Origin: Thalassotalea sp. PP2-459
GTDB taxonomy: Bacteria; Pseudomonadota; Gammaproteobacteria; Enterobacterales; Alteromonadaceae
NCBI RefSeq assembly: GCF_001913705.1
Contig: NZ_MKQD01000037.1
Location: forward strand, 62,001 to 126,000
Reading direction: 5' to 3'
Length of the DNA: 64,000 bases
This document shows, one piece after another, positions 1 through 64,000 of this stretch (its first letter is position 1; every line of letters begins with the position of its first letter). Below the pieces are notes generated by a model. The model saw only the letters and a program-made list of their open reading frames with translations. It did not search any database and was not told where the DNA came from. The position numbers were made by a program, and so were the translations under genes.

Positions 1-419
1 AAGATGTTGATTTAGCCGGTGCACGCGGCATATTAGTTAATATTACTGCTGGCATGGACATTTCTATTGATGAATTTGAAACAGTTGGTAATGCAGTTAA
101 AGCGTTTGCTTCTGAAAATGCAACGGTTGTTGTTGGTGCGGTCATCGATCCTGAAATGACTGATGAATTAAGGGTAACCGTTGTTGCAACAGGTATTGGT
201 GCAGAGCGCAAGCCTGATATCACGTTAGTGAATCCGACGCCAGCAGTTGAACCCATTGCGGTTGGTCAGGAATTTACTTCGGCACCACAACCAGAAGTAA
301 ATACACAATCAGCAGCAATGCCAGAAGCAAATGCTCAGGCACAAACACAAAAAGTAACAGCGGCTGCGATTGATGACTACTTAGATATTCCAGCATTTTT
401 GAGAAAGCAGGCTGACTAA
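1..419 (+). CDS. ftsZ: cell division protein FtsZ, 3' end only
   Basis: FtsZ is the tubulin-like GTPase that forms the cytokinetic ring. The window opens inside the gene in the frame starting at base 3, so only the last ~138 residues are visible: the end of the C-terminal tubulin-like domain (ITAGMDISIDEFE, then VVVGAVIDPEM), an Ala/Gln/Pro-rich variable linker, and the conserved C-terminal peptide DYLDIPAFLRKQAD that binds FtsA, ZipA and ZapD. lpxC follows 163 bases downstream, the usual order at the end of the dcw cluster. The partner ZapD is encoded in this same window. Confidence 0.97.
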   Translation, partial: DVDLAGARGILVNITAGMDISIDEFETVGNAVKAFASENATVVVGAVIDPEMTDELRVTVVATGIGAERKPDITLVNPTPAVEPIAVGQEFTSAPQPEVNTQSAAMPEANAQAQTQKVTAAAIDDYLDIPAFLRKQAD

Positions 420-470
420 GTAATTATTTATTCCGGTATAAATACGCCGATAACGCGTAGGTATTTTGCT

Positions 471-502
471 AAATTTTGATTTTGTTAAATTTTGATTTTG
501 TT
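471..502 (+). repeat. two exact tandem copies of a 16-bp AT-rich unit
   Basis: The unit AAATTTTGATTTTGTT occurs twice without a gap (471-486 and 487-502). The second copy contains the proposed -35 element of the lpxC promoter, so the duplication doubles the upstream half of that promoter. Seen directly; function is inferred. Confidence 0.9.
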
Positions 503-520
503 AAGCATTTTTGCTATATT
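492..520 (+). promoter_or_regulatory. candidate sigma-70 promoter of lpxC
   Basis: TTGATT (492-497), a 17-base spacer and TATATT (515-520) match the sigma-70 consensus at 4/6 and 5/6 positions. The implied start of transcription is near 527, leaving a leader of about 55 bases before the lpxC ATG at 583. lpxC may also be read through from ftsZ, since no terminator is visible between them. Confidence 0.5.
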
Positions 521-582
521 ATGCCGCCGCTCGAAAGGTGGTGCCATATTTGGCAATTAGTTAGAGCTTAAGAAGGCTACTT

Positions 583-1500
583 ATGATTAAACAACGTACA
601 TTAAAAACGAGTGTTTCAGCAGTAGGTGTTGGTTTACACAAAGGTAAAAAGGTGCAGCTCACTCTCCGTCCTGCGCCTGCAAATACAGGTATTGTATTTC
701 GCCGTGTAGACTTAGAACCTGTTGTTGATATTAAAGCAACGCCAGAGGCTGTTGGTGAAACCACGATGTGTACGTGTTTAGTGAATGAACAAGGTGTGAA
801 GATTTCCACCGTCGAGCACTTGTTAGCTGCAGTTGCAGGTATGGGAATTGACAATTTAATTATTGACGTTGATTCTCACGAAATTCCGATCATGGATGGT
901 AGCTCCTTACCGTTTGTTTATCTGATTCAATCGGTAGGTATTGAAACATTAGAAACAGCAAAACGCTTTATTCGTATTAAACGTCCAATTAGAGTAGAAG
1001 AGGGTGATAAGTGGGCTGAGTTACGTCCACACGAAGGTTTTAAAATTGATTTTGCTATTGATTTTGAACACCCGATTATTGCCAACACGGTTCAACAGAA
1101 AACAATGGACTTATCAACGTGCTCTTTTATTAAAGAAATTAGTCGAGCACGTACCTTTGGTTTTGTACGTGATATTGAACTGCTGAGATCACATAACCTT
1201 GCGTTAGGCGGTAGCTTAGAAAATGCGATTGTGTTAGACGATTTTCAAATGTTAAACAAAGATGATTTACGTTATGACGATGAATTTGTTACACACAAAA
1301 TTTTAGATGCCATTGGTGATTTATTTATGTGTGGTCATAATATGCTTGCTGAATTACGTGCATTTAAATCAGGACACGGATTAAATAATTTATTATTAAG
1401 GGAAGTTTTCAAGCATAAAGATGCTTGGGAGTGGGTAACGTATGAAGACTCATCGGTTTCCCCGATAGAATTTCAAGAGGCTAGTGCAACAAGCTTCTAA
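583..1500 (+). CDS. lpxC: UDP-3-O-acyl-N-acetylglucosamine deacetylase
   Basis: LpxC is the zinc-dependent deacetylase that commits UDP-acyl-GlcNAc to lipid A synthesis in the cytoplasm. The 305-residue length is standard. Zinc ligands are in the expected places: H79 in [11 protein letters not shown], and H238 and D242 in [10 protein letters not shown]. The start [11 protein letters not shown] aligns with the E. coli protein. It ends 14 bases before a strong terminator and faces dciA. In E. coli LpxC is controlled by FtsH proteolysis through a C-terminal LA/F-rich tail; this protein ends in EASATSF, which could act likewise (inference). Confidence 0.98.
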
Positions 1501-1513
1501 TAAAAATAACAAG

Positions 1514-1536
1514 CCGAACAATTTGTTCGGTTTTTT
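1514..1536 (+). terminator. rho-independent terminator of lpxC
   Basis: CCGAACA (1514-1520), a 3-base loop and TGTTCGG (1524-1530) form a 7-bp stem followed by six T. It lies between the convergent lpxC and dciA and precedes the dciA stop, so it may serve both directions weakly. Confidence 0.85.
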
Positions 1537-1565
1537 ATTTACTTTAGTAAAATATTGTTTTGATA

Positions 1566-2024
1566 TTACCTATCAGCAAGTTTAGCTAAGTTAAGAATTT
1601 TTTGTTTCAGTGAGTCAGATGCGTGCTCAGCGACTGCTTCAAGTTGCTTAGCGGTATTTTTGGAAAGGTGTTTGCGCGGCTTTGAATCCTCGCTTTCTTT
1701 TGCTATTTGATTTGCAAACGGTCGTACTTTTATGTCAATTTGATTGAACTGGCCTTGTGTAATGTCTGCGAGTTTACGGCAAATGTTCATTCGCTCAAAT
1801 TGTAATCGTTGAGACCACACTGCAGAAGAAACACCAATAACACAGGTGTTCTGATTAAAGTTACTGATGTGCCACACTTGCTCTGGCAAGTCAGGGCAAG
1901 ACTGCCGGATGATGTCTTCAAGCTGTGATAAAAATTTGGTTTTTGTGGCAATTTGTGCCAAAGTGCCTGCTGACGATTTTAGTAAGCTAGACGCATCAAA
2001 CGGTGATTTATTTTTTCTAGCCAT
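1566..2024 (-). CDS. dciA: DUF721 family protein, probable DciA helicase loader
   Basis: DUF721 proteins were shown in several bacteria to be DciA, the ancestral loader/operator of the replicative helicase DnaB in species lacking DnaC. The 152-residue protein has the basic N-terminus and the central domain with VWHISNFNQNTCVIGVSSAVWSQRL-type signature (split here: WHISNFNQN, then SSAVWSQRLQFER), followed by a Lys-rich, probably disordered tail. It is convergent with lpxC and divergent from the M23 peptidase gene. The lpxC-DUF721-secA neighbourhood is typical of Alteromonadales and Vibrionales. The family assignment is firm, the function comes from homologues. Confidence 0.85.
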   Translation of the reverse strand: MARKNKSPFDASSLLKSSAGTLAQIATKTKFLSQLEDIIRQSCPDLPEQVWHISNFNQNTCVIGVSSAVWSQRLQFERMNICRKLADITQGQFNQIDIKVRPFANQIAKESEDSKPRKHLSKNTAKQLEAVAEHASDSLKQKILNLAKLADR

Positions 2025-2108
2025 CGTATTTATGAAATATCAACAAAAGGTGAAATAGGTAGTATGAGTTTAACACTACTATACCGAGGAAAAAACGTAA
2101 GATTCTCA

Positions 2109-2963
2109 ATGAAGCTTAATAAATTTCATTGGTTGTCTGCTATTACGGTATTTGCCATTATTTCTGGTTTTGTTGTTCACCTTTTTATGTCTGCCGATGC
2201 AGTGCCTAACAGTTCAACATTTACCGTTAAATCTCCCACTAAAGAGCCTGAAGCATTAACGGTAAGTAAACAACAGGTCACGGCACTTACCATGAAATTA
2301 GCTGAATTACAGAGCCAAGTATTAAGGCTTAATGCTTTAGGTGATCGTCTTGCAGAAGAAGCGAATATTCCCGCGAAAGAATTTAATTTTCAAGACTTAC
2401 CTCCTAGTGGTGGCCCCATAGAACAAACGCTTTCTAGTCAAACTAAAACCTTAGCAGAGTTGCTTGCAGACATTACAAGTGTTGAATCATCACTAGCGTT
2501 TGAAGAAAAACAATTGAACTTGCTTGAATCTTTGACGTTAGGTCACCATATAGAAAATACCAGTTATTTATCCGGTCGTCCTATCACAAAAGGGTGGCTT
2601 TCGTCGTATTTTGGTACGCGTAAAGACCCTTTTACAGGAAGACCTGCGATGCATAAAGGGGTTGATTTCGCTGGTAAAGAAGATGCTGAAATTATTGCCA
2701 CAGCCGCAGGCGTTGTATCTTGGGCTAGCCGTCGTTACGGTTATGGTAATTTAATCGAAATTAATCACGGTAAGGGATTAAAAACACGCTATGGCCATAA
2801 TAAAGAGATTTTAGTGAAGATTGGCGACGTAGTGAGTAAAGGGCAAGTTATTGCACGGATGGGAAGTACAGGGCGTTCCACTGGACCGCACGTACATTAT
2901 GAAATCTTGCGTAATAATAAGCAAATTGATCCCATTAAATATGTCTATCGCAAAGCAAAATAG
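2109..2963 (+). CDS. M23 family membrane-anchored metallopeptidase
   Basis: Probable periplasmic peptidoglycan endopeptidase or amidase activator. An upstream in-frame ATG at 2064 exists, but 2109 (MKLNKFHWLSAITVF) gives a normal N-terminal signal anchor, so I chose it. Counting from 2064, a transmembrane segment lies at about residues 23-43, a coiled coil at 65-160 (KQQVTALTMKLAELQSQV), and the LytM domain at 175-295. All zinc and catalytic positions are intact: H197 and D201 in HKGVD, H245 in RYGHN, H276 and H278 in GPHVHYE. It occupies the lpxC-secA interval, where enterics carry secM. Confidence 0.9.
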   Translation: MKLNKFHWLSAITVFAIISGFVVHLFMSADAVPNSSTFTVKSPTKEPEALTVSKQQVTALTMKLAELQSQVLRLNALGDRLAEEANIPAKEFNFQDLPPSGGPIEQTLSSQTKTLAELLADITSVESSLAFEEKQLNLLESLTLGHHIENTSYLSGRPITKGWLSSYFGTRKDPFTGRPAMHKGVDFAGKEDAEIIATAAGVVSWASRRYGYGNLIEINHGKGLKTRYGHNKEILVKIGDVVSKGQVIARMGSTGRSTGPHVHYEILRNNKQIDPIKYVYRKAK

Positions 2964-3309
2964 AGTTAAGATGTATTGAATGATTGCATAGGTTGTATGA
3001 TATTTATCACGCTTTCTGACAAGCAATGTACTAGGTAGGTAGTTTTTCTACGTAAACATGCGATAATGCAGAATTACTGACAAGTAAATACAAATAACAG
3101 GGCAATTAAACTCCAGTTTATTAACGATTGATGGCATGCTATTTACCACGAATTTAATCAGTGTGAAGGTAAAATCATCAACGTGAGTGAAATGTGCACA
3201 GTAAAATTCAATTTGTCCTAGTAAAATGTAAGTTTCTGGTGATCGGCTTAGACCGATCACTTTTATTTTTATCAGCTGAAGAATTTTCTTCTAACAATGG
3301 TTATACGAG
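2964..3309. other. 346-base gap between the M23 gene and secA
   Basis: No convincing gene. The only + strand reading frames are 8-9 codon ATG frames and one GTG frame (3194-3318) running through the hairpin at 3239 and over the secA start; it has no clear ribosome binding site. No SecM-like arrest motif (FxxxxWIxxxxGIRAGP) is seen. The gap probably holds the secA promoter and leader. Confidence 0.6.
3239..3270 (+). terminator. terminator-like hairpin in the secA leader
   Basis: GTGATCGG (3239-3246), a 6-base loop and CCGATCAC (3253-3260) form a perfect 8-bp stem followed by TTTTATTTTTATC. It lies 276 bases after the M23 stop but its T-tract ends only 40 bases before the secA ATG. Too little room remains for a promoter plus ribosome binding site, so secA mRNA probably includes it. 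It is either an attenuator or a leaky terminator. Confidence 0.65.
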
Positions 3310-6009
3310 ATGTTTGTAAAGTTAATGACAAAGCTGTTTGGTAGTCGTAATGATCGACTTATCAAACAAATGCGCAAAGAAGTAGAAAAAATAAATGCCT
3401 TAGAACCAGCTATCGAAGCGTTGAGCGACGAAGAACTAAAAGCAAAAACTGCTGAGTTTAAAACCCGATTATCAAACAATGAAACGTTAGATGCTATATT
3501 GCCAGAAGCGTTTGCTGTTGTGCGTGAAGCAAGTAAACGTGTGTTTGGCATGCGTCATTTCGATGTACAGATGATCGGTGGTATGGTGCTTAATGACGGT
3601 AAAGTTGCTGAGATGCGAACCGGTGAAGGTAAAACACTTACAGCAACCTTACCCTCGTATCTAAATGCATTAACTGGTAAGGGCGTTCATGTTGTTACGG
3701 TCAATGATTACCTAGCAAAGCGTGATGCTGACTGGTCTCGTCCATTATTTGAATTTTTAGGATTGACGGTTGGTTGCAATATACCTGGTATGTCTCCTCC
3801 TGATAAAAAAGCTGCATACGAAGCTGATGTTACCTATGGTACCAATAACGAATTTGGTTTTGATTATCTTCGCGATAACATGGCATTCTCTCCTGAAGAA
3901 CGGGTACAAAAACCGTTAAACTTTGCTGTTGTTGATGAAGTTGACTCAATTTTAATTGATGAAGCGCGTACACCATTGATTATTTCTGGGGCAGCAGAAG
4001 ATAGTTCTGAACTATATCGTTCAATCAATGAATTAGTGCCAACACTTGATATACAAAGTGAAGAAGACAAAGATGAAGAAACCGGTCAATCTGCCGATTT
4101 TGTTGAAGGTGACTTTACCGTTGATGAAAAAGCTAAACAAATTTATTTAACGGAACGTGGTCAAATTCGTATTGAGCAAATATTGCAAGAAAAAGGCTTA
4201 ATTGAAGAAGGCGATTCATTATTCTCTGCAAGTAATATTACGTTATTACATCATGTAATGGCTGCACTGCGCGCGCACAAGTTGTTCCAAAAAGATGTTG
4301 ATTATATTGTTAAAGATGATGAGATCATTATTGTTGACGAACACACGGGTCGTACGATGGAAGGCCGTCGCTGGTCAGAAGGTTTACACCAAGCTGTAGA
4401 AGCGAAAGAAGGGGTAAATATTCAAAATGAAAACCAAACATTAGCATCAATTACCTTCCAAAACTTTTTCCGTATTTATACCAAACTTTCAGGTATGACA
4501 GGTACTGCGGATACCGAAGCTTTTGAGTTTAATCATATTTATAGTTTAGAAACTGTGGTTATTCCAACCAACCAGCCAATGGTGCGAAAAGACATGGCTG
4601 ACTTGATTTATTTAACGGCAGAAGAAAAATTTGAAGCAATTTTAGAAGATATTCAAGATTGTGTGAAACGAGGCCAGCCAGTACTTGTTGGTACCATTAG
4701 TATCGAAACCTCTGAATTTCTATCTTCATTTTTGAAAAAAGCTAAAATTAAACATAAAGTGTTGAATGCTAAATTTCACCAGGAAGAGGCTGACATAGTA
4801 GCTCAAGCAGGTAAAGTTGGCGCAGTAACAATTGCCACTAATATGGCGGGTCGTGGTACAGATATCGTTTTAGGCGGTAATTTAGACTCTGCCATTGCAG
4901 CGCTTAAAAATCCAAGTGAAGAAAAAATTGCCAAAGTAAAAGAAGAATGGCAGGAAGAACACGATAAAGTACTTGAGTTAGGCGGCTTACATATTGTCGC
5001 AACAGAACGTCATGAATCACGCCGTATTGATAACCAATTACGTGGTCGCTCGGGTCGTCAAGGTGATCCAGGTTCTACACGTTTTTATCTTTCGATGGAA
5101 GATTCGTTAATGCGAATTTTCGCCTCTGAACGTATTACTAATATGATGCGTAAATTAGGCATGGAACGTGGCGAAGCAATTGAACACCCTTGGGTGACAA
5201 AGAGCATTGAAAATGCTCAACGTAAAGTTGAAGGTCGCAACTTTGACATTCGTAAGCAACTATTAGAATTTGATGATGTAGCGAATGATCAACGTAAAGT
5301 TATTTATGAGCAACGCAATGAATTAATGGATGAAGCAGACATTAAAGAAGTGATTGCTAATATTAGAACTGATGTTGTTAATAGCGTTATTGAACAACAT
5401 ATTCCGCCACAATCTCTTGAAGAAATGTGGGATATTCCAGGGTTAGAAGAGCGCTTAAAAGGTGACTTTGCGGTTGAAATGCCAATTGCTCAATGGCTTG
5501 AAGAAGACACAAAACTGCACGAAGAAACGTTACGTGAGAAAATTCTTGAGACCATTGAACAAGAGTATCAAACAAAAGAAGAAATGGTTGGCCCTGATGT
5601 ATTGCGTCAATTTGAAAAAGCCGTGATGTTACAAAGTTTAGATTCACATTGGAAAGAACATTTAGCAGCGATGGATCATTTAAGACAAGGTATTGGCTTA
5701 CGTGGTTATGCGCAAAAAAATCCTAAGCAAGAATACAAACGTGAGTCGTTTGAACTGTTTTCAGAGATGCTAGATAACCTTAAACATGATGTAATTGGAA
5801 TTTTAAGCAAAGTAAGAATTCAAGCTGAATCTGATGTTGAAGCCGTTGAAGAGCAACACAGAAAATCAGACGAAGCACCTAAAGCTTTTACTCATGAATC
5901 AGCAAGTGAACCGGCAAGTGAAAACGCGATACCACGAGTTGGTCGTAATGAACCTTGTCCCTGTGGTTCAGGTAAAAAGTATAAACAATGTCATGGCAAG
6001 TTAAGCTAA
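3310..6009 (+). CDS. secA: preprotein translocase ATPase SecA
   Basis: SecA drives secretory proteins through SecYEG. The 899-residue protein carries all family parts: Walker A G105EGKT109, the DEAD-like box D209EVD212, the preprotein cross-linking domain, the second helicase lobe ([10 protein letters not shown], then [13 protein letters not shown]), the helical scaffold and the C-terminal zinc motif with C883, C885, C894 and H895 that binds SecB and lipids. The ATG at 3310 gives the standard N-terminus ([13 protein letters not shown]). No SecM gene precedes it, so the E. coli translational arrest control is absent; see the leader hairpin. Confidence 0.98.
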
Positions 6010-6032
6010 GCACACATTATTGATATTTGAAT

Positions 6033-6058
6033 AAAAGGGCTTTTTTAAAGCCCTTTTT
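6033..6058 (+). terminator. rho-independent terminator of secA
   Basis: AAAGGGCTTT and AAAGCCCTTT pair around a short T loop, followed by further T. It starts about 24 bases after the secA stop. mutT begins 25 bases later, so mutT needs read-through or a promoter overlapping this element. Confidence 0.8.
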
Positions 6059-6082
6059 AATGGCTAATTTTGAGTAAATAAG

Positions 6083-6499
6083 ATGAGTACAAAGGTAAAA
6101 CAAGTTCATGTTGCCGTAGGTGTTATTATCAATGGCGATCAAATATTTCTAACTAAACGCCTCAACAACGCGCATCAAGGCGGTAAATGGGAATTTCCGG
6201 GTGGTAAAGTTGAACAAGGTGAAAGTGTTGCTGGAGCACTGTATAGAGAACTACAAGAAGAAATAGCGATTGATGTACTATCATGCATCCCGTTAATTAA
6301 GGTATCACATGACTACGGTGATAAAAGTGTATTGCTTGACGTGTATATTATTGATAATTACCAAGGTGAACCTTGTGCTCAAGAAGGCCAAGGTGAAGGT
6401 TGGTATCAAGTAGAAGCACTAAAAACCCTTGAGTTCCCTAAGGCAAATGAAGCGATTATTGATGCTGTGGTTGCTTGGTTTCAAAGCAACAATCAGTGA
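6083..6499 (+). CDS. mutT: MutT, 8-oxo-dGTP diphosphatase (Nudix)
   Basis: MutT removes oxidised 8-oxo-dGTP from the nucleotide pool. The 138-residue protein has the substrate strand GGKWEFPGGKVEQGE and a Nudix box from G41: E47, then R55, E56, L57, E59, E60. The glycine normally found two residues after the last box glutamate is alanine (EEIAI), a mild deviation. The gene follows secA as in E. coli (secA-mutT-yacG), but here yacG is on the opposite strand. Identification is strong from motif and position together. Confidence 0.92.
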   Translation: MSTKVKQVHVAVGVIINGDQIFLTKRLNNAHQGGKWEFPGGKVEQGESVAGALYRELQEEIAIDVLSCIPLIKVSHDYGDKSVLLDVYIIDNYQGEPCAQEGQGEGWYQVEALKTLEFPKANEAIIDAVVAWFQSNNQ

Positions 6500-6512
6500 A
6501 TAGCCATGCCTA

Positions 6513-6549
6513 AATGCCAAGTTTCAAACCTATGAAATAGCTTGGCATT
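6513..6549. terminator. long hairpin between convergent mutT and yacG
   Basis: AATGCCAAG (6513-6521) pairs with CTTGGCATT (6541-6549), and inside it TTTCA (6522-6526) pairs with TGAAA (6533-6537), leaving a TAG bulge. No T-tract follows on either strand. Its place between two gene ends suggests bidirectional termination or 3'-end protection. Confidence 0.45.
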
Positions 6550-6606
6550 AATAACGCTAAACTACTGCAATAAGTGAACAGGGTAACCGCTGGTTATGCT
6601 CAATTA

Positions 6607-6843
6607 TCATTCGGGTTCGATGAAAAATTTGCTGTGTTGTAATACTTCTTCTTCGAGTTGGTCGATCATTTCTTCAGTCAGAGGAACATCTTGCTGAATG
6701 GGTTGAGTGATTTTATGATTTTCGTCGGCCCAATCGCCAAGATCAATTAAGCGACAGCGCTCGCTGCAAAAAGGTCTAAATTTACTTGATGCTTGCCAAA
6801 TTACGTCTTTTTGACAGGTTGGGCAATTCACGTTTATGGTCAT
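6607..6843 (-). CDS. yacG: DNA gyrase inhibitor YacG
   Basis: YacG is a small zinc protein that binds GyrB and inhibits gyrase. This 78-residue copy has the four-cysteine zinc site C7PTC10 and C26SERC30, followed by the signature [11 protein letters not shown]. The acidic C-terminal tail is family-typical. It is the last gene of the leftward block pilD-coaE-zapD-yacG and starts 63 bases after zapD ends. Confidence 0.95.
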
Positions 6844-6906
6844 TTATTCCTCCCATAAAAAATGCGTATTATAACAGTAGATTTTGTAATTGATATAACA
6901 GATGGT

Positions 6907-7653
6907 TTAGCAGCGGGCTAACTCAAAGGGTATCGCTAAATCACAGTACTTACGACCAGTTTGTTCACATGGACACATAAATCGAATGGAATACCGAATA
7001 CGGTTACCACTAACTGTTGGATAGTACTCCGCGCCTTCAGGTACTTTCATCCTTAACAGCAATAACCCGTCACCACTTTCTTGAAAAAAACCATTATTGG
7101 TATTTATTTGTTCATAAGATCCACGTTGGCGGATAAACTTGAGAATTAAAGCAAGCGCTTGATACATGTTCTCAAGCAATGAGAGCCACACTGACTGTTG
7201 CTCACGCGTTTGTTGCTCTGGTTGAACTAACCAAAATCGAAGTTGTGGTAAATCAAAGCTAGAGCTGCCTCCTTGCATAGCAAAACGCTGTTTGAGTGTA
7301 GCAAGAAATTTATCATCTTTAAGCTGCAACCACTGCGGTGAAGGAGACTTTAATTGACTTAACAATGCAACGGTTTCTCTTAAGGTATCTTGTAATGCAC
7401 TGTTATCAATGTCTGGAGATTTAGACCAAACGACAAGGTTTTGTTCTAACTTTTCTAAATCTTTTATTAAGTCACCACGTATGTCGTTTCTTTCTAGAGT
7501 ATCGAGAATAGCAAATAATGCGTTGAAAAATACTTGGTGACTTAATGATATGTCTAGCGTTAAACACTCCTCCACTTGAGCAAATAATTGCTCGAGCTTT
7601 AAATAGTTTCTGATCCGTTCGTTCAAAGGGTGTTCGTATAAAATGCTAGTCAT
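6907..7653 (-). CDS. zapD: cell division protein ZapD
   Basis: ZapD (YacF) binds the FtsZ C-terminal peptide and bundles FtsZ filaments. The all-helical 248-residue protein begins TSILYEHPLNERIRNYLKLE, a strong family signature, and carries the C-terminal RYSIRFMCPCEQTGRKY region. An upstream GTG at 7659 is possible; I prefer the ATG at 7653 because homologues start there. It lies 78 bases downstream of coaE and upstream of yacG, the order of E. coli. The FtsZ tail it should bind is encoded at the start of the window. Confidence 0.95.
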   Translation of the reverse strand: MTSILYEHPLNERIRNYLKLEQLFAQVEECLTLDISLSHQVFFNALFAILDTLERNDIRGDLIKDLEKLEQNLVVWSKSPDIDNSALQDTLRETVALLSQLKSPSPQWLQLKDDKFLATLKQRFAMQGGSSSFDLPQLRFWLVQPEQQTREQQSVWLSLLENMYQALALILKFIRQRGSYEQINTNNGFFQESGDGLLLLRMKVPEGAEYYPTVSGNRIRYSIRFMCPCEQTGRKYCDLAIPFELARC

Positions 7654-7731
7654 AATCACTTTTTACTGGGAATCTAACCGCTTATCTTAACCATACATAA
7701 ATTAAATGGCTAATTTTTTAGGGAAATAGTT

Positions 7732-8337
7732 TTAATTCTTTGCTAATTCTAAGTATTTTAGGTGAATTTCTTGAACTTTTTCATTCAGTTGTGAAAACGT
7801 CAGGCTAGTGTTACTGATTATGTCATCAGCAAGCAAACACTTTTCTGTTCGAGGCATTTGACTATTAATTATTGCGCGAATTTGTGTTTCGTTACTGTTG
7901 TCTCGTTTTACACTACGGGAAATTTGCGCGTCTTGTTCTATATCAATCAATAACGTGCGATCAGTATATTTATCCAAACCATTTTCAAATAATAGCGGTG
8001 CAGAAAGTACCACGTATTCACTTTGTGCGGCCGCCAGTTTGTCGAGTAATTGCTGCCTAATGAGTGGGTGCAATAAGCTGTTTAGCCATTGTTTTTCATC
8101 TTCATGTTGGAAGATTAACGATCTTAACGCACTTCGGTTTAGAGACTTATCTTTGTTGAGAATTGAGTGGCCAAAATGTGCCTCGATTTTATTTAACGCA
8201 TCACTGCCTTTAGCCACTATTTCACGAGCAACAATATCGGCATCAATAATATCAATGCCATATTGGGCTAGCTGATCAGATACAGTGGTTTTTCCGCTTC
8301 CGATGCCGCCTGTTAAGCCGATAACTAATGCCGCCAT
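7732..8337 (-). CDS. coaE: dephospho-CoA kinase
   Basis: CoaE phosphorylates dephospho-CoA at the 3'-hydroxyl, the last step of coenzyme A synthesis. The 201-residue protein opens with the P-loop G10GIGSGKT17 and carries DIIDADIVARE and the LID-region RDNS sequence. Its ATG overlaps the pilD stop by one base (TAATG), so the two are translationally coupled. Confidence 0.96.
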   Translation of the reverse strand: MAALVIGLTGGIGSGKTTVSDQLAQYGIDIIDADIVAREIVAKGSDALNKIEAHFGHSILNKDKSLNRSALRSLIFQHEDEKQWLNSLLHPLIRQQLLDKLAAAQSEYVVLSAPLLFENGLDKYTDRTLLIDIEQDAQISRSVKRDNSNETQIRAIINSQMPRTEKCLLADDIISNTSLTFSQLNEKVQEIHLKYLELAKN

Positions 8338-9221
8338 TATAGTAATAGGTCAAGGTACCATTGCCAGATAGCTTGCCCCCATAATAAACATACCCAGCCG
8401 GCGACAGCAATGTATGGACCAAAAGGTATTGCTTGCTCACGCCCGTGGCCTTTAAAAAGCATTAATGCAATGCCAACGATAGCGCCAACGGCAGAAGACA
8501 TCAAAATTAATAAGGGGAGTAATTGCCACCCCATCCATGCGCCAAATACTGCAATGAGCTTAAAGTCACCGTGTCCCATGCCTTCTTTACCCGTTATTAA
8601 TTTAAACAACCAAAAAACGCTGTATAAGCTTAAGTAACCGGCAACTGCGCCAATAACCGCTTCATCTAAGGGAACAATCAAGCCGTTGATATTAATCAAC
8701 AGTCCTAACCATAATAAAGGATAAGTGATTTGATCGGGCAGTAACATATGGTCAAAATCGATCATGGTTAGACATATTAGCCCCCATGTTAATAGTAATA
8801 CGGCTAGTGTGCTCGCGGTAACACCAAAATGAACAGCCACAACGATGCTTAATAACGAGGTGGTTATTTCAATACTTGGATATCTTGCCGAAATTTTTTG
8901 TTTACATTGGCTGCATTTACCGCGTAATACAAGCCAACTGATCACTGGGATGTTTTCGTAAAAGCGTATTTTGTGCTGACAATGTGGGCAAGTGGATGCA
9001 GGGCTTGATAAAGTTATTGGTTGTTGTTCTTTTACAGGCTTAGTGCTGAGCTCGTCAGCTAAAAATTCTCTACACTCTTGGTACCAAGTTTGTTCTAACA
9101 TTTTGGGTAAGCGGTAAATCACCACATTTAAAAAGCTACCAATTAATAAGCCTAAAATACCAACGGTAATGTAAAAGCTAACTGGGGAGGTGGAAAACAA
9201 TAATTGAAAATTTTCTAACAC
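8337..9221 (-). CDS. pilD: type IV prepilin leader peptidase / N-methyltransferase PilD
   Basis: PilD is an inner-membrane aspartyl protease that cleaves type IV prepilin leaders and methylates the new N-terminus. The 294-residue protein has the cytoplasmic zinc loop with C78, C81, C103 and C106, the active-site aspartates in IDFDHMLLPD (around 155-157) and G218D219FK, and about eight transmembrane segments. The start is a GTG; no ATG lies in frame nearby. Substrates include the two pilins of this block and probably type II secretion pseudopilins elsewhere. Confidence 0.96.
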   Translation of the reverse strand: MLENFQLLFSTSPVSFYITVGILGLLIGSFLNVVIYRLPKMLEQTWYQECREFLADELSTKPVKEQQPITLSSPASTCPHCQHKIRFYENIPVISWLVLRGKCSQCKQKISARYPSIEITTSLLSIVVAVHFGVTASTLAVLLLTWGLICLTMIDFDHMLLPDQITYPLLWLGLLININGLIVPLDEAVIGAVAGYLSLYSVFWLFKLITGKEGMGHGDFKLIAVFGAWMGWQLLPLLILMSSAVGAIVGIALMLFKGHGREQAIPFGPYIAVAGWVCLLWGQAIWQWYLDLLL

Positions 9222-9291
9222 AATGACACTGCCTTAATAAAATCTAGAGACAGTGTAAGCGAATGCTTTTGAAAAGAAAACTAACGAGTGA

Positions 9292-10539
9292 CTACACCAC
9301 TTGACCGATTTGGAAAATAGGTAAGTACATCGCGATAATTAAACCACCAATAACGACACCTAATACCGCCATGATCATTGGCTCGAGTAAACTGGTTAAT
9401 GAATCTACCGCATCGTCTACTTGCTGTTCGTACACCGTAGCTACTTTAGCTAGCATATCATCAACAGCACCTGACTCTTCGCCAATCGCTACCATTTGAA
9501 TCACCATGTCAGGAAAAATATTACAATTACGCATGGCTAAGTTCATCTGCATACCAGAAGAAACTTCTGCGCGGATATCTAAAATAGCGTCACGAAATAC
9601 TGCATTGCCTGAGGCACCTGCGGCAGACTCTAACGCATCAGGTAAAGGTACACCGGCGGCAAATGTGGTTGATAATGTGCGTGCATAGCGAGCCACAGCT
9701 GCTTTTTGTAGTAAGTCACCAATGACTGGAATTTTTAAAATATTTTTATCAACGGTATCTCTAAATTTTAGGCTATTTCTATGGGCTCTTTTGAACAGAA
9801 AACCTGCTCCAAATAATATGCCTAAACCAATATACCAATAAGCCTGCATAAACTCTGATATACCTATCACCATAAGGGTAAAGGCAGGAAGTTCTGCACC
9901 AAAACTATCAAAAATTTCTTTAAAAACTGGCACAACAAAAATTAATAAGATAGATGTAACAACGGCGGCAACCACTAATACCGCAATAGGGTAGGTCATG
10001 GCTTTTTTAATTTTTGCTTTTAATGCTTCTGCTTTTTCTTTATAAGTCGCGATGCGGTCGTAAATGGTCTCTAGTGAGCCTGATTGTTCACCTGAATTAA
10101 CAAGGTCGCAATACAAGTCATCGAAATAACGCGGGTGCTCTCTTAAACATTCTGAAAGCGGAATGCCCGACTGTAGCTTATTACCGACATCACCGAGTAA
10201 TTTTTGCATTTTACCGTTGTTATGGCCTTTGCCTATCATCTCGATGGTTTGCACTAACGGTACGCCAGCGCCAAGCATTGTGGCAATTTGTCGAGTAACA
10301 ACAGCAATATCGGCAGGTGTAATGGCCTTATCACCGCCTAAGCCAAATAGTGGTTTAGGTTTCTTTTTAACGCGGCCAGGAGTAATACCTTGTTTGCGAA
10401 GTTGTGCTTTAAGCTCCATCATATTAACAGCGGAAAGTTCGCCATTAACTTTTTTGCCTTTACGGTTTACGCCATGCCATATAAAGACATCTAACGCTTT
10501 AGGCGCGGCTACTTTTGCTTTTGTTGCTGACACTGCCAT
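9292..10539 (-). CDS. pilC: type IV pilus inner-membrane platform protein PilC
   Basis: PilC (GspF family) is the polytopic platform that couples the PilB motor to the growing pilus. The 415-residue protein has two GspF cytoplasmic domains (first with DIAVVTRQIATMLGAGVPLV, second with KAAVARYARTLSTTFAAGVP) and three membrane helices at about 190-215, 240-262 and 385-410. A basic Ala/Lys-rich N-terminus precedes FIWHGVNRKGKKVNGE. It follows pilB by 31 bases. Confidence 0.97.
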   Translation of the reverse strand: MAVSATKAKVAAPKALDVFIWHGVNRKGKKVNGELSAVNMMELKAQLRKQGITPGRVKKKPKPLFGLGGDKAITPADIAVVTRQIATMLGAGVPLVQTIEMIGKGHNNGKMQKLLGDVGNKLQSGIPLSECLREHPRYFDDLYCDLVNSGEQSGSLETIYDRIATYKEKAEALKAKIKKAMTYPIAVLVVAAVVTSILLIFVVPVFKEIFDSFGAELPAFTLMVIGISEFMQAYWYIGLGILFGAGFLFKRAHRNSLKFRDTVDKNILKIPVIGDLLQKAAVARYARTLSTTFAAGVPLPDALESAAGASGNAVFRDAILDIRAEVSSGMQMNLAMRNCNIFPDMVIQMVAIGEESGAVDDMLAKVATVYEQQVDDAVDSLTSLLEPMIMAVLGVVIGGLIIAMYLPIFQIGQVV

Positions 10540-10570
10540 ACACTATTCCTGCTATCGCTGAGTGTTGTTG

Positions 10571-12277
10571 CTATGAATTCGTTACACGGTTTACTTCTTC
10601 TAAACTGGTTACGCCTTGCATGGCTTTTTTCAACCCAGATTGCCGTAAATTGTTAAAGCCTTCTTTTTGACATTGTGCGGCAATATCTAAAGAATTACCA
10701 CCTTCCATTATGATGCTGGATATACGCTCGTTAATGCGAATTACTTCATAAATACCCACACGGCCTTTATAGCCACCTGTGCACTGATCACAGCCGACAG
10801 GCTTAAACAAGGTAATATCATTTAGCTGTTCAGGGAGAAAGCCTTGATTTAGCAGCTCAGGCTCAGGGATATGTTCCTCTTCTTTACATTGTGTGCATAA
10901 TCTTCTTGCTAAACGTTGTGCAATGATAATTGTGACAGAGCTCGCCACGTTATAAGAAGGAACGCCCATGTTTAATAGCCGAGTTAAGGTTTCTGCGGCA
11001 GAGTTTGTGTGTAACGTTGAAAGTACCAAATGGCCCGTTTGCGCCGCTTTTATGGCAATTTCTGCGGTTTCTAGATCTCGTATTTCACCCACCATGACTA
11101 TGTCTGGATCTTGGCGTAAAAATGAACGTAACGCACTAGGAAACGTTAACCCTGCTTTGGTATTTATTTGAACTTGGTTAATACCTTCTAAGTTAATTTC
11201 CACCGGATCTTCTGCAGTAGAAATATTACGCTCTGCGGTGTTGAGAATATTAAGGCCAGTATATAGTGAAACTGTTTTACCTGAACCCGTAGGCCCTGTG
11301 ACTAATATCATGCCTTGTGGTTGAGCTAAGGCGTCCATGTATATTTGTTTTTGTTCAGGTTCATAGCCGAGCATATCTATGCCGAGCATGGCACTAGATG
11401 AATCTAGAATACGCATTACTATTTTTTCGCCCCACATCGTAGGTAGGGTAGAAACACGAAAATCGATTGATTTTCTTTTTGATAATGCCAGCTTTATGCG
11501 ACCATCTTGCGGTACACGTCGTTCTGCAATATCTAATTTAGACATTACTTTTAAACGAGCCGCCATGCGAGAAGACAATGCAATTGGCGGCTTGGCAACT
11601 TCAGTTAAAATACCATCAACCCGAAAACGAATACGATAAGATTTTTCATAGGGTTCGAAATGTAAATCAGATGCCCCTTTTTTGATGGCATCCAATAGTA
11701 TTTTATTAATATACACTACAATAGGCGCATCTTCTTTATCGCCTGTTGCGGTATCTTCATCATCGTTGCGTTCTTCTTGAACATCGATACCCGATAATTC
11801 TTCGGTATCAATATCACTGATATCAAGCGCACCGCTTTCTTCTTCTAATACCTTTTCAATACAGTTGTGTAGTGCTTTTTCATCAACCAGTACTAATTCA
11901 GTGGTAAAGCCGGTATTAAACTGAATTTCTTCTAAGGCATCTAAATTTGTTGGATCTGAAATGGCAACATAAAGCACTTTTCCGCGTAAAAATAAGGGGA
12001 GGGCATTGTGTTTTCGAATGAGCTTTTCGTTACGAATACCTTCGGGAACAAGGCTGGTATCAAAATGTGCTAGATCAATTAATGGGTAACCAAAGCTTCT
12101 TGATAATATAGTGGCAATGTTTTGTGCGTTATAATGTTTATCTTCAACAAGAAAGCGTACAAAAGGTTTTGATTGTTGAATAAAATCTGCACTGATTTTC
12201 TCGACCATTTCAGTCGGCACTAAATCATGCTTAGACAAAGCAGACAAAACGCTTGATTGTTGATGCAGTCCTTTCAT
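10571..12277 (-). CDS. pilB: type IV pilus assembly ATPase PilB
   Basis: PilB powers pilus extension. The 568-residue hexameric ATPase has an N-terminal MshEN/N1 domain, Walker [13 protein letters not shown] near residue 330, the Asp box around the [15 protein letters not shown] segment, Walker B with GEIRD, the His box [10 protein letters not shown]-type sequence (seen as [12 protein letters not shown]) and the zinc-binding tetracysteine CTQC and CDQC. It is separated from the second pilin by 155 bases, enough for its own promoter. Confidence 0.97.
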
Positions 12278-12432
12278 AACACCTTGGTTACATTAAATTT
12301 ATATTATTATTCAACAGTGTAACGCATTTTTGTTCACAAACACAAAACAGGAAAAAATTTTTATGAGAAAATAGGATCTTTTAATAACTTTATTATCTTT
12401 TTAAGTAGCTAAGTGTTTGTTAGTTCAATATA

Positions 12433-12846
12433 TTAACAAAGCCCTGAAGCAATACAACCACCTGTACCGTTTGTCCATAGTACTCTTCCGCCGGTTACAT
12501 TGCCGATTAAAATGTAGGTATCGCCAGAAGTAATACCACCAATATTATCTGGTGTGACGGTAATGGTTATTTGAGTAGCATTGCCAGAAAAGGTGACTGT
12601 ATCAACTAACGTTGTTGCTGACCATTCAGGTTTTTCAGGTAAAGTACTGCAATCTGCTACCATATCGGTTTGCACGCAAATATCGATTAATTTTCGTGCT
12701 GGATCGGCAGCGGCAACAACTGTTGCAAAGCGTGCACGGTCAGAATAAGTTTGAAAGGCAGGGATAGCAATAGCGGCTAAAATACCTATGATTGCTACTA
12801 CAATCATTAATTCAATTAAGGTAAAACCGCTATTTAGTTTTTTCAT
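12433..12846 (-). CDS. pilA: type IV major-type pilin, second copy
   Basis: Pilin subunit of 137 residues with a short 7-residue leader MKKLNSG before F+1 and the conserved E5 ([20 protein letters not shown]). The N-terminal helix is followed by a small globular domain with Cys pairs near the middle ([10 protein letters not shown]) and the C-terminus (CIASGLC); the latter should close the D-loop. It lies 35 bases downstream of a second pilin gene with a similar C-terminus, so the pair looks like a tandem duplication that has diverged. Start decided by leader length; a hairpin covers part of its ribosome binding region. Confidence 0.93.
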
Positions 12847-12854
12847 TATGCAAG

Positions 12855-12872
12855 AAGCTCCCGTAGGAGCTT
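12855..12872 (-). promoter_or_regulatory. hairpin between the pilin genes covering a Shine-Dalgarno-like GGGAG
   Basis: AAGCTCC (12855-12861), a CGTA loop and GGAGCTT (12866-12872) form a 7-bp stem. On the coding strand the 3' arm holds GGGAGC about 11 bases before the ATG of the downstream pilin. It could lower translation of that pilin or stabilise the upstream mRNA. There is no T-tract. Confidence 0.5.
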
Positions 12873-12881
12873 ATTAACTGA

Positions 12882-13307
12882 TTAACATAAACCAGCCGCT
12901 TGGCACGTACCGCCAGGAGTCCACTGAATTGGCGCAGCTACACCGCCTGGCAACATGGTATATGTTACACCGTTTACGTCAGTGGCTGTAATCAATCCAT
13001 CAACAACAGTAACACTTGCTACCTCACCACTCGCACCAGCAGCAGCAGGAATACCGTTTGTGCCGTGATCTGCATCTGCTAACGCATTGATTCTGCCAGT
13101 TTGTGCAGCAACTTCGAATGCACTTTTGTATGGTGTTACTGCTAGTACTACTTCTGAAAACGCTGCGCGATCAGAGTAGGTTTGATAAGCTGGCAGCGCA
13201 ACGGCAGCCAAAATACCAATGATTGCCACAACAATCATCAATTCAATTAAAGTAAAACCTTTTTGGCCTTTTTTGGCAGTTAAAATGTTTTGTAGTGTCT
13301 TTTTCAT
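12882..13307 (-). CDS. pilA: type IV major-type pilin, first copy
   Basis: Pilin subunit of 141 residues from the ATG at 13307 ([17 protein letters not shown], a 17-residue basic leader), then F+1 [13 protein letters not shown]. The longer in-frame start at 13349 would add 14 unlikely residues. The globular part is Gly/Ala-rich with only the C-terminal Cys pair (CQAAGLC), so it lacks the internal pair of its neighbour. It is the first gene of the pil block. The upstream 328-base gap should contain its promoter; I found no convincing GG-N10-GC sigma-54 element there. Confidence 0.93.
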
Positions 13308-13635
13308 AATAAGTAAATCCATACTAGTTATTACGGGGGCTAAATTCATACTGCGCCAAAAAATGAGAAATGTAAAATATTGTGTGCGATTTTTTGTTAA
13401 TTTTTTTTAAGATTGGCTTTTTTGTACTAAATCAGGCTGATTTTTAACAAGTTGTTAACGAATTAAATCAGTAATAAGTTCATATTTTGAAGATTAATAA
13501 TGGTTGGTTTTTGTTGTGAGGTCACTGTGTTATTAACGATAATGTTTAAACTGGTAAACTAACGCACTGTTCATACTTTGCTAAAAGTATGAACAGTGGC
13601 ATTTGAGTATTGATATGTTTTAGTGTGGTAGACAA
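13308..13635. other. 328-base gap between nadC and the first pilin
   Basis: No gene seen. It is AT-rich, holds the 15-bp perfect inverted repeat at 13565-13598 near the nadC end, and must contain the promoter of the pilin genes. I could not settle on one sigma-70 pair and found no sigma-54 element on the minus strand. Confidence 0.6.
13565..13598. repeat. perfect 15-bp inverted repeat with 4-base loop
   Basis: CACTGTTCATACTTT (13565-13579) and AAAGTATGAACAGTG (13584-13598) are exact reverse complements around GCTA. It starts 37 bases after the nadC stop. Neither strand has a T-tract after it, so it is not a canonical terminator. Confidence 0.9.
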
Positions 13636-14535
13636 TTAGACAAAGCGCATTGAAAGGTCAATAGCATTAACATGCTTAGTGATGGCACCTACTGAAATAA
13701 AATCAACGCCAGATTTTGCATAAGTGGTTAAGGTATCAAAGGTCATGTTACCTGATACTTCTAATTTCGTTTTCCCTGCAGATATTTTTTGTGTCAAGGT
13801 TACCGCTTGCTCTATCATCTCTGGCGTAAAATTATCTAACATAATTATGTCGGCTTGTGCAGTTAATGCTTCGGTAAGCTCTTCTATACCTTCAACTTCT
13901 ACTTCAACGGTTTTTGATGGGTGGTTTTGGCGTGCAGTGCTTATTGCTTTAGTGATGCCTCCACAGGCAGCTATGTGGTTTTCTTTAATTAAGAATGCAT
14001 CAAATAAGCCGATACGATGGTTTACACCGCCACCACAAGTCACCGCATATTTTTGCGCTAATCTCAGCCCAGGAATGGTTTTTCGTGTATCAAGTAATTT
14101 AGTTTTTGTGCCAGATAGCCGCTCAACGTACTTTGCAGTAACCGTTGAAGTAGCAGATAAAGACTGTAGAAAATTCAACGCTGTACGCTCACCTGTCAAT
14201 AAGATTCTTGCGTTACCTTTGAGTTCAAATAAAGTGGTGTTTGCTTTTACTGTTTGGCCGTCGTTAACAAACCAAGTAATTTCAGTGTTTTGTGCTGCAC
14301 TGTCAGCTAATACACTATCAAGTTGTTCGAAAACTTGATTTACCCATTCTACGCCACAAATAACACAGTCTTCACGTGTGATCACTGTGGCAACAGATTG
14401 TTCATTAGCAGGGATAAGTTCAGCGGTAATATCAGCAGATGAAGTAATATCATTAAGTGTATTTACACCAAGATCTTCACACAAGGAGCGAGTGACCGCT
14501 TGATTAATATCAGTTGTTAATTGCGCAGAAAACAT
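13636..14535 (-). CDS. nadC: nicotinate-nucleotide diphosphorylase (carboxylating)
   Basis: NadC converts quinolinate and PRPP to nicotinate mononucleotide in NAD synthesis. The 299-residue protein has the substrate-binding segments LDTRKTIPGLRLAQKYAV and GGGVNHRIGLFDAFLIKENH, then EVEVEGIEEL and IMLDNF, all hallmarks of the family. It lies 12 bases downstream of a retropepsin-like gene, so they are probably cotranscribed. The nadC-ampD neighbourhood matches E. coli. Confidence 0.97.
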   Translation of the reverse strand: MFSAQLTTDINQAVTRSLCEDLGVNTLNDITSSADITAELIPANEQSVATVITREDCVICGVEWVNQVFEQLDSVLADSAAQNTEITWFVNDGQTVKANTTLFELKGNARILLTGERTALNFLQSLSATSTVTAKYVERLSGTKTKLLDTRKTIPGLRLAQKYAVTCGGGVNHRIGLFDAFLIKENHIAACGGITKAISTARQNHPSKTVEVEVEGIEELTEALTAQADIIMLDNFTPEMIEQAVTLTQKISAGKTKLEVSGNMTFDTLTTYAKSGVDFISVGAITKHVNAIDLSMRFV

Positions 14536-14547
14536 GAAAAAAGTCTC

Positions 14548-15069
14548 TTATCTTTCTTTTAAAGTAAGTTGGTTGCCATATTGATTGAATTCTACCTGTT
14601 TCAGTGCGCTCATGCCTAATAGAATTTCATCTGATTTCATTCCTGGATTGATGCTAGCGCTTACATCGTATAGAAAAAGGTTACCGATGCTGAGTTCATT
14701 GAGTGTTGTTGCAAATACTCGTACGTTGCCATTCGCAGTTTGGGCAATGTGGCTACCTGTACTGGTTAAATTGAGATTGTCTGCAATATGCGCCGGAATA
14801 GAGACATTGGTAGCGCCAGTGTCTAATAAAAAAGTCACGGGCTTTCCGTTAATAGTGCCTTTAACGACATAATGCCCAGCTCTATTTTGTGCTAAAATGA
14901 CTTCGGCTTTACCAGTATTAGACAGCCGAAATTCCGGTGAACTATTAGGGTTCCATTGTTTATCGAGTATATCTTGAAAGAAAAAAACAAGTAAGCCAAT
15001 AGCGATTATCCAAGCTACCCAAACAAAATATTTTGCAAAGCCAATTTCAGGTGGTGTTTTCTGGTTCAA
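14548..15069 (-). CDS. retropepsin-like aspartic protease (clan AA), membrane-anchored
   Basis: The 173-residue protein has one membrane helix at about 14-32 and a periplasmic single-lobe aspartic protease domain with the active-site triad D83TGAT and the flap region (TANGNVRVFATTLNELS), ending in the G-M-S-x-L motif typical of TIGR02281 proteins. A dimer would be needed to form the active site. It is divergent from ampD and sits 12 bases before nadC. The substrate is unknown. Confidence 0.85.
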   Translation of the reverse strand: MNQKTPPEIGFAKYFVWVAWIIAIGLLVFFFQDILDKQWNPNSSPEFRLSNTGKAEVILAQNRAGHYVVKGTINGKPVTFLLDTGATNVSIPAHIADNLNLTSTGSHIAQTANGNVRVFATTLNELSIGNLFLYDVSASINPGMKSDEILLGMSALKQVEFNQYGNQLTLKER

Positions 15070-15135
15070 AACTTTAAATCACTCCCGTGTCGCAGTATGA
15101 TGCGTTTAAATGTGCATCTATATTGTAAGATGATT

Positions 15136-15726
15136 ATGACTGATTCACTATCGCAAAGTGAACATAAGATTGTAAAGGGTTGGTATTCGGCGGCGGAAAA
15201 ATGTGAGTCACCGCATTTTGATTTGCGTGAACACTGCCTGCCAAAAGATATCAGTTTGTTAGTGATTCATAACATTTCATTACCCGCTGGGGAATTTGGT
15301 GGCCCATATATAACCGATTTATTTTTAGGTCAGCTGGATAAGCATGCTCACGCTAGCTTTAACGAAATATACCAATTACGGGTATCAGCGCATTGCTTGA
15401 TTAGGCGTGATGGACACATAATACAGTATGTTTCTTTTGATCATCGTGCTTGGCATGCTGGGGTTTCTGAGTACCAAGGAAAATCAAAATGTAATGACTT
15501 TTCTATTGGTATAGAGTTAGAAGGTACCGACAACACTCCTTATACAGACGAACAATATTTTCGTTTAGCGGAATTAACAAAAGTGCTGAAATCTAACTAC
15601 CAGCGAATCAATGCAAATATTACTGGGCATTGTGATATAGCACCTGAACGAAAAACAGATCCAGGCCCAGCGTTTGATTGGCAACGTTATAAATCGTTAC
15701 TTAACCTGTCTACTCGCGTAATTTAG
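15136..15726 (+). CDS. ampD: 1,6-anhydro-N-acetylmuramyl-L-alanine amidase AmpD
   Basis: AmpD is the cytosolic zinc amidase that recycles anhydromuropeptides and so keeps AmpC-type beta-lactamase inducers low. From the ATG at 15136 the ligands are H45 (VIHNISLP), H165 and D175 (TGHCDIAPERKTDPGP), each shifted by 11 from E. coli H34, H154 and D164. In-frame starts at 15097 and 15130 exist but extend the protein beyond homologues. ampE follows after about 110 bases. Confidence 0.95.
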   Translation: MTDSLSQSEHKIVKGWYSAAEKCESPHFDLREHCLPKDISLLVIHNISLPAGEFGGPYITDLFLGQLDKHAHASFNEIYQLRVSAHCLIRRDGHIIQYVSFDHRAWHAGVSEYQGKSKCNDFSIGIELEGTDNTPYTDEQYFRLAELTKVLKSNYQRINANITGHCDIAPERKTDPGPAFDWQRYKSLLNLSTRVI

Positions 15727-15839
15727 GTGCTATTCTAGTCACAATTCGTTAACATTGTTCAATAGTAGTAAAGTATAAACTTTATTGAACACTTACAGTT
15801 TCTAGTGTTCAGCAACAACAATTAAAAATGGAAGCAAAC

Positions 15840-16790
15840 ATGAGCTTGATCAGTTTATTAATTGCCTTAGCTGCAGAGAAATTTCTTTCTTCATCAGCAT
15901 GGCAATTTAGTGTTTATTACCAACGTTATTTAACCCTGTTTAAAAAAATTAAAGCACTAGCAGCCCCACAGCGTTCAATGATGGCTAATGGTATTTTTAT
16001 TTTGGTCCCTACAGTGCTTTGTTATGCGGTATTAAGCATTATTAGTGACGGTATATTGCATTTAATTGTTTCTACTTTGGTGCTAATTGTTTGTTTTGGT
16101 TGTGTTAAAACACGAGACACCTATAAACAATATTTGATGGCGGCATTCCGAGGCGAACAAACAACGTGCAGCTTGTATCATCAACAACTGACTCAAGATA
16201 AGAATTTACCCGAACTTGGCTTTGGTCAATCCTTAGTGTGGTTAAATTATCGATATTTTATTGCCATTATGATCTTCTTTGTATTGTTTGGCGCACCAGG
16301 TGCTTTATTTTACCGTTTGCTCACTAAACTGAATGAATCGCCAAAGTGCCAGCATGAGCGAAAAGAAAGTTTAATGAGGGCGGAATTACAAAATACTACC
16401 CCCACTGATGCTCAAGAGACGATAACGCAAGAAAGTACGCCACCAACGAATGAAGAGCAATCATGTGATGACGATCAACCCCAAGTTAAAAGTTTTAATG
16501 AAACGTTACTTTTCATTGTTGATTGGTTGCCAGTCAGAATAGTGGCTTTTGGCTATATGCTGGTTGGCCATTTTTCAAAAGCTTTACCTATATGGTTAGA
16601 AAACTTTTTTGATGTTGAAAAATTACCACATAAAGTTTTGATCAGTGTTGCGCAAAAGTCAGAAGACTTAATGATAGATAAAGACGACTGCACTGCTGAG
16701 CCTTGTTTATTGGTAAGGTTAGCTAAACGAACACTTTTATTATGTTTAGCGGTTGTCGCTATTTTAATACTGACAGGCGTAATTAGCTAA
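15840..16790 (+). CDS. ampE: regulatory membrane protein AmpE
   Basis: AmpE is an inner-membrane protein of unclear biochemical role that is linked to AmpD. I place the start at 15840 (SLISLLIALAAEKF), where GGAAG lies five bases upstream, rather than at the ATG at 15828. About four membrane helices are visible (roughly 40-60, 65-85, 140-160 and the C-terminus 295-315) around an acidic cytoplasmic loop rich in Thr, Glu and Gln (about 180-215). The loop is longer and more acidic than in enterics as I recall it. Confidence 0.88.
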   Translation: MSLISLLIALAAEKFLSSSAWQFSVYYQRYLTLFKKIKALAAPQRSMMANGIFILVPTVLCYAVLSIISDGILHLIVSTLVLIVCFGCVKTRDTYKQYLMAAFRGEQTTCSLYHQQLTQDKNLPELGFGQSLVWLNYRYFIAIMIFFVLFGAPGALFYRLLTKLNESPKCQHERKESLMRAELQNTTPTDAQETITQESTPPTNEEQSCDDDQPQVKSFNETLLFIVDWLPVRIVAFGYMLVGHFSKALPIWLENFFDVEKLPHKVLISVAQKSEDLMIDKDDCTAEPCLLVRLAKRTLLLCLAVVAILILTGVIS

Positions 16791-16845
16791 CTTGTTGAAT
16801 TTATAGTTAATTAACTTTGTCTACTCATTCCTTTGCTTTCTTGCT

Positions 16846-16891
16846 AAGCCTTTAATTGTTTTATTTAAAGGCTTCTTTACATTAATTTTTT
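16846..16891 (+). terminator. probable terminator of ampE
   Basis: AAGCCTTTAA (16846-16855) and TTAAAGGCTT (16865-16874) form a 10-bp stem with a 9-base loop, and a T-rich stretch (16885-16891) follows ten bases later. The delayed T-tract makes it weaker than canonical. Confidence 0.5.
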
Positions 16892-17025
16892 CCACCTTTT
16901 AGAGACTCAACTCTTTATTATTATCATGTGATTTTAGTGAATAGTTACTGTTGTTTTTTTCGGCAACTAAGCTATGTTCTATTTACATTGTTGTTGTTGT
17001 TTGTTATTTTTACATCAGTTTCTAT

Positions 17026-17040
17026 ATTGGTATTACCAAT
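17026..17040 (+). promoter_or_regulatory. PdhR operator (PdhR box)
   Basis: ATTGGTATTACCAAT is a perfect palindrome around a 3-base centre and matches the known E. coli PdhR site (ATTGGTnnnACCAAT). It is 70 bases before the pdhR start codon and abuts the -35 region of the proposed promoter, which fits autorepression relieved by pyruvate. Confidence 0.9.
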
Positions 17041-17067
17041 TTACCACGTGTTTTTTTGATCTAGAAT
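17040..17067 (+). promoter_or_regulatory. candidate promoter of the pdhR-aceEF operon
   Basis: TTTACC (17040-17045), 16 bases, TAGAAT (17062-17067). The match is moderate (4/6 and 5/6). Transcription would start near 17074, about 37 bases before the pdhR ATG. Confidence 0.4.
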
Positions 17068-17110
17068 AGTACAAATTTGCGTGATAATATTTTGTATAAG
17101 ATGGATATTT

Positions 17111-17881
17111 ATGGTGCTTCCTAACATCAAACAGCCACTAAAGCAGGCAAAACTTTCTGATGTGATTCAATCACAATTGGAAACTATGATTTTAGAAGGA
17201 AGTTTAAAAGCGGGCCAAAAACTACCGCCTGAACGTGAGCTGGCGAAACAGTTTGATGTGTCACGCCCCTCATTAAGAGAAGCGATACAAAAACTAGAAG
17301 CGAAAGGCTTAATTAATCGTCGCCAAGGTGGTGGCACGTTTGTTAGTGAACAAATTTTAAAGGGTTTTTCTGATCCGCTGTTTGACTTAATGGCAAGCAG
17401 TAATGAAGCACAATTTGATTTATTAGAATTTCGTCATGGTATTGAAGGTATGTCAGCTTATTACGCGGCAATGCGCGGTACCGCTGCTGATTATGAGCTG
17501 ATTAAAGCGAAACATGAAGCCATTGGTAATGCGCAAATTGAGCAGGATTACCATGAAGAAGCTGCGGCAGTATACGAGTTTTATTTAGCAATATGTGCTG
17601 CGTCGCACAATGGTGTTATTTTACATTTAGCCCGAAGTATGTCGCTTTTAGTGATTGATAATATTGAAAAAAACCTAACAATTTTGGCGCAGCGTCCGGA
17701 TATATTTGCCAAGATTGCTGAATATAGAACACGCTTACTCGACGCAATATTGAGCGGACAACCGCAAAAGGCGTGGGGCGCAAGCCATCGACATTTAGCG
17801 TTTATTGAAGAAGTTTTACTGAATTTGACTGAAGAACAAAGCCGTATGGAACGTTCAATTCGTCGAATGCAGCGAATTTAA
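17111..17881 (+). CDS. pdhR: pyruvate dehydrogenase complex repressor PdhR
   Basis: GntR-family (FadR/VanR type) repressor that is released from DNA by pyruvate. The start at 17111 (MVLPNIKQPLKQAKLSDVI) matches homologues; the in-frame ATG at 17081 would add ten improbable residues. The winged helix-turn-helix (PPERELAKQFDVSRPSLREA, then RRQGGGTFV) fills residues ~15-75 and an FCD ligand domain the rest. A perfect PdhR box precedes it and aceE follows after 145 bases, so it should regulate itself and the pyruvate dehydrogenase genes. Confidence 0.96.
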   Translation: MVLPNIKQPLKQAKLSDVIQSQLETMILEGSLKAGQKLPPERELAKQFDVSRPSLREAIQKLEAKGLINRRQGGGTFVSEQILKGFSDPLFDLMASSNEAQFDLLEFRHGIEGMSAYYAAMRGTAADYELIKAKHEAIGNAQIEQDYHEEAAAVYEFYLAICAASHNGVILHLARSMSLLVIDNIEKNLTILAQRPDIFAKIAEYRTRLLDAILSGQPQKAWGASHRHLAFIEEVLLNLTEEQSRMERSIRRMQRI

Positions 17882-18026
17882 ACCGTGAAGGTATAAGATT
17901 AAGAAGTTAGCAGGTTCATGCTTATTTGTTTATTACTCGTTGAATTTACCACGAGCAATAATAAGAATAATCGTTAATCTAAAAATTTTACATTTATAAA
18001 TAACATATCGGAGACTAAGTAATACT

Positions 18027-20705
18027 ATGTCTGAGCTCCCAGAAAACATGGATATTGATTCATTAGAAACACAAGAGTGGATTGAATCAATGGAAGCAGT
18101 TTTGGAAAATGAAGGTCCAGAACGCGCTCATTTCTTATTAGAGAAGCTAATTGATCAAGCGCGCCGTAGTGGCACACACTTACCGTTTGATGCAACTACA
18201 GCGTATGTAAACACTATTCCTCCAGGGCAAGAACCTCACATGCCTGCGGACCAAACCATTGAGCAACGTATACGTGCTGCAATTCGCTGGAATGCGATGG
18301 CTTTAGTATTACGTGCTTCGAAAAAAGATTTAGAACTTGGTGGTCATATTGGTTCTTTTGCTTCTTCAGCAACACTTTATGATGTAGGTTTTAATCACTT
18401 CTTTAAAGCGGCAACACCTGAAAATGGTGGTGACTTTATTTTCGCTCAAGGTCATATTTCTCCGGGTATTTATGCGCGTGCCTTTTTAGAAGGGCGCTTA
18501 ACTGAAGAACAAATGGCGAACTTCCGTCAAGAAGTTGATGGCAAGGGCCTTTCTTCATATCCTCATCCTCACTTAATGGATGACTTTTGGCAGTTTCCAA
18601 CGGTATCTATGGGCTTAGGTCCATTACAAGCAATCTATACCGCTCGTTTTCTTAAATACTTAACTGATCGTGGTATCAAAGATTGTTCTGAGCAACGCGT
18701 CTATTGCTTTTTGGGTGACGGTGAGTGTGATGAGCCAGAATCATTAGGTGCCATTGGCTTAGCTTCTCGTGAAGGCTTAGATAACTTAACGTTTGTAATT
18801 AACTGTAATTTACAACGTTTAGATGGCCCTGTTCGTGGTAACGGAAAAATTATTCAAGAACTAGAAGGTACCTTCCGAGGTGCTGGTTGGGAAGTGATTA
18901 AAGTGATTTGGGGTTCTTATTGGGATCCATTAATTGCGCGTGATACTTCTGGTAAATTAGTTCAGCTAATGAATGAAACCGTTGATGGTGAATATCAAAA
19001 CTGTAAAGCGAAAGGCGGTAAATATACTCGCGAGAAGTTCTTTGATAAATATCCTGAAACATCAGCGATGGTGGCAAATATGTCAGATGAAGATATCTGG
19101 CGTTTAAACCGTGGTGGTCATGATCCTGTTAAAGTATATGCCGCTTATGAAAAAGCGATTAATACTAAAGGCCGTCCAACGGTTATTCTTGCAAAAACGG
19201 TAAAAGGTTTTGGTTTAGGGCAGTCAGGTGAAGCGCAAAACGTTGCACACAATGTTAAGAAAATGGACATTGAGTCAATCAAGCAATACCGTGACCGCTT
19301 CAATATGCCCATTGGCGATGACCAAATTGAAGAGTTACCCTTCTTTAAATTTGATGAAGACAGCCCTGAAATGCAGTACATGCGTGCTCGCAGAGAAGCA
19401 TTAGGCGGTTCATTACCGGCACGTCGAGTGCAAGCTGATGAACAATTAGAAATTCCATCGTTAAAAGCATTCGATGCTATTACAAAAGGTTCTGGTGATC
19501 GCGAAGTATCATCAACAATGACATTCGTACGAGTGTTGAATGCCTTATTAAAAGATAAAAAAATTGGTAAACGTGTTGTGCCAATTATTCCTGATGAAGC
19601 GCGTACTTTTGGTATGGAAGGTTTATTCCGCCAAGTAGGTATTTATGCTAACGAAGGTCAAAAATATATTCCACAAGATGCGGATCAAGTTGCTTATTAT
19701 CGTGAAGATAAAAAAGGCCAAGTTTTACAAGAAGGTATTAATGAGCTAGGTGCAATGGCTTCATGGGTTGCTTCTGGTACTTCTTATTCAACTTGTAACG
19801 CAACGACCATCCCATTTTATATCTATTATTCAATGTTTGGTTTCCAACGTGTTGGTGATTTAGCATGGGCTGCAGGTGATTCTCAAGCGCGTGGTTTCTT
19901 ATTAGGTGCTACAGCAGGTAGAACAACGCTTAACGGTGAAGGCTTACAGCATCAAGATGGTCATTCACATGTTCAAGCAGGTTTAATTCCTAACTGTGTA
20001 ACTTATGATCCAACCTATGGTTATGAAGTTGCCGTGGTGGTACAAGATGGTTTACGTCGTATGTACGAAGAAAATGAAAATGTTTTCTATTACTTAACGT
20101 TAATGAATGAAAACTATCAACACCCAGCTTTGCCAGAAGATAAAGACATTGCTGAGAAGATCATAAAAGGTATTTACCAGCTAGAACGCGTAGAAGCAAA
20201 ATCTGCTAAAGCCAATGTGCAATTAATGGGGTCAGGTACAATTTTACTGCAAGTACGTGAAGCGGCACAAATATTGGCCAATGATTACAGTATTTCTTCT
20301 GATGTATATTCTGTCACTTCATTTAATGAATTAGCGCGTGAAGGCCAAGCGACAACACGTGACAATATGCTTAACCCAGAAGCTGAGGCAAAAGTGCCTT
20401 ATATTACACAAGTGATCACGAAAGAGGCCGGTCCGGCTATTGCCGCTACTGATTATGTGAAAGCGTATTCAGACCAAGTACGGGCATTTATCGATACCGA
20501 ATATCGCTGTTTAGGTACGGATGGTTTTGGTCGTTCTGATAGCCGCGCTAATTTACGTCGTCATTTCGAAGTGAATGCAGCGTACATTGTCGTTGCATCA
20601 TTATATGAATTAGCCAACAGAGGTGATATTGAACGTAAAGTTGTGACAGAAGCAATTAAGCGTTTTGATATTGATACTGAAAAACTTAACCCGCTTTACG
20701 CATAA
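18027..20705 (+). CDS. aceE: pyruvate dehydrogenase E1 component, homodimeric
   Basis: E1 decarboxylates pyruvate using thiamine diphosphate and passes the acetyl group to lipoyl-E2. The 892-residue homodimeric type is complete. The thiamine diphosphate motif begins at G230DGECDEPE and ends with NLTFVINCNLQ; the N-terminal E2-binding segment (SLETQEWIESM) is present. It precedes aceF by 21 bases with a good AGGAG, the usual operon order. Confidence 0.98.
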   Translation: MSELPENMDIDSLETQEWIESMEAVLENEGPERAHFLLEKLIDQARRSGTHLPFDATTAYVNTIPPGQEPHMPADQTIEQRIRAAIRWNAMALVLRASKKDLELGGHIGSFASSATLYDVGFNHFFKAATPENGGDFIFAQGHISPGIYARAFLEGRLTEEQMANFRQEVDGKGLSSYPHPHLMDDFWQFPTVSMGLGPLQAIYTARFLKYLTDRGIKDCSEQRVYCFLGDGECDEPESLGAIGLASREGLDNLTFVINCNLQRLDGPVRGNGKIIQELEGTFRGAGWEVIKVIWGSYWDPLIARDTSGKLVQLMNETVDGEYQNCKAKGGKYTREKFFDKYPETSAMVANMSDEDIWRLNRGGHDPVKVYAAYEKAINTKGRPTVILAKTVKGFGLGQSGEAQNVAHNVKKMDIESIKQYRDRFNMPIGDDQIEELPFFKFDEDSPEMQYMRARREALGGSLPARRVQADEQLEIPSLKAFDAITKGSGDREVSSTMTFVRVLNALLKDKKIGKRVVPIIPDEARTFGMEGLFRQVGIYANEGQKYIPQDADQVAYYREDKKGQVLQEGINELGAMASWVASGTSYSTCNATTIPFYIYYSMFGFQRVGDLAWAAGDSQARGFLLGATAGRTTLNGEGLQHQDGHSHVQAGLIPNCVTYDPTYGYEVAVVVQDGLRRMYEENENVFYYLTLMNENYQHPALPEDKDIAEKIIKGIYQLERVEAKSAKANVQLMGSGTILLQVREAAQILANDYSISSDVYSVTSFNELAREGQATTRDNMLNPEAEAKVPYITQVITKEAGPAIAATDYVKAYSDQVRAFIDTEYRCLGTDGFGRSDSRANLRRHFEVNAAYIVVASLYELANRGDIERKVVTEAIKRFDIDTEKLNPLYA

Positions 20706-20726
20706 TTAAGACTAGAGGAGAAGATT

Positions 20727-22409
20727 ATGTCTGATGTTCAAAAAATTCTAGTCCCAGATGTAGGCGGCGAAGAAGTTGAAATCATTGAGATCTGTGTTGC
20801 TGAAGGTGACTCAATAGAAGCTGATGAAGGTATTGTTACTGTTGAAACCGATAAAGCGTCAATGGATATACCTGCACCGATGGCAGGCGAGTTAACATCA
20901 CTTAGTGTCAGTGTTGGTGACAAAATTAAAGAAGGTGATGTAATAGGTGAACTAAAAGTTGCGGGCGACAGTGACGCAACTGATGATGATGCCGCGCAAG
21001 AAGAAGATAGCGCTGAATCGGAAGAAAAAGCTGAAGATGATGCTAGTTCTGAATCTGAACCTGAAAAAGAAGCTAAGTCAGAGTCTAAACCGTCATCTGG
21101 TGGTAGCGAAGTTGTTGATGTTGTAGTACCTGATATCGGTGAAGATGGCGAAGTTGATGTTATCGATGTGCTTGTTTCCGTTGGCGATGAAGTTCAAGAA
21201 GAAGACGGCTTGATCACACTAGAAACAGATAAAGCGACGATGGATGTGCCTTCGTCACATGCTGGTATTGTTAAAGAAGTTAGTATTAGTGTTGGTGATA
21301 AAGTAGGTAAAGGCGCACTTGTTGTGAAGCTTGAAACCAACAGTGGTGCGCCTGCAGCAATAGAGGAACCAAAAGCATCTGAACCTGCAGATGAAAAACC
21401 AGCTGAAGCAAAATCCGAAGGTAAGAAAAAAGCAGCACCTGTACCTCATCACCCTTCAGCGGGTGAGTTTAAATCTACTGGTAAAGTATATGCATCGCCG
21501 TCAATTCGTCGTTTAGCGCGTGAGTTTGGTGTTGACTTAACCTTAGTTAAAGGTACTGGCCGAAAAGATCGTATTTTAAAAGAAGATGTTCAATCTTATG
21601 TGAAATATGAATTGTCGCGCCCTAAAGCCACTGGTTCAAATGCTGTCGCTAGTGGTTCCGGTGGCTTGCAAGTTGTTGCAAGTAAGCCGGTTGATTTTTC
21701 TAAGTTTGGTGAAATTGAAACGAAAGAACTGTCACGCATTCAAAAAATATCAGGGCCGTTTTTACACAAGAACTGGGTAACGATTCCACATGTTACTCAA
21801 TTTGACGAAGCTGATATCACGAATGTTGAAGCGTTCCGTAAGGAACAAAATGTTGTTTGTGAAAAGCAAAAATTAGGCTTTAAAATTACCCCACTTGTTT
21901 TCATTATGAAAGCTGCAGCAGATGCGCTAAGAGCGTTCCCAACCTTTAACGCGAGTTTAAGTGAAGACGGCGAAAGCTTGATTTTGAAAAAGTACATTCA
22001 CATTGGTGTTGCCGTTGATACGCCTAATGGTTTGGTTGTACCGGTAGTGCGTGATGTTGATAAAAAAGGTATTTACGAACTGTCAAAAGAGTTGCTGGAA
22101 ATTAGTGGCAAAGCACGCGAAGGTAAACTGAAGGCTGCTGATATGCAAGGTGGTTGTTTTACCATTTCAAGTTTAGGTGGTATTGGTGGTACGGCATTTA
22201 CGCCGATCGTTAATGCACCAGAGGTTGCTATTTTGGGCGTATCTAAATCTGAAATGAAACCAAAGTGGAATGGTAAAGACTTTGAGCCTAAGCTAATGTT
22301 ACCGCTTTCGATGTCTTATGATCACCGTGTAATTGACGGCGCTTTAGCGGCTCGGTTTACGGTTCACTTAGCATCGGTAATGAGTGATATTCGCAAACTT
22401 ATTTTATAA
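20727..22409 (+). CDS. aceF: pyruvate dehydrogenase E2, dihydrolipoamide acetyltransferase
   Basis: E2 is the core of the complex, moving acetyl groups to CoA. The 560-residue protein has two lipoyl domains (K43 in ETDKASMD, K169 in ETDKATMD) joined by acidic Glu/Ser/Asp linkers, a subunit-binding domain (ASPSIRRLAREFGVDL, about 250-290) and the catalytic domain with H533 and D537 in DHRVIDGA. E. coli has three lipoyl domains, so this copy has one fewer. Confidence 0.97.
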   Translation: MSDVQKILVPDVGGEEVEIIEICVAEGDSIEADEGIVTVETDKASMDIPAPMAGELTSLSVSVGDKIKEGDVIGELKVAGDSDATDDDAAQEEDSAESEEKAEDDASSESEPEKEAKSESKPSSGGSEVVDVVVPDIGEDGEVDVIDVLVSVGDEVQEEDGLITLETDKATMDVPSSHAGIVKEVSISVGDKVGKGALVVKLETNSGAPAAIEEPKASEPADEKPAEAKSEGKKKAAPVPHHPSAGEFKSTGKVYASPSIRRLAREFGVDLTLVKGTGRKDRILKEDVQSYVKYELSRPKATGSNAVASGSGGLQVVASKPVDFSKFGEIETKELSRIQKISGPFLHKNWVTIPHVTQFDEADITNVEAFRKEQNVVCEKQKLGFKITPLVFIMKAAADALRAFPTFNASLSEDGESLILKKYIHIGVAVDTPNGLVVPVVRDVDKKGIYELSKELLEISGKAREGKLKAADMQGGCFTISSLGGIGGTAFTPIVNAPEVAILGVSKSEMKPKWNGKDFEPKLMLPLSMSYDHRVIDGALAARFTVHLASVMSDIRKLIL

Positions 22410-22424
22410 AGATAAAGTGAAAAA

Positions 22425-22458
22425 AGAAAGTAATCAGCAATAATGTTGATTACTTTCT
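22425..22458 (+). repeat. 12-bp inverted repeat between aceF and lpdA
   Basis: AGAAAGTAATCA (22425-22436) and TGATTACTTTCT (22447-22458) pair perfectly around a 10-base loop, 16 bases after the aceF stop. No T-tract follows. It may be a processing or 3'-protection hairpin that separates aceEF from lpdA mRNA levels. Confidence 0.8.
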
Positions 22459-22608
22459 GCTACTTTGGTCTTAGAAAGTTAGATAAAAGATGGCGATTTA
22501 CCTCGAGTTTGAGTAAACTTCGAGCCAGAAAAATCAAATGAATAAATACTTGTGGCTTTAATTTTTATAAGTGGCAAGTGACTAAACAACAAGTTAATTG
22601 AGGTTAGC

Positions 22609-24039
22609 ATGAGTAACGAAATTAAAACTCAAGTAGTAGTTTTAGGTGCAGGTCCTGGCGGTTACTCAGCGGCATTCCGTGCTGCTGATTTAGGCCTAGA
22701 TGTCGTATTGGTTGAAAGCCGCGAAACATTAGGTGGTGTATGTTTGAATGTAGGGTGTATTCCTTCAAAAGCATTACTTCATGTTGCAAAAGTAATCGAT
22801 GACGCAGCAGCAATGGCTTCGCACGGTGTTACCTTTGGTAAACCAGAAATTGATTTAGATAAAATTCGTAGTTGGAAAGAAGACGTAATTGGTCAATTAA
22901 CTGGTGGTTTAGGCGGAATGTCTAAAGCACGTAAAGTTAAAACCGTAACAGGCTTTGGTAAATTTACGTCAGACAAAGCAATTGAAGTTGAAGGTGCCGA
23001 TGGTAAAACCACCATTAATTTTGATAACGCGATTATTGCCTGTGGTTCTTCAGTAATTGATTTACCGTTTATTCCAAATGATGACCCACGTGTTATTGAT
23101 TCAACAGGTGCACTAGAGCTTGAAGATGTTCCGGAAGAATTACTTGTACTTGGTGGCGGTATTATCGGCTTAGAGATGGGTACAGTATATAAAGCACTGG
23201 GCTCTAATGTATCTGTCGTTGAATTTGCCGATCAATTAGTACCAGCAGCAGATAAAGACATTGTTCAGGTTTACACTAAGTACAATAAAAAGAAATTCAA
23301 CATCATGCTTTCAACAAAAGTTGTTGCTGTAGACGCGAAAGATGATGGTTTGTACGTAACGTTTGAAGGTAAGAATGCGCCTGAAAAACAAGTACGTTAT
23401 GATAAAATTTTAGTGGCAGTTGGTCGTAAGCCAAACGGTCATTTAGTTGCTGCTGATAAAGCAGGTGTAAATGTTGATGAGCGTGGCTTTATCAATGTAT
23501 CAAATGAGTTACGTACTAATGTAAATAACATTTTTGCTATAGGTGATGTAGTTGGTCAACCAATGCTTGCACATAAAGCAGTTCATGAAGCACATGTAGC
23601 TGCTGAAGTTATTGCAGGTAAAAAGCACGTATTTGATCCGCGTTGTATTCCTTCAATCGCTTACACTGATCCTGAAATGGCGTGGGTTGGTGTTACAGAG
23701 CGTGAAGCGAAAGAGCAAGGTTTAAACATTGAAACAGCTAACTTTCCGTGGGCTGCTTCTGGTCGCGCTATTGCTTCAGCACGTACTGAAGGTAAAACCA
23801 AAATGATCTTTGAAAAAGAAACAGGTCGTGTACTTGGTGGTGCTATTGTCGGTATTAATGCGGGTGAAATGCTAGGTGAAATTTGTTTAGCGGTTGAAAT
23901 GGGCGCTGATGCAGAAGATGTGGGTTTAACCATTCATGCTCACCCAACGTTAAATGAATCAATTGGCCTTGCAGCTGAAATTTTCGAAGGTTCAATTACT
24001 GACTTACCTAACCCGAAAGCGGTTAAGAAAAAGAAATAA
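22609..24039 (+). CDS. lpdA: dihydrolipoyl dehydrogenase (E3)
   Basis: E3 reoxidises dihydrolipoamide in the 2-oxoacid dehydrogenase complexes and the glycine cleavage system. The 476-residue flavoprotein has the FAD fingerprint GAGPGGY (13-19), the redox-active disulfide C45-C50 in GGVCLNVGCIPSK, the NAD fingerprint GGGIIGLE and the catalytic H445-E450 pair in HPTLNE. A 199-base gap after aceF suggests it can be expressed separately, as in E. coli. A strong terminator follows. Confidence 0.98.
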   Translation: MSNEIKTQVVVLGAGPGGYSAAFRAADLGLDVVLVESRETLGGVCLNVGCIPSKALLHVAKVIDDAAAMASHGVTFGKPEIDLDKIRSWKEDVIGQLTGGLGGMSKARKVKTVTGFGKFTSDKAIEVEGADGKTTINFDNAIIACGSSVIDLPFIPNDDPRVIDSTGALELEDVPEELLVLGGGIIGLEMGTVYKALGSNVSVVEFADQLVPAADKDIVQVYTKYNKKKFNIMLSTKVVAVDAKDDGLYVTFEGKNAPEKQVRYDKILVAVGRKPNGHLVAADKAGVNVDERGFINVSNELRTNVNNIFAIGDVVGQPMLAHKAVHEAHVAAEVIAGKKHVFDPRCIPSIAYTDPEMAWVGVTEREAKEQGLNIETANFPWAASGRAIASARTEGKTKMIFEKETGRVLGGAIVGINAGEMLGEICLAVEMGADAEDVGLTIHAHPTLNESIGLAAEIFEGSITDLPNPKAVKKKK

Positions 24040-24100
24040 CAAATAAAAGTATATAGATTAGCGCTTTGTATTAATAGGCGTATTATCTAGTACAATAATA

Positions 24101-24126
24101 AAAGCCAGCGAATTCGCTGGCTTTTT
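24101..24126 (+). terminator. rho-independent terminator of lpdA
   Basis: AGCCAGCG, AATT loop and CGCTGGCT form a GC-rich stem flanked by AAA on the left and five T on the right. It ends the pdhR-aceE-aceF-lpdA unit and precedes a small lipoprotein gene. Confidence 0.92.
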
Positions 24127-24172
24127 GCTATTCTTTATTAGGTTATTTTTATAAATTAAGGTGTGAATACGT

Positions 24173-24502
24173 ATGGTTAAATACTTTATGATCAGTTTGT
24201 TAATAACGCTGGCGGGTTGCGCAAGCAGTCAGTCGAATAGTCAGTTTGACTTTGATCATGGCGTTCATTTTGAACAAACGACCTTAGATGATGGACGACT
24301 TAATATTGTTGTTCGTGCACAAGAGAAGGTTCCTTTTAATCGTTTAGCAACTTTTCTGGTTAGAAAATCTTTAGATGTATGTAAATCTTATGGCTTTAAA
24401 ATTGAAATTTTAAGAGGTGTAGAAGAATATGATGATCGCCTTGCACACCCAAACTATATCCTTCCTTCCTTAGCTGCAAATGTTGAGTGTCCATCGAAAT
24501 AG
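24173..24502 (+). CDS. small predicted lipoprotein, function unknown
   Basis: The 109-residue product has a lipoprotein signal (MVKYFMISLLITLAGC, lipobox LAGC with C16). The mature part is about 90 residues with two further cysteines (DVCKSYGF and VECPSK) that could form a disulfide. I do not recognise a named domain. It lies between the lpdA terminator and the convergent acnB, the region where enterics carry yacH. Confidence 0.7.
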   Translation: MVKYFMISLLITLAGCASSQSNSQFDFDHGVHFEQTTLDDGRLNIVVRAQEKVPFNRLATFLVRKSLDVCKSYGFKIEILRGVEEYDDRLAHPNYILPSLAANVECPSK

Positions 24503-24656
24503 ACTGTACTTTGTGTACTTCTATCTTAATAGAATTTTTGATGAGTATTAGGCCTTTCATTTTACATAGTTTGATAGGGCACAGGTTCATATAATTAATT
24601 ACGTCAAAATAAATAAAGCACTTAAGTGGGAAGGGTGTTAATAATCGTAAGGCATT

Positions 24657-24688
24657 AAAAAAGGGTTGCTAAATAGCAACCCTTTTTT
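24657..24688 (-). terminator. terminator of acnB, bidirectional
   Basis: GGGTTGCT (24663-24670), AAAT and AGCAACCC (24675-24682) form an 8-bp stem with six A on the left and six T on the right, so it works in both directions. It serves acnB on the minus strand. Confidence 0.9.
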
Positions 24689-24702
24689 ATTTTAATAACA
24701 TA

Positions 24703-27498
24703 CTAAACCGCTTTAACAGGAATGTACTTAGTACTCATTTCTTCTGTTGGTGGTTCAAAGTTCGTTAAATCGATGCCTTCAACAGCAGCAGTGTACTCGT
24801 CCATTGTTGGGAAGCGACCCAATACCGTAGAAAGAACTACAAGTGGTGTTGAACCAAGAAGTGATTCACCCTTTTTCTCAGTTGTATCTGCTACTACACG
24901 GCCTTGGAACAAACGTGTTGATGTAGCAATTACAGTATCACCTGGTTCAGCCTTTTCTTGGTTACCCATGCATAAGTTACAGCCTGGGCGCTCAAGATAA
25001 AGAATATTGTCATATTTAGTACGTGCTTCACCTTTTGGTTTGTTATCGTCAAAAACAAAACCAGAGTATTTTTCTAATACTTCCCAATCACCTTCTGCTT
25101 TTAATTCATCAACAATGTTATAAGTTGGTGGCGCAACAACTAATGGCGCTTTAAATTCAATAGAGCCATTTTTCTTTTCAAGATTACGTAACATTTGTGC
25201 AATGATTTGCATGTCACCTTTGTGCACCATACAAGAACCAACAAATCCTAAATCGACAGACTTGTTTTTGTAGTATGAAACAGGGCGAATAACATCATGT
25301 GTGTAGCGCTTAGATACGTCTTCGTTGTTTACATCAGGGTCAGCAATCATCGGCTCAGAAATCGCATCTAAATCGACAGTAACTTCGGCATAGTATTTCG
25401 CATTATCATCTGGTGATAGAGCAGGTTGAGCGCCTGTTTTAATTTCTTCAATACGTTTGTCTGCTAGCGCCATTAAGCCTGCTAACATACCCGCTTCATT
25501 TTCCATACCCTTGTTGATCATGATTTGGATGCGGCTCTTGGCAAGCTCAATTGATTGAATTAGGGTTTCATTGTTTGAGATACAGATAGAAGCTTTCGCT
25601 TTCATCTCTGCCGTCCAATCAGTAAACGTAAATGCTTGGTCAGCCATAAGAGTGCCAATGTGTACTTCAATAATACGACCTTGGAATACGTTTTCTCCAC
25701 CAAATTGTTTAAGCATCTGTGCTTGCGTAGCGTGAACAACATCACGGAAGTCCATGTGCGACTTCATTTTACCTTTAAAGACTACTTTAACAGAATCAGG
25801 AATTGGCATTGCTGACTCACCAGTAGCAAGTGCGATAGCAACGGTACCTGAATCAGCACCAAATGCGACACCCTTAGACATACGCGTATGTGAATCACCG
25901 CCAATAATAATGGCGCGATCATCTATCGTAATGTCATTTAATACTTTATGGATAACATCCGTCATTGCATGATAAACACCTTTTGGATCACGCGCGGTAA
26001 TAAGGCCAAAGTTATTCATAAAGCTCATTAACTTAGGAATGTTTGCTTGTGCTTTACTATCCCATACAGATGCTGTGTGACAACCAGACTGGTAAGCACC
26101 ATCGACTAACGGTGAAATCGTAGAAGCAGCCATTGCTTCTAGTTCCTGACAGGTCATTGGCCCAGTTGTATCTTGAGAACCAACAATATTCACTTTAACA
26201 CGAACGTTCGAGCCGGCGTGAAGCGGTGTATCAGATATCACACCTACCGCATTGCGGTTAAAGATTTTTTCTACGGCTGTTAAGCCTTGGCCTTCGTGTG
26301 AAATTTCTTTTGACGGTGCGTAAACTTGTGGTATATCAATACCTAATGTTGCAGCAGCAAGTGTTTGAAGCTTCTTACCAAAGGTAACCGCATAAGAGCC
26401 ACCTGCTTTCATGAATTCCATTTTTTGTGGAGTAAACGCAGAAGATACATCGACTAACTCTTCATCACCTTTGTAAAGCTTTTTAGCTTTTGTATCTATA
26501 GTTAACACAGTGCCGGTTGCAACTGAGTATGCTTCTTCTAAAATTGGGTCACCATTAGCGTCAGTAACCGTATTACCGTTTGCATCTACTTTCTTCACCC
26601 AGTTTTTAAGGTCAAGACCAATACCACCCGTTACATCAACCGTGGTTAAGAAAATAGGCGCTATACCGTTAGTTCCAGCAACAACAGGTGCGATATTAAT
26701 GAATGGAACGTATGGAGATGCTTGCTCGCCCGCCCAAAGAGCCACGTTATTAACACCTGACATACGTGACGAGCCAACACCCATCGTACCTTTTTCGGCA
26801 ATAAGCATAACTTTTGCATTAGGGTATTTAGCTTGTAATGCTTTAATTTCATCTTGAGCTTCTGGTGTGATCATACATTTGCCGTGTAATTCACGGTCAG
26901 CACGTGAGTGAGCTTGATGACCAGGAGAAAGTAAATCTGTCGAGATATCACCTTCACCAGCGATATAGGTCACAACATCAATTTTTTCGTCAATCTCAGG
27001 CAGTTTTGTGAAAAACTCCGCTTTGGCGTAACTTTCTAAAATGTCTTTTGCTATCGTGTTACCTTTTTTGTAAGCAACTTGTAAACGTGAAGTGTCTGCT
27101 TCATAGAGGAATACTTGGATTTTTAATACTTCTGCAGCAGGTGTTGAAACAGTTGTATCGTCACTTAATGCTAGATCAAGTAATACTTCAATTGAAGGGC
27201 CACCTTTCATATGAGAAAGTAGTTCGAATGCAAATTCCGGTGTAATTTCGGCTACAGATTCTTGGCCGAGAATAATCTCTTTTAAGAATTTTGCTTTTAC
27301 ACCAGCAGCGCTAGTTGTGCCTGGCAATGTATTGTAAATGAAGAAGTTTAATGAATCTTCACGGTGCTCATGGTTTTGATCTTTAATTTGTGCGATGATT
27401 TCTGATAATAACTCTGCACTATCGATAGGCTTAGGCGCTAGACCTAAATCGGCCTTACGGCTTTCAATTTCTTTGATATATTCTAAATAAAGACTCAT
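24703..27498 (-). CDS. acnB: aconitate hydratase B, long (Bacteroidota-like) type
   Basis: Iron-sulfur enzyme of the citric acid cycle interconverting citrate and isocitrate, perhaps also 2-methylisocitrate. Cluster ligands are C756 (FVGSCMVH), C840 and C843 (GCNLCMGNQ); GSQDTTGPM and IIIGGDSHTRMSKG are the other hallmarks. It is 931 residues long, about 65 longer than E. coli AcnB, and the body (SLNFFIYNTLPGTTSAAGVK, VTYIAGEGDISTDLLSPGHQ) resembles the aconitase B I know from Flavobacteriia rather than the enteric type. An extra Asp/Asn-rich segment lies near residue 310. It sits at the E. coli acnB locus but is inverted. The call is firm; the affinity is from memory and untested. Confidence 0.93.
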   Translation of the reverse strand: MSLYLEYIKEIESRKADLGLAPKPIDSAELLSEIIAQIKDQNHEHREDSLNFFIYNTLPGTTSAAGVKAKFLKEIILGQESVAEITPEFAFELLSHMKGGPSIEVLLDLALSDDTTVSTPAAEVLKIQVFLYEADTSRLQVAYKKGNTIAKDILESYAKAEFFTKLPEIDEKIDVVTYIAGEGDISTDLLSPGHQAHSRADRELHGKCMITPEAQDEIKALQAKYPNAKVMLIAEKGTMGVGSSRMSGVNNVALWAGEQASPYVPFINIAPVVAGTNGIAPIFLTTVDVTGGIGLDLKNWVKKVDANGNTVTDANGDPILEEAYSVATGTVLTIDTKAKKLYKGDEELVDVSSAFTPQKMEFMKAGGSYAVTFGKKLQTLAAATLGIDIPQVYAPSKEISHEGQGLTAVEKIFNRNAVGVISDTPLHAGSNVRVKVNIVGSQDTTGPMTCQELEAMAASTISPLVDGAYQSGCHTASVWDSKAQANIPKLMSFMNNFGLITARDPKGVYHAMTDVIHKVLNDITIDDRAIIIGGDSHTRMSKGVAFGADSGTVAIALATGESAMPIPDSVKVVFKGKMKSHMDFRDVVHATQAQMLKQFGGENVFQGRIIEVHIGTLMADQAFTFTDWTAEMKAKASICISNNETLIQSIELAKSRIQIMINKGMENEAGMLAGLMALADKRIEEIKTGAQPALSPDDNAKYYAEVTVDLDAISEPMIADPDVNNEDVSKRYTHDVIRPVSYYKNKSVDLGFVGSCMVHKGDMQIIAQMLRNLEKKNGSIEFKAPLVVAPPTYNIVDELKAEGDWEVLEKYSGFVFDDNKPKGEARTKYDNILYLERPGCNLCMGNQEKAEPGDTVIATSTRLFQGRVVADTTEKKGESLLGSTPLVVLSTVLGRFPTMDEYTAAVEGIDLTNFEPPTEEMSTKYIPVKAV

Positions 27499-27645
27499 TT
27501 AATACTCTCTTTAGCTTTTTAATTTGCCAATAACTTAAAATCAGCAGACAATTAATTGCCTATAGTTTACCTGATTTTTGCCTTACTTCGAATCCCTTGC
27601 GGCAATAAACGCCATTCATCATATTTATAGTTAATAGAAACCTTA

Positions 27646-27675
27646 GTTATAATGGTTGTATTATCCACAAAACAA
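27646..27675 (-). promoter_or_regulatory. candidate promoter of acnB
   Basis: On the minus strand TTGTTT (27675-27670), 18 bases, TATAAC (27651-27646). Start of transcription would be near 27639, leaving a leader of about 140 bases. Confidence 0.4.
27661..27669 (+). promoter_or_regulatory. perfect DnaA-box sequence
   Basis: TTATCCACA matches the strongest DnaA-box consensus exactly and lies in the spacer of the proposed acnB promoter. A 9-mer can occur by chance, and no second box was seen nearby. Confidence 0.5.
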
Positions 27676-27843
27676 TACAGCTAGCCCGGCTTTATAATTA
27701 AGCTACCTTAATCGCTTAGATTTAGATCAGTTAACCATGCTTTTAGCAAGGTAAGGTTACTTAATTTTGTGCGTATTCGTAGTCTGATATACAGTGTTAT
27801 AATGCTTACTCAGGTAAGTGACGAAACTTTTTAAGAGAATTTC

Positions 27844-28089
27844 ATGAATCATCAAACGAATAACCCATTACATGGCAAAACACTTGAAGCCATTTTAAGA
27901 GAACTAGAAGCAAAAATTGGCTGGAAAGCGATGGGAGAAAACGTTGATATACGATGCTTTAATCATGATCCTTCTATTAAATCTAGCTTGAAATTTCTTC
28001 GCAGAACACCGTGGGCGAGAGCTAAAGTTGAGGCGATGTATTTAAAAGTCTTTCATGGTTTTAGTTGGCCTAATACCAATACGCATTAG
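27844..28089 (+). CDS. VF530 family (DUF2132) DNA-binding protein
   Basis: The 81-residue protein matches the VF530/DUF2132 family: [21 protein letters not shown], then [14 protein letters not shown] and [17 protein letters not shown]. Structural work on a Vibrio member suggested a small DNA-binding fold; cellular role is unknown. It is a single gene with its own terminator. It lies downstream of a promoter region shared with acnB. Position within the lpdA-yacL interval is not the enteric one. Confidence 0.88.
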
Positions 28090-28154
28090 AAATTAATCAC
28101 TTAGCGAGAGTTCAAAGGCTAGAGATAAGGCATTGATTACAGATAATGGTTATT

Positions 28155-28179
28155 CAGGAGAACGATCTCCTGCGTTTTC
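28155..28179 (+). terminator. terminator after the VF530 gene
   Basis: CAGGAGA (28155-28161), ACGA and TCTCCTG (28166-28172) form a 7-bp stem followed by CGTTTTC. It lies 65 bases after the stop codon. Confidence 0.6.
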
Positions 28180-28349
28180 TAATAGGCCACATCCATGTAA
28201 TGTCAGTATTAAAATCAATAACAAAACATTTAGTTGCTTATTAAACATCAACTGTATAGGTTTTATTTTTAAATAAGTGTATATGTTAGGTTGCTAGGTA
28301 TTGGTTTATTGTATGCATCATAAATTATGAACCATCGCTGGAACCTGTA

Positions 28350-28952
28350 ATGGAATTACTCGCGCTTGTACTTTTTATTCTGTCATCTTCTGGAACGCCA
28401 GGGCCGAATAATGTGATGTTATTAACCTCTGGTGTAAATCATGGCTTTCGTAAAAGCCTTGCTCATGTGCTAGGTATTAATATTGGCTTTCCAGTTATGG
28501 TCATAGCGGTAGGCTTTGGTTTGGTTACGTTGTTTAGGCAATTTCCAAATATATACTTAATGATTAAAATCATCGGGATCTTATACTTATTATTTTTAGC
28601 TTATAAAATTGCCATGCTACCTGTTGAGTTTACTGCTAAAGAGAAAAAGCGGCCTTTTACCTTTATGCAAGCAGCTACGTTTCAGTGGGTTAACCCAAAA
28701 GCTTGGGTGATGGCGGTTAGCGCTATTATTGCTTTCACTTCATCCGCAAGTAGCGAAAATACGGAAGTGTTCTATATTGCAGCAGCATATTTAGTTTTTG
28801 GTTTACCTTGTTCATTATTTTGGCTAAGTATGGGATCTGGATTACAAACGGTGCTAAAAAAGCCTACATTCATTACTTGGTTTAATCGCTTTATGGCACT
28901 GATTTTAGTGTTGTCTATTGTGCCTATGATTGAATCAACGATAGTCATTTAG
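28350..28952 (+). CDS. LysE family translocator (amino acid exporter)
   Basis: The 200-residue inner-membrane protein has the LysE/RhtB signature near the N-terminus (GTPGPNNVMLLTSGVNHGF) and about six hydrophobic helices, plus FQWVNPKAWVMA in the middle. Such proteins export amino acids or homoserine lactone-like compounds by proton antiport; the substrate cannot be told here. It appears monocistronic and faces the CsgG-like gene across a hairpin. Confidence 0.93.
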   Translation: MELLALVLFILSSSGTPGPNNVMLLTSGVNHGFRKSLAHVLGINIGFPVMVIAVGFGLVTLFRQFPNIYLMIKIIGILYLLFLAYKIAMLPVEFTAKEKKRPFTFMQAATFQWVNPKAWVMAVSAIIAFTSSASSENTEVFYIAAAYLVFGLPCSLFWLSMGSGLQTVLKKPTFITWFNRFMALILVLSIVPMIESTIVI

Positions 28953-28972
28953 CTATTCAGTGTGGCGTATTT

Positions 28973-29005
28973 GCACTTTCTGTGTAGTTTAATCACAGAA
29001 AGTGC
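28973..29005. terminator. 12-bp hairpin between convergent lysE-like and csgG-like genes
   Basis: GCACTTTCTGTG (28973-28984) pairs exactly with CACAGAAAGTGC (28994-29005) around a 9-base loop. No T-tract follows on either side. Its place between two gene ends suggests termination or 3'-end protection for both mRNAs. Confidence 0.55.
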
Positions 29006-29024
29006 AAGACGTTGATAGAAAGGT

Positions 29025-29825
29025 TTACCCACCGACGGTAAGTTTTCCACCTTTCCCTAGACCACCTTCAACTTGTTGCGCTTTGTAGTTACGCAATGCC
29101 TTAACCATATGATTATATGAATCAGCGAATGCTGCGGTAATGACTTTACCTTCTGGTGTATCACTGTAACCACCAGCACCAACTAGGGCGCCAAAGAAAC
29201 CTAGACCAAATGCTTTAAAGTCCCAGTTTTTCGCATTACCGACAGAAGACGATACTTGTACACCTGAGCGGTTATCAACTAATAATAATGTAGTGGCTGC
29301 TTCGTTACTTTTAGCTCCACCAATAAGTAAGCCGCCAATACCGCCAACTAGACCACCTAAGCCGCCTGTACCTTTTTCACTAAACTGAATAGAAGGTTGC
29401 ATGGTATAATCAGCTGCTACCATTTGGCCTTTACCAAAGTTACTATTACTGCGTAATTCGCCAGAGTTCATTAGCTCACGTTCTTTGTTTACCGCAGCCA
29501 TTGCTTTACCACGCTCTACTAACACAAAGCAATTTGACTGTTGGATCATGGTGCGTAATACAGGGAGCGTACTGCCTAAATTAGGATAATGACGTTTATA
29601 ATACCCCCACCAATCTTGGTGCGTATCTTCAAAAACAGACAAAGTACCCAGTGTTTGTGTACAATTTTCTAAGCTACTATTTTGTCCTGACGATTCGCCG
29701 CCAGCAGCACCACCTGAGACAGTATTCCCTGATGACCCCCCCATAGAAGGACCTGTACTCATACAGCCAGCTAAACCAATACCCAACGCTAGAGAAAATA
29801 CTACTGTGTTTAAGGCTTTCTTCAT
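29025..29825 (-). CDS. CsgG/HfaB-like outer-membrane lipoprotein
   Basis: From the ATG at 29825, which has GGAG six bases upstream, the 266-residue protein begins MKKALNTVVFSLALGIGLAGC with lipobox LAGC. A Gly/Ser-rich linker leads into a CsgG-like core: CFVLVERGKAMAAVNKERELMNSG, then a MVAADYTMQPSIQF-type strand and a membrane-inserted Gly-rich stretch (GGLGGLVGGIGGLLIGG). CsgG proteins form curli export pores, but no csgA, csgB, csgE or csgF lies nearby, so a general role in surface or envelope structures is all that can be inferred. The adjacent upstream gene is a TonB-like protein 328 bases away. Confidence 0.8.
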   Translation of the reverse strand: MKKALNTVVFSLALGIGLAGCMSTGPSMGGSSGNTVSGGAAGGESSGQNSSLENCTQTLGTLSVFEDTHQDWWGYYKRHYPNLGSTLPVLRTMIQQSNCFVLVERGKAMAAVNKERELMNSGELRSNSNFGKGQMVAADYTMQPSIQFSEKGTGGLGGLVGGIGGLLIGGAKSNEAATTLLLVDNRSGVQVSSSVGNAKNWDFKAFGLGFFGALVGAGGYSDTPEGKVITAAFADSYNHMVKALRNYKAQQVEGGLGKGGKLTVGG

Positions 29826-30153
29826 AAAAACTCCATTCATTTACTTCCAACAACTCAAGAGAGCACCTTGGTCACGTTAGGTGGCTCCTTAAAAAACTGT
29901 ACTTATATTAGCGTTAATTGTTATTCCTTCGCTAGTTATTTTTTAACATAATCAGTAATTTCAGGTGATAAATGTACTCAAGCCATTAGACGAGAAGCTA
30001 TCTGTTTATAACTAAACGAATAAAGGCACAGCTTGTATAATTAGCCAAAGAATCGCGACTAAAAACATAAAAATTCGAGGGGTTTTAAACGTTACCTACG
30101 TACACCAGTGGAAAATAAGTGAGTATTGTTACTGTTATGTTGGCTAGAAATGC
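29826..30153. other. 328-base gap upstream of the CsgG-like gene
   Basis: It contains an imperfect hairpin at 29866-29892 (GAGC(C)ACCT arms, one bulged base) in the probable leader of the CsgG-like mRNA. Otherwise nothing recognisable. Confidence 0.5.
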
Positions 30154-30903
30154 TTATTTGCCTATTTTATTTTTGAGTTTTTTCATGTGCGCTTTAAACG
30201 CTTTATCGAATTCAGACAAACCACAAGCAAAACTCTCTCGTGATGTTAACCCTTCCATGCCAATGAATGATAAATCACGATCTACATAGCAAGTGCCATT
30301 TTCACCTTTAATTATGTTAATACCTGAGCCGAGCTGCTGAGTAGCCATTTTACGTTTTTCAGACTCATCAATCGTTACGGTTGAGTGAGGAACCAGTGCC
30401 GGCTTAGGATTAAAGATTGATCCTTTTGCTTGACCGTCCCTTAGTCGTGTAAGGTTTTCGAACATTGCTTGATCACGCTTTTCATTGATTGCTTTTATGG
30501 CACTAAATGTTTTTGTGCTTAAAGGGGACTCCAGAACCTTTTTCTTTTCAAGCATCTTATCTGGGTTACTAGCTATCGCTGGCAAAGATTGACTTTTTTC
30601 TTGTTTAACAGTTGTAGAGGTTGGAATATCGGCTTTAGGTGTAACAGATACATCAGCAACACGTTTTTTAGTAGTTTCGGTTACGCGTTTATTATCTTTT
30701 TTTATTTGAGCACTTTTAGCAGGTTGCTCAGAAGGCTTTAACGGCGTTTCTTTTACTTGTGGTCGTCGATATAAATAACTTTTTATTGGTTTTACTTGGT
30801 CAATGGTTTTATCAATACTCACCTTTGCTTGACTAACCACCCATAATAAAATCAGGTGAATAGCTATGGAGAATAATAAAGCTGGATAAATTCCTTTTAA
30901 CAC
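30154..30903 (-). CDS. TonB-like single-pass membrane protein, function unknown
   Basis: The 249-residue protein has one N-terminal membrane helix (about 7-25, LLFSIAIHLILLWVV), then a long Lys/Pro/Thr-rich, probably extended periplasmic region (30-150), and a small C-terminal domain with two cysteines (C205 and C227). That layout resembles TonB/TolA N-termini, and the His in the helix (SIAIHLILL) recalls TonB, but I cannot identify a TonB C-terminal domain. No ExbB/ExbD genes adjoin it. Confidence 0.6.
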   Translation of the reverse strand: MLKGIYPALLFSIAIHLILLWVVSQAKVSIDKTIDQVKPIKSYLYRRPQVKETPLKPSEQPAKSAQIKKDNKRVTETTKKRVADVSVTPKADIPTSTTVKQEKSQSLPAIASNPDKMLEKKKVLESPLSTKTFSAIKAINEKRDQAMFENLTRLRDGQAKGSIFNPKPALVPHSTVTIDESEKRKMATQQLGSGINIIKGENGTCYVDRDLSFIGMEGLTSRESFACGLSEFDKAFKAHMKKLKNKIGK

Positions 30904-31209
30904 TATTTACATTATCGTTAATTACACTGTAACGATAGACCCCCTTGTTGAGTCTTAGTTCCAGATAATAATGAATTTTTTAGTTTTCTGTGTTTTAAGT
31001 CAGTGATAATAATCTAAAAAATTATATAGGGCTGATGATGTTAATAACGTGCTTATTTTTAGCTGATATTCATCGAAAACTAAAATGGCATTTTTGTGTC
31101 AAGAAAACGTCAATAACCAGCTTTTCATGTAGTAATTACATATGATAGTAGCGCGTTAAAGACGTTTTTCCTCTATACTTATATTACTCATTCACCGCGT
31201 GAGAAAGCG
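30904..31209. other. 306-base divergent gap between the TonB-like gene and yacL
   Basis: No gene seen. It must hold leftward and rightward promoters; TATACT at 31174-31179 is a possible -10 for yacL but lacks a -35 at the right spacing. Confidence 0.5.
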
Positions 31210-31590
31210 ATGGAATACGATTTTATTCATGATCCTATTACAGGACAGGCGACAGCCAACTTTTCTTTAGACCACCAATTATTAGGGCCTTGGCTAGAAA
31301 CTGAAATTGGCAGTGATGTTGATAAATTATCAAATATATTAAGTGCAATTAAACGTATTGAGCAAGGCAAAGAACAAGAATTAATGTTTATGGGGAGTGA
31401 ATACACACTAACGCTGAACAGCCAAGATGCCGAGGTAAACACGAACGTGATGCTTAATGGTGAAGTGATTATGCCAGATGAACTAGCGGTTGATGCGTTA
31501 CAGTTTGACTTTCAAGAAGGAGTGAGTTGCGGCGTTGATGATTTACGCTATATATTATTGTCTTGGGAGCAGTTTATCAAAACTAACTAA
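31210..31590 (+). CDS. yacL: YacL family protein (UPF0231)
   Basis: A 126-residue protein of the UPF0231 family, recognised by MEYDFIHDPITGQATANFS, the central LMFMGSEYTL segment and the end CGVDDLRYILLSWEQFI. Function is unknown. In E. coli yacL directly follows acnB on the same strand; here about 3.7 kb with four genes separate it from an inverted acnB, which marks the limits of a rearranged segment. Confidence 0.92.
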   Translation: MEYDFIHDPITGQATANFSLDHQLLGPWLETEIGSDVDKLSNILSAIKRIEQGKEQELMFMGSEYTLTLNSQDAEVNTNVMLNGEVIMPDELAVDALQFDFQEGVSCGVDDLRYILLSWEQFIKTN

Positions 31591-31877
31591 AATCAAATTG
31601 AATTATCTCATTTTATTTAATGATATTGTCATCACAATAACAATAAGTTAACAAAAAATGTGTTGTACGTGAGTGTGGTATTCAGCTATATACTGCGATT
31701 TAAGCGTATGTTGAACTGTAAATCGTGATGATACATTCCTTGCCTTTTCTGTTTTATTTATCATTTCAACCTTCGTTGTCAACATTATAGTGTTGAACCT
31801 GAAAGAGAAATAAATGTAACTATTTGACAATAGTGGTAATACTGTTCATCTTATATTCTCATGTCTTACGATTAATT

Positions 31878-31919
31878 AATCTGTGGATTTTAGCAATCAT
31901 GAGATAATATCCGCAGATT
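31878..31919 (+). repeat. imperfect 15-bp inverted repeat
   Basis: AATCTGTGGATTTTA (31878-31892) pairs with TAATATCCGCAGATT (31905-31919) with two non-Watson-Crick positions and a 12-base loop. A T-rich but interrupted stretch follows, so it could end the yacL transcript; it could also be an operator for the next gene. Confidence 0.65.
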
Positions 31920-32023
31920 TTGCTATGTTTTTTAAAGTATTCAAATAAAGTTGAAGCGTTTAATGGGTACTGTTTAAAACGGTGTGAATACTATAATCAG
32001 CATATAGGCAATTATGCCAATGC

Positions 32024-32030
32024 AGGAGGT
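32024..32030 (+). promoter_or_regulatory. strong ribosome binding site deciding the start
   Basis: AGGAGGT lies nine bases before the ATG at 32040 and fixes that start over the ATG at 31920. Confidence 0.85.
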
Positions 32031-32039
32031 CATCTTTTA

Positions 32040-33191
32040 ATGTTTTTAAAAACAATATTAAAGCGTCAGTTTTTATTGATTGTTATCTTACTTTCTCAGC
32101 AAAGCTATGCTTTAGATTCACACCCGCTTGATACTCAAACCTATGCTGAAAAATTTACGACGGAACTTGTCACAAATGATATTAATGTTCCTTGGGGTAT
32201 GGTGCAATTGCCAAGTGGCGAACTGTTAGTAACAGAACGCAGTGGAACCTTATATCTTGTTGTTCCTTCAACAGGTAAAAAACATACCATATCTGGGTTG
32301 CCTCCTATTGATGCAAATGGGCAAGGAGGTTTACTTGATATTGCTTTACATCCAAATTATCAAAAACACCCTTGGCTTTATTTTACTTATGCAAGTCCGG
32401 CTGGTAAGCCTGAAGGAAGTCATACCGCATTAGCTCGTGCTAAATTGTCAGCAAATAAGCAAGCACTTGTTGATGTGGAGGTGCTTTATAAAGCAACAGA
32501 GAACACAACTCGTGGCCAACATTATGGTAGTAGAATTGCCTTTGATGCTCACGGTTATGTGTATTTTTCAATTGGAGATCGTGGCGCTCGTGATGAAAAT
32601 CCGCAAGATTTAACTCGTGATGCAGGAAAAATCCTCCGCTTACATCTTGATGGGCAGGTGCCTGAAGATAATCCTTTTGTAAGCAATAGCAAGGCAAAGG
32701 CTGCCGTTTATAGTTATGGTCATAGGAACCCTCAAGGGTTAGTTTACCGATATGATACTCAACAGCTCTGGTCGCATGAACATGGACCTCGAGGGGGGGA
32801 TGAACTAAATTTAATCGAAAAAGGTGGTAATTATGGTTGGCCTGTTGTTAGTCATGGCGTTAATTACAATGGCACTATTTTTACACAATTGACCGAAAAG
32901 GAAGGAATGGTTCAACCGAAATTATACTGGAAGCCGTCAATAGCACCTTCTGCCTTTATTCATGTGTCCACAGATGTTTTTCCTCGTTTAAAAGGGAAGC
33001 TATTATTAGGTTCGATGAAGTTTGGGTATATTGTCGCTATTGAGATGAATGAACAACAAAGTATTAGCCAATACCAGTTATTAAAAGGTGTAGGGCGAGT
33101 TAGAAGTCTGCTTCAAGGTCATGATGGCAATATTTATATCGGCTTAGATGGTGAAGGTGTTCATAAAATTGTCGCATCAAAAACGGAATAA
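32040..33191 (+). CDS. PQQ-dependent aldose sugar dehydrogenase (YliI-like)
   Basis: Periplasmic soluble quinoprotein of the glucose/sorbosone dehydrogenase family. From 32040 it is 383 residues with a signal peptide ending near residue 22 (LLSQQSYA). The beta-propeller shows PWGMVQLPSGELLVTERSG, then GQGGLLDIALHPNY, then HGPRGGDELNLIEKGGNYGWP, all family hallmarks. Oxidation of aldoses would feed electrons to quinone if PQQ is available. It is 18 bases upstream of a hybrid kinase gene with SD-like AAGGA, so they may be cotranscribed. Confidence 0.9.
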   Translation: MFLKTILKRQFLLIVILLSQQSYALDSHPLDTQTYAEKFTTELVTNDINVPWGMVQLPSGELLVTERSGTLYLVVPSTGKKHTISGLPPIDANGQGGLLDIALHPNYQKHPWLYFTYASPAGKPEGSHTALARAKLSANKQALVDVEVLYKATENTTRGQHYGSRIAFDAHGYVYFSIGDRGARDENPQDLTRDAGKILRLHLDGQVPEDNPFVSNSKAKAAVYSYGHRNPQGLVYRYDTQQLWSHEHGPRGGDELNLIEKGGNYGWPVVSHGVNYNGTIFTQLTEKEGMVQPKLYWKPSIAPSAFIHVSTDVFPRLKGKLLLGSMKFGYIVAIEMNEQQSISQYQLLKGVGRVRSLLQGHDGNIYIGLDGEGVHKIVASKTE

Positions 33192-33209
33192 GTATAAAAG
33201 GATTTAACC

Positions 33210-36200
33210 ATGAGTGAATTAACGTTAACGCAAAAGGTGAGAAAGCGTAATATTATTGCGTTATGTTTTTTTGCATTGTTAGCAACGTTATCATATGCAC
33301 TTACAAGTAATGTTATTAAACAACAGCAGCATGATGCGCGTATTATTAATGTTGCTGGAATGCAACGTATGTTGTCACAAAAAATAGCATTGCACATTCA
33401 TGAATATTCAAGGTCCGTAGAGAAGAACCAAGACGCACCGAACATCACTCAACTTCTGCAAGCCGCAACCTTAAAAATCAATGAAAACCAGCAGTTCCTA
33501 ACAAATACTATTTTAGCGAATGATGATTTGTTTTCTGAAAAATTAACTCGGTTTTATTTTGATCCCCCTTTAGATCTTAATAAACGAATCACCCTCTTAA
33601 ATAAACATGTTTCGGCGGTATTAGCATTACGAAATATAGATGAAATTAACGCCTATATTGCAACATATCTACCAGCTCAAATGATAGAAAATTTACTTAG
33701 TGACTTAAACAAAACTGTCACTTTAATTGAGCAACAAGCACAAGAAAGAGTCGCGCTAACCATTAAATTAAAAACAGTCACCTGGTTCCTTAGTATTGGC
33801 GCGCTCATTATTGCTTACATTGTCTTATTTAGACCTACTCAGAAAGCACTTAAAAAAAATTATACTGAGCTATTACAGGCTAAAAATGAGAGTGCTGAGT
33901 ATCAATTTGCTATCAACCGCCATGCTGTTGTTTACAAAATTGATCAGCAAGGTCTGTTAACTTATGTAAACCAAAATTTCTTGAAATTCTACGGCTATCA
34001 AGAACATGAATCGATAGGTTTAAATGTTTTTTCTATTTGCTCTGAAGACTACTCTAAGGAAGCTTTTTCAACAATTTTTGCAACCTGTCTTAAAGAAGGC
34101 TATTGGCATGGACAGTCGATTAATATAGATAAAAAAGGTCGAATTTTATGGTTTGATACCACCATAGTAGCGTTGAAAAACGAACATGATGAGCAAGGTA
34201 AGATTGAAAACTTTATTGTTATTCAAAATGACATAGCAGAGCAGAAAAAAACAGAATTAGCTCTTAGTGAACTACATCGTATCACCTCAAACACTTCACT
34301 TACTTTTGATAAAAAAATTACAGAGTTGCTTACTTTAGGAAGTAAATTGTTTAATTTACCGTTCGGCATTTTAAGTGAAATAAAAGAAGATCAATACACT
34401 ATTCTTCACTGTATATCACCGAATGGAGAATTAGCATCTGGTGCTCAGTTTAGTTTTGATGATACATACTGCTGGCATACCTACTTAGCTAACGAACCTA
34501 AAGCTTTTCATCATGTTGGCGAAAGTGAAATACGTGAACATCCCTGTTATGAAAACTTTTCTTTAGAAAGTTATATAGGTGTACCAATATATGTTGAAGA
34601 AAAACGTTTCGGTACACTAAATTTTTCAAGCCCTGAACCGGCAGAACATCCATTTAGTGAGCAAGAACTAGAGCTGATCCAACTTATCGGCAATTGGGTA
34701 GGTGCAGAATATACACGACAATTGCAACAAAAACGTATGCTAGAGCAACAAAGAATGATGGAGCAAATGGCACATCAAGCTCGTATTGGTGCATGGGAAG
34801 TTGATGTAATCAATGAAACTTTACATTGGTCAGCAATGACAAAAATGATCCATGAAGTGAGTGATAATTATCAGCCAAATTTGCATACCGCCATTGAGTT
34901 TTATAAAAAAGGGGATAGTAGAGACCGTATTGAAGAAGCATTACAAACTGTTACTGAAAAAGGTGGCTCGTTTAATGTTGAGTGTCAAATTGTTACGGCA
35001 ACAGGGCAAGAAATATGGGTTGTAGCCCGTGGTACTGCTGAGCACACAAACGGAACTTGCGTTAGAGTGTTTGGCTCTATCCAAGATGTATCAGAGCGTG
35101 TGCGCGCGGCAGAAGAAATTAAAGGTTTTAATCAGCGGATGACACTGGCAGCCGATTCTGCAGGTATTGGTGTTTGGGAATATGATGTCGTGAATAATGT
35201 ACTGAAGTGGGATGATTGGATGTGCAAACTATATGCCATTGATCGTAATACATTTTCAGGCGGCATTGAGGTTTGGGAAAACAGTATTCACCCAGACGAT
35301 AAAGCACGTGTTCAGGAAGCATTTAACAAATCAAATATCGCCGATCAAAAACTTGAAATTCAGTTTAAAATCATTTGGCCATCAGGTGAGGTAAGACACA
35401 TTCAAGCGGCTGCTCTCGCATTAGTTGATATAAACGGTAATACAAAAGCATTAATTGGGGTGAATTACGACATTACAGAACGCGTTGAAAATGAAATAGC
35501 ACTTACGCAAGCTAAACTTCAAGCGGAGTCTGCAGCCAATGCCAAAAATGAGTTTCTTGCCAGTATGAGTCACGAAATTCGCACACCCATGAATGGCGTG
35601 ATAGGGATGTTAGATCTATTACAAGATACCAAGCTTGATATCGATCAAAGTCAGCGGGTTAGAATCGCGCAAGAAAGTGCTAACTCTTTATTAACGTTAA
35701 TTAATGATATTTTAGATTTTTCAAAAGTTGATGCAGGAAAGCTAGATTTAGAACATATTTCTTTCAATATAATTGACACGCTTACCAGCTTTATTCGTTC
35801 TATGTCTCTGCAAGCACAACAGAAAGGGCTTGAATTAATCTTGGATGCAACAGAGGTCGAGCAATGTTTAGTGATGGGCGATCCTAATCGTATTCGTCAA
35901 ATTTTGATAAATTTAGTCGCAAACGCGATTAAATTTACCGAACAAGGTGAAGTAGTTGTCAGTGTAGCCCTTAATGAAGCCACGGATACAGATTATAAAT
36001 TAACGATATCGGTAAAAGATACCGGTATTGGCATACCGACAGAACGCCAAACAAAGTTATTTAATGTATTCGAACAATTAGATGCATCAACTACTCGCCA
36101 GTATGGCGGTACAGGCTTAGGTTTAGCAATCGTGAAAAAGCTTTGTCTACAAATGAAAGGAGATATTCGAGTTGTCAGTGAGCATGATCAAGGAAGCGAG

Positions 36201-37118
36201 TTTATTTGCCACTTATTGTTAAACAAAGCGACAGATACATTACCGGTAAAACCCGCGAGTACTAAGATAAATTCAGTGTTAGTTGTCGATAAAAATCGTA
36301 CCGCAGGCGAGGTGCTTTGTCGTCAATTAAACCATTGGCAGATCAATACGCAGTATGCTGCAGATGGAAATCAAGCAATAAAGATGTGCGAGCAACTTGT
36401 TGCATTTGAAAAGCCGCTATTTGATGTAATATTAATCGATGTTGAATTATCACAAGTTGATGGACGTCATCTTATTGAACGGTTAGACGCGGATAGTCGC
36501 TTTGATGCCGTAAATATCATTATTATGACACCTGTGAATATGCCAAGTATTGTTAGTCCTTTTATGGCTTTGAATGTACACCAACACATCACAAAACCAG
36601 TGACAACAGATGCTCTTTTATCAATTGTTAATGCTGACAATAAAGATGTTGATAATGAGCTGATTAACACGGCTTCTCATGATGAGGAACACACTGACGT
36701 TTCGAATAAACCAAATTCTGAGGTTTGTAATCCCCGCGTATTATTAGTCGAAGATAACCGTATCAACCAAGCGGTTGCCAAAGGCGTATTAACTAAATTG
36801 GGTATTGAATGTGAGGTTGCACAACATGGCGTGGAAGCTTTAGCGACATTAAAAAGTTTTGATAATGACTACTTTCAGTTGATTTTGATGGACTGCCAAA
36901 TGCCGGAAATGGACGGTTATCAAGCTACGGAGGCGATACGTGCAGGAGAGGCAGGTATGACCTACCAAACGATTCCTATCGTTGCGATGACAGCTAACGC
37001 AATGAAAGGAGACCGAGAAAAATGCTTAGCTGCAGGAATGGATGAGTATATCACCAAACCGATAAACCAAAACAAGGTGAAATCGGTTCTCTCGCAATAC
37101 GTTTCTACCGTTGAATAA
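33210..37118 (+). CDS. hybrid sensor histidine kinase with PilJ/NarX-like, PAS, GAF and two REC domains
   Basis: A 1302-residue membrane kinase. Layout: helix 14-32, periplasmic sensor with INVAGMQRMLSQKI (type IV pili methyl-accepting/NarX-like domain, to ~188), helix 189-207, PAS ~230-345, GAF ~360-500, PAS ~520-630, PAS ~635-755, HisKA with H788 (MSHEIRTPMNG), HATPase (DTGIGIP, GTGLGLAI), REC1 with D1077 and REC2 with D1228. REC1 has D1027-K1028 where the metal-binding acidic pair is normal, so it may be degenerate; REC2 is canonical. No Hpt domain is present, so an external phosphotransfer partner is expected. Ligand unknown. Confidence 0.93.
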   Translation: MSELTLTQKVRKRNIIALCFFALLATLSYALTSNVIKQQQHDARIINVAGMQRMLSQKIALHIHEYSRSVEKNQDAPNITQLLQAATLKINENQQFLTNTILANDDLFSEKLTRFYFDPPLDLNKRITLLNKHVSAVLALRNIDEINAYIATYLPAQMIENLLSDLNKTVTLIEQQAQERVALTIKLKTVTWFLSIGALIIAYIVLFRPTQKALKKNYTELLQAKNESAEYQFAINRHAVVYKIDQQGLLTYVNQNFLKFYGYQEHESIGLNVFSICSEDYSKEAFSTIFATCLKEGYWHGQSINIDKKGRILWFDTTIVALKNEHDEQGKIENFIVIQNDIAEQKKTELALSELHRITSNTSLTFDKKITELLTLGSKLFNLPFGILSEIKEDQYTILHCISPNGELASGAQFSFDDTYCWHTYLANEPKAFHHVGESEIREHPCYENFSLESYIGVPIYVEEKRFGTLNFSSPEPAEHPFSEQELELIQLIGNWVGAEYTRQLQQKRMLEQQRMMEQMAHQARIGAWEVDVINETLHWSAMTKMIHEVSDNYQPNLHTAIEFYKKGDSRDRIEEALQTVTEKGGSFNVECQIVTATGQEIWVVARGTAEHTNGTCVRVFGSIQDVSERVRAAEEIKGFNQRMTLAADSAGIGVWEYDVVNNVLKWDDWMCKLYAIDRNTFSGGIEVWENSIHPDDKARVQEAFNKSNIADQKLEIQFKIIWPSGEVRHIQAAALALVDINGNTKALIGVNYDITERVENEIALTQAKLQAESAANAKNEFLASMSHEIRTPMNGVIGMLDLLQDTKLDIDQSQRVRIAQESANSLLTLINDILDFSKVDAGKLDLEHISFNIIDTLTSFIRSMSLQAQQKGLELILDATEVEQCLVMGDPNRIRQILINLVANAIKFTEQGEVVVSVALNEATDTDYKLTISVKDTGIGIPTERQTKLFNVFEQLDASTTRQYGGTGLGLAIVKKLCLQMKGDIRVVSEHDQGSEFICHLLLNKATDTLPVKPASTKINSVLVVDKNRTAGEVLCRQLNHWQINTQYAADGNQAIKMCEQLVAFEKPLFDVILIDVELSQVDGRHLIERLDADSRFDAVNIIIMTPVNMPSIVSPFMALNVHQHITKPVTTDALLSIVNADNKDVDNELINTASHDEEHTDVSNKPNSEVCNPRVLLVEDNRINQAVAKGVLTKLGIECEVAQHGVEALATLKSFDNDYFQLILMDCQMPEMDGYQATEAIRAGEAGMTYQTIPIVAMTANAMKGDREKCLAAGMDEYITKPINQNKVKSVLSQYVSTVE

Positions 37119-37144
37119 AGTGTATTAATTTAGAGTAAATACTA

Positions 37145-37993
37145 TTAAGCACTCGCTTGTAATTCAATGCTTTCTTCTAATAGGTCGAGGTAATCCTCTT
37201 GATCGAAATCTAAACAGCACAAAACATCTTCTTTAATCGCTTCCCAATCAGGTGCATCGCGGAAATGCTTTTGCTGAAAAACAAGATTCTCTGCCATTTT
37301 TAAAATAGCAAAATAGACTTGTTGGGAACGACTTTGAGACGTTGAAAGAAATTGACGGTCATGATGGCATAAAATTAACTGACAAATTTCTTTTGGTAAA
37401 CGCCAAGATTTAGCAACATAATAACCGATTGTGGCATGGTTAACGCGAAAAATGTCATCTTCGATGACGGTTAAGGTTTTACTGGGTGTATTAAAAGCCT
37501 GTTGATAAACTTCTGGGTAATTTGGGTACTTCATTGCCATAACAGGAATACCACAATCGTGAAATAATCCTAACGAAAACAACTTATCAGTAGAAACGGC
37601 TAATTTTATTTTTTTGCCAATATTAACTGAGGTACTAGCAATATTTTGAGCATTATCCCAAAACTCCTCTAAGGCTATACTAGAATCATTTTGACTAAAG
37701 CACCGTTGCATTAAAATATTAGTCACTAACGTTGAAATGCCAGTTAAACCAATAAACTTGGTTGCTTTATTGATATCAGAAATAGAGCGGGCTAAACCAT
37801 AAATAGGTGAATTAATGGTTTTGATCACGGTAGAGGAAACAGCAACATCTTGAGAAATAATGGATGCAACTTGATTAATATCAGGTTCATCTGCTGCAAT
37901 AACACGTTGTAAACGTAGCAGCAACTCAGGTTGAGGCGGTACTGAAAACCCACGTTTTATATCCGCTAATACTTTTTCATCGACTTCTAGCAT
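37145..37993 (-). CDS. HDOD domain protein
   Basis: A 282-residue single-domain HDOD protein. It shows PPQPELLLRLQRV, INQVASIISQDVAVSSTVIKTINSP and LGLFHDCGIPVM, typical of this HD-related family, which lacks the full catalytic HD motif and is thought to act in signalling scaffolds. It is convergent with the hybrid kinase gene and divergent from the YCF48-like gene. A signalling role is inferred from family and location. Confidence 0.88.
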   Translation of the reverse strand: MLEVDEKVLADIKRGFSVPPQPELLLRLQRVIAADEPDINQVASIISQDVAVSSTVIKTINSPIYGLARSISDINKATKFIGLTGISTLVTNILMQRCFSQNDSSIALEEFWDNAQNIASTSVNIGKKIKLAVSTDKLFSLGLFHDCGIPVMAMKYPNYPEVYQQAFNTPSKTLTVIEDDIFRVNHATIGYYVAKSWRLPKEICQLILCHHDRQFLSTSQSRSQQVYFAILKMAENLVFQQKHFRDAPDWEAIKEDVLCCLDFDQEDYLDLLEESIELQASA

Positions 37994-38169
37994 AATATTG
38001 ATCTTTTGTTATTGTTCTTGTTTTCGTTATGCTTCCCATACATTATGATGGGAATGAAAATTAACGCTTTGTTTAAAAAAACGACACTTTACTATCGCTC
38101 AAATTGTTAAAATAAACAATGCAAATTTTAAGTATCTCTTTTAAACAGCCAATAAAAGTAACCATAAAA

Positions 38170-39231
38170 ATGAAAACATCTAACAGAAAATTCAATCGTA
38201 CTAACTTTTTAACCGCACTGATTATGTTGTGTAGCTTAAGCTTTTCAGCGGTGGCAAATGAGCTTTCATGGCAGGTAAAGCAATTACCCAATGAACCTTC
38301 TTTGCGTGGTAGCGCTATGGTTGATGGGAAAATGTGGGTGACTGGTACAAACAAAAGTGTGTTTATCAGTGAAGATCAAGGAAATACTTGGCTTGATAAG
38401 TCAGTTAATACTGAGCAATTGTTAGACTTTAGAGACATTGAAGTATTTGATAAACAAACCGCCATTATTATGAGCGTGGGCTCAGGGAAAGATTCTAAAC
38501 TATTGAAAACTAATGATGGAGGAGATAGTTGGCACTTACTATACCAAAATGAAGATGAGCAAGGCTTTTTTGATTCCATTGGTTTTTGGGATAATCAAGT
38601 GGGTTTATTATTAGGTGATCCCGTTGATGGTTATTACGTTGTCAAAAAAACGCAAGACGGTGGAAAAACGTGGCGACGCATCGCAAAAACTAAACTCCCT
38701 TTGCTTCTCAACAATGAAGCAGCATTTGCTGCTTCTGGTAATACTTTACTCGTTGGCGAGCAAGGGAAAGCTTGGATCACAACTGGTGGCTTTTCTGCAT
38801 CTGTCTATGTTTCTCATGATTGGGGCGAATCATGGCAACGTCAATCTGTTCCACTGTATCAAGCAACACAAACAGCAGGTGGTTACGGATTGGCGTTAAA
38901 TCATCATCAACAATTGTTTGTTCTCGGTGGTGATTATCAACAGCGCCCTAAAGCCTATGCCAACATTGCACGTTTTGAAAAACAGTGGCAATTAGTCAAT
39001 GCAGGGCAAAGAGGCCTGAGAACTGCAATGAGCTGTTCTGAACGACTGTGTATCGCTACAGGAAAAACAGGCAGTGATTTGTCTTTTGATCAAGGCAAAA
39101 AATGGCAAGCCTTTGATAATGAAAATGCTGAGCAAGGCGATAAAGGTTTTTATACACTGGCAAATGAAGGTGAAATGTTTATTGCCGCAGGTGCGAAGGG
39201 CAAAGTAGGTGTTATTCGCGTTAAACCATAG
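38170..39231 (+). CDS. YCF48-like / BNR-repeat propeller, secreted
   Basis: From the ATG at 38170 (MKTSNRKFNRTNFLTALIM) the 353-residue protein has a signal peptide ending near FSAVANE, then BNR/Asp-box repeats (SEDQGNTW, TNDGGDSWH, TQDGGKTWRR, SHDWGESWQ, SFDQGKKWQ) that form a seven-bladed propeller of the photosystem II assembly factor YCF48 or oxidoreductase type. The upstream ATG at 38119 lacks a signal sequence. Role unknown; such proteins in heterotrophs often bind partners in the periplasm. Confidence 0.82.
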   Translation: MKTSNRKFNRTNFLTALIMLCSLSFSAVANELSWQVKQLPNEPSLRGSAMVDGKMWVTGTNKSVFISEDQGNTWLDKSVNTEQLLDFRDIEVFDKQTAIIMSVGSGKDSKLLKTNDGGDSWHLLYQNEDEQGFFDSIGFWDNQVGLLLGDPVDGYYVVKKTQDGGKTWRRIAKTKLPLLLNNEAAFAASGNTLLVGEQGKAWITTGGFSASVYVSHDWGESWQRQSVPLYQATQTAGGYGLALNHHQQLFVLGGDYQQRPKAYANIARFEKQWQLVNAGQRGLRTAMSCSERLCIATGKTGSDLSFDQGKKWQAFDNENAEQGDKGFYTLANEGEMFIAAGAKGKVGVIRVKP

Positions 39232-39242
39232 TGCCATGAATT

Positions 39243-39266
39243 GTGCTGCGAAATATCTCGCAGCAC
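39243..39266. terminator. 9-bp hairpin between convergent genes
   Basis: GTGCTGCGA (39243-39251) pairs with TCGCAGCAC (39258-39266). It lies between the YCF48-like gene and the PKD-like membrane protein gene; no T-tract. Confidence 0.55.
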
Positions 39267-39280
39267 TAATGTGACATCAT

Positions 39281-39841
39281 TCAATTTTTTCTGCTTACAA
39301 TATTGGTTTGCTTCCGCTGTTTTTGCCTCGCTGACAACTCAAGAGCTAGGGCAAGTAAACTTGCCAAAATGGTTGTAATGAATAAAAACTCTTTATTTAC
39401 TGTTTGATCTGAGACTTTAATTACAATGTCAGTAGTACGCTGTGCTTGCTGTTGCGCTGTATCTACAATTAACGAGAATGTAAGATTAATATCGCTTGAT
39501 ATTTTAGGCGCTTGAAATGATATTTTATTGTCGCGAGTTGTGAAATTAACCTTAGGGCCAGTGAGTTGTTGCCAAGAGTAATCTATTGGTTGTCTTTTGC
39601 CACCATCAACCACGGCAACTAAGGTTACTTTTTTGCCTGAAAAAGCGTTGTAAGTATTAATGCTCTTTATATGTATAGCAGCCGCATTGTTTTTAATGTG
39701 CGACTTTTTTAAACTGCTCTGCTGATATTGATTAAGCAAAAAAGCACCGATGGTGATCGCCATTAGTATTCCAAATAACATACCAAAAATTCGTAATAGG
39801 TGGTGGTGATAAAATTCGTTAATAGTGTTTATTTTGTTCAT
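39281..39841 (-). CDS. PKD-like bitopic membrane protein
   Basis: The start at 39841 is supported by AGGAAA about seven bases upstream; a longer frame overlaps the upstream gene. The 186-residue product has a membrane helix near 20-40 (MLFGILMAITIGAFL), a periplasmic immunoglobulin-like PKD/REJ domain (SGKKVTLVAVVDGGKRQPID, YSWQQLTGP, TFSLIVDTAQQ) and a second helix before a basic tail (ELSARQKQRKQ). It lies 43 bases downstream of the propeller lipoprotein gene, so the two are probably partners. I do not recognise a named family. Confidence 0.75.
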   Translation of the reverse strand: MNKINTINEFYHHHLLRIFGMLFGILMAITIGAFLLNQYQQSSLKKSHIKNNAAAIHIKSINTYNAFSGKKVTLVAVVDGGKRQPIDYSWQQLTGPKVNFTTRDNKISFQAPKISSDINLTFSLIVDTAQQQAQRTTDIVIKVSDQTVNKEFLFITTILASLLALALELSARQKQRKQTNIVSRKN

Positions 39842-39884
39842 ATATTTCCTACTGTGATGATTCTTGTTATGAAGAGGTAAATGT

Positions 39885-41930
39885 TTAATAGGGACCAAAA
39901 ATGTTTTCTGGTGCATACCAAAAACTGCGCCAAAGGTTGTTACCGTGTATATAGTAAACATCGTCAAGATTAAAGATTGCTCTATCATCTAATGATGAAG
40001 GGAAGTGTGGGGTGACATTCAAAGAATTATTAAACGCAGATACATTCCCAATGTGGTGTAATTGAGCACCAGTGTTTTTATTCGTTATTTCTATTAACGT
40101 TAGAAAGTTTTCTTTAGTCCAAGTTTCTATATTGGTATTTTTTTGTTGCTCGCTTTTTACTTGCCATCTTTCCATAGGAATGCCAAAGCGATGACGTTCG
40201 TTAGGTTCACTTACGTGATGCGCGAGTGCAAGATAATTGAATTCAACAGGAGTGAAAGCTGCTGGCTGTGTAAAAGAGGCGATGACTCTAGGTGAATTAA
40301 TGTTACTGACATCGAAAAGGCTAATTTTCGACCCTTGCACTATCGACGTTTGATCGTTCGTGTGAGTATTCTCAATTTGACTTTCTGGAGTATTTTGTTC
40401 TATGCCTAGTAAAAGTTCAGTTGAAATGGGGTGTAGATATGATAAACCGCTAGGTATGCTGAGAGTTCCACTAATATACGGTGCGTTTGGATTTGATAAG
40501 TTGACAAGATAGATAGGATCGCTTGCTAAAGACGTCATAATGTAGGCTAAATTATTATCAAAACGAACCGCTTTTATATTTTGCTGCACACTGTGATCAA
40601 GAGGACTTACTCCTATCTTTTGGGGCTGAGTATCATTGGGTAACCGCGCAATAATGTTAAGGGCTTTTTGCTGGCTATTTATGGGTTCCTGTAAAATAAA
40701 TAATTGATGTTCAAAGCCTGTATTTTCATTTCCTTCAGTAGTAACAACGCGTAACATCGACTGGAACTCACTGAACCGTAAGTTCTCGTTTAATTCGCCA
40801 AAACCACCGGGTAGTGCAACAGAACCACGATAACCAAGTTCTTGTTCTTTAAATGAAAACTTATGAATGACAGATGTTTTTGCATTGTTGATATGTTTTT
40901 TTGTGTTGTATAAGTACATGGCTTTTTTCGAAGTATATACACCTTGAATATCACTATTAATGCACCGTGATGTGATTGACTCTGGTTTATTAATATCAAT
41001 TACAGTCAATGTTGTTATTCCATCAAAACCATCGTCATCGTTACTTGTTGCAGAAATAAAACATTGATCAGATGTTACTAGTGGTGAGCTGATACCTTGA
41101 TCATTGGTTATTTGGGGGAGAATATCTGCTATCGGGGTTGAGTAGATTTTTCGATAATTAGCAAGGTGTTCAGCGTCGTTGTTTGCAAGTGGCAGCCCAG
41201 GAATATAAGGGGAGAAACTACTTAGAAAGTACAGCTTATTACCAATTTTTCTGCTATCAATAATGCGTCCGTCAACGGTAAAAGTATGTTGCAATATCGC
41301 TTGTTCAGGTGACGAAATATCAAGGATAGACAGGTGGGATCTGTGTCCTACAGGAAAAAATGACGCTTTTTCAGGGGTATTTTTACTTGCGTAACCTGCA
41401 TAGTGTTGTTGATTGCTAAAAGCTGCTAATCGATTATCGGTGATATATATACCATTAATTACGGCATCTTTTAACATCAGTGGAACGTAAATAATTGGCG
41501 TGATATCGCCTTGTTGATATGTCGATAAAATTTTAATACCTGGTGCTGATTCATCAGTTGATTGATCGTTATAGTGTGGGTTAGTTGCGATAAATATATA
41601 TTGATCATTTTGTTTTATTCGATCGCCTGCGAAGGTAGTATTTTTTATTGCCGATGATGAATAACGTAAAGAGGTTACTGCGTGTTTTTCATTATATATT
41701 GGTACTAAAGGGTATTTATTCCTCGCTTTACTTCTTAAATAAATACCGTTTCGTAAATGACGTTGAAAAGTATGACGATCTACTTTTTTTAATGGCGTTG
41801 TTGAGTTTTCCAATGCATTTAACGGCGGGATTGCGTGAATATTTTGTGTCACGATAATGTCTGCTTTGTCTGAGTTGCAGCCAAGAACACAGAGACACAG
41901 TGTAAAAAGAGTAACTTTCAATGTCATCAT
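39885..41930 (-). CDS. beta-propeller domain lipoprotein (Beta_propel family)
   Basis: A 681-residue secreted protein with lipobox VLGC (MMTLKVTLFTLCLCVLGC). It resembles the family of archaeal and bacterial secreted proteins with a C-terminal beta-propeller distantly related to WD40 (pfam09826): RHTFQRHLRNGIYLRSK-like start, then LSILDISSPEQ, DGRIIDSRKIGNKLYFLSSF, LTVIDINKPE, LFDVSNINSPRVIASF. Function is unknown. It is divergent from the MipA-like gene and cotranscribed with the PKD-like gene. Confidence 0.8.
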   Translation of the reverse strand: MMTLKVTLFTLCLCVLGCNSDKADIIVTQNIHAIPPLNALENSTTPLKKVDRHTFQRHLRNGIYLRSKARNKYPLVPIYNEKHAVTSLRYSSSAIKNTTFAGDRIKQNDQYIFIATNPHYNDQSTDESAPGIKILSTYQQGDITPIIYVPLMLKDAVINGIYITDNRLAAFSNQQHYAGYASKNTPEKASFFPVGHRSHLSILDISSPEQAILQHTFTVDGRIIDSRKIGNKLYFLSSFSPYIPGLPLANNDAEHLANYRKIYSTPIADILPQITNDQGISSPLVTSDQCFISATSNDDDGFDGITTLTVIDINKPESITSRCINSDIQGVYTSKKAMYLYNTKKHINNAKTSVIHKFSFKEQELGYRGSVALPGGFGELNENLRFSEFQSMLRVVTTEGNENTGFEHQLFILQEPINSQQKALNIIARLPNDTQPQKIGVSPLDHSVQQNIKAVRFDNNLAYIMTSLASDPIYLVNLSNPNAPYISGTLSIPSGLSYLHPISTELLLGIEQNTPESQIENTHTNDQTSIVQGSKISLFDVSNINSPRVIASFTQPAAFTPVEFNYLALAHHVSEPNERHRFGIPMERWQVKSEQQKNTNIETWTKENFLTLIEITNKNTGAQLHHIGNVSAFNNSLNVTPHFPSSLDDRAIFNLDDVYYIHGNNLWRSFWYAPENIFGPY

Positions 41931-42086
41931 GTTGTTCCTTATCGAATACTATGCATTATTGAATTACTATGAATGAAGTTAAGGTGAACTGCTGTTGCCA
42001 ATTGCTATTAAATGTAATCAGGTGTAATCGCCGCTAGTATTTGTTGGCTTCTGTGATAAATTGAGGCAAAAATTTTCGGAGTAAAC

Positions 42087-42929
42087 TTGTTGAAGTATTT
42101 AGCACTGCTATGTTGTTTTATTACTTATACTGCAATTGCTGGTTGCCACCCTGAGAGTGATTCGTGCGCACCCGTATCGCAATGGCAGTTTTCAATTGCT
42201 GTTGGTGGTGGTGTTCATACGAATCCGCTAAATGGCGGAGATAACATTCCTTTAGTGCTTGTTCCATCTGTAAGTTATTACAGTGAAAAGCTTTTTTTTG
42301 ATAATGGGTTGCTAGGTTATTCGTTAGTAGAAAATGAACGTTGGGTTTTTAGTGCGATTACACAGCTTAATCAAGAGAAAGCTTATTTTACTCGTTGGCA
42401 TCCAAAAAATATTTTTGTCGTAAGCATGAATAATGCGTTTCATGGCGCGTCAAAAGAAGCCATTGATATAAACCAAGTTGAAGATCGCGACTGGGCGCTT
42501 GACGCGGGGGGGCAACTTAATTGGTTTATTGATCAACACACAGATGTCATGGCAAAACTTCTGTGGGATGTTTCCAATGTTTACCAAGGTTACACAGGAG
42601 AATTGAGTGTTAATCACCGAGTAACTGTACCATTTATAGAACATAGCCAACTTTCTTTTGGTTTAGGCGCACAGGTTAATAGCCGTAAACTAGTGAATTA
42701 CTATTATGGTGTGGAGCAACAAGATAGCCTGTTTACTCAAGTGACTTTTCAAGGCAAAACCAGTATTAACCCTGTTTTTCATGTGAAATTTACGAAAGCA
42801 ATTTCAACCCAGTGGCGCTTATCGTTTTATTGGAAACGAAAGCTGCTTGATGCCAATACAGCTAACAGTCCACTGATTAACACATCACAAATAGATACCG
42901 TATTTCTAGGGATGGAATATGCGTTTTAA
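42087..42929 (+). CDS. MipA/OmpV family outer-membrane protein
   Basis: A 280-residue beta-barrel protein (SIAVGGGVHTNPLNGGDNIP, LVLVPSVSYYSEKLFFDNGLLG near the start, ending in an aromatic VFLGMEYAF). MipA/OmpV proteins are scaffolds or porins induced by envelope stress. The start is TTG at 42087 with CGGAG upstream. The N-terminal signal contains AGC at its end (TAIAGC), which could be a lipobox but is more likely type I. It overlaps the DUF3019 gene by 11 bases and leads a four-gene unit with a two-component system. Confidence 0.88.
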   Translation: MLKYLALLCCFITYTAIAGCHPESDSCAPVSQWQFSIAVGGGVHTNPLNGGDNIPLVLVPSVSYYSEKLFFDNGLLGYSLVENERWVFSAITQLNQEKAYFTRWHPKNIFVVSMNNAFHGASKEAIDINQVEDRDWALDAGGQLNWFIDQHTDVMAKLLWDVSNVYQGYTGELSVNHRVTVPFIEHSQLSFGLGAQVNSRKLVNYYYGVEQQDSLFTQVTFQGKTSINPVFHVKFTKAISTQWRLSFYWKRKLLDANTANSPLINTSQIDTVFLGMEYAF

Positions 42930-43305
42930 ACTCGGTGTTAAGCGATGGTTACTTATCGCTGGAATACTCAGTCAGCCACTTGTAAATGCACAAGAAGTGG
43001 TATTAAATATCTCTCCTACCATATGTATTGTTAATAAAATGGGTGAACCGTGCACCATGACAGTAAATGTGAATTGGCAAACCCCAAACGCTGGTAATTA
43101 CTGTTTATATCAAGATGCCGAGCAATTAACTTGCTGGCAAAACACGGCAAGTATAGCAACACGGTTAAATATTCATCTCCAGCAAAACATGATGTTTAGT
43201 TTACGAGATCAAGAAACAATATTGGCGCAAAAACAAATTCGCGTGAATGCGAGTGCACCAAGAAAATTTAGACGTAAATTACGAGCTCAATGGAGTGTAT
43301 TTTAA
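42919..43305 (+). CDS. DUF3019 family periplasmic protein
   Basis: A 128-residue secreted protein with signal peptide (LIAGILSQPLVNAQE) and four mature cysteines (TICIVNKMGEPC, YCLYQDAEQLTCW) likely forming two disulfides in an Ig-like fold. The DUF3019 family is found next to MipA and OmpR-type regulators in Alteromonadales. It overlaps mipA by 11 bases, and its stop overlaps the next start (TAATG), so translation is coupled. Possible sensor accessory for the downstream kinase (inference). Confidence 0.88.
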   Translation: MRFKLGVKRWLLIAGILSQPLVNAQEVVLNISPTICIVNKMGEPCTMTVNVNWQTPNAGNYCLYQDAEQLTCWQNTASIATRLNIHLQQNMMFSLRDQETILAQKQIRVNASAPRKFRRKLRAQWSVF

Positions 43306-43997
43306 TGGCAAACATATTGTTGGTTGAAGACGATGAACGTTTAGCTAAATTAATCAAAGACTTTTTAAAACAAAATGGTTTTGATGTTACGGTGCTACAT
43401 CGTGGTGATCACGCACTTGATTACATAAAAAAAAGCCAGCCTGACTTAACCATTCTTGATGTGATGTTACCTAAAGTAGATGGTTTTTCAATTTGTCGTG
43501 CAGTGCGTCCTTTCTATCAACAACCGATATTATTTTTAACAGCTAAAGACAGTGATATTGATCACGTACTTGGCTTAGAAATTGGTGCTGATGATTACCT
43601 AACAAAGCCCATTGAACCACGTGTACTACTTGCCCGAATTAATACACGTTTGCGGCGTAAGAGTGCTCCTGAACTCGCCGTTGAAACACTCTCTTATGGT
43701 GAGTTGTTTATAGATAAAACGGCTCGAAGAGTGACTTTGTCAAATCAGCTTATTGATTTAACAAGTCATGAATTTGAATTGTTATGGTTGTTAGCTGAAA
43801 ACGCGGGTGAACCGCAAAGTCGTGATTATATTCATCAAAAAATGATCGGACGTGAATACGATGGCTTAGACCGCAGTGTAGACGTGAGAGTGTCTAGACT
43901 TCGTAAAAAATTACATGATAACGTAGAACAACCCTTTCGTATTATCACTGTTTGGGGTAAAGGCTATATGTTGAGTAAAACGGCTTGGCACAGTTAA
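43305..43997 (+). CDS. OmpR-family response regulator
   Basis: A 230-residue transcription factor from the ATG at 43305. The receiver has the acidic pair D9-D10, phospho-acceptor D52 (LTILDVMLPKVDG) and K in YLTKP. The C-terminal winged helix shows LTSHEFELLWLLAENAG and DVRVSRLRKKL, as in RstA/OmpR. Its start overlaps the DUF3019 stop. It should be phosphorylated by the kinase encoded 43 bases downstream and probably controls mipA. Confidence 0.95.
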   Translation: MANILLVEDDERLAKLIKDFLKQNGFDVTVLHRGDHALDYIKKSQPDLTILDVMLPKVDGFSICRAVRPFYQQPILFLTAKDSDIDHVLGLEIGADDYLTKPIEPRVLLARINTRLRRKSAPELAVETLSYGELFIDKTARRVTLSNQLIDLTSHEFELLWLLAENAGEPQSRDYIHQKMIGREYDGLDRSVDVRVSRLRKKLHDNVEQPFRIITVWGKGYMLSKTAWHS

Positions 43998-44040
43998 TGG
44001 TAAGGGAAGCATTTCACTGTAATGGCGCATTGAGGCTGCA

Positions 44041-45297
44041 TTGAACCGCTTATTTATTCATTTATTTCTCGTGATCGTGCTAGGTTTAGTGACCATTAAC
44101 TGGTTAACAGAATCACTATGGCAGCAATGGTATCCTCAGGGGAATGTTGAAAACCCACCGTTAGTTAGATCGTTAAGCGTTATTGTAGAACAACAAGCCT
44201 TACAGCCTTTGCCTTTATCGTCATTGTCTACCTTGTTAAACATGCCTGTGAGTATGCTTTCTTTGCAAGAAGTGGCATGGTTACCACAGCAACTTAAACA
44301 GTTAAACGCACATAGGCCAGTTGTAACCTATGATGCCTTTGATCAACTCATTGTTTATGTCAAAGAGCAGCGCTCTCAACAAGTGTATATGTTTGGGCCG
44401 ATTAAGGTTAGCGCGATGGAGCCTGAGCACAATACGTTAAAAATCGTTTTACTTTGCTTGTCTTATTTGCTGCTCGCGCTGATTATTTACTTGTGGAGTA
44501 AACCGTTATGGCAAGATCTCAATCGATTAAATGCAATGACCGCACAAATAGCGAAGGGAAATTTCGCCATCACAGGTTTGAAGAGTAAGTCATCACCAAT
44601 TAGTAATATTGTAAAGACATTTCATACCATGGCGCAACGCGTTACTCAGTTAGTTTCTGATCAGCGACAGTTGGTTAACGCTGTGTCGCATGAACTTAGA
44701 ACGCCGTTAGCAAGGTTAAGGTTTTCACTCGAAATGTTAGAACAAGTTCCCGAGCAGCATCGAACTGAAATGAAGCAAGATGTTACAGAAATGTCGACGC
44801 TCATTGATGAAATGCTTAATTATGCGCGATTAGAAAACATTGACGCAAGCGATAGCAAACAACAGAACGATCTTGTGTTGATTGTAAACCAAGTGGTTGA
44901 TAAAGGTATTCGCCTATCTGATAAACAGATCCAGTGTTATCTACCAACGCATTGCAAATATTTTTGTAATGAAGTTCTCATTGAACGCGCACTACAAAAC
45001 TTATTGAGTAATGCGATAAGGTACGCTAAGCAACAGGTGACAGTTTCGCTCACTCAGCATGAAGATAATATTCAATTAATCGTTGAAGACGATGGTTGTG
45101 GTATCCCTTCCGAGGAACGCGATAAAGTATTTGATGCTTTTTATCGTATTGATAAAAGCCGCAATAAAGCATTAGGCGGCTTTGGTTTAGGTTTAGCAAT
45201 TGTTGAACGTATTTGTCGCTCACATCGTGGTTATTGTCAGGTAAACGAATCTTCGCTTGGTGGATGTAAGTTTATTATCAGCCTACCTCAACAGTAA
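44041..45297 (+). CDS. sensor histidine kinase (RstB-like)
   Basis: A 418-residue membrane kinase from a TTG start. Helix at about 5-22, periplasmic sensor 25-138, helix 139-157, HAMP ~160-210, HisKA with H217 (AVSHELRTPLARLRFS), HATPase with N-box NLLSNAIRYA and G-boxes DDGCGIP and GGFGLGLAI. It pairs with the upstream regulator, and the DUF3019/MipA products may feed its periplasmic domain. It converges on a protease gene only 16 bases away. Confidence 0.94.
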   Translation: MNRLFIHLFLVIVLGLVTINWLTESLWQQWYPQGNVENPPLVRSLSVIVEQQALQPLPLSSLSTLLNMPVSMLSLQEVAWLPQQLKQLNAHRPVVTYDAFDQLIVYVKEQRSQQVYMFGPIKVSAMEPEHNTLKIVLLCLSYLLLALIIYLWSKPLWQDLNRLNAMTAQIAKGNFAITGLKSKSSPISNIVKTFHTMAQRVTQLVSDQRQLVNAVSHELRTPLARLRFSLEMLEQVPEQHRTEMKQDVTEMSTLIDEMLNYARLENIDASDSKQQNDLVLIVNQVVDKGIRLSDKQIQCYLPTHCKYFCNEVLIERALQNLLSNAIRYAKQQVTVSLTQHEDNIQLIVEDDGCGIPSEERDKVFDAFYRIDKSRNKALGGFGLGLAIVERICRSHRGYCQVNESSLGGCKFIISLPQQ

Positions 45298-45313
45298 CAA
45301 CACGTCCTGGTGT

Positions 45314-46249
45314 TTAGGTAGAGCTAATAGCACGTTCTTCAAGTAAGCAGTAAAAGTCGAATGCGTTAGGTAAGCTTTCACCGTCAACCTGATACGAACC
45401 TAACATAAATTCGTAAGGCATATAGAGGTAGCCAGATAAACCAAAATTTCCCCCATAAGAGTTACGAATGAGCAAAGCTTGTTTGTCATCATCAAAGCCA
45501 ACGGCACAAACAGCATGGCCGCCAATACGTAATTCATCTTCACTTGGCATTGGCATAATGCCTGAAGATGGAATTTCGAAGAAACTACGGGGTTCAATAA
45601 AACCAAAAATTACCGGTGTTTGGTTACTCAGTGCGTGTTTAATTTCATCTATACCATGCTCAATACTTAAGCGGCAATATTTAACTTGTCTAAATGTTTT
45701 TGCTTGTTCAATCGCCTTTTTAGACGGTTTTTCGCTCATCAATTTTCGAATGATCGCTTGCTTTTCTGTCAGTACTAACTCAAGATTTTCGGTGATTTCT
45801 TCAAGAGATGCGGTTTTTATTAATTGATATAACGACTCAGGAACATGTGTTTTGGGGTAGGGCCATAAATCAGCACAACATACACCGAAAAGTTGCAATG
45901 CTTGGAAACCGTCACTGATCAATACCGGCATATTTTGTAATTCTTTGCCAGCTAATAAGCGCTCATGGTAGTAAATGTACATCGCAGAGGCTTTAGAAAC
46001 TTGGCTGCAATCATCAAAAAACTCAGTTTTTTGCCTATTTAACGTGATCTCCATGGCGGCTGATAATGCACACCCCGTACAAGCATTCAGTAAACCCTGA
46101 TCCATCACCGGTGAAATAATAAACTCGCGCAGATCAACGCGTGCTTGTTCACATGCTTGCCAATGGCTTGAATCGCAGTTTTGTTGATATAGAGAAGATG
46201 CAGTGCATTGATCATTTGGCACGACACTTCGGCAGTATAAATGTTGCAT
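45314..46249 (-). CDS. papain-like (C1 family) cysteine peptidase
   Basis: A 311-residue protein with a complete papain triad: Q51 and C57 in VMDQGLLNACTGCALSAAME, H245 in IGGHAVCAVGFDDD, and N263 in LIRNSYGGNFG. C60 is a second cysteine one turn after C57; which one is the nucleophile is uncertain, but spacing from Q51 favours C57. No signal peptide is evident, and the N-terminal 35 residues carry four more cysteines. AAGGAA precedes the start by five bases. It is a stand-alone gene, convergent with the sensor kinase; substrate unknown. Confidence 0.85.
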   Translation of the reverse strand: MQHLYCRSVVPNDQCTASSLYQQNCDSSHWQACEQARVDLREFIISPVMDQGLLNACTGCALSAAMEITLNRQKTEFFDDCSQVSKASAMYIYYHERLLAGKELQNMPVLISDGFQALQLFGVCCADLWPYPKTHVPESLYQLIKTASLEEITENLELVLTEKQAIIRKLMSEKPSKKAIEQAKTFRQVKYCRLSIEHGIDEIKHALSNQTPVIFGFIEPRSFFEIPSSGIMPMPSEDELRIGGHAVCAVGFDDDKQALLIRNSYGGNFGLSGYLYMPYEFMLGSYQVDGESLPNAFDFYCLLEERAISST

Positions 46250-46450
46250 GGTATTTCCTTATGTTGAATTGAGCGTGGATCCGAATCAAAGCAATATTTG
46301 TTTTGCTAGAGTTAACATACACTTGCTAATCATACATTTTTTTATCTCGACTAAACAAAGAACACTTTAATGAATAGTGGATGTTTTGTAGTACTTATGT
46401 TGTATTATAATCTTTGTAATTCAAAATATTACACTAAACAAGGATCGTAA

Positions 46451-47998
46451 TTGAAATCGTTTAACCTTAATTTGATATACGTACTTGCATTGTTTACGCA
46501 AGTGTTTGTCGTTCATGCGGCTGAATTTCCAACTAAGCATGAGCGGGAAGCCATTGTTGAAAGTTTATTGAATGGTATAGAAAGTGTTGATGGTGTAACA
46601 ATTGAATTACGCGATAGTACGCGCGTAGTTAAATGGGATAACTTCAAAAAAATAGCTACACGAAATGTGGTGTCGGCATCTGATTGGAGTAGCTTGTATA
46701 GTGCGATTAATAATATTCACGATGGCATTATCAATCGCCATTCTTATATTCAAGTTGAAGAAGGTATCAGAAAACATGTAAAAGCCATTGCTAAATGGCC
46801 ACGTTATAAACTTGGTTATACTTGGCCAAACATTACCTTTTTTGACTTAGATAATAAGCAAACGATTCTTTCATTAAATGGTACTTCGGTGATTGATCTC
46901 TTCGATGAGTTTTTTAACTTATATTGTAATGACGTGCATGATATTGGTTGCTTGAAGTTATTCTCTGTTGCAATAGGGCGCGGTTATCGCTTCAAAGACA
47001 ATGCTGAAAAACTAGATGTTACCTTTAAAGGTGGCAGTAAAAAACAAGTTTTAACACCTCAAAAATTAAAGAAAATTGCAAAAAAAGGTGAGCCAAAACA
47101 ATGCGAAAACTTATATACCAATTTACCTAAAAATCTTGTTTTTAAAGGTGATCAAAGTTGTTTATTTGAAATTGATAATCACTATTTATTGAAGATTAGA
47201 TATTTTGGTCGTTGGGGTACTGAGCAAAACGATATTTATTGTCAAAAAGTTACCACAGAAGGAATGTGTTCGGATATTTTGGCTATTAAAAATATACTAA
47301 GCCAGCAAACTGCTAAACCTTTGATTATAGACCTTCAAAATAATGGTGGTGGCTCTGAGAATACACCATGGATTGCTGCATTAACTACAAATGGATTCAT
47401 GGACAATGTGGTTTTATATAGAAGTTTAGCGCTTTTAAAAGATAAAGACATTCGAAAAGATTCATTTTATGACAATGAATATGCCGAAAATTGGTATCAA
47501 AAAATTAAAGTCAATATGAGTGAACAACACAAATACTTGCCGCCACGCGCAGATTTTTGCCGAGGCTCTAAGGAGTGCGCACTAGAAAATATTCCTTCAG
47601 CGAAGTTACCGATAAAGTATCGTGCTTTAACTTTAGTCATAAATGAAACATGTGTGAGTTCATGTGATGATTTTGTGTGGCGAACAAGGCGATATGCTCA
47701 AGCGAAAACTGTCGGACAACTGCCTGCAACGGATGGTGCTTACGCGAGAATTAAAGGGTATATCTATGTTGATAAGCAAGGCAATATTGGTCATACGCAC
47801 GTTGGTGAAAGCCAAGACGTACCTGCTGAGGCGGAAACACTTTTAGTGAGCTATCGTATGCCAATATCTAAAACTATTGATGTAGATGGCAATAACTTAG
47901 ATGGGGCTGATAATGTTTTGGATGTCGCAATTCCAATTACTAAGGAAAACTATACTAACATTGAAGATATCAACGTTAAGTTTGCGTTGGGCTTGTGA
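46451..47998 (+). CDS. S41 family (tail-specific protease-like) peptidase
   Basis: A 515-residue secreted protein starting at TTG with AAGGA upstream. Signal peptide ends near VFVVHAAEF. The C-terminal half is an S41 domain: KPLIIDLQNNGGGSENTPWI, then LTLVINETCVSSCDDF with candidate nucleophile serines, then TVGQLPATDGA. The N-terminal half has weaker similarity to peptidase-associated regions. Several cysteine pairs (CNDVHDIGC, CRGSKEC, CVSSC) suggest a disulfide-rich periplasmic enzyme. Divergent from the papain-like gene. Confidence 0.85.
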   Translation: MKSFNLNLIYVLALFTQVFVVHAAEFPTKHEREAIVESLLNGIESVDGVTIELRDSTRVVKWDNFKKIATRNVVSASDWSSLYSAINNIHDGIINRHSYIQVEEGIRKHVKAIAKWPRYKLGYTWPNITFFDLDNKQTILSLNGTSVIDLFDEFFNLYCNDVHDIGCLKLFSVAIGRGYRFKDNAEKLDVTFKGGSKKQVLTPQKLKKIAKKGEPKQCENLYTNLPKNLVFKGDQSCLFEIDNHYLLKIRYFGRWGTEQNDIYCQKVTTEGMCSDILAIKNILSQQTAKPLIIDLQNNGGGSENTPWIAALTTNGFMDNVVLYRSLALLKDKDIRKDSFYDNEYAENWYQKIKVNMSEQHKYLPPRADFCRGSKECALENIPSAKLPIKYRALTLVINETCVSSCDDFVWRTRRYAQAKTVGQLPATDGAYARIKGYIYVDKQGNIGHTHVGESQDVPAEAETLLVSYRMPISKTIDVDGNNLDGADNVLDVAIPITKENYTNIEDINVKFALGL

Positions 47999-48112
47999 GT
48001 ACACTTACAAGCTTCGAGTGATATAACAGTAAAATGACCAATATCTTATGCTGTTATCTAGTTTATCCGCAGTTTGCCGATATAATAGTATAAATGCAGT
48101 GTTGTTTGTGAA

Positions 48113-49414
48113 GTGGTAACCTCCTTGTATCAGAATATCAACGTTGATCACTTACCTGTGATCTCAACAACAGTAGAAGTCACAGGATTTAATTACTCGC
48201 CAGATATTATTTGGATATTTGATCTAGACTGTCATGGTTTTTGGTGGGGGAACACACGAGCGCTTGAATTTTGGGGGCTAGAAAGTGTTGAACAACTGAT
48301 CAATAAAGACTTGTCAGATGATACTGAAGGCGCCCGCAAACGCACCGAACAAACGTTTGTAAAAGCGGCCGTTGAGGGGCAAACACAAGACCCATGGACG
48401 ACGTACCCCAATGGTCAACCCAAGCTGATGTTAATGCGTCATGTTGCCGTGCTCTTAGGCGAAGAAAAACATCGAGGCATTATTGCGTTTATTAGTGAAC
48501 AACTAGACAGCAGTTTTCAACCTGAAAATTTGTTATTTGCCGAAGCTGTGCGCTATACGTCAGCGATGGTCAGTTGTTATGACTTAACTGGAAAACGGCT
48601 TTTTGAAAACCCGGCTTTTACCTCATGTTATGACACGGCAACGTCGACACAATCTGTTAATGATTTTGTTGTCCGCTTTTGTGATACGGCTCAAGGAGAA
48701 CAAAGGTTAAAGCAGGCACAGCAGCAGCAAGATTGTCAGCATGAACATTTAATGCAAACTAAACAAGGCCTTAAACGCCATCATGTTGATGTAAGATCGA
48801 GTCGTCACCCCTTAACGGGAGATTACGTTTGCTTAGTCACTGAATACGATGTAACGCAGCTTCACGATACGATTACTGAACTAAAACAAACTAAAGCAAG
48901 GCTGAAAAAATTAGCACATTATGATCCATTAACAACGTTACCTACGGTATGGTTGTCACGTGAGCGCGTGCAAACTGCTTTGGTAAAAGCAAAACGAGAC
49001 AAAACGATAGTCGCGGTTATGTTTATTGATTTAGATGGCTTCAAACATGTTAATGATAGCTATGGTCATGCAGCGGGAGATAAATTATTAACTCTCGTAG
49101 GTAACAGGCTTGCTAGTATATTCAGAGAGTCTGATACCGTGGGTCGTATCGGAGGCGATGAATTCCTTGTTTGTCTACCAGAACTTTCTACAAAAGATAA
49201 CTCATACGATTTAGCAGAAAAAACCATTGCAGAGTTATCACGTGAATTTGAGATTTTGGACGATAACGGTCATAGCCAACACGCCAATATTAGTGCAAGT
49301 ATCGGCATCGCCTTTTATCCGGATGAAGGGCAAGATGTTGACTCATTAATTAAAGTGGCTGACAAGAAAATGTATCAAGCGAAAAATAATGGCAAAAATA
49401 AGTTCGTTGTTTAG
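48113..49414 (+). CDS. diguanylate cyclase with PAS domains
   Basis: A 433-residue cytosolic protein. The GTG start at 48113 is uncertain, since no good ribosome binding site is seen, but the first PAS-like domain begins within 30 residues. Two PAS-like regions (WIFDLDCHGFWWGNTRALEFW, and LTGKRLFENPAF) precede a GGDEF domain with the active site G347GDEF351 and an RxxD inhibitory site (RESD) five residues before it. It should make cyclic di-GMP with product feedback. Confidence 0.92.
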   Translation: MVTSLYQNINVDHLPVISTTVEVTGFNYSPDIIWIFDLDCHGFWWGNTRALEFWGLESVEQLINKDLSDDTEGARKRTEQTFVKAAVEGQTQDPWTTYPNGQPKLMLMRHVAVLLGEEKHRGIIAFISEQLDSSFQPENLLFAEAVRYTSAMVSCYDLTGKRLFENPAFTSCYDTATSTQSVNDFVVRFCDTAQGEQRLKQAQQQQDCQHEHLMQTKQGLKRHHVDVRSSRHPLTGDYVCLVTEYDVTQLHDTITELKQTKARLKKLAHYDPLTTLPTVWLSRERVQTALVKAKRDKTIVAVMFIDLDGFKHVNDSYGHAAGDKLLTLVGNRLASIFRESDTVGRIGGDEFLVCLPELSTKDNSYDLAEKTIAELSREFEILDDNGHSQHANISASIGIAFYPDEGQDVDSLIKVADKKMYQAKNNGKNKFVV

Positions 49415-49832
49415 TGTTTAGTTGCTCATATTTGACCTTGTACTTTTAAAGAATAGGTTTGTATTTCACCTGACAGGCAGCTATGAGCGATATACAGTCA
49501 TTGAGGCTCAGACGTCTGAATGACGTCTCCAGCGCAATAGCCGACATTCGAGGACTAGAATTATCCCTAATTTGAATCCCTGATATGTGCCAAAACCAGA
49601 TCGTTAAAATCCTTTTGTTGAACGATCCCTTAATACGTTTTGCAGTCACTTAAAGCCCAGTGATCCCAATGTAAATTGGGATCTACTTCGTACTTATTGT
49701 GAGAGAAAACAACGGAGAATCGAATTTGTAGCGCTATGTAACATCCGGATAGCCCACGTTTATATTCTATAGCATGACCTGCTGTATTCTACATTTATAG
49801 CCTATCGCCCGCAAATGGACTAGCCATTTGCG
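49415..49832. other. 418-base gap with two hairpins, no clear gene
   Basis: GATCCCAAT/ATTGGGATC (49662-49683, 9-bp stem, GTAA loop) and CGCAAATGG/CCATTTGCG (49810-49832, 9-bp stem) are perfect hairpins. A 67-codon minus-strand frame at 49446-49649 resembles nothing I know. The words CCGACATT and GCCGAC near 49540 also occur in the gap on the other side of the next gene, so the two flanks may share an origin. Confidence 0.55.
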
Positions 49833-50579
49833 TTATTGTGCAAGTGGTAAAACATTTTCTACCGTGCACTTTCCGTCTTTAAGAACTACATTTTTCAGTG
49901 TTGCCTTGTTGCCTACTTTTTTAATCTCGGCACGAATTGAGCGAACTTGATTTCCATCTAATAACTTTTCAATTTTAGCTACACCTTCGCACTCATCGTC
50001 TGGATTCTTGACGGGGTTGCCGTCTTTATCTAGCAACCGAAAGCGGAGCATATTTCGACCTAATATGATCACAGACACCGACATATCCCCTAATGCGTAC
50101 TCGACTGTAGTGTTAGGTTCAATTTGCTGTGTTTGTTTTTGTTCCACTTTCTTATTGGCTACCTCATCTGCGCTTGCCAACACCTTAAAATTTGTAAATG
50201 TGCAACCTAGTGAACCAGCCACACCATAGTGTCGTTGTACGCCATTTAATTCAACCCTAGAGCCCCCATGTTGTTTTGTGAAAGCAACGTGTTCTTCAGC
50301 GGTATAACTTTCGTCCTTATGAAACACTTTGCAGTTTTGATAGGTACTGTCGCCAAGAGTGATTTGCAAAGGATACTGCGCATTAAAACCAAATACCCTC
50401 GCCATATTTGTTAGAGAAGTTTCGTAAAAAAGCGGTATGGAAGCAATGGTTTTATTACTAATGGTTCCACTTACGACCCCGATGTCTTCCGAGCGTTTGA
50501 TAGTCGTATTACTAGCTAAAACCTGTAAGGAAAATATCGCTAAGAGCAATACCAAGACCGATTTAACTTTTGATTTCAT
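49833..50579 (-). CDS. secreted hypothetical protein, unrecognised
   Basis: A 248-residue product with a signal peptide (SVLVLLLAIFSLQVLAS). The mature protein has four cysteines (QNCKVFHKDE, SLGCTFTNFK, DDECEGVA, DGKCTVEN), a Gln/Lys-rich stretch (NKKVEQKQTQQI) between two halves and a short segment LDKDGNPVKNPDDE. I do not recognise a family. It is flanked by about 420 and 330 bases of non-coding DNA, an unusual isolation in this window. Its 3' end abuts a perfect hairpin. Confidence 0.65.
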   Translation of the reverse strand: MKSKVKSVLVLLLAIFSLQVLASNTTIKRSEDIGVVSGTISNKTIASIPLFYETSLTNMARVFGFNAQYPLQITLGDSTYQNCKVFHKDESYTAEEHVAFTKQHGGSRVELNGVQRHYGVAGSLGCTFTNFKVLASADEVANKKVEQKQTQQIEPNTTVEYALGDMSVSVIILGRNMLRFRLLDKDGNPVKNPDDECEGVAKIEKLLDGNQVRSIRAEIKKVGNKATLKNVVLKDGKCTVENVLPLAQ

Positions 50580-50908
50580 AAGTACCCTCCTTGTAAATGT
50601 TGAACAAACTATATTAGCGTAGCTTTAGGTAAATTCAACGATAAATATGAAATAACTAGTAGGAGCTTGGAGTAGGTTAAAGGCGGTAACCGTCAGTTAT
50701 TCGCTCATTGATTTCAGACCAAAACGATTCTAAAAAACCAATGTCGGCTTACTGTGCAAAGTTAGCATTCAAATCTCGTGATGCGTTCGACTGGAAATGG
50801 CACATATGCGACAGCCAGATTTGATTGATTTCTATAAATCGAGTCTGTCAATTCAAGTAATGACTGATTCGTTTAATGCTGATTAGTTTTAATGCAAATA
50901 GATTTTCA
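50580..50908. other. 329-base gap upstream of the secreted protein gene
   Basis: No gene seen. It holds the promoter region of the unrecognised secreted protein (AAGGAGGG-like site at 50582-50590 just before its start) and otherwise non-coding sequence that resembles the other flank in style. Confidence 0.5.
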
Positions 50909-51631
50909 CTAAAGCTTTGTTAATTCGGCAACTTTTGTTAATACTTGCGCTTTAAAAGACTTACCAATATTGATCTCTCGTTCATCGATTAGCGTTATTT
51001 TATTTCCTTCAATAAAACGAATATGTTCAAGGTTTACCATGGCCGATTTGTGCACTTGTAAAAAGGACGAGTCTTTAAGTTGCTCTACAAAGCTTGACAG
51101 TGTTCTTGGTGTTAAAACGCTTTGACCATCACGCCAAACCTTCACGTAATTTCCGTAAGCTTCAAAACAACTAACGTCTGCTAAGTTTATTTTAAGTTGC
51201 TTTTTATCTACTTTAACAAATATCTGCTTTATGGTTTTGGGTTTATCTGTGTGCGTTGCTTGTTGAACTAATTTATAGTGATTAAGTGATTTGTTGCAAG
51301 CCTGAAGAAAGCGTTCAAATGAAAAGGGCTTTAAAAGATAGTCACTTACATCTAATTCATAGCTTTCTAATGCATGCTCTTGATAGGCACTAGTGATAAC
51401 AACCTGTGGTTTTTCTTTCAAAACTTTAAGCAAGTCTAGGCCCGAAAGCATTGGCATATTAATATCCAAAAATAGCAGGTCTACCGATTGCTTGGAAAGG
51501 AAGTCAAGCGCTTGGGTGGCAGAATAACACTGTCCAACAACGTTGATAAACGGAACGTTTTCGCAAAAACTTAACAATATATCGTGTGCAAGTGGTTCAT
51601 CGTCAATGATTAAGGCGTTAAGCTTGTTCAT
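50909..51631 (-). CDS. LytTR-family response regulator
   Basis: A 240-residue regulator. Receiver with D10-D11 and phospho-acceptor D56 (LLFLDINMPMLSGLDLL), K in YLLKPFS, then a LytTR DNA-binding domain (IKQIFVKVDKKQLKINLADV, SFLQVHKSAMVNLEHI). Its start overlaps the kinase end by 14 bases. LytTR proteins bind direct-repeat sites; the likely target is the divergent ABC/peptidase operon, which starts about 230 bases upstream of the kinase gene. Confidence 0.94.
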   Translation of the reverse strand: MNKLNALIIDDEPLAHDILLSFCENVPFINVVGQCYSATQALDFLSKQSVDLLFLDINMPMLSGLDLLKVLKEKPQVVITSAYQEHALESYELDVSDYLLKPFSFERFLQACNKSLNHYKLVQQATHTDKPKTIKQIFVKVDKKQLKINLADVSCFEAYGNYVKVWRDGQSVLTPRTLSSFVEQLKDSSFLQVHKSAMVNLEHIRFIEGNKITLIDEREINIGKSFKAQVLTKVAELTKL

Positions 51632-53138
51632 TATTTTCTAACTCTATTATCAATGTGACTAAAAATTCATGCGGTTGAACCGAAATAGTCAACGTGTGTT
51701 GGTTGGTGTAATCAAGCGCCAACCGTCGTTGCAGGTTTTCAAGTCCAAGACCTCCATCCGCTTGTCCTTTTGTTTGATTACTATTAACTCGTTCATCAAT
51801 GGAATTATGGCATATTAGGCTAAGTTTATTGTGCTCGAGTGATAAATCGACAGATAACCAAGCTGGCTTATCTGTTGCATCAATACCATGTTTAAAGGCG
51901 TTTTCTATGAGTACGATTAAGAGTAATGGAGCTATTTTAAATTGGGTATTCTCTGCTAGTTTTTGGTCAATATTAATGGTTAATGTCGCTTTATGGCTGA
52001 CGCGAATTTGTTGTAGTGCAATATAGTCAGTTAAGTAAGCAATTTCGTCTTTTAAACTTACACGATGATTACCACCTTTATACACGACAAATCGCAACAG
52101 GTTGGATAACTGTAGTATACATTGCGGTGCTTGCGCTTTTTTAGTTAACACCATTGAATATAAGTTGTTGAGGGTATTGAACAAGAAGTGAGGGTTAATT
52201 TGTTGCTGTAACCACTTTAATTCTGCTTCGGTATTTTGCTGTTTGAGTAATGATACTTCTGCAACCTGTTGTTGCCACTTAAAGGCTAAAATTAGAGGTA
52301 AACTTATCATCATGATAATAAAAGCAATACGTAAGTTCCAAACATCAAAGGGATCATCATTACCGCTAGGTAATAACGTGAATTCAACGCTATTTATCGG
52401 TAAAAACAACGTAAGCTGGCTTAATAGTGGCGCTGCTATTAACGTGAATGTGCAGGCAGTCCATAAATAATGAAATACCCCAAAACGAGCCATAACGTTG
52501 TTAATTAATACATGATGATTTATCCAATAAATAAAATAGCCACACATATAAAATGCAAAAAACTGAATAAAGTAAAAAAATAATTCGTCAAAACGTAACA
52601 GATTTCGTTTAATATCAATAAGAATGTGAATAGGTTGGTTTTCCATCGGGTTGTCTATCGAATTAAACACTAATGACCAAAACAAACTAAAGCACACCAC
52701 GATTGCGAGTAAAGTATTGTCCATTGTGACTTTATCTTTAAATCTCGATAGATTTAGTGGTTTTACTTTTCGCCTTAAAAAAATAATGATCTCAATGGCA
52801 ACTAAGCTAATAAACAAGGCTAACGTGTTATCAAAGAACTCTTCATAGCTGTTGCTGTTTTCTCTTATTATTAAATGCCCTAGTGGCAACATTATAAAAC
52901 CGATGGCCCACCAAGCGAGTGCTGCTGTTTTTTCAGACCGTAAGCTTTGATATTTGCACCAAAGTACAGGTGAAATGAGAATCGCCAATACGCATACTCT
53001 TTGAGCAAAGGTTATCCAATTAAGCTCGTTAACGGTTAAAAAGGCATAAGATACGATAAAAGCAAGGTAGAGACTAAACGGCATAAATGGCGAGAAAAAA
53101 TAAGAGAAAAGTTTTGTAGATAAAGCGTGACGTAACAT
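51618..53138 (-). CDS. LytS-type sensor histidine kinase
   Basis: A 506-residue membrane kinase of the His_kinase (pfam06580) type. About seven or eight hydrophobic helices occupy residues 15-275, then the phospho-acceptor H317 in QQQINPHFLFNTLNNLYS and a HATPase with VLIENAFKHGI and GLGLENLQRRL. It overlaps its regulator by 14 bases and is transcribed away from the ABC genes. No extracytoplasmic domain is visible, so it may sense membrane state or a transporter, as Bce-type systems do (inference). Confidence 0.93.
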   Translation of the reverse strand: MLRHALSTKLFSYFFSPFMPFSLYLAFIVSYAFLTVNELNWITFAQRVCVLAILISPVLWCKYQSLRSEKTAALAWWAIGFIMLPLGHLIIRENSNSYEEFFDNTLALFISLVAIEIIIFLRRKVKPLNLSRFKDKVTMDNTLLAIVVCFSLFWSLVFNSIDNPMENQPIHILIDIKRNLLRFDELFFYFIQFFAFYMCGYFIYWINHHVLINNVMARFGVFHYLWTACTFTLIAAPLLSQLTLFLPINSVEFTLLPSGNDDPFDVWNLRIAFIIMMISLPLILAFKWQQQVAEVSLLKQQNTEAELKWLQQQINPHFLFNTLNNLYSMVLTKKAQAPQCILQLSNLLRFVVYKGGNHRVSLKDEIAYLTDYIALQQIRVSHKATLTINIDQKLAENTQFKIAPLLLIVLIENAFKHGIDATDKPAWLSVDLSLEHNKLSLICHNSIDERVNSNQTKGQADGGLGLENLQRRLALDYTNQHTLTISVQPHEFLVTLIIELENNEQA

Positions 53139-53372
53139 AGCTGCCCGATGGAATTACAAGTTAAAGCCAAAGAATATATTGCGATGTTCTGTGTTAAATG
53201 TCAGTAAGTAAATGACAAAAAGCATTATTTTCATGATCAACGTACGAGAGGAGCTCATTTGCGGTTGATTTTGACATTCATCATTGAAGAGTCGACCTTG
53301 GTCATTGTTTACTCGCAATGCTGTGAAAAGTTATTAAAAATAGCGATATGTAACACTAAGAGTGGTGGATAT

Positions 53373-54275
53373 ATGCTAACTATAACGAACTTATGCAAAA
53401 CCTACGCAGAGAAAAAGAAACAAAAGGCACCTGCATTGGATGATGTGAACTTATCAATTGGTTCTGGCATGTTTGGACTTTTAGGGCCGAATGGCGCTGG
53501 TAAGTCGAGTTTAATGAGGACTATTGCAACCTTGCAAAAGCCTGATACCGGCACGATAGAATTTGCGGGTGAAAATATCATTAAACACCCTGAGTTTATG
53601 CGTAAACAGTTGGGTTATTTGCCTCAAGATTACGGTGTTTATCCAGGGGTATCTGCTTTTGAGTTACTTGATTACTTAGCAAAACTAAAGGGTATTACTG
53701 ATCGTAAGCAACGCAATGCGCAAATAGATAAATTGCTCGCACAAGTGAATCTTACGCAGCATAGAAATAACGCAGTTAGTCGATTTTCAGGGGGCATGAA
53801 GCAACGTTTTGGTATAGCACAGGCATTGTTGGGTGAGCCTAAGATGCTAATTGTTGATGAACCAACAGCAGGACTCGACCCCGAAGAACGTAATCGCTTT
53901 CATAACTTATTAGTTGAAATAAGCCGTGATAAAGTGGTGCTGTTATCAACACACATTGTTGAAGATGTCAGTCACCTTTGCCCTAACATGGCAATTCTTG
54001 CCGCGGGAAAAATTGTTAAAGAAGGCTCTCCAGCGCAGTTGATTAAACAAGTTCAAGGCAAAATTTGGCAGATTAAAACAAGTAAATCGAACCTTGAAGA
54101 CGTTGTTCCTCAAGCTAACGTTATCAGCCAACGTTTATTTGCTGGAGAGGCCACCGTTCATGTTTATAGTGAGAGTCAACCTAGTCCCGATTTTCATCGA
54201 GTAACACCTGATTTAGAAGATGCTTATTTTGCAGCTTTGCATTGCCATGCGTTTGAATCGCAATTAAATAAGTAA
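53373..54275 (+). CDS. ABC transporter ATP-binding protein
   Basis: From the ATG at 53373, preceded by GGTGG, the 301-residue protein is a standard ABC ATPase: Walker A GPNGAGKS (38-45), Q-loop YLPQDYG, signature RFSGGMKQR, Walker B MLIVDEPTAGLD and H-loop STHIVED. An in-frame start at 53259 would add 38 residues with no ABC character. A C-terminal ~75-residue extension follows. The permease-peptidase gene starts 10 bases downstream, so the two form one transporter. Confidence 0.95.
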   Translation: MLTITNLCKTYAEKKKQKAPALDDVNLSIGSGMFGLLGPNGAGKSSLMRTIATLQKPDTGTIEFAGENIIKHPEFMRKQLGYLPQDYGVYPGVSAFELLDYLAKLKGITDRKQRNAQIDKLLAQVNLTQHRNNAVSRFSGGMKQRFGIAQALLGEPKMLIVDEPTAGLDPEERNRFHNLLVEISRDKVVLLSTHIVEDVSHLCPNMAILAAGKIVKEGSPAQLIKQVQGKIWQIKTSKSNLEDVVPQANVISQRLFAGEATVHVYSESQPSPDFHRVTPDLEDAYFAALHCHAFESQLNK

Positions 54276-54285
54276 GGAATTTATT

Positions 54286-57200
54286 ATGAGAAGCTTATTA
54301 ATTGCCGAGCTTAAACTACAAAGTCGCCATTGGATTTGGTTGCTTGCAATGGTGTTAACGTTTGCGTTTGGCGCTTTTGTGATAAATAAACAAACGCCAG
54401 ACATGGACATTGACGTCAGCGGCGCTTTTTTTCTGATCAAAACCTTTGCTATCCAACTTTTGTTATTGCCAGTACTGGTAGCGATATTCTCTGCACAAGC
54501 CACTATCAGAGATTTTGATAGTGATATGGCGAGCATTGTCTATGCGAGTAGTACCAAGTTAACACAGGTACTATTTGCAAGGTTTTTTGCCCTATTTATC
54601 TTATGTTGGTGTGTGTACTTAAGTTTTGCTTTAGGTATTCTCGGTGGCTTAACGACGCAATCGCTCGACTCTTTTAGTTTGCCTATAGCGAGTCTCAGTT
54701 GGGCGCTATTCGTGTTAGCGTTACCTAACGTTTTATTAGTCTGTGCTATATTTTTTGCTATTGGTCTATATGGTAAACGTAGTATTTATTTGTATTTGAA
54801 TGCTTGTTTGCTTTTCTTTGCTTACCAATTCTTTTTAACCATTAATGGTTCACCGTTGATGGCAAGTAGGGTTGCGGTTTCTGCTGATTTATCATCATTA
54901 TATGCATGGCTAGATCCATTTGCCTTAAGTACGTATTTTGAGCAAGTTAGACAATGGCAACCTTCAGATAAAAATACACTATTACCCACCTTTGACGTAA
55001 CGCTACTGACAAATCGTATTGCAGTTGTTCTTGCAGCGCTGCTGGTTACTGGTTATGCCATTATCCATCATGTGCAGCATTTTAAAGTAGATACGATTCA
55101 AGATGAACGTGTGCTTTTACCACATTGGATAAAACGCGTTAAATTGGGTTTAACGCGTACATTGGCACTTACTTTCATCGCTCGACTATCCGATAAGCTA
55201 CCAGTATATAGTGTGCTTACTATAGCACGCAAAGAATGGCAGCTTAGCTTTAAAACAAAGACTTTCTTTGCCATGTGTTGCGCGCTAATTTTCTTAATCA
55301 GTAGTGAAGTTTATTTTGGGTACATACATCTTGAAAACCTGGGTACATCAGCAATTGCGTCTACGTTGATCACTGTAAACCGATACATTGCTGACATTTT
55401 ACCGCGCTTTGGTGGCTTGTTTATGCTTTTTCTCGCGGCTGAACTGTGTTGGCGTGATCAGCAAAGTAAAGTTAAGCCACTGATCGATAGTACGCGTGTT
55501 AGTAACGTTGCTTTGTTCTTTGGGCGTTTGTTAGCCCTGTGCTTTGTACCTTTATTTTTTATCACGTTGAGTATTATTGTTTCGATTGTCATGCAGTCGG
55601 TAAATGGCGGTGATATTGATCTCAATATGTATGTATCCATGTACTTTTTCTTTGGTCTTCCAATGATTTGGCTAGCAACGCTGTGTGTTGGTGTACATGC
55701 ATTATTACCCAATAAATACTTAGCACTAGGCCTTATCTTCGCTTTATTTGTTAGCCTTGAAACTAGCGTGCTGCAATCTTTTGGGTTAGAACACCCTTTA
55801 TGGACACTCGGACAATTGCCATTGTTAAGTTACTCTGAGTTTGTTGGCTTTGGTGCTGAAGTAGATGCATTCGTTGGCTACTTAAGCTTTAGGTACAGCT
55901 TACTTATCGTTCTATCGCTTATTGCGTTCAAATTTTTCCGTCGAGGAGAAGAGTTATCATCAGCCTTTACATCGCCTGTGTTATGGCATCGCCGCGAGAA
56001 AGTTATTCTCATCTGTGGCGCAGTAGCGTTGGTGATAACGCTTGGTAATGTCGTTTATCAGACTTGGTACATAGGTCATTACCAATCAAGTAGTGATCGG
56101 CATGTGTGGAAAGCTAGTTATGAAAAAAAATATGCTTACTTGAAAGACCAACCATCACTTGCCGTTGAAAAAATAACAACAATCGTTGAATTAATGCCTA
56201 ATGAAAGACGCTTGGCTGTCGATGCGACATACCAGTTAATCAATCGTAGCGACAATGCTATTTCACAGTTGGTGTTTTCGACACCTTTGCCTTTTAATTA
56301 TCGTCATGTGAACGTGGAAAATGCTAAACAGGTGTCTTTTGATCACGTGCATCAAACGCATATTTATGCTTTTGAACAACCAATTCAACCTGGTGAAACG
56401 GCTGCGATAAGTGTTGTCGCCGATTATCAACAAAACGGTTACTTAGGTGTGCCGGGTGATAATGTTTTAACCAGCAATTATAGCTATATTAGGTTTTTAC
56501 GTTATCTACCGTTTTTTGGCTATGTAAAACACTATCAATTAACTAATAACGGCTTACGAGAAAAGTTCGCTTTACCTAAGCTTACGCATAACACACTTGA
56601 GCAAGATCTTGAAAAATATCAAGGTGATATGTCTGAACTTTATGATTGGGCGATATTAGATACTACCATTGTAACGAATGAAGACCACATCGCATTTGCA
56701 CCAGGTGAACTGGTAAAACAATGGCAAGAGGGTCATAGAAAAGCGTTTCAATATCGAACACGCGGAAAAGTGCGAAACATCGGGCATATTGTTTCGCATA
56801 ACTTGCCGGTTAAAACGGCTGAAATAGCTCACACTTCTGTTGACGTTTACTATCCCGAAAACAAAGAAGCATATGCAACGCTTCATTTAAGTGCAATTAC
56901 AGATGCCTTGCGGTATGGTAACGAACATTTTGGTGCTATTAAAGCCAATAACTTACGATTGGTGCCAGTCGCAGGCTTTTTCCCTGCTACCGGCTATGCT
57001 TTGCCAAACTCTATTTTTATTGGTGAAGGCGTTGGGTTCCACGTTGATTTGAGCAATGAAGATGGCTTTGACCATTTATACCGTCGTACGGTGCATGAAG
57101 TCGCACATCAGTGGTGGGGACATGGATTAAATGGCGCTGCAACGGAGGGTGAAGCGGTATTAGTAGAAACGCTGGCGAAGTATACTGAAATGGTATTGCT

Positions 57201-57819
57201 AACACGAAAATATGGCGATGATTATGTAAAACAGCTTATTAAATATGAGCAACAGCGCTACTTTTCTGGGCGCTCTCGCACTAATATTAATGAGCTGCCA
57301 CTTTACCGAGGCGATGAAAATTACCTTATCTATTCAAAAGGTGCAGCCGCGATGTATGCGCTGAAACAGCAATTAGGGGAAGCGGCTATCAACAAAGCGT
57401 TAAGAAAGTTGGTAACGTTACATTCATACCCGAATAAGCCAGCAACAACGTTAGATTTTATTGCCTATTTAATGGCAGACAAAACGGCCAAACAGCAACA
57501 GTTGGTTCAAAGCTGGTTTAAAGAAGTCGTTATTCATGACGTTGAAATTTCACGTGCAGAGCTAAGTAAGACTGAACAAGGATATGTGATCAATGTCTGT
57601 TTGCAAGATAATAAAACAGATCTTACAACGGTGAAATTAAGTGCATTTACCGATGACCAAAAGTTAATCGCTAACACTAACATTGTTGCAAATGCTAAGC
57701 AGGGTACTAACACTTGTGACCTGTGGCAATTGGAAACAAAACCTAGCCATATTGAGGTTGATTCTGCACTATTATTGCTTGATAGCAATAGAGAAAATAA
57801 TCAATTCTACTTTCCTTAA
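54286..57819 (+). CDS. ABC permease fused to M1-family metallopeptidase
   Basis: A 1177-residue protein with about twelve membrane helices in two groups in residues 1-600, joined to a periplasmic M1 aminopeptidase-like domain (about 620-1170). The zinc site is complete: H937EVAH941 (HEVAHQWWGH) and E961 in LVETLAKYTEM, one residue farther than the usual 18-residue spacing. A GYALPNSIFIGEG segment stands where M1 enzymes have GAMEN. AAGGA lies eight bases before the ATG. It should pair with the ATPase and be controlled by the divergent LytS/LytTR system. Substrate unknown: peptide export, import after trimming, or peptide detoxification are all open. Confidence 0.9.
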   Translation: MRSLLIAELKLQSRHWIWLLAMVLTFAFGAFVINKQTPDMDIDVSGAFFLIKTFAIQLLLLPVLVAIFSAQATIRDFDSDMASIVYASSTKLTQVLFARFFALFILCWCVYLSFALGILGGLTTQSLDSFSLPIASLSWALFVLALPNVLLVCAIFFAIGLYGKRSIYLYLNACLLFFAYQFFLTINGSPLMASRVAVSADLSSLYAWLDPFALSTYFEQVRQWQPSDKNTLLPTFDVTLLTNRIAVVLAALLVTGYAIIHHVQHFKVDTIQDERVLLPHWIKRVKLGLTRTLALTFIARLSDKLPVYSVLTIARKEWQLSFKTKTFFAMCCALIFLISSEVYFGYIHLENLGTSAIASTLITVNRYIADILPRFGGLFMLFLAAELCWRDQQSKVKPLIDSTRVSNVALFFGRLLALCFVPLFFITLSIIVSIVMQSVNGGDIDLNMYVSMYFFFGLPMIWLATLCVGVHALLPNKYLALGLIFALFVSLETSVLQSFGLEHPLWTLGQLPLLSYSEFVGFGAEVDAFVGYLSFRYSLLIVLSLIAFKFFRRGEELSSAFTSPVLWHRREKVILICGAVALVITLGNVVYQTWYIGHYQSSSDRHVWKASYEKKYAYLKDQPSLAVEKITTIVELMPNERRLAVDATYQLINRSDNAISQLVFSTPLPFNYRHVNVENAKQVSFDHVHQTHIYAFEQPIQPGETAAISVVADYQQNGYLGVPGDNVLTSNYSYIRFLRYLPFFGYVKHYQLTNNGLREKFALPKLTHNTLEQDLEKYQGDMSELYDWAILDTTIVTNEDHIAFAPGELVKQWQEGHRKAFQYRTRGKVRNIGHIVSHNLPVKTAEIAHTSVDVYYPENKEAYATLHLSAITDALRYGNEHFGAIKANNLRLVPVAGFFPATGYALPNSIFIGEGVGFHVDLSNEDGFDHLYRRTVHEVAHQWWGHGLNGAATEGEAVLVETLAKYTEMVLLTRKYGDDYVKQLIKYEQQRYFSGRSRTNINELPLYRGDENYLIYSKGAAAMYALKQQLGEAAINKALRKLVTLHSYPNKPATTLDFIAYLMADKTAKQQQLVQSWFKEVVIHDVEISRAELSKTEQGYVINVCLQDNKTDLTTVKLSAFTDDQKLIANTNIVANAKQGTNTCDLWQLETKPSHIEVDSALLLLDSNRENNQFYFP

Positions 57820-57834
57820 CAGTAGTCGTTTGCA

Positions 57835-57864
57835 GCACACCGCGGGTAATTTAATGTGGTGTGC
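57835..57864. terminator. hairpin at the end of the ABC operon
   Basis: GCACACC (57835-57841) pairs with GGTGTGC (57858-57864), extendable by two pairs including a G-T. A second hairpin, AGCCAGTA/TACTGGCT (57882-57905), overlaps the TetR stop. T-tracts are weak. Confidence 0.5.
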
Positions 57865-57896
57865 GTTATTAAACGTTGTACAGCCAGTATTGCATA

Positions 57897-58514
57897 TTAC
57901 TGGCTAACTTTTTCTTGGGTCAGTAATGACCAAGTCATTAAGCCATATTTAGCTACCGAGAGTAGTGCTTCTTTTGAAGCGCCATCGCGGGCTTGAATAG
58001 ACATACCCTGCTGAAGGGTGATGTAATACGTTGCAATGGCATGACAGTCAATTTCTGAATTGAGCGTGCCGTTTTCAATATCACGTTTTAACAAAGTAAT
58101 AAGGTTTTCTTTACTTTCTACGCGACATTCTTGCAACGTATGATGCACTGATAAATTCGTGTCATCCTGGTTCATCGCTCCTATTATAATCAGACAACCT
58201 TTTGGTCTATTTTCGTGAGTAAATTCTTCTGCACTCAATGTTAGTAGGGTTTTTATGGCTGCTTTTGCGGACTTTTCTCGCATGGTTTCGAGCCATATTT
58301 TACTACCTTCTGTTGCACGATACAGCGTGACAACTTCATTGAATAGTGCTTCCTTTGAACCAAACGTTGAGTAAATACTAGGGGTGTTAATCCCCATAGA
58401 ACTTACGAGATCTGCCATTGAAGTATTGTCGTAACCTTGTTGCCAAAAAGTCATCATGGCATTTCTAAGAGTCTCTGTTCTATCAAAATTACGTGGTCTT
58501 CCGCGTTTATTCAT
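57897..58514 (-). CDS. TetR/AcrR family transcriptional regulator
   Basis: A 205-residue repressor with an N-terminal helix-turn-helix (RGRPRNFDRTETLRNAMMTF, then MADLVSSMGINTPSIYSTFG) and a helical ligand domain. It is divergent from the SDR-MFS pair; the 119-base intergenic region contains a 9-bp inverted repeat suited to a dimeric operator, so it probably represses both itself and that pair. Confidence 0.93.
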   Translation of the reverse strand: MNKRGRPRNFDRTETLRNAMMTFWQQGYDNTSMADLVSSMGINTPSIYSTFGSKEALFNEVVTLYRATEGSKIWLETMREKSAKAAIKTLLTLSAEEFTHENRPKGCLIIIGAMNQDDTNLSVHHTLQECRVESKENLITLLKRDIENGTLNSEIDCHAIATYYITLQQGMSIQARDGASKEALLSVAKYGLMTWSLLTQEKVSQ

Positions 58515-58555
58515 TATTGTGCTCCACGAAGCGGTAAATTTATTTTATAATGATC

Positions 58556-58597
58556 GTTACAAAATAAGGAAACAATGCTAATGTATGTTTTTGTAAC
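58556..58597. promoter_or_regulatory. candidate TetR operator, spaced inverted repeat
   Basis: GTTACAAAA (58556-58564) and TTTTGTAAC (58589-58597) are exact reverse complements separated by 24 bases; the arm centres are 33 bases apart, about three helical turns. It lies between the divergent tetR and SDR genes. Confidence 0.6.
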
Positions 58598-58633
58598 TTT
58601 CGATACATATATTAACAGATAAAAGGAAAGAGT

Positions 58634-59374
58634 ATGCAACGATTAAGAAATAAAGTAGCACTTATCACTGGTGGCAGTAGAGGAATGGGGGCTGCAATTG
58701 CAGAACGCCTTGCTCAAGAAGGTGCAAACGTAGTGATTACTTATGTTAACAATGCGGAAAAAGCAAACGGTGTAGTTGCGAAGGTGAGAGATATAGGAAG
58801 TAAAGCTATAGCGATTAAAGCTGATAATGCTGATCCTCATGCAATCACTTCTGCAGTTGATTCAACAATAGCGGAGTTTGGTCAACTGGATATTTTAGTG
58901 AATAACGCCGGTATTTTTAGTCCTAAACCGATAGAAGCGCTTACATTAGAAGAGATTGATAAAACGCTAAACATCAACGTTCGCGCCGTGGTTATTGCTT
59001 CACAAGCAGCCGCTGCACATATGAAATCTGGTGGACGAATAATCTCTATTGGCAGTAACCTCGCAGAACGCGCTGTAATGCCTGGTTTGAGCTTGTACAG
59101 TCTAAGTAAAGCAGCGCTAATTGGTTTTACTAAAGGGTTAGCGCGTGATTTAGGTCCTCAGGGAATTACGGTGAATATTGTTCATCCAGGCTCTACAAAT
59201 ACCGATATGAACCCAGAAGACGGTGAATATAGCGATATGCAGCGTAGCGCAATGTGTATACCACGATATGCTGAACCTGACGATATTGCTGGCGTTGTTG
59301 CTTTTCTTGCAAGTGAAGAAGGAAAGTGTATGACCGCTTCTGGACTAACAATTGACGGCGGCACTAACGCGTAA
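58634..59374 (+). CDS. short-chain dehydrogenase/reductase
   Basis: A 246-residue classical SDR, 3-oxoacyl-ACP reductase-like. NAD(P) motif TGGSRGMG (12-19), NNAG, and the catalytic S141 with Y155 and K159 (YSLSK) are in place; the end (TASGLTIDGGTNA) is typical. The substrate is unknown. It is followed after 20 bases by an MFS gene and preceded by a divergent TetR regulator, which fits a small detoxification or efflux module. Confidence 0.93.
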   Translation: MQRLRNKVALITGGSRGMGAAIAERLAQEGANVVITYVNNAEKANGVVAKVRDIGSKAIAIKADNADPHAITSAVDSTIAEFGQLDILVNNAGIFSPKPIEALTLEEIDKTLNINVRAVVIASQAAAAHMKSGGRIISIGSNLAERAVMPGLSLYSLSKAALIGFTKGLARDLGPQGITVNIVHPGSTNTDMNPEDGEYSDMQRSAMCIPRYAEPDDIAGVVAFLASEEGKCMTASGLTIDGGTNA

Positions 59375-59394
59375 TAGCGGCAGAGGGTATTAAG

Positions 59395-60597
59395 GTGAGG
59401 AAGCAACAAAATGTTAAAGAGTCTGATAATCTTGCACTTTTGAATATTCTCGCCTTTTTATCTTTTGTCGTTGTTACAACAGAATTTTCCATGGTAGGTT
59501 TTTTGCCAGAAATTTCGCTGCAACTTGGTATTTCTGTAGCAGATGCAGGTTGGTTTGTCACATGGTTTGCATTAGGCGCTGCATTGGTTGGGCCTTATTT
59601 AACGTTAATGGTGAAAGTCTTTGATACAAAACATTATTTTATGTTTACTACCAGCGCTTTTATCTTGGCAAATGTTGTTATTATTCTGCTGCCTCGTTAT
59701 GAGGTGATTGTTGTTGCTCGGTTTATTCAAGGGGGTTTTTTACCTGTTATTTTAAGTATTATTGCAATGACAGCAGTAGATACCTCTGGTGATAATCGTC
59801 AACATTGGGCTATATCTCGTGTCAACTTAGGGTTAGTCTTTGCGACGGTGTTAGGTATTCCACTGAGTGCTTTTATCGCTGTGGAATATCATTGGCAGCT
59901 TACGTTTTGGTTGCTATCAATACTCGGCCTTTTTGCCTTAGTGGGTATTGTGCTCTATGTCCCTGCAGTGCCACCGAAAAAAAATATCGCTAATGAAAAT
60001 AATAGGCCTTTGTTATTACAGCCATTATTTCTCTTACATTTATTGTTATCAATGTTGTTATTCACAGCAATGTTCACTGTTTATACCTATATCTCTTCTT
60101 TTATGTTAACCGTAACTACGTTTAGCAACACAGCAATAGGGTGGTTGTTGATAGTCTTTGGTGGTGCTGGCGTGTTAGGTAATTGGCTGGTGGGACGATT
60201 CACTTTTAAACAAAACTTGCAACCCACTATTTATCTCACGTTACTTTTCTGTACAGTTATTCTGCTACTGACACTTATAGGCAGTTACTGGAAGATATTG
60301 GCCATAATTATCCTAGTTTTTTGGGGGGCTGTACATATGGCCGCATTTGTGATCACGCAGGTCAGAATAATACAGATCGCAAAAGAACATAAAGCATTTG
60401 CATTATCGCTAAACATGGCCATTTGTAACCTTGGGATCAGTATTGGCGCTATGGCTGGAGGATGGGTTTCCAGTCATTATGCTGTAGATAACATAGGTTT
60501 TGTCGCCGCAGGCTTTGCAACGTTTACTGTTCTGACGGCTATCTTTATGCAAAAGACAATGAAAAAGTATCAACCTTATTCAAGTATCATTAAATAA
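59395..60597 (+). CDS. MFS transporter (drug efflux type)
   Basis: A 400-residue protein with twelve predicted membrane helices. GTG start 20 bases after the SDR stop. The first half has LALLNILAFLSFVVVTTEFS and GWFVTWFALGAALVGPYLTL, typical of the DHA1 drug:H+ antiporters, and RFIQGGFLPVIL. Likely cotranscribed with the SDR and controlled by the TetR protein. Substrate not predictable. Confidence 0.92.
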   Translation: MRKQQNVKESDNLALLNILAFLSFVVVTTEFSMVGFLPEISLQLGISVADAGWFVTWFALGAALVGPYLTLMVKVFDTKHYFMFTTSAFILANVVIILLPRYEVIVVARFIQGGFLPVILSIIAMTAVDTSGDNRQHWAISRVNLGLVFATVLGIPLSAFIAVEYHWQLTFWLLSILGLFALVGIVLYVPAVPPKKNIANENNRPLLLQPLFLLHLLLSMLLFTAMFTVYTYISSFMLTVTTFSNTAIGWLLIVFGGAGVLGNWLVGRFTFKQNLQPTIYLTLLFCTVILLLTLIGSYWKILAIIILVFWGAVHMAAFVITQVRIIQIAKEHKAFALSLNMAICNLGISIGAMAGGWVSSHYAVDNIGFVAAGFATFTVLTAIFMQKTMKKYQPYSSIIK

Positions 60598-60613
60598 GGT
60601 GTAGTGTCATTGT

Positions 60614-62359
60614 TTAAGCTTGAGCCTGTATGTCAAATTGTGCCTGTGTCAGTTGTACTTGATTTCGTCCCGATGATTTTGCGTGGTACAACGCTTTGTC
60701 TGCGGCATCAATAGCACTTCGTGTAGTATCATATGAGAGTTCCAATTGGTGGACCCCGATACTGACGGTATAAGTAACTTCGTTCTGCTGTTCGTCTATT
60801 AATACTGCTTCACTTGCCGCTTGGCGGATCCTTTCTGCGACTTTACAGGCGTTTTCATTATCACAACCGGGTAATAGCAATAAGAATTCTTCGCCGCCGT
60901 AGCGACAAACGATATCGATATCACGTTGGTGCTTCATAAGGAGTTTTGCAAATGAAATGATAACTTCATCACCCGTTGAATGGCCGTAATTGTCATTAAT
61001 GGTTTTAAAGTGATCAATATCAATGACCATAATACTGATGACGCTTTGGTTTTCTTTAGCCTCATGAATGGCTTGTTGTGCTGTTTTTTCAAAATATCGA
61101 CGATTAAATAATTCAGTCATTGGGTCAGTGTCAGCTAAGCGTTTTAATTCTTCTTGTTTGCCTTTTATACGGTCTAACTCTTTAATCCGGTAAGACAAAA
61201 CAAATGCCATCATTAATGCTTCTAATAAAATACCAATGCCAACCCCATGGCTATTTATTTGATTGAAATCACTCAACCCTTTGTAATAGAACACCGCTAG
61301 CATATTGAAAAGAATAAACATTGAGTGGCCTAAAAAGAAGTATTTCGCTAAGGGTTCACGTTTACGCCATAAGGATATTGCCACCCCAAAGGTAACAATC
61401 ATCATGGTAGCGGCAAGAGAGCTTGCTGATTGTAAAGCCGCGGTGATATCAAATAAACTATAACAAAACATACCAACGAGTAATGCGAGTAATAAACTTA
61501 ACGCAAAGTGCTCTTTGGGGTATCGCTTTCGAGTGTCGAAAATAAGCATAATAAAGATCACAAGAAAGCTAGGCATGCTAAGCACATTTGAATTCAACTG
61601 AAATACTTCAGCGCTAAAAACACCAAAAAAGTTAGCAGCGACACCATAAGATAAGGCGACCCAAATAGTGCCAGAAATGAGGTAAAAAGCGTAAACAATA
61701 TTCTCTCTTTTACGGGCAGAAATATATAAGAAAAAATTGTAAATCATTAACGCTAACATCATGCCAACTAATAACGCAATATATTTACCACTGCCTACTA
61801 ATGCTTGTTTTGAAGACTGTTCATCAAACAAGCTTAACTGATACCATTGATGAGAAAAAGAGGTGTTTTTTACATAGATAATCTTCGTTTCTTGCGGGGC
61901 AAGTTGAAATGGATAAACGGCAGTGCCGCCATACATCAAAGGTTTTTCACCCGACTTATGTAATGGGATATCAATGTGATTCAGTAACTGGTTCTGCTGG
62001 GTTTCATAAAAGCTAACATGTTTTAAATGATAGGCATGCGGGTGGTGTACATATAGTTTAATTGCCACATTTTGCTGATTGCGTACTACTATTTTAGACC
62101 ATGTTATCATGGCATCCGTTCCCAACGATAACTTACTCAATGAAGGGGTAAATTGTTGGTTAATAACCTCTTCAAATAACATTTTTTCAGAGCCATCGAT
62201 ATAGTAACTCATGGGGAATTCTGTTAAATCGACAATCGACGCATTAATATTCACCGTTTGTTTTTGGGTTTGTGTTTCGGCATTCGCTGATGGTAAAGTA
62301 AGAAAAAACACCATTAAAAAGATGACATACCACGTGATGTTTTTGTTGTGAACTTCCAT
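60614..62359 (-). CDS. 7TM-DISM diguanylate cyclase
   Basis: A 581-residue membrane protein. Signal peptide 1-27, extracytoplasmic 7TMR-DISMED2 domain (about 35-160, YYIDGSEKMLFEEV), seven helices (about 180-385), then a GGDEF domain with active site G488GEEF492 (CRYGGEEFLLLLPG) and the RxxD inhibitory site (RDID) five residues before it. It should make cyclic di-GMP in response to an external ligand, probably carbohydrate-like. It converges with the MFS gene after 16 bases. Confidence 0.94.
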   Translation of the reverse strand: MEVHNKNITWYVIFLMVFFLTLPSANAETQTQKQTVNINASIVDLTEFPMSYYIDGSEKMLFEEVINQQFTPSLSKLSLGTDAMITWSKIVVRNQQNVAIKLYVHHPHAYHLKHVSFYETQQNQLLNHIDIPLHKSGEKPLMYGGTAVYPFQLAPQETKIIYVKNTSFSHQWYQLSLFDEQSSKQALVGSGKYIALLVGMMLALMIYNFFLYISARKRENIVYAFYLISGTIWVALSYGVAANFFGVFSAEVFQLNSNVLSMPSFLVIFIMLIFDTRKRYPKEHFALSLLLALLVGMFCYSLFDITAALQSASSLAATMMIVTFGVAISLWRKREPLAKYFFLGHSMFILFNMLAVFYYKGLSDFNQINSHGVGIGILLEALMMAFVLSYRIKELDRIKGKQEELKRLADTDPMTELFNRRYFEKTAQQAIHEAKENQSVISIMVIDIDHFKTINDNYGHSTGDEVIISFAKLLMKHQRDIDIVCRYGGEEFLLLLPGCDNENACKVAERIRQAASEAVLIDEQQNEVTYTVSIGVHQLELSYDTTRSAIDAADKALYHAKSSGRNQVQLTQAQFDIQAQA

Positions 62360-62520
62360 GACTTTCTCTGTTTTTTAAGTTTTTTATGCAATAAGAATTC
62401 TTACTGTTTTACTATATAAAGTCGAGCATAATATGTTAATTTATCAGGCTTTTTACGATGAGAGGGGAGATTTCTACGACGTGTTAACAGTAACGTACTG
62501 TTTGGAGTACCGAGGTGACA

Positions 62521-62556
62521 GCTGATAAAGCACCTTTTCGGTTGTGCTTTATCAGC
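62521..62556 (-). terminator. 13-bp hairpin downstream of the chemoreceptor gene
   Basis: GCTGATAAAGCAC (62521-62533) pairs with GTGCTTTATCAGC (62544-62556) around a 10-base loop, eight bases after the chemoreceptor stop. No T-tract follows on the coding strand, so termination is likely but not canonical. Confidence 0.6.
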
Positions 62557-62564
62557 CTTGAGCA

Positions 62565-64000
62565 TTACAGTTTAAATTGACTTACCAGTTTACTTAACAT
62601 TTCATATTCTTTTTCTACGGCATTACAGCAACTAGAGGCCTCTTTAACTGAGTTGTTGTTATCTTCTGCAAGTACGTTTATTTGCTCTACTTGTTCTGCC
62701 ATATCTTTACCAACCATAGATTGTTCCATGGTTGCTGACGCGACTTGGCTATTTTGCATTTCAATACTCGCGACTTGCTCAGAGATCATTTGAAAAGTCT
62801 CACTCACTGACTCTGCGCTTAATAAGGTTTGTTCAACCATGTCTGCCGCAGTGGTCATGACCGATACTGATTCGTTTGAGCCTTGTTGCAGGTTTTCAAT
62901 AATGGATTGAATCTCTAGTGTAGATTCTTGTGTTCGCTGTGCTAAGGTTCTTACCTCGTCAGCAACAACAGCAAAACCTCGTCCTTGTTCACCTGCACGT
63001 GCAGCTTCAATGGCTGCATTTAATGCTAATAAGTTGGTTTGATCAGCGATACTTCTGATGACATCAAGCACGGTAACAATATTTGTTGCTTGTTCAGCAA
63101 CGGTTTTGACCGTTTCCGTTGACGCCAACACCGTACTGCCTAATTCTTTCGTGACAGCTAAGCTTCTCTCAAGCGTTTCGGTTCCCACTTTGACTAGTTC
63201 AACTGCAATAGCGCTCGCTTCGCTCGATAACGTAGCAGACTCAGCGACACTTTCAGACGTTGTAGACATTTCTTCAATGGCTGCCGAAAGCTGAGTTGTT
63301 TTGTCAGATTGCTCAACGGATTTTTGTTCAACTAAATTAAACTTTTCTCTTAATTGGTGAACTTGATCATCTAAAATATTAGAGGTTTTTCCCATGCTGG
63401 TTAATGTTTTATGCATGATGTTCATCATGCTATTAAAAGAGCGTGATACTTGTGCAATTTCGTCATTTTTAGTGTCACTGCCTGTTTCTTTTACTCGACG
63501 GGTAAAGTCGAGAGTTTCGGCAACTTGGTTGACAGAACTATTGAGGCTTATTATAGGTTTAGCTAGGTAGTTACCAAGCCATAAAGCGATTAATATTCCC
63601 AAAGCCACTAAGATTAATGTACTGCTCAATGAAGTAAATATAAGTGAAGAACTAAGCTGTTCGGACGCTAAAAACGCCTCATCTTGATCGAGCTCACTTA
63701 CAATTGCCCATCTATTTCCGGCGACATTAAACGCAGCATAAGCAGATGCAACGATAACACCTCTATAATCCTCAATAAAATCAAAGCCACTTTCACCGTT
63801 GATGGCTGACTTTATCGTTTTAGAATCCACTTTTGCGATCCCTAATGCTGATTTCTTTGCTGATATTAAAGCGATATCTTTTTCAGATACTCCTGATTTT
63901 TTCAATGTCGCTAGATAGTTGTTGGTATCTTCTAATAAAAATCGACTTTCACTGCGCATTAAAAGATCACTGCCGACCAAATAAGTTTCACCAGACTTAC
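62565..64000 (-). CDS. methyl-accepting chemotaxis protein, 5' end outside window
   Basis: The frame stays open to the window edge (upstream residues KSGETYL match a dCache ligand-binding domain), so the start lies beyond 64000. Visible: the end of a dCache domain ([28 protein letters not shown] split: [25 protein letters not shown]), a membrane helix, HAMP, and the signalling domain with the hairpin tip around [20 protein letters not shown] and [12 protein letters not shown]. It transmits ligand binding to CheA/CheW. No chemotaxis genes adjoin it. Confidence 0.95.

Follow-up and report, generated by a model that had tools for sequence, protein, structure and literature searches.

The window analysed here, a stretch of 64,000 nucleotides from Thalassotalea sp. 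PP2-459, carries an operon coding for an ABC transporter ATPase and a permease-M1 fusion protein, and on the opposite strand the genes of a sensor histidine kinase and a LytTR regulator. The locus is composed of the following features (positions of the window; E values from Pfam where given).

50909–51631, minus strand: response regulator of 240 amino acids with a receiver domain (PF00072, E 2e-20) and a LytTR DNA-binding domain (PF04397, E 1.2e-15)
51618–53138, minus strand: sensor histidine kinase of 506 amino acids, His box at H317 (PF06580, E 1.1e-25)
53199–53204, minus strand: CTGACA, 7 bases away from operator 1, putative -35 element for transcription of the kinase gene
53212–53240, plus strand: predicted operator 1, ATGACAAA-N13-ATGATCAA, direct repeats at 21 bp, conserved in the same-genus loci
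53277–53305, minus strand: predicted operator 2, the repeat of operator 1 on the opposite strand and facing it
53376–54275, plus strand: ABC transporter ATPase of 299 amino acids (PF00005, E 6.9e-32), start assigned by homology
54286–57819, plus strand: permease-M1 fusion of 1177 amino acids with transmembrane helices, an M1-like part and a zinc site

For the ATPase, the most likely start is 53376, where the predicted protein begins with MLTITNLCKTY as in its paralogues, rather than at the mechanically called TTG at 53259. Its stop at 54275 and the ATG of the fusion at 54286 leave a gap of 10 bases, the distance given in a first-pass annotation of this DNA, and the divergent gap between the kinase and ATPase genes measures 237 bases. 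Four ATPase-fusion pairs, not one, are present in the genome (4.08 Mb), and three of them, the pair in the window and those at loci L042 and L043, face a divergent kinase/regulator pair.

Beyond the fusion, at 57897–60597, a gene for a TetR-type regulator (the one protein of this group that was domain-scanned) is divergent to two ORFs, one resembling short-chain dehydrogenases and the other MFS proteins; a TetR gene adjoins the fusion in both same-genus loci as well. About 5 kb from the regulator gene, at 45314–46249 and 46451–47998, are genes for a papain-family (C1) and an S41-like peptidase.

Fold, topology and zinc site of the fusion

In the structural model of the fusion (64 sequences; mean pLDDT 88.1, pTM 0.86) the permease is built of two halves, each with six membrane helices and an elbow helix, in agreement with the roughly twelve permease helices initially counted from the sequence. 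A thirteenth transmembrane helix, modelled at residues 569–596, runs into the M1-like part, which is predicted to form three domains between about residue 610 and residue 1177. In the window fusion Pfam recognised Peptidase_M1 (PF01433) at 934–1077, scoring 31.8 bits where the cut-off is 27.7, and matched none of its permease families. The families ABC2_membrane_2 to _5 matched up to six of 16 fusion relatives, and FtsX was absent from the Pfam matches of the 16 fusions scanned. With the helix boundaries of the model and the N terminus placed inside, the K+R content of the window fusion is 0.177 for inner loops as opposed to 0.031 for outer ones, and the difference has the same sign in 64 of 64 relatives. 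This bias on the model helices places the M1 part in the periplasm. A cytoplasmic M1 domain, considered in the first-pass annotation, was checked and is disfavoured by the model topology and the K+R bias alike; the predicted location of the domain is the periplasmic side.

Among solved structures, the best match of residues 610–1177 was tricorn factor F3 (1z1w; Z 31.2, rmsd 4.2 over 463 residues), and comparison with the two-domain enzyme of Deinococcus radiodurans (6a8z) gave a Z of 28.6 and an rmsd of 3.1 over 389 residues. The modelled part thus shares the fold of peptidase family M1. Because the structure matches end before the C-terminal part of the larger M1 enzymes, the lid domain seems to be missing from the fusion as modelled. 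Unlike 6a8z and 1z1w, the fusion is joined to a permease, appears to have no C-terminal lid part and does not show the GxMEN motif discussed below.

The zinc site was found as originally numbered (H937, H941 and E961). In the alignment of 64 sequences, its residues, the catalytic E938 and Y1016 each show a conservation of 90% or more. The spacing HExxH-x19-E is one residue longer than that of classic M1 enzymes, which have x18. Of 45 fusions accompanied by a kinase, 43 keep HE..H, E961 and Y1016 intact, as do 73 of the 74 without one. The exopeptidase motif GxMEN was not seen at its aligned place in the 20 fusions inspected, where a TGYALP-type or other sequence stands; two other M1 proteins of the same genome have GAMEN at that position. 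On this motif comparison an ordinary aminopeptidase is doubtful, and the term M1 peptidase used in the earlier reading is better not taken in that sense. Should the domain instead be a non-catalytic docking or gating part, which we regard as improbable, the departure from GxMEN would be understandable, as would locus L073, which retains the module despite a destroyed zinc site; the preservation of zinc ligands, catalytic Glu and Tyr in the two groups of fusions speaks against it. In the L073 fusion (L073:8228-11284) the zinc site is replaced, with PSKDH aligned to HEHEY, and the ATPase, kinase and regulator genes are retained, making this locus a natural test of the need for catalysis.

Distribution and co-inheritance of the four genes

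Fused permease-M1 proteins form a class already present in databases. A literature search, with most subscription papers beyond its reach, found no functional description of the cluster, which agrees with the initial statement that its function had not been described. We compared 121 loci, comprising the window, 33 loci in relatives, 80 named loci and seven from a class-wide draw. Fragments and weak or M1-only matches were dropped from the relatives (G018, G023, G030 and G046; minor hits of G007, G016 and G031). According to ORF picking, 117 of the 121 loci have an ATPase gene that adjoins the fusion and shares its strand. It hid genes in the remaining four, which seemed to lack an adjacent ATPase and were corrected by tblastn; by tblastn the ATPase adjoins the fusion in all 115 loci checked, and the same search brought to light the co-directional kinase/regulator pair at L258.

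A kinase and regulator pair stands at 46 of the 121 loci, a set biased towards the kinase by its named part, for which the query was taken from kinase-bearing loci. These loci come from Gammaproteobacteria (among the named ones Pleionea, Shewanella, Rheinheimera, Pseudoalteromonas, Microbulbifer, Bowmanella and Alteromonas) and Bacteroidota (Pedobacter, Dyadobacter, Larkinella and Algoriphagus), and in the ORF survey the pair is divergent to the ATPase-fusion operon in 46 of 46. In the family sample it occurs at 11 of 34 loci, with two others at contig ends. A sample of Pedobacter's class (40 regions, about every second match, some near contig ends replaced) contains it at four loci, divergent at L267 and L276 and co-directional at L249 and L258, and none of the seven loci of the class-wide draw has a kinase. 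Conservation of the kinase genes with the fusion, on which the earlier reading had relied, is thus a property of one part of the family and does not extend to the whole. The fusion itself was detected in 75 of 295 genomes of Pedobacter's class and in 10 of 369 genomes of the window's class, with at most two candidates scored per genome. ATPase and fusion are widespread, mostly without a kinase, and it follows that the transporter does not need the kinase.

Some neighbourhoods deviate from the common arrangement. At L249:142-6375 and L258:3473-9943 kinase and regulator genes lie upstream of ATPase and fusion in the same direction, perhaps in one operon. At L065:6613-6882 a match to a LytTR-like regulator faces the ATPase, and a kinase was not found there. 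In 39 loci (L132:4584-5669 and 38 more), none of them with a kinase, the gene divergent to the ATPase resembles that of an M42 aminopeptidase; the M42 assignment comes from Pfam on the query sequence, and the 39 loci are matches to that query.

Where the pair occurs, its history follows that of the fusion. A FastTree tree was calculated for 120 fusions, leaving out L166 (G331:C7:556788-560066), whose gene is broken by a single in-frame TGA. On this tree the kinase label changes six times, and four times when contig-edge rows are set aside (116 rows). Six fusion clades, A to F, bear the pair, and each is set apart by a single branch of the kinase tree, with a support of 79 for clade A and 95–100 for the other five. 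One locus is present twice (L135 is identical to L068), and L135 was left out of the counts on 45 loci. Mantel correlations with the fusion were 0.90 for the kinase, 0.89 for the regulator and 0.91 for the ATPase, with 0 of 999 permutations as high, and nearest relatives agree in 27 to 30 of 45 cases (fusion and kinase in 27). In each of the three units of the window genome, fusion and kinase fall in the matching clade. Kinase, regulator, ATPase and fusion are thus co-inherited where the pair occurs and behave as one unit. Matching trees of this kind are expected of neighbouring genes inherited together, whether or not their proteins are in contact.

A predicted 21-bp direct-repeat operator at kinase-bearing loci

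A search for LytTR direct repeats in the gap between the divergent genes (53139–53372) had been proposed earlier, and such repeats are present at 53212–53240 and 53277–53305. Two islands of the intergenic gap are conserved in the same-genus loci. Across 37 loci the word pairs ATGAC-N16-ATGAT and TGTCA-N9-TGACA recur in 10 loci each, compared with at most five in five shuffled sets. We described the half-site as HTGAYVA and profiled pairs at spacings from 12 to 33 with shuffles as control. The pattern was derived from the same loci and widened once, after its first form (R at position 6; 24 of 45 loci with and 0 of 67 without a kinase) had missed the window; with A, C or G allowed at position 6, a pair at exactly 21 bp is found in 30 of 45 kinase-bearing loci and in one of 67 that lack a kinase, a control group from which four loci at contig edges and four that seemed to have no ATPase were left out. 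Each of the 21 other spacings occurs in at most two loci, and the shuffles gave a mean of 0.05. By clade, the 21-bp pair is present in 22 of 27 loci of A, four of five of B, two of four of D, two of five of F and in neither of the two loci each of C and E. A chance origin of the operator is ruled out by the spacing profile and by its scarcity in loci without a kinase.

At eight loci there is one site on each strand, with starts 66 bp apart in five including the window and 67 bp apart in one. In the whole 4.08-Mb genome the strict form matches twice, at the two sites of the window, and the reversed-pattern control gave no match. An earlier, looser pattern had yielded 61 matches against two of the reversed control, none of them at the window. 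The 21-bp direct repeats are the predicted operator of the kinase-bearing loci and near-unique in the genome. Their geometry fits that of published LytTR sites (PMC4847170, PMC6193735), described in PMC4847170 as two repeats of 9–11 nt with spacers of 11–13 nt. The regulator would be expected to bind this operator and to activate from it, which would make the four-gene unit autoregulated.

In 11 of 25 kinase-ward sequences a TGACA starts at a distance of 8 bases from the operator, towards the kinase gene, and is perhaps the -35 element of the kinase promoter. A consensus promoter scan returned one site against a shuffle mean of 1.5 and did not find the CTGACA element. A wider regulon was not shown in 15 other genomes, where the looser operator form gave 45 matches against 24 of the reversed pattern. 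When coordinates and letters were read by eye, 15 of the 45 fell at loci with a kinase, in 13 genomes, and the other 30 in other places, so that away from kinase-fusion loci the looser form is near background.

These data bear on the possibility that transporter and M1 domain form a general envelope or peptide-turnover system, to which kinase and regulator are an incidental, lineage-dependent accessory that tunes expression only. The absence of the pair from most fusion loci and the 39 kinase-less loci with a divergent M42 aminopeptidase-like gene by the ATPase would fit such a system. An incidental accessory would, however, hardly be expected to keep its divergent order and a 21-bp operator across two phyla, or to require as few as four changes over 116 rows in the parsimony count, and we consider this explanation unlikely.

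The sensor kinase and a proposed logic of the module

The facing gene pair had been described as LytS/LytTR. A divergent PF06580 kinase and a LytTR regulator are indeed present, but the 5TMR_LYT input domain, by which the LytS type is defined (PMC10653868), matches none of 37 kinases at E 0.01. The window kinase, for which His_kinase was the sole Pfam match, is therefore not LytS-type in the strict sense. Its model (mean pLDDT 87.7, pTM 0.59) places eight long helices ahead of the catalytic part and shows no external domain. The outer loops assigned reach 23 residues at most, confirming that a large external domain is missing. K+R is higher in inner than in outer loops in 36 of 37 kinases, and H317 is invariant among the 37.

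By hydropathy, most kinases of clades A, B and D have between six and eight membrane segments (a kinase of 416 amino acids has four) and those of clades E and F about five to seven. The clade C kinases, L069 and L042 of the window's own genome, have a two-helix hairpin only. That the input part of the kinase shrinks to a hairpin and the transporter stays makes the transporter the likelier sensor. The earlier suggestion that the kinase reads the state of the transporter gains support from L042, a paralogue of the unit whose kinase has two helices, and we infer that sensing via the transporter is favoured.

Structure searches with the kinase did not inform on the fold of its membrane part, since the matches listed by Foldseek (first 50) and VIA-align reflect the catalytic part. 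When 59 relatives were searched from the kinase side, eight kinases matched into the membrane region, and seven of these adjoin a fusion. The eighth, at L279:577-2133, faces genes for a WD40-repeat protein and a Rieske oxygenase, without a fusion.

The main rival is a kinase that acts as an ordinary ligand receptor like BtsS, with a small molecule bound by its membrane helices and the transporter merely as regulated target. BtsS, which lacks an external domain, binds pyruvate between its membrane helices (PMC10653868); the eight predicted transmembrane helices of the window kinase offer room for a ligand pocket, and the L279 kinase, of the same membrane type, stands apart from any fusion. The receptor core is not constant, however: it is reduced to two helices in clade C and varies in the other clades as described, with the fusion kept throughout, and the failure of all 37 kinases to match 5TMR_LYT also argues against a BtsS-like receptor. 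We consider this explanation unlikely, though the least so of the alternatives considered.

Our preferred reading, to which we assign a probability of roughly 0.55, is a self-contained sensing-and-response module consisting of a transporter with a periplasmic M1 domain, a kinase reading it and a regulator acting on both promoters. ATPase and permease half would together make up an inner-membrane transporter of the ABC-2 type, on whose periplasmic face the fused M1-type zinc domain would bind, and probably cut, a peptide-like transporter substrate. A peptide is suggested because of the M1 part and because 39 kinase-less loci have a gene resembling an M42 aminopeptidase opposite the ATPase. The kinase, having no external domain, would most likely read the working state of the transporter, not free ligand, and phosphorylate the LytTR regulator, which would then bind the two direct-repeat operators that face each other between the divergent genes and adjust the two promoters jointly. 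Such a closed loop, in which transporter output would be matched to load, is the simplest reading of the locus. Several observations count against it: operator matches are absent from all four loci of clades C and E and present in only two of five in clade F, the L279 kinase lies away from a fusion, and L073 keeps its kinase with a destroyed zinc site.

Known systems resemble the unit in part. In Bce modules, transporter, kinase and a regulator that raises transporter expression constitute a feedback loop (PMC10314905). The window and 45 further loci likewise combine genes for an ABC transporter, a kinase and a regulator. As in BceAB-BceRS of Bacillus subtilis, the kinase has no sizeable external domain, and the clade C kinases share the two-helix layout of Bce-type kinases; a kinase physically bound to the transporter and driven by it, a further mark of Bce-type modules, would have to be supposed here. 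Bce-type modules are a Firmicute system with an FtsX-type permease, their defining fold, and an OmpR-type regulator. Here, in contrast, a probable ABC-2-type permease is fused to M1 and combined with a PF06580 kinase and a LytTR regulator in Gram-negative phyla, so that the resemblance is best regarded as a likeness of working, not as membership. NatKR-NatAB of Bacillus subtilis is a comparable case of a two-component system controlling a transporter, there of the ABC-2 type and not known to have an M1 domain.

BtsS/BtsR and YpdA/YpdB of E. coli have a LytTR regulator, a multi-helix kinase and a direct-repeat operator with repeats two turns apart (PMC4847170, PMC10653868), but carry the 5TMR_LYT input domain that the kinases here do not have. 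BtsS/BtsR controls btsT, the pyruvate transporter gene. The Streptococcus LytTR regulatory systems combine a LytTR regulator with conserved ABC neighbours and are autoregulated via repeats with mostly 12 bp between them (PMC6193735); they use a membrane inhibitor protein, in whose place a kinase stands here.

A more far-reaching version can be put forward only tentatively, and we hold it to be somewhat less probable than its opposite: that the loci represent a Gram-negative transporter-coupled module, assembled independently of Bce, in which a PF06580 kinase, reduced in one paralogue to no more than two helices, reads the turnover of an ABC-2 transporter with its own periplasmic M1 metallopeptidase. 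If this were true, the cell would sense a peptide via the same machine that cleaves or transports it. Kinases that read a transporter are known chiefly from the Bce modules of Gram-positive bacteria, and a module of unrelated parts kept across two Gram-negative phyla would mean that this logic arose more than once. The defined and near-unique operator could be turned into a reporter with which to look for the substrate that induces the system, and so for the function of a common class of orphan proteins.
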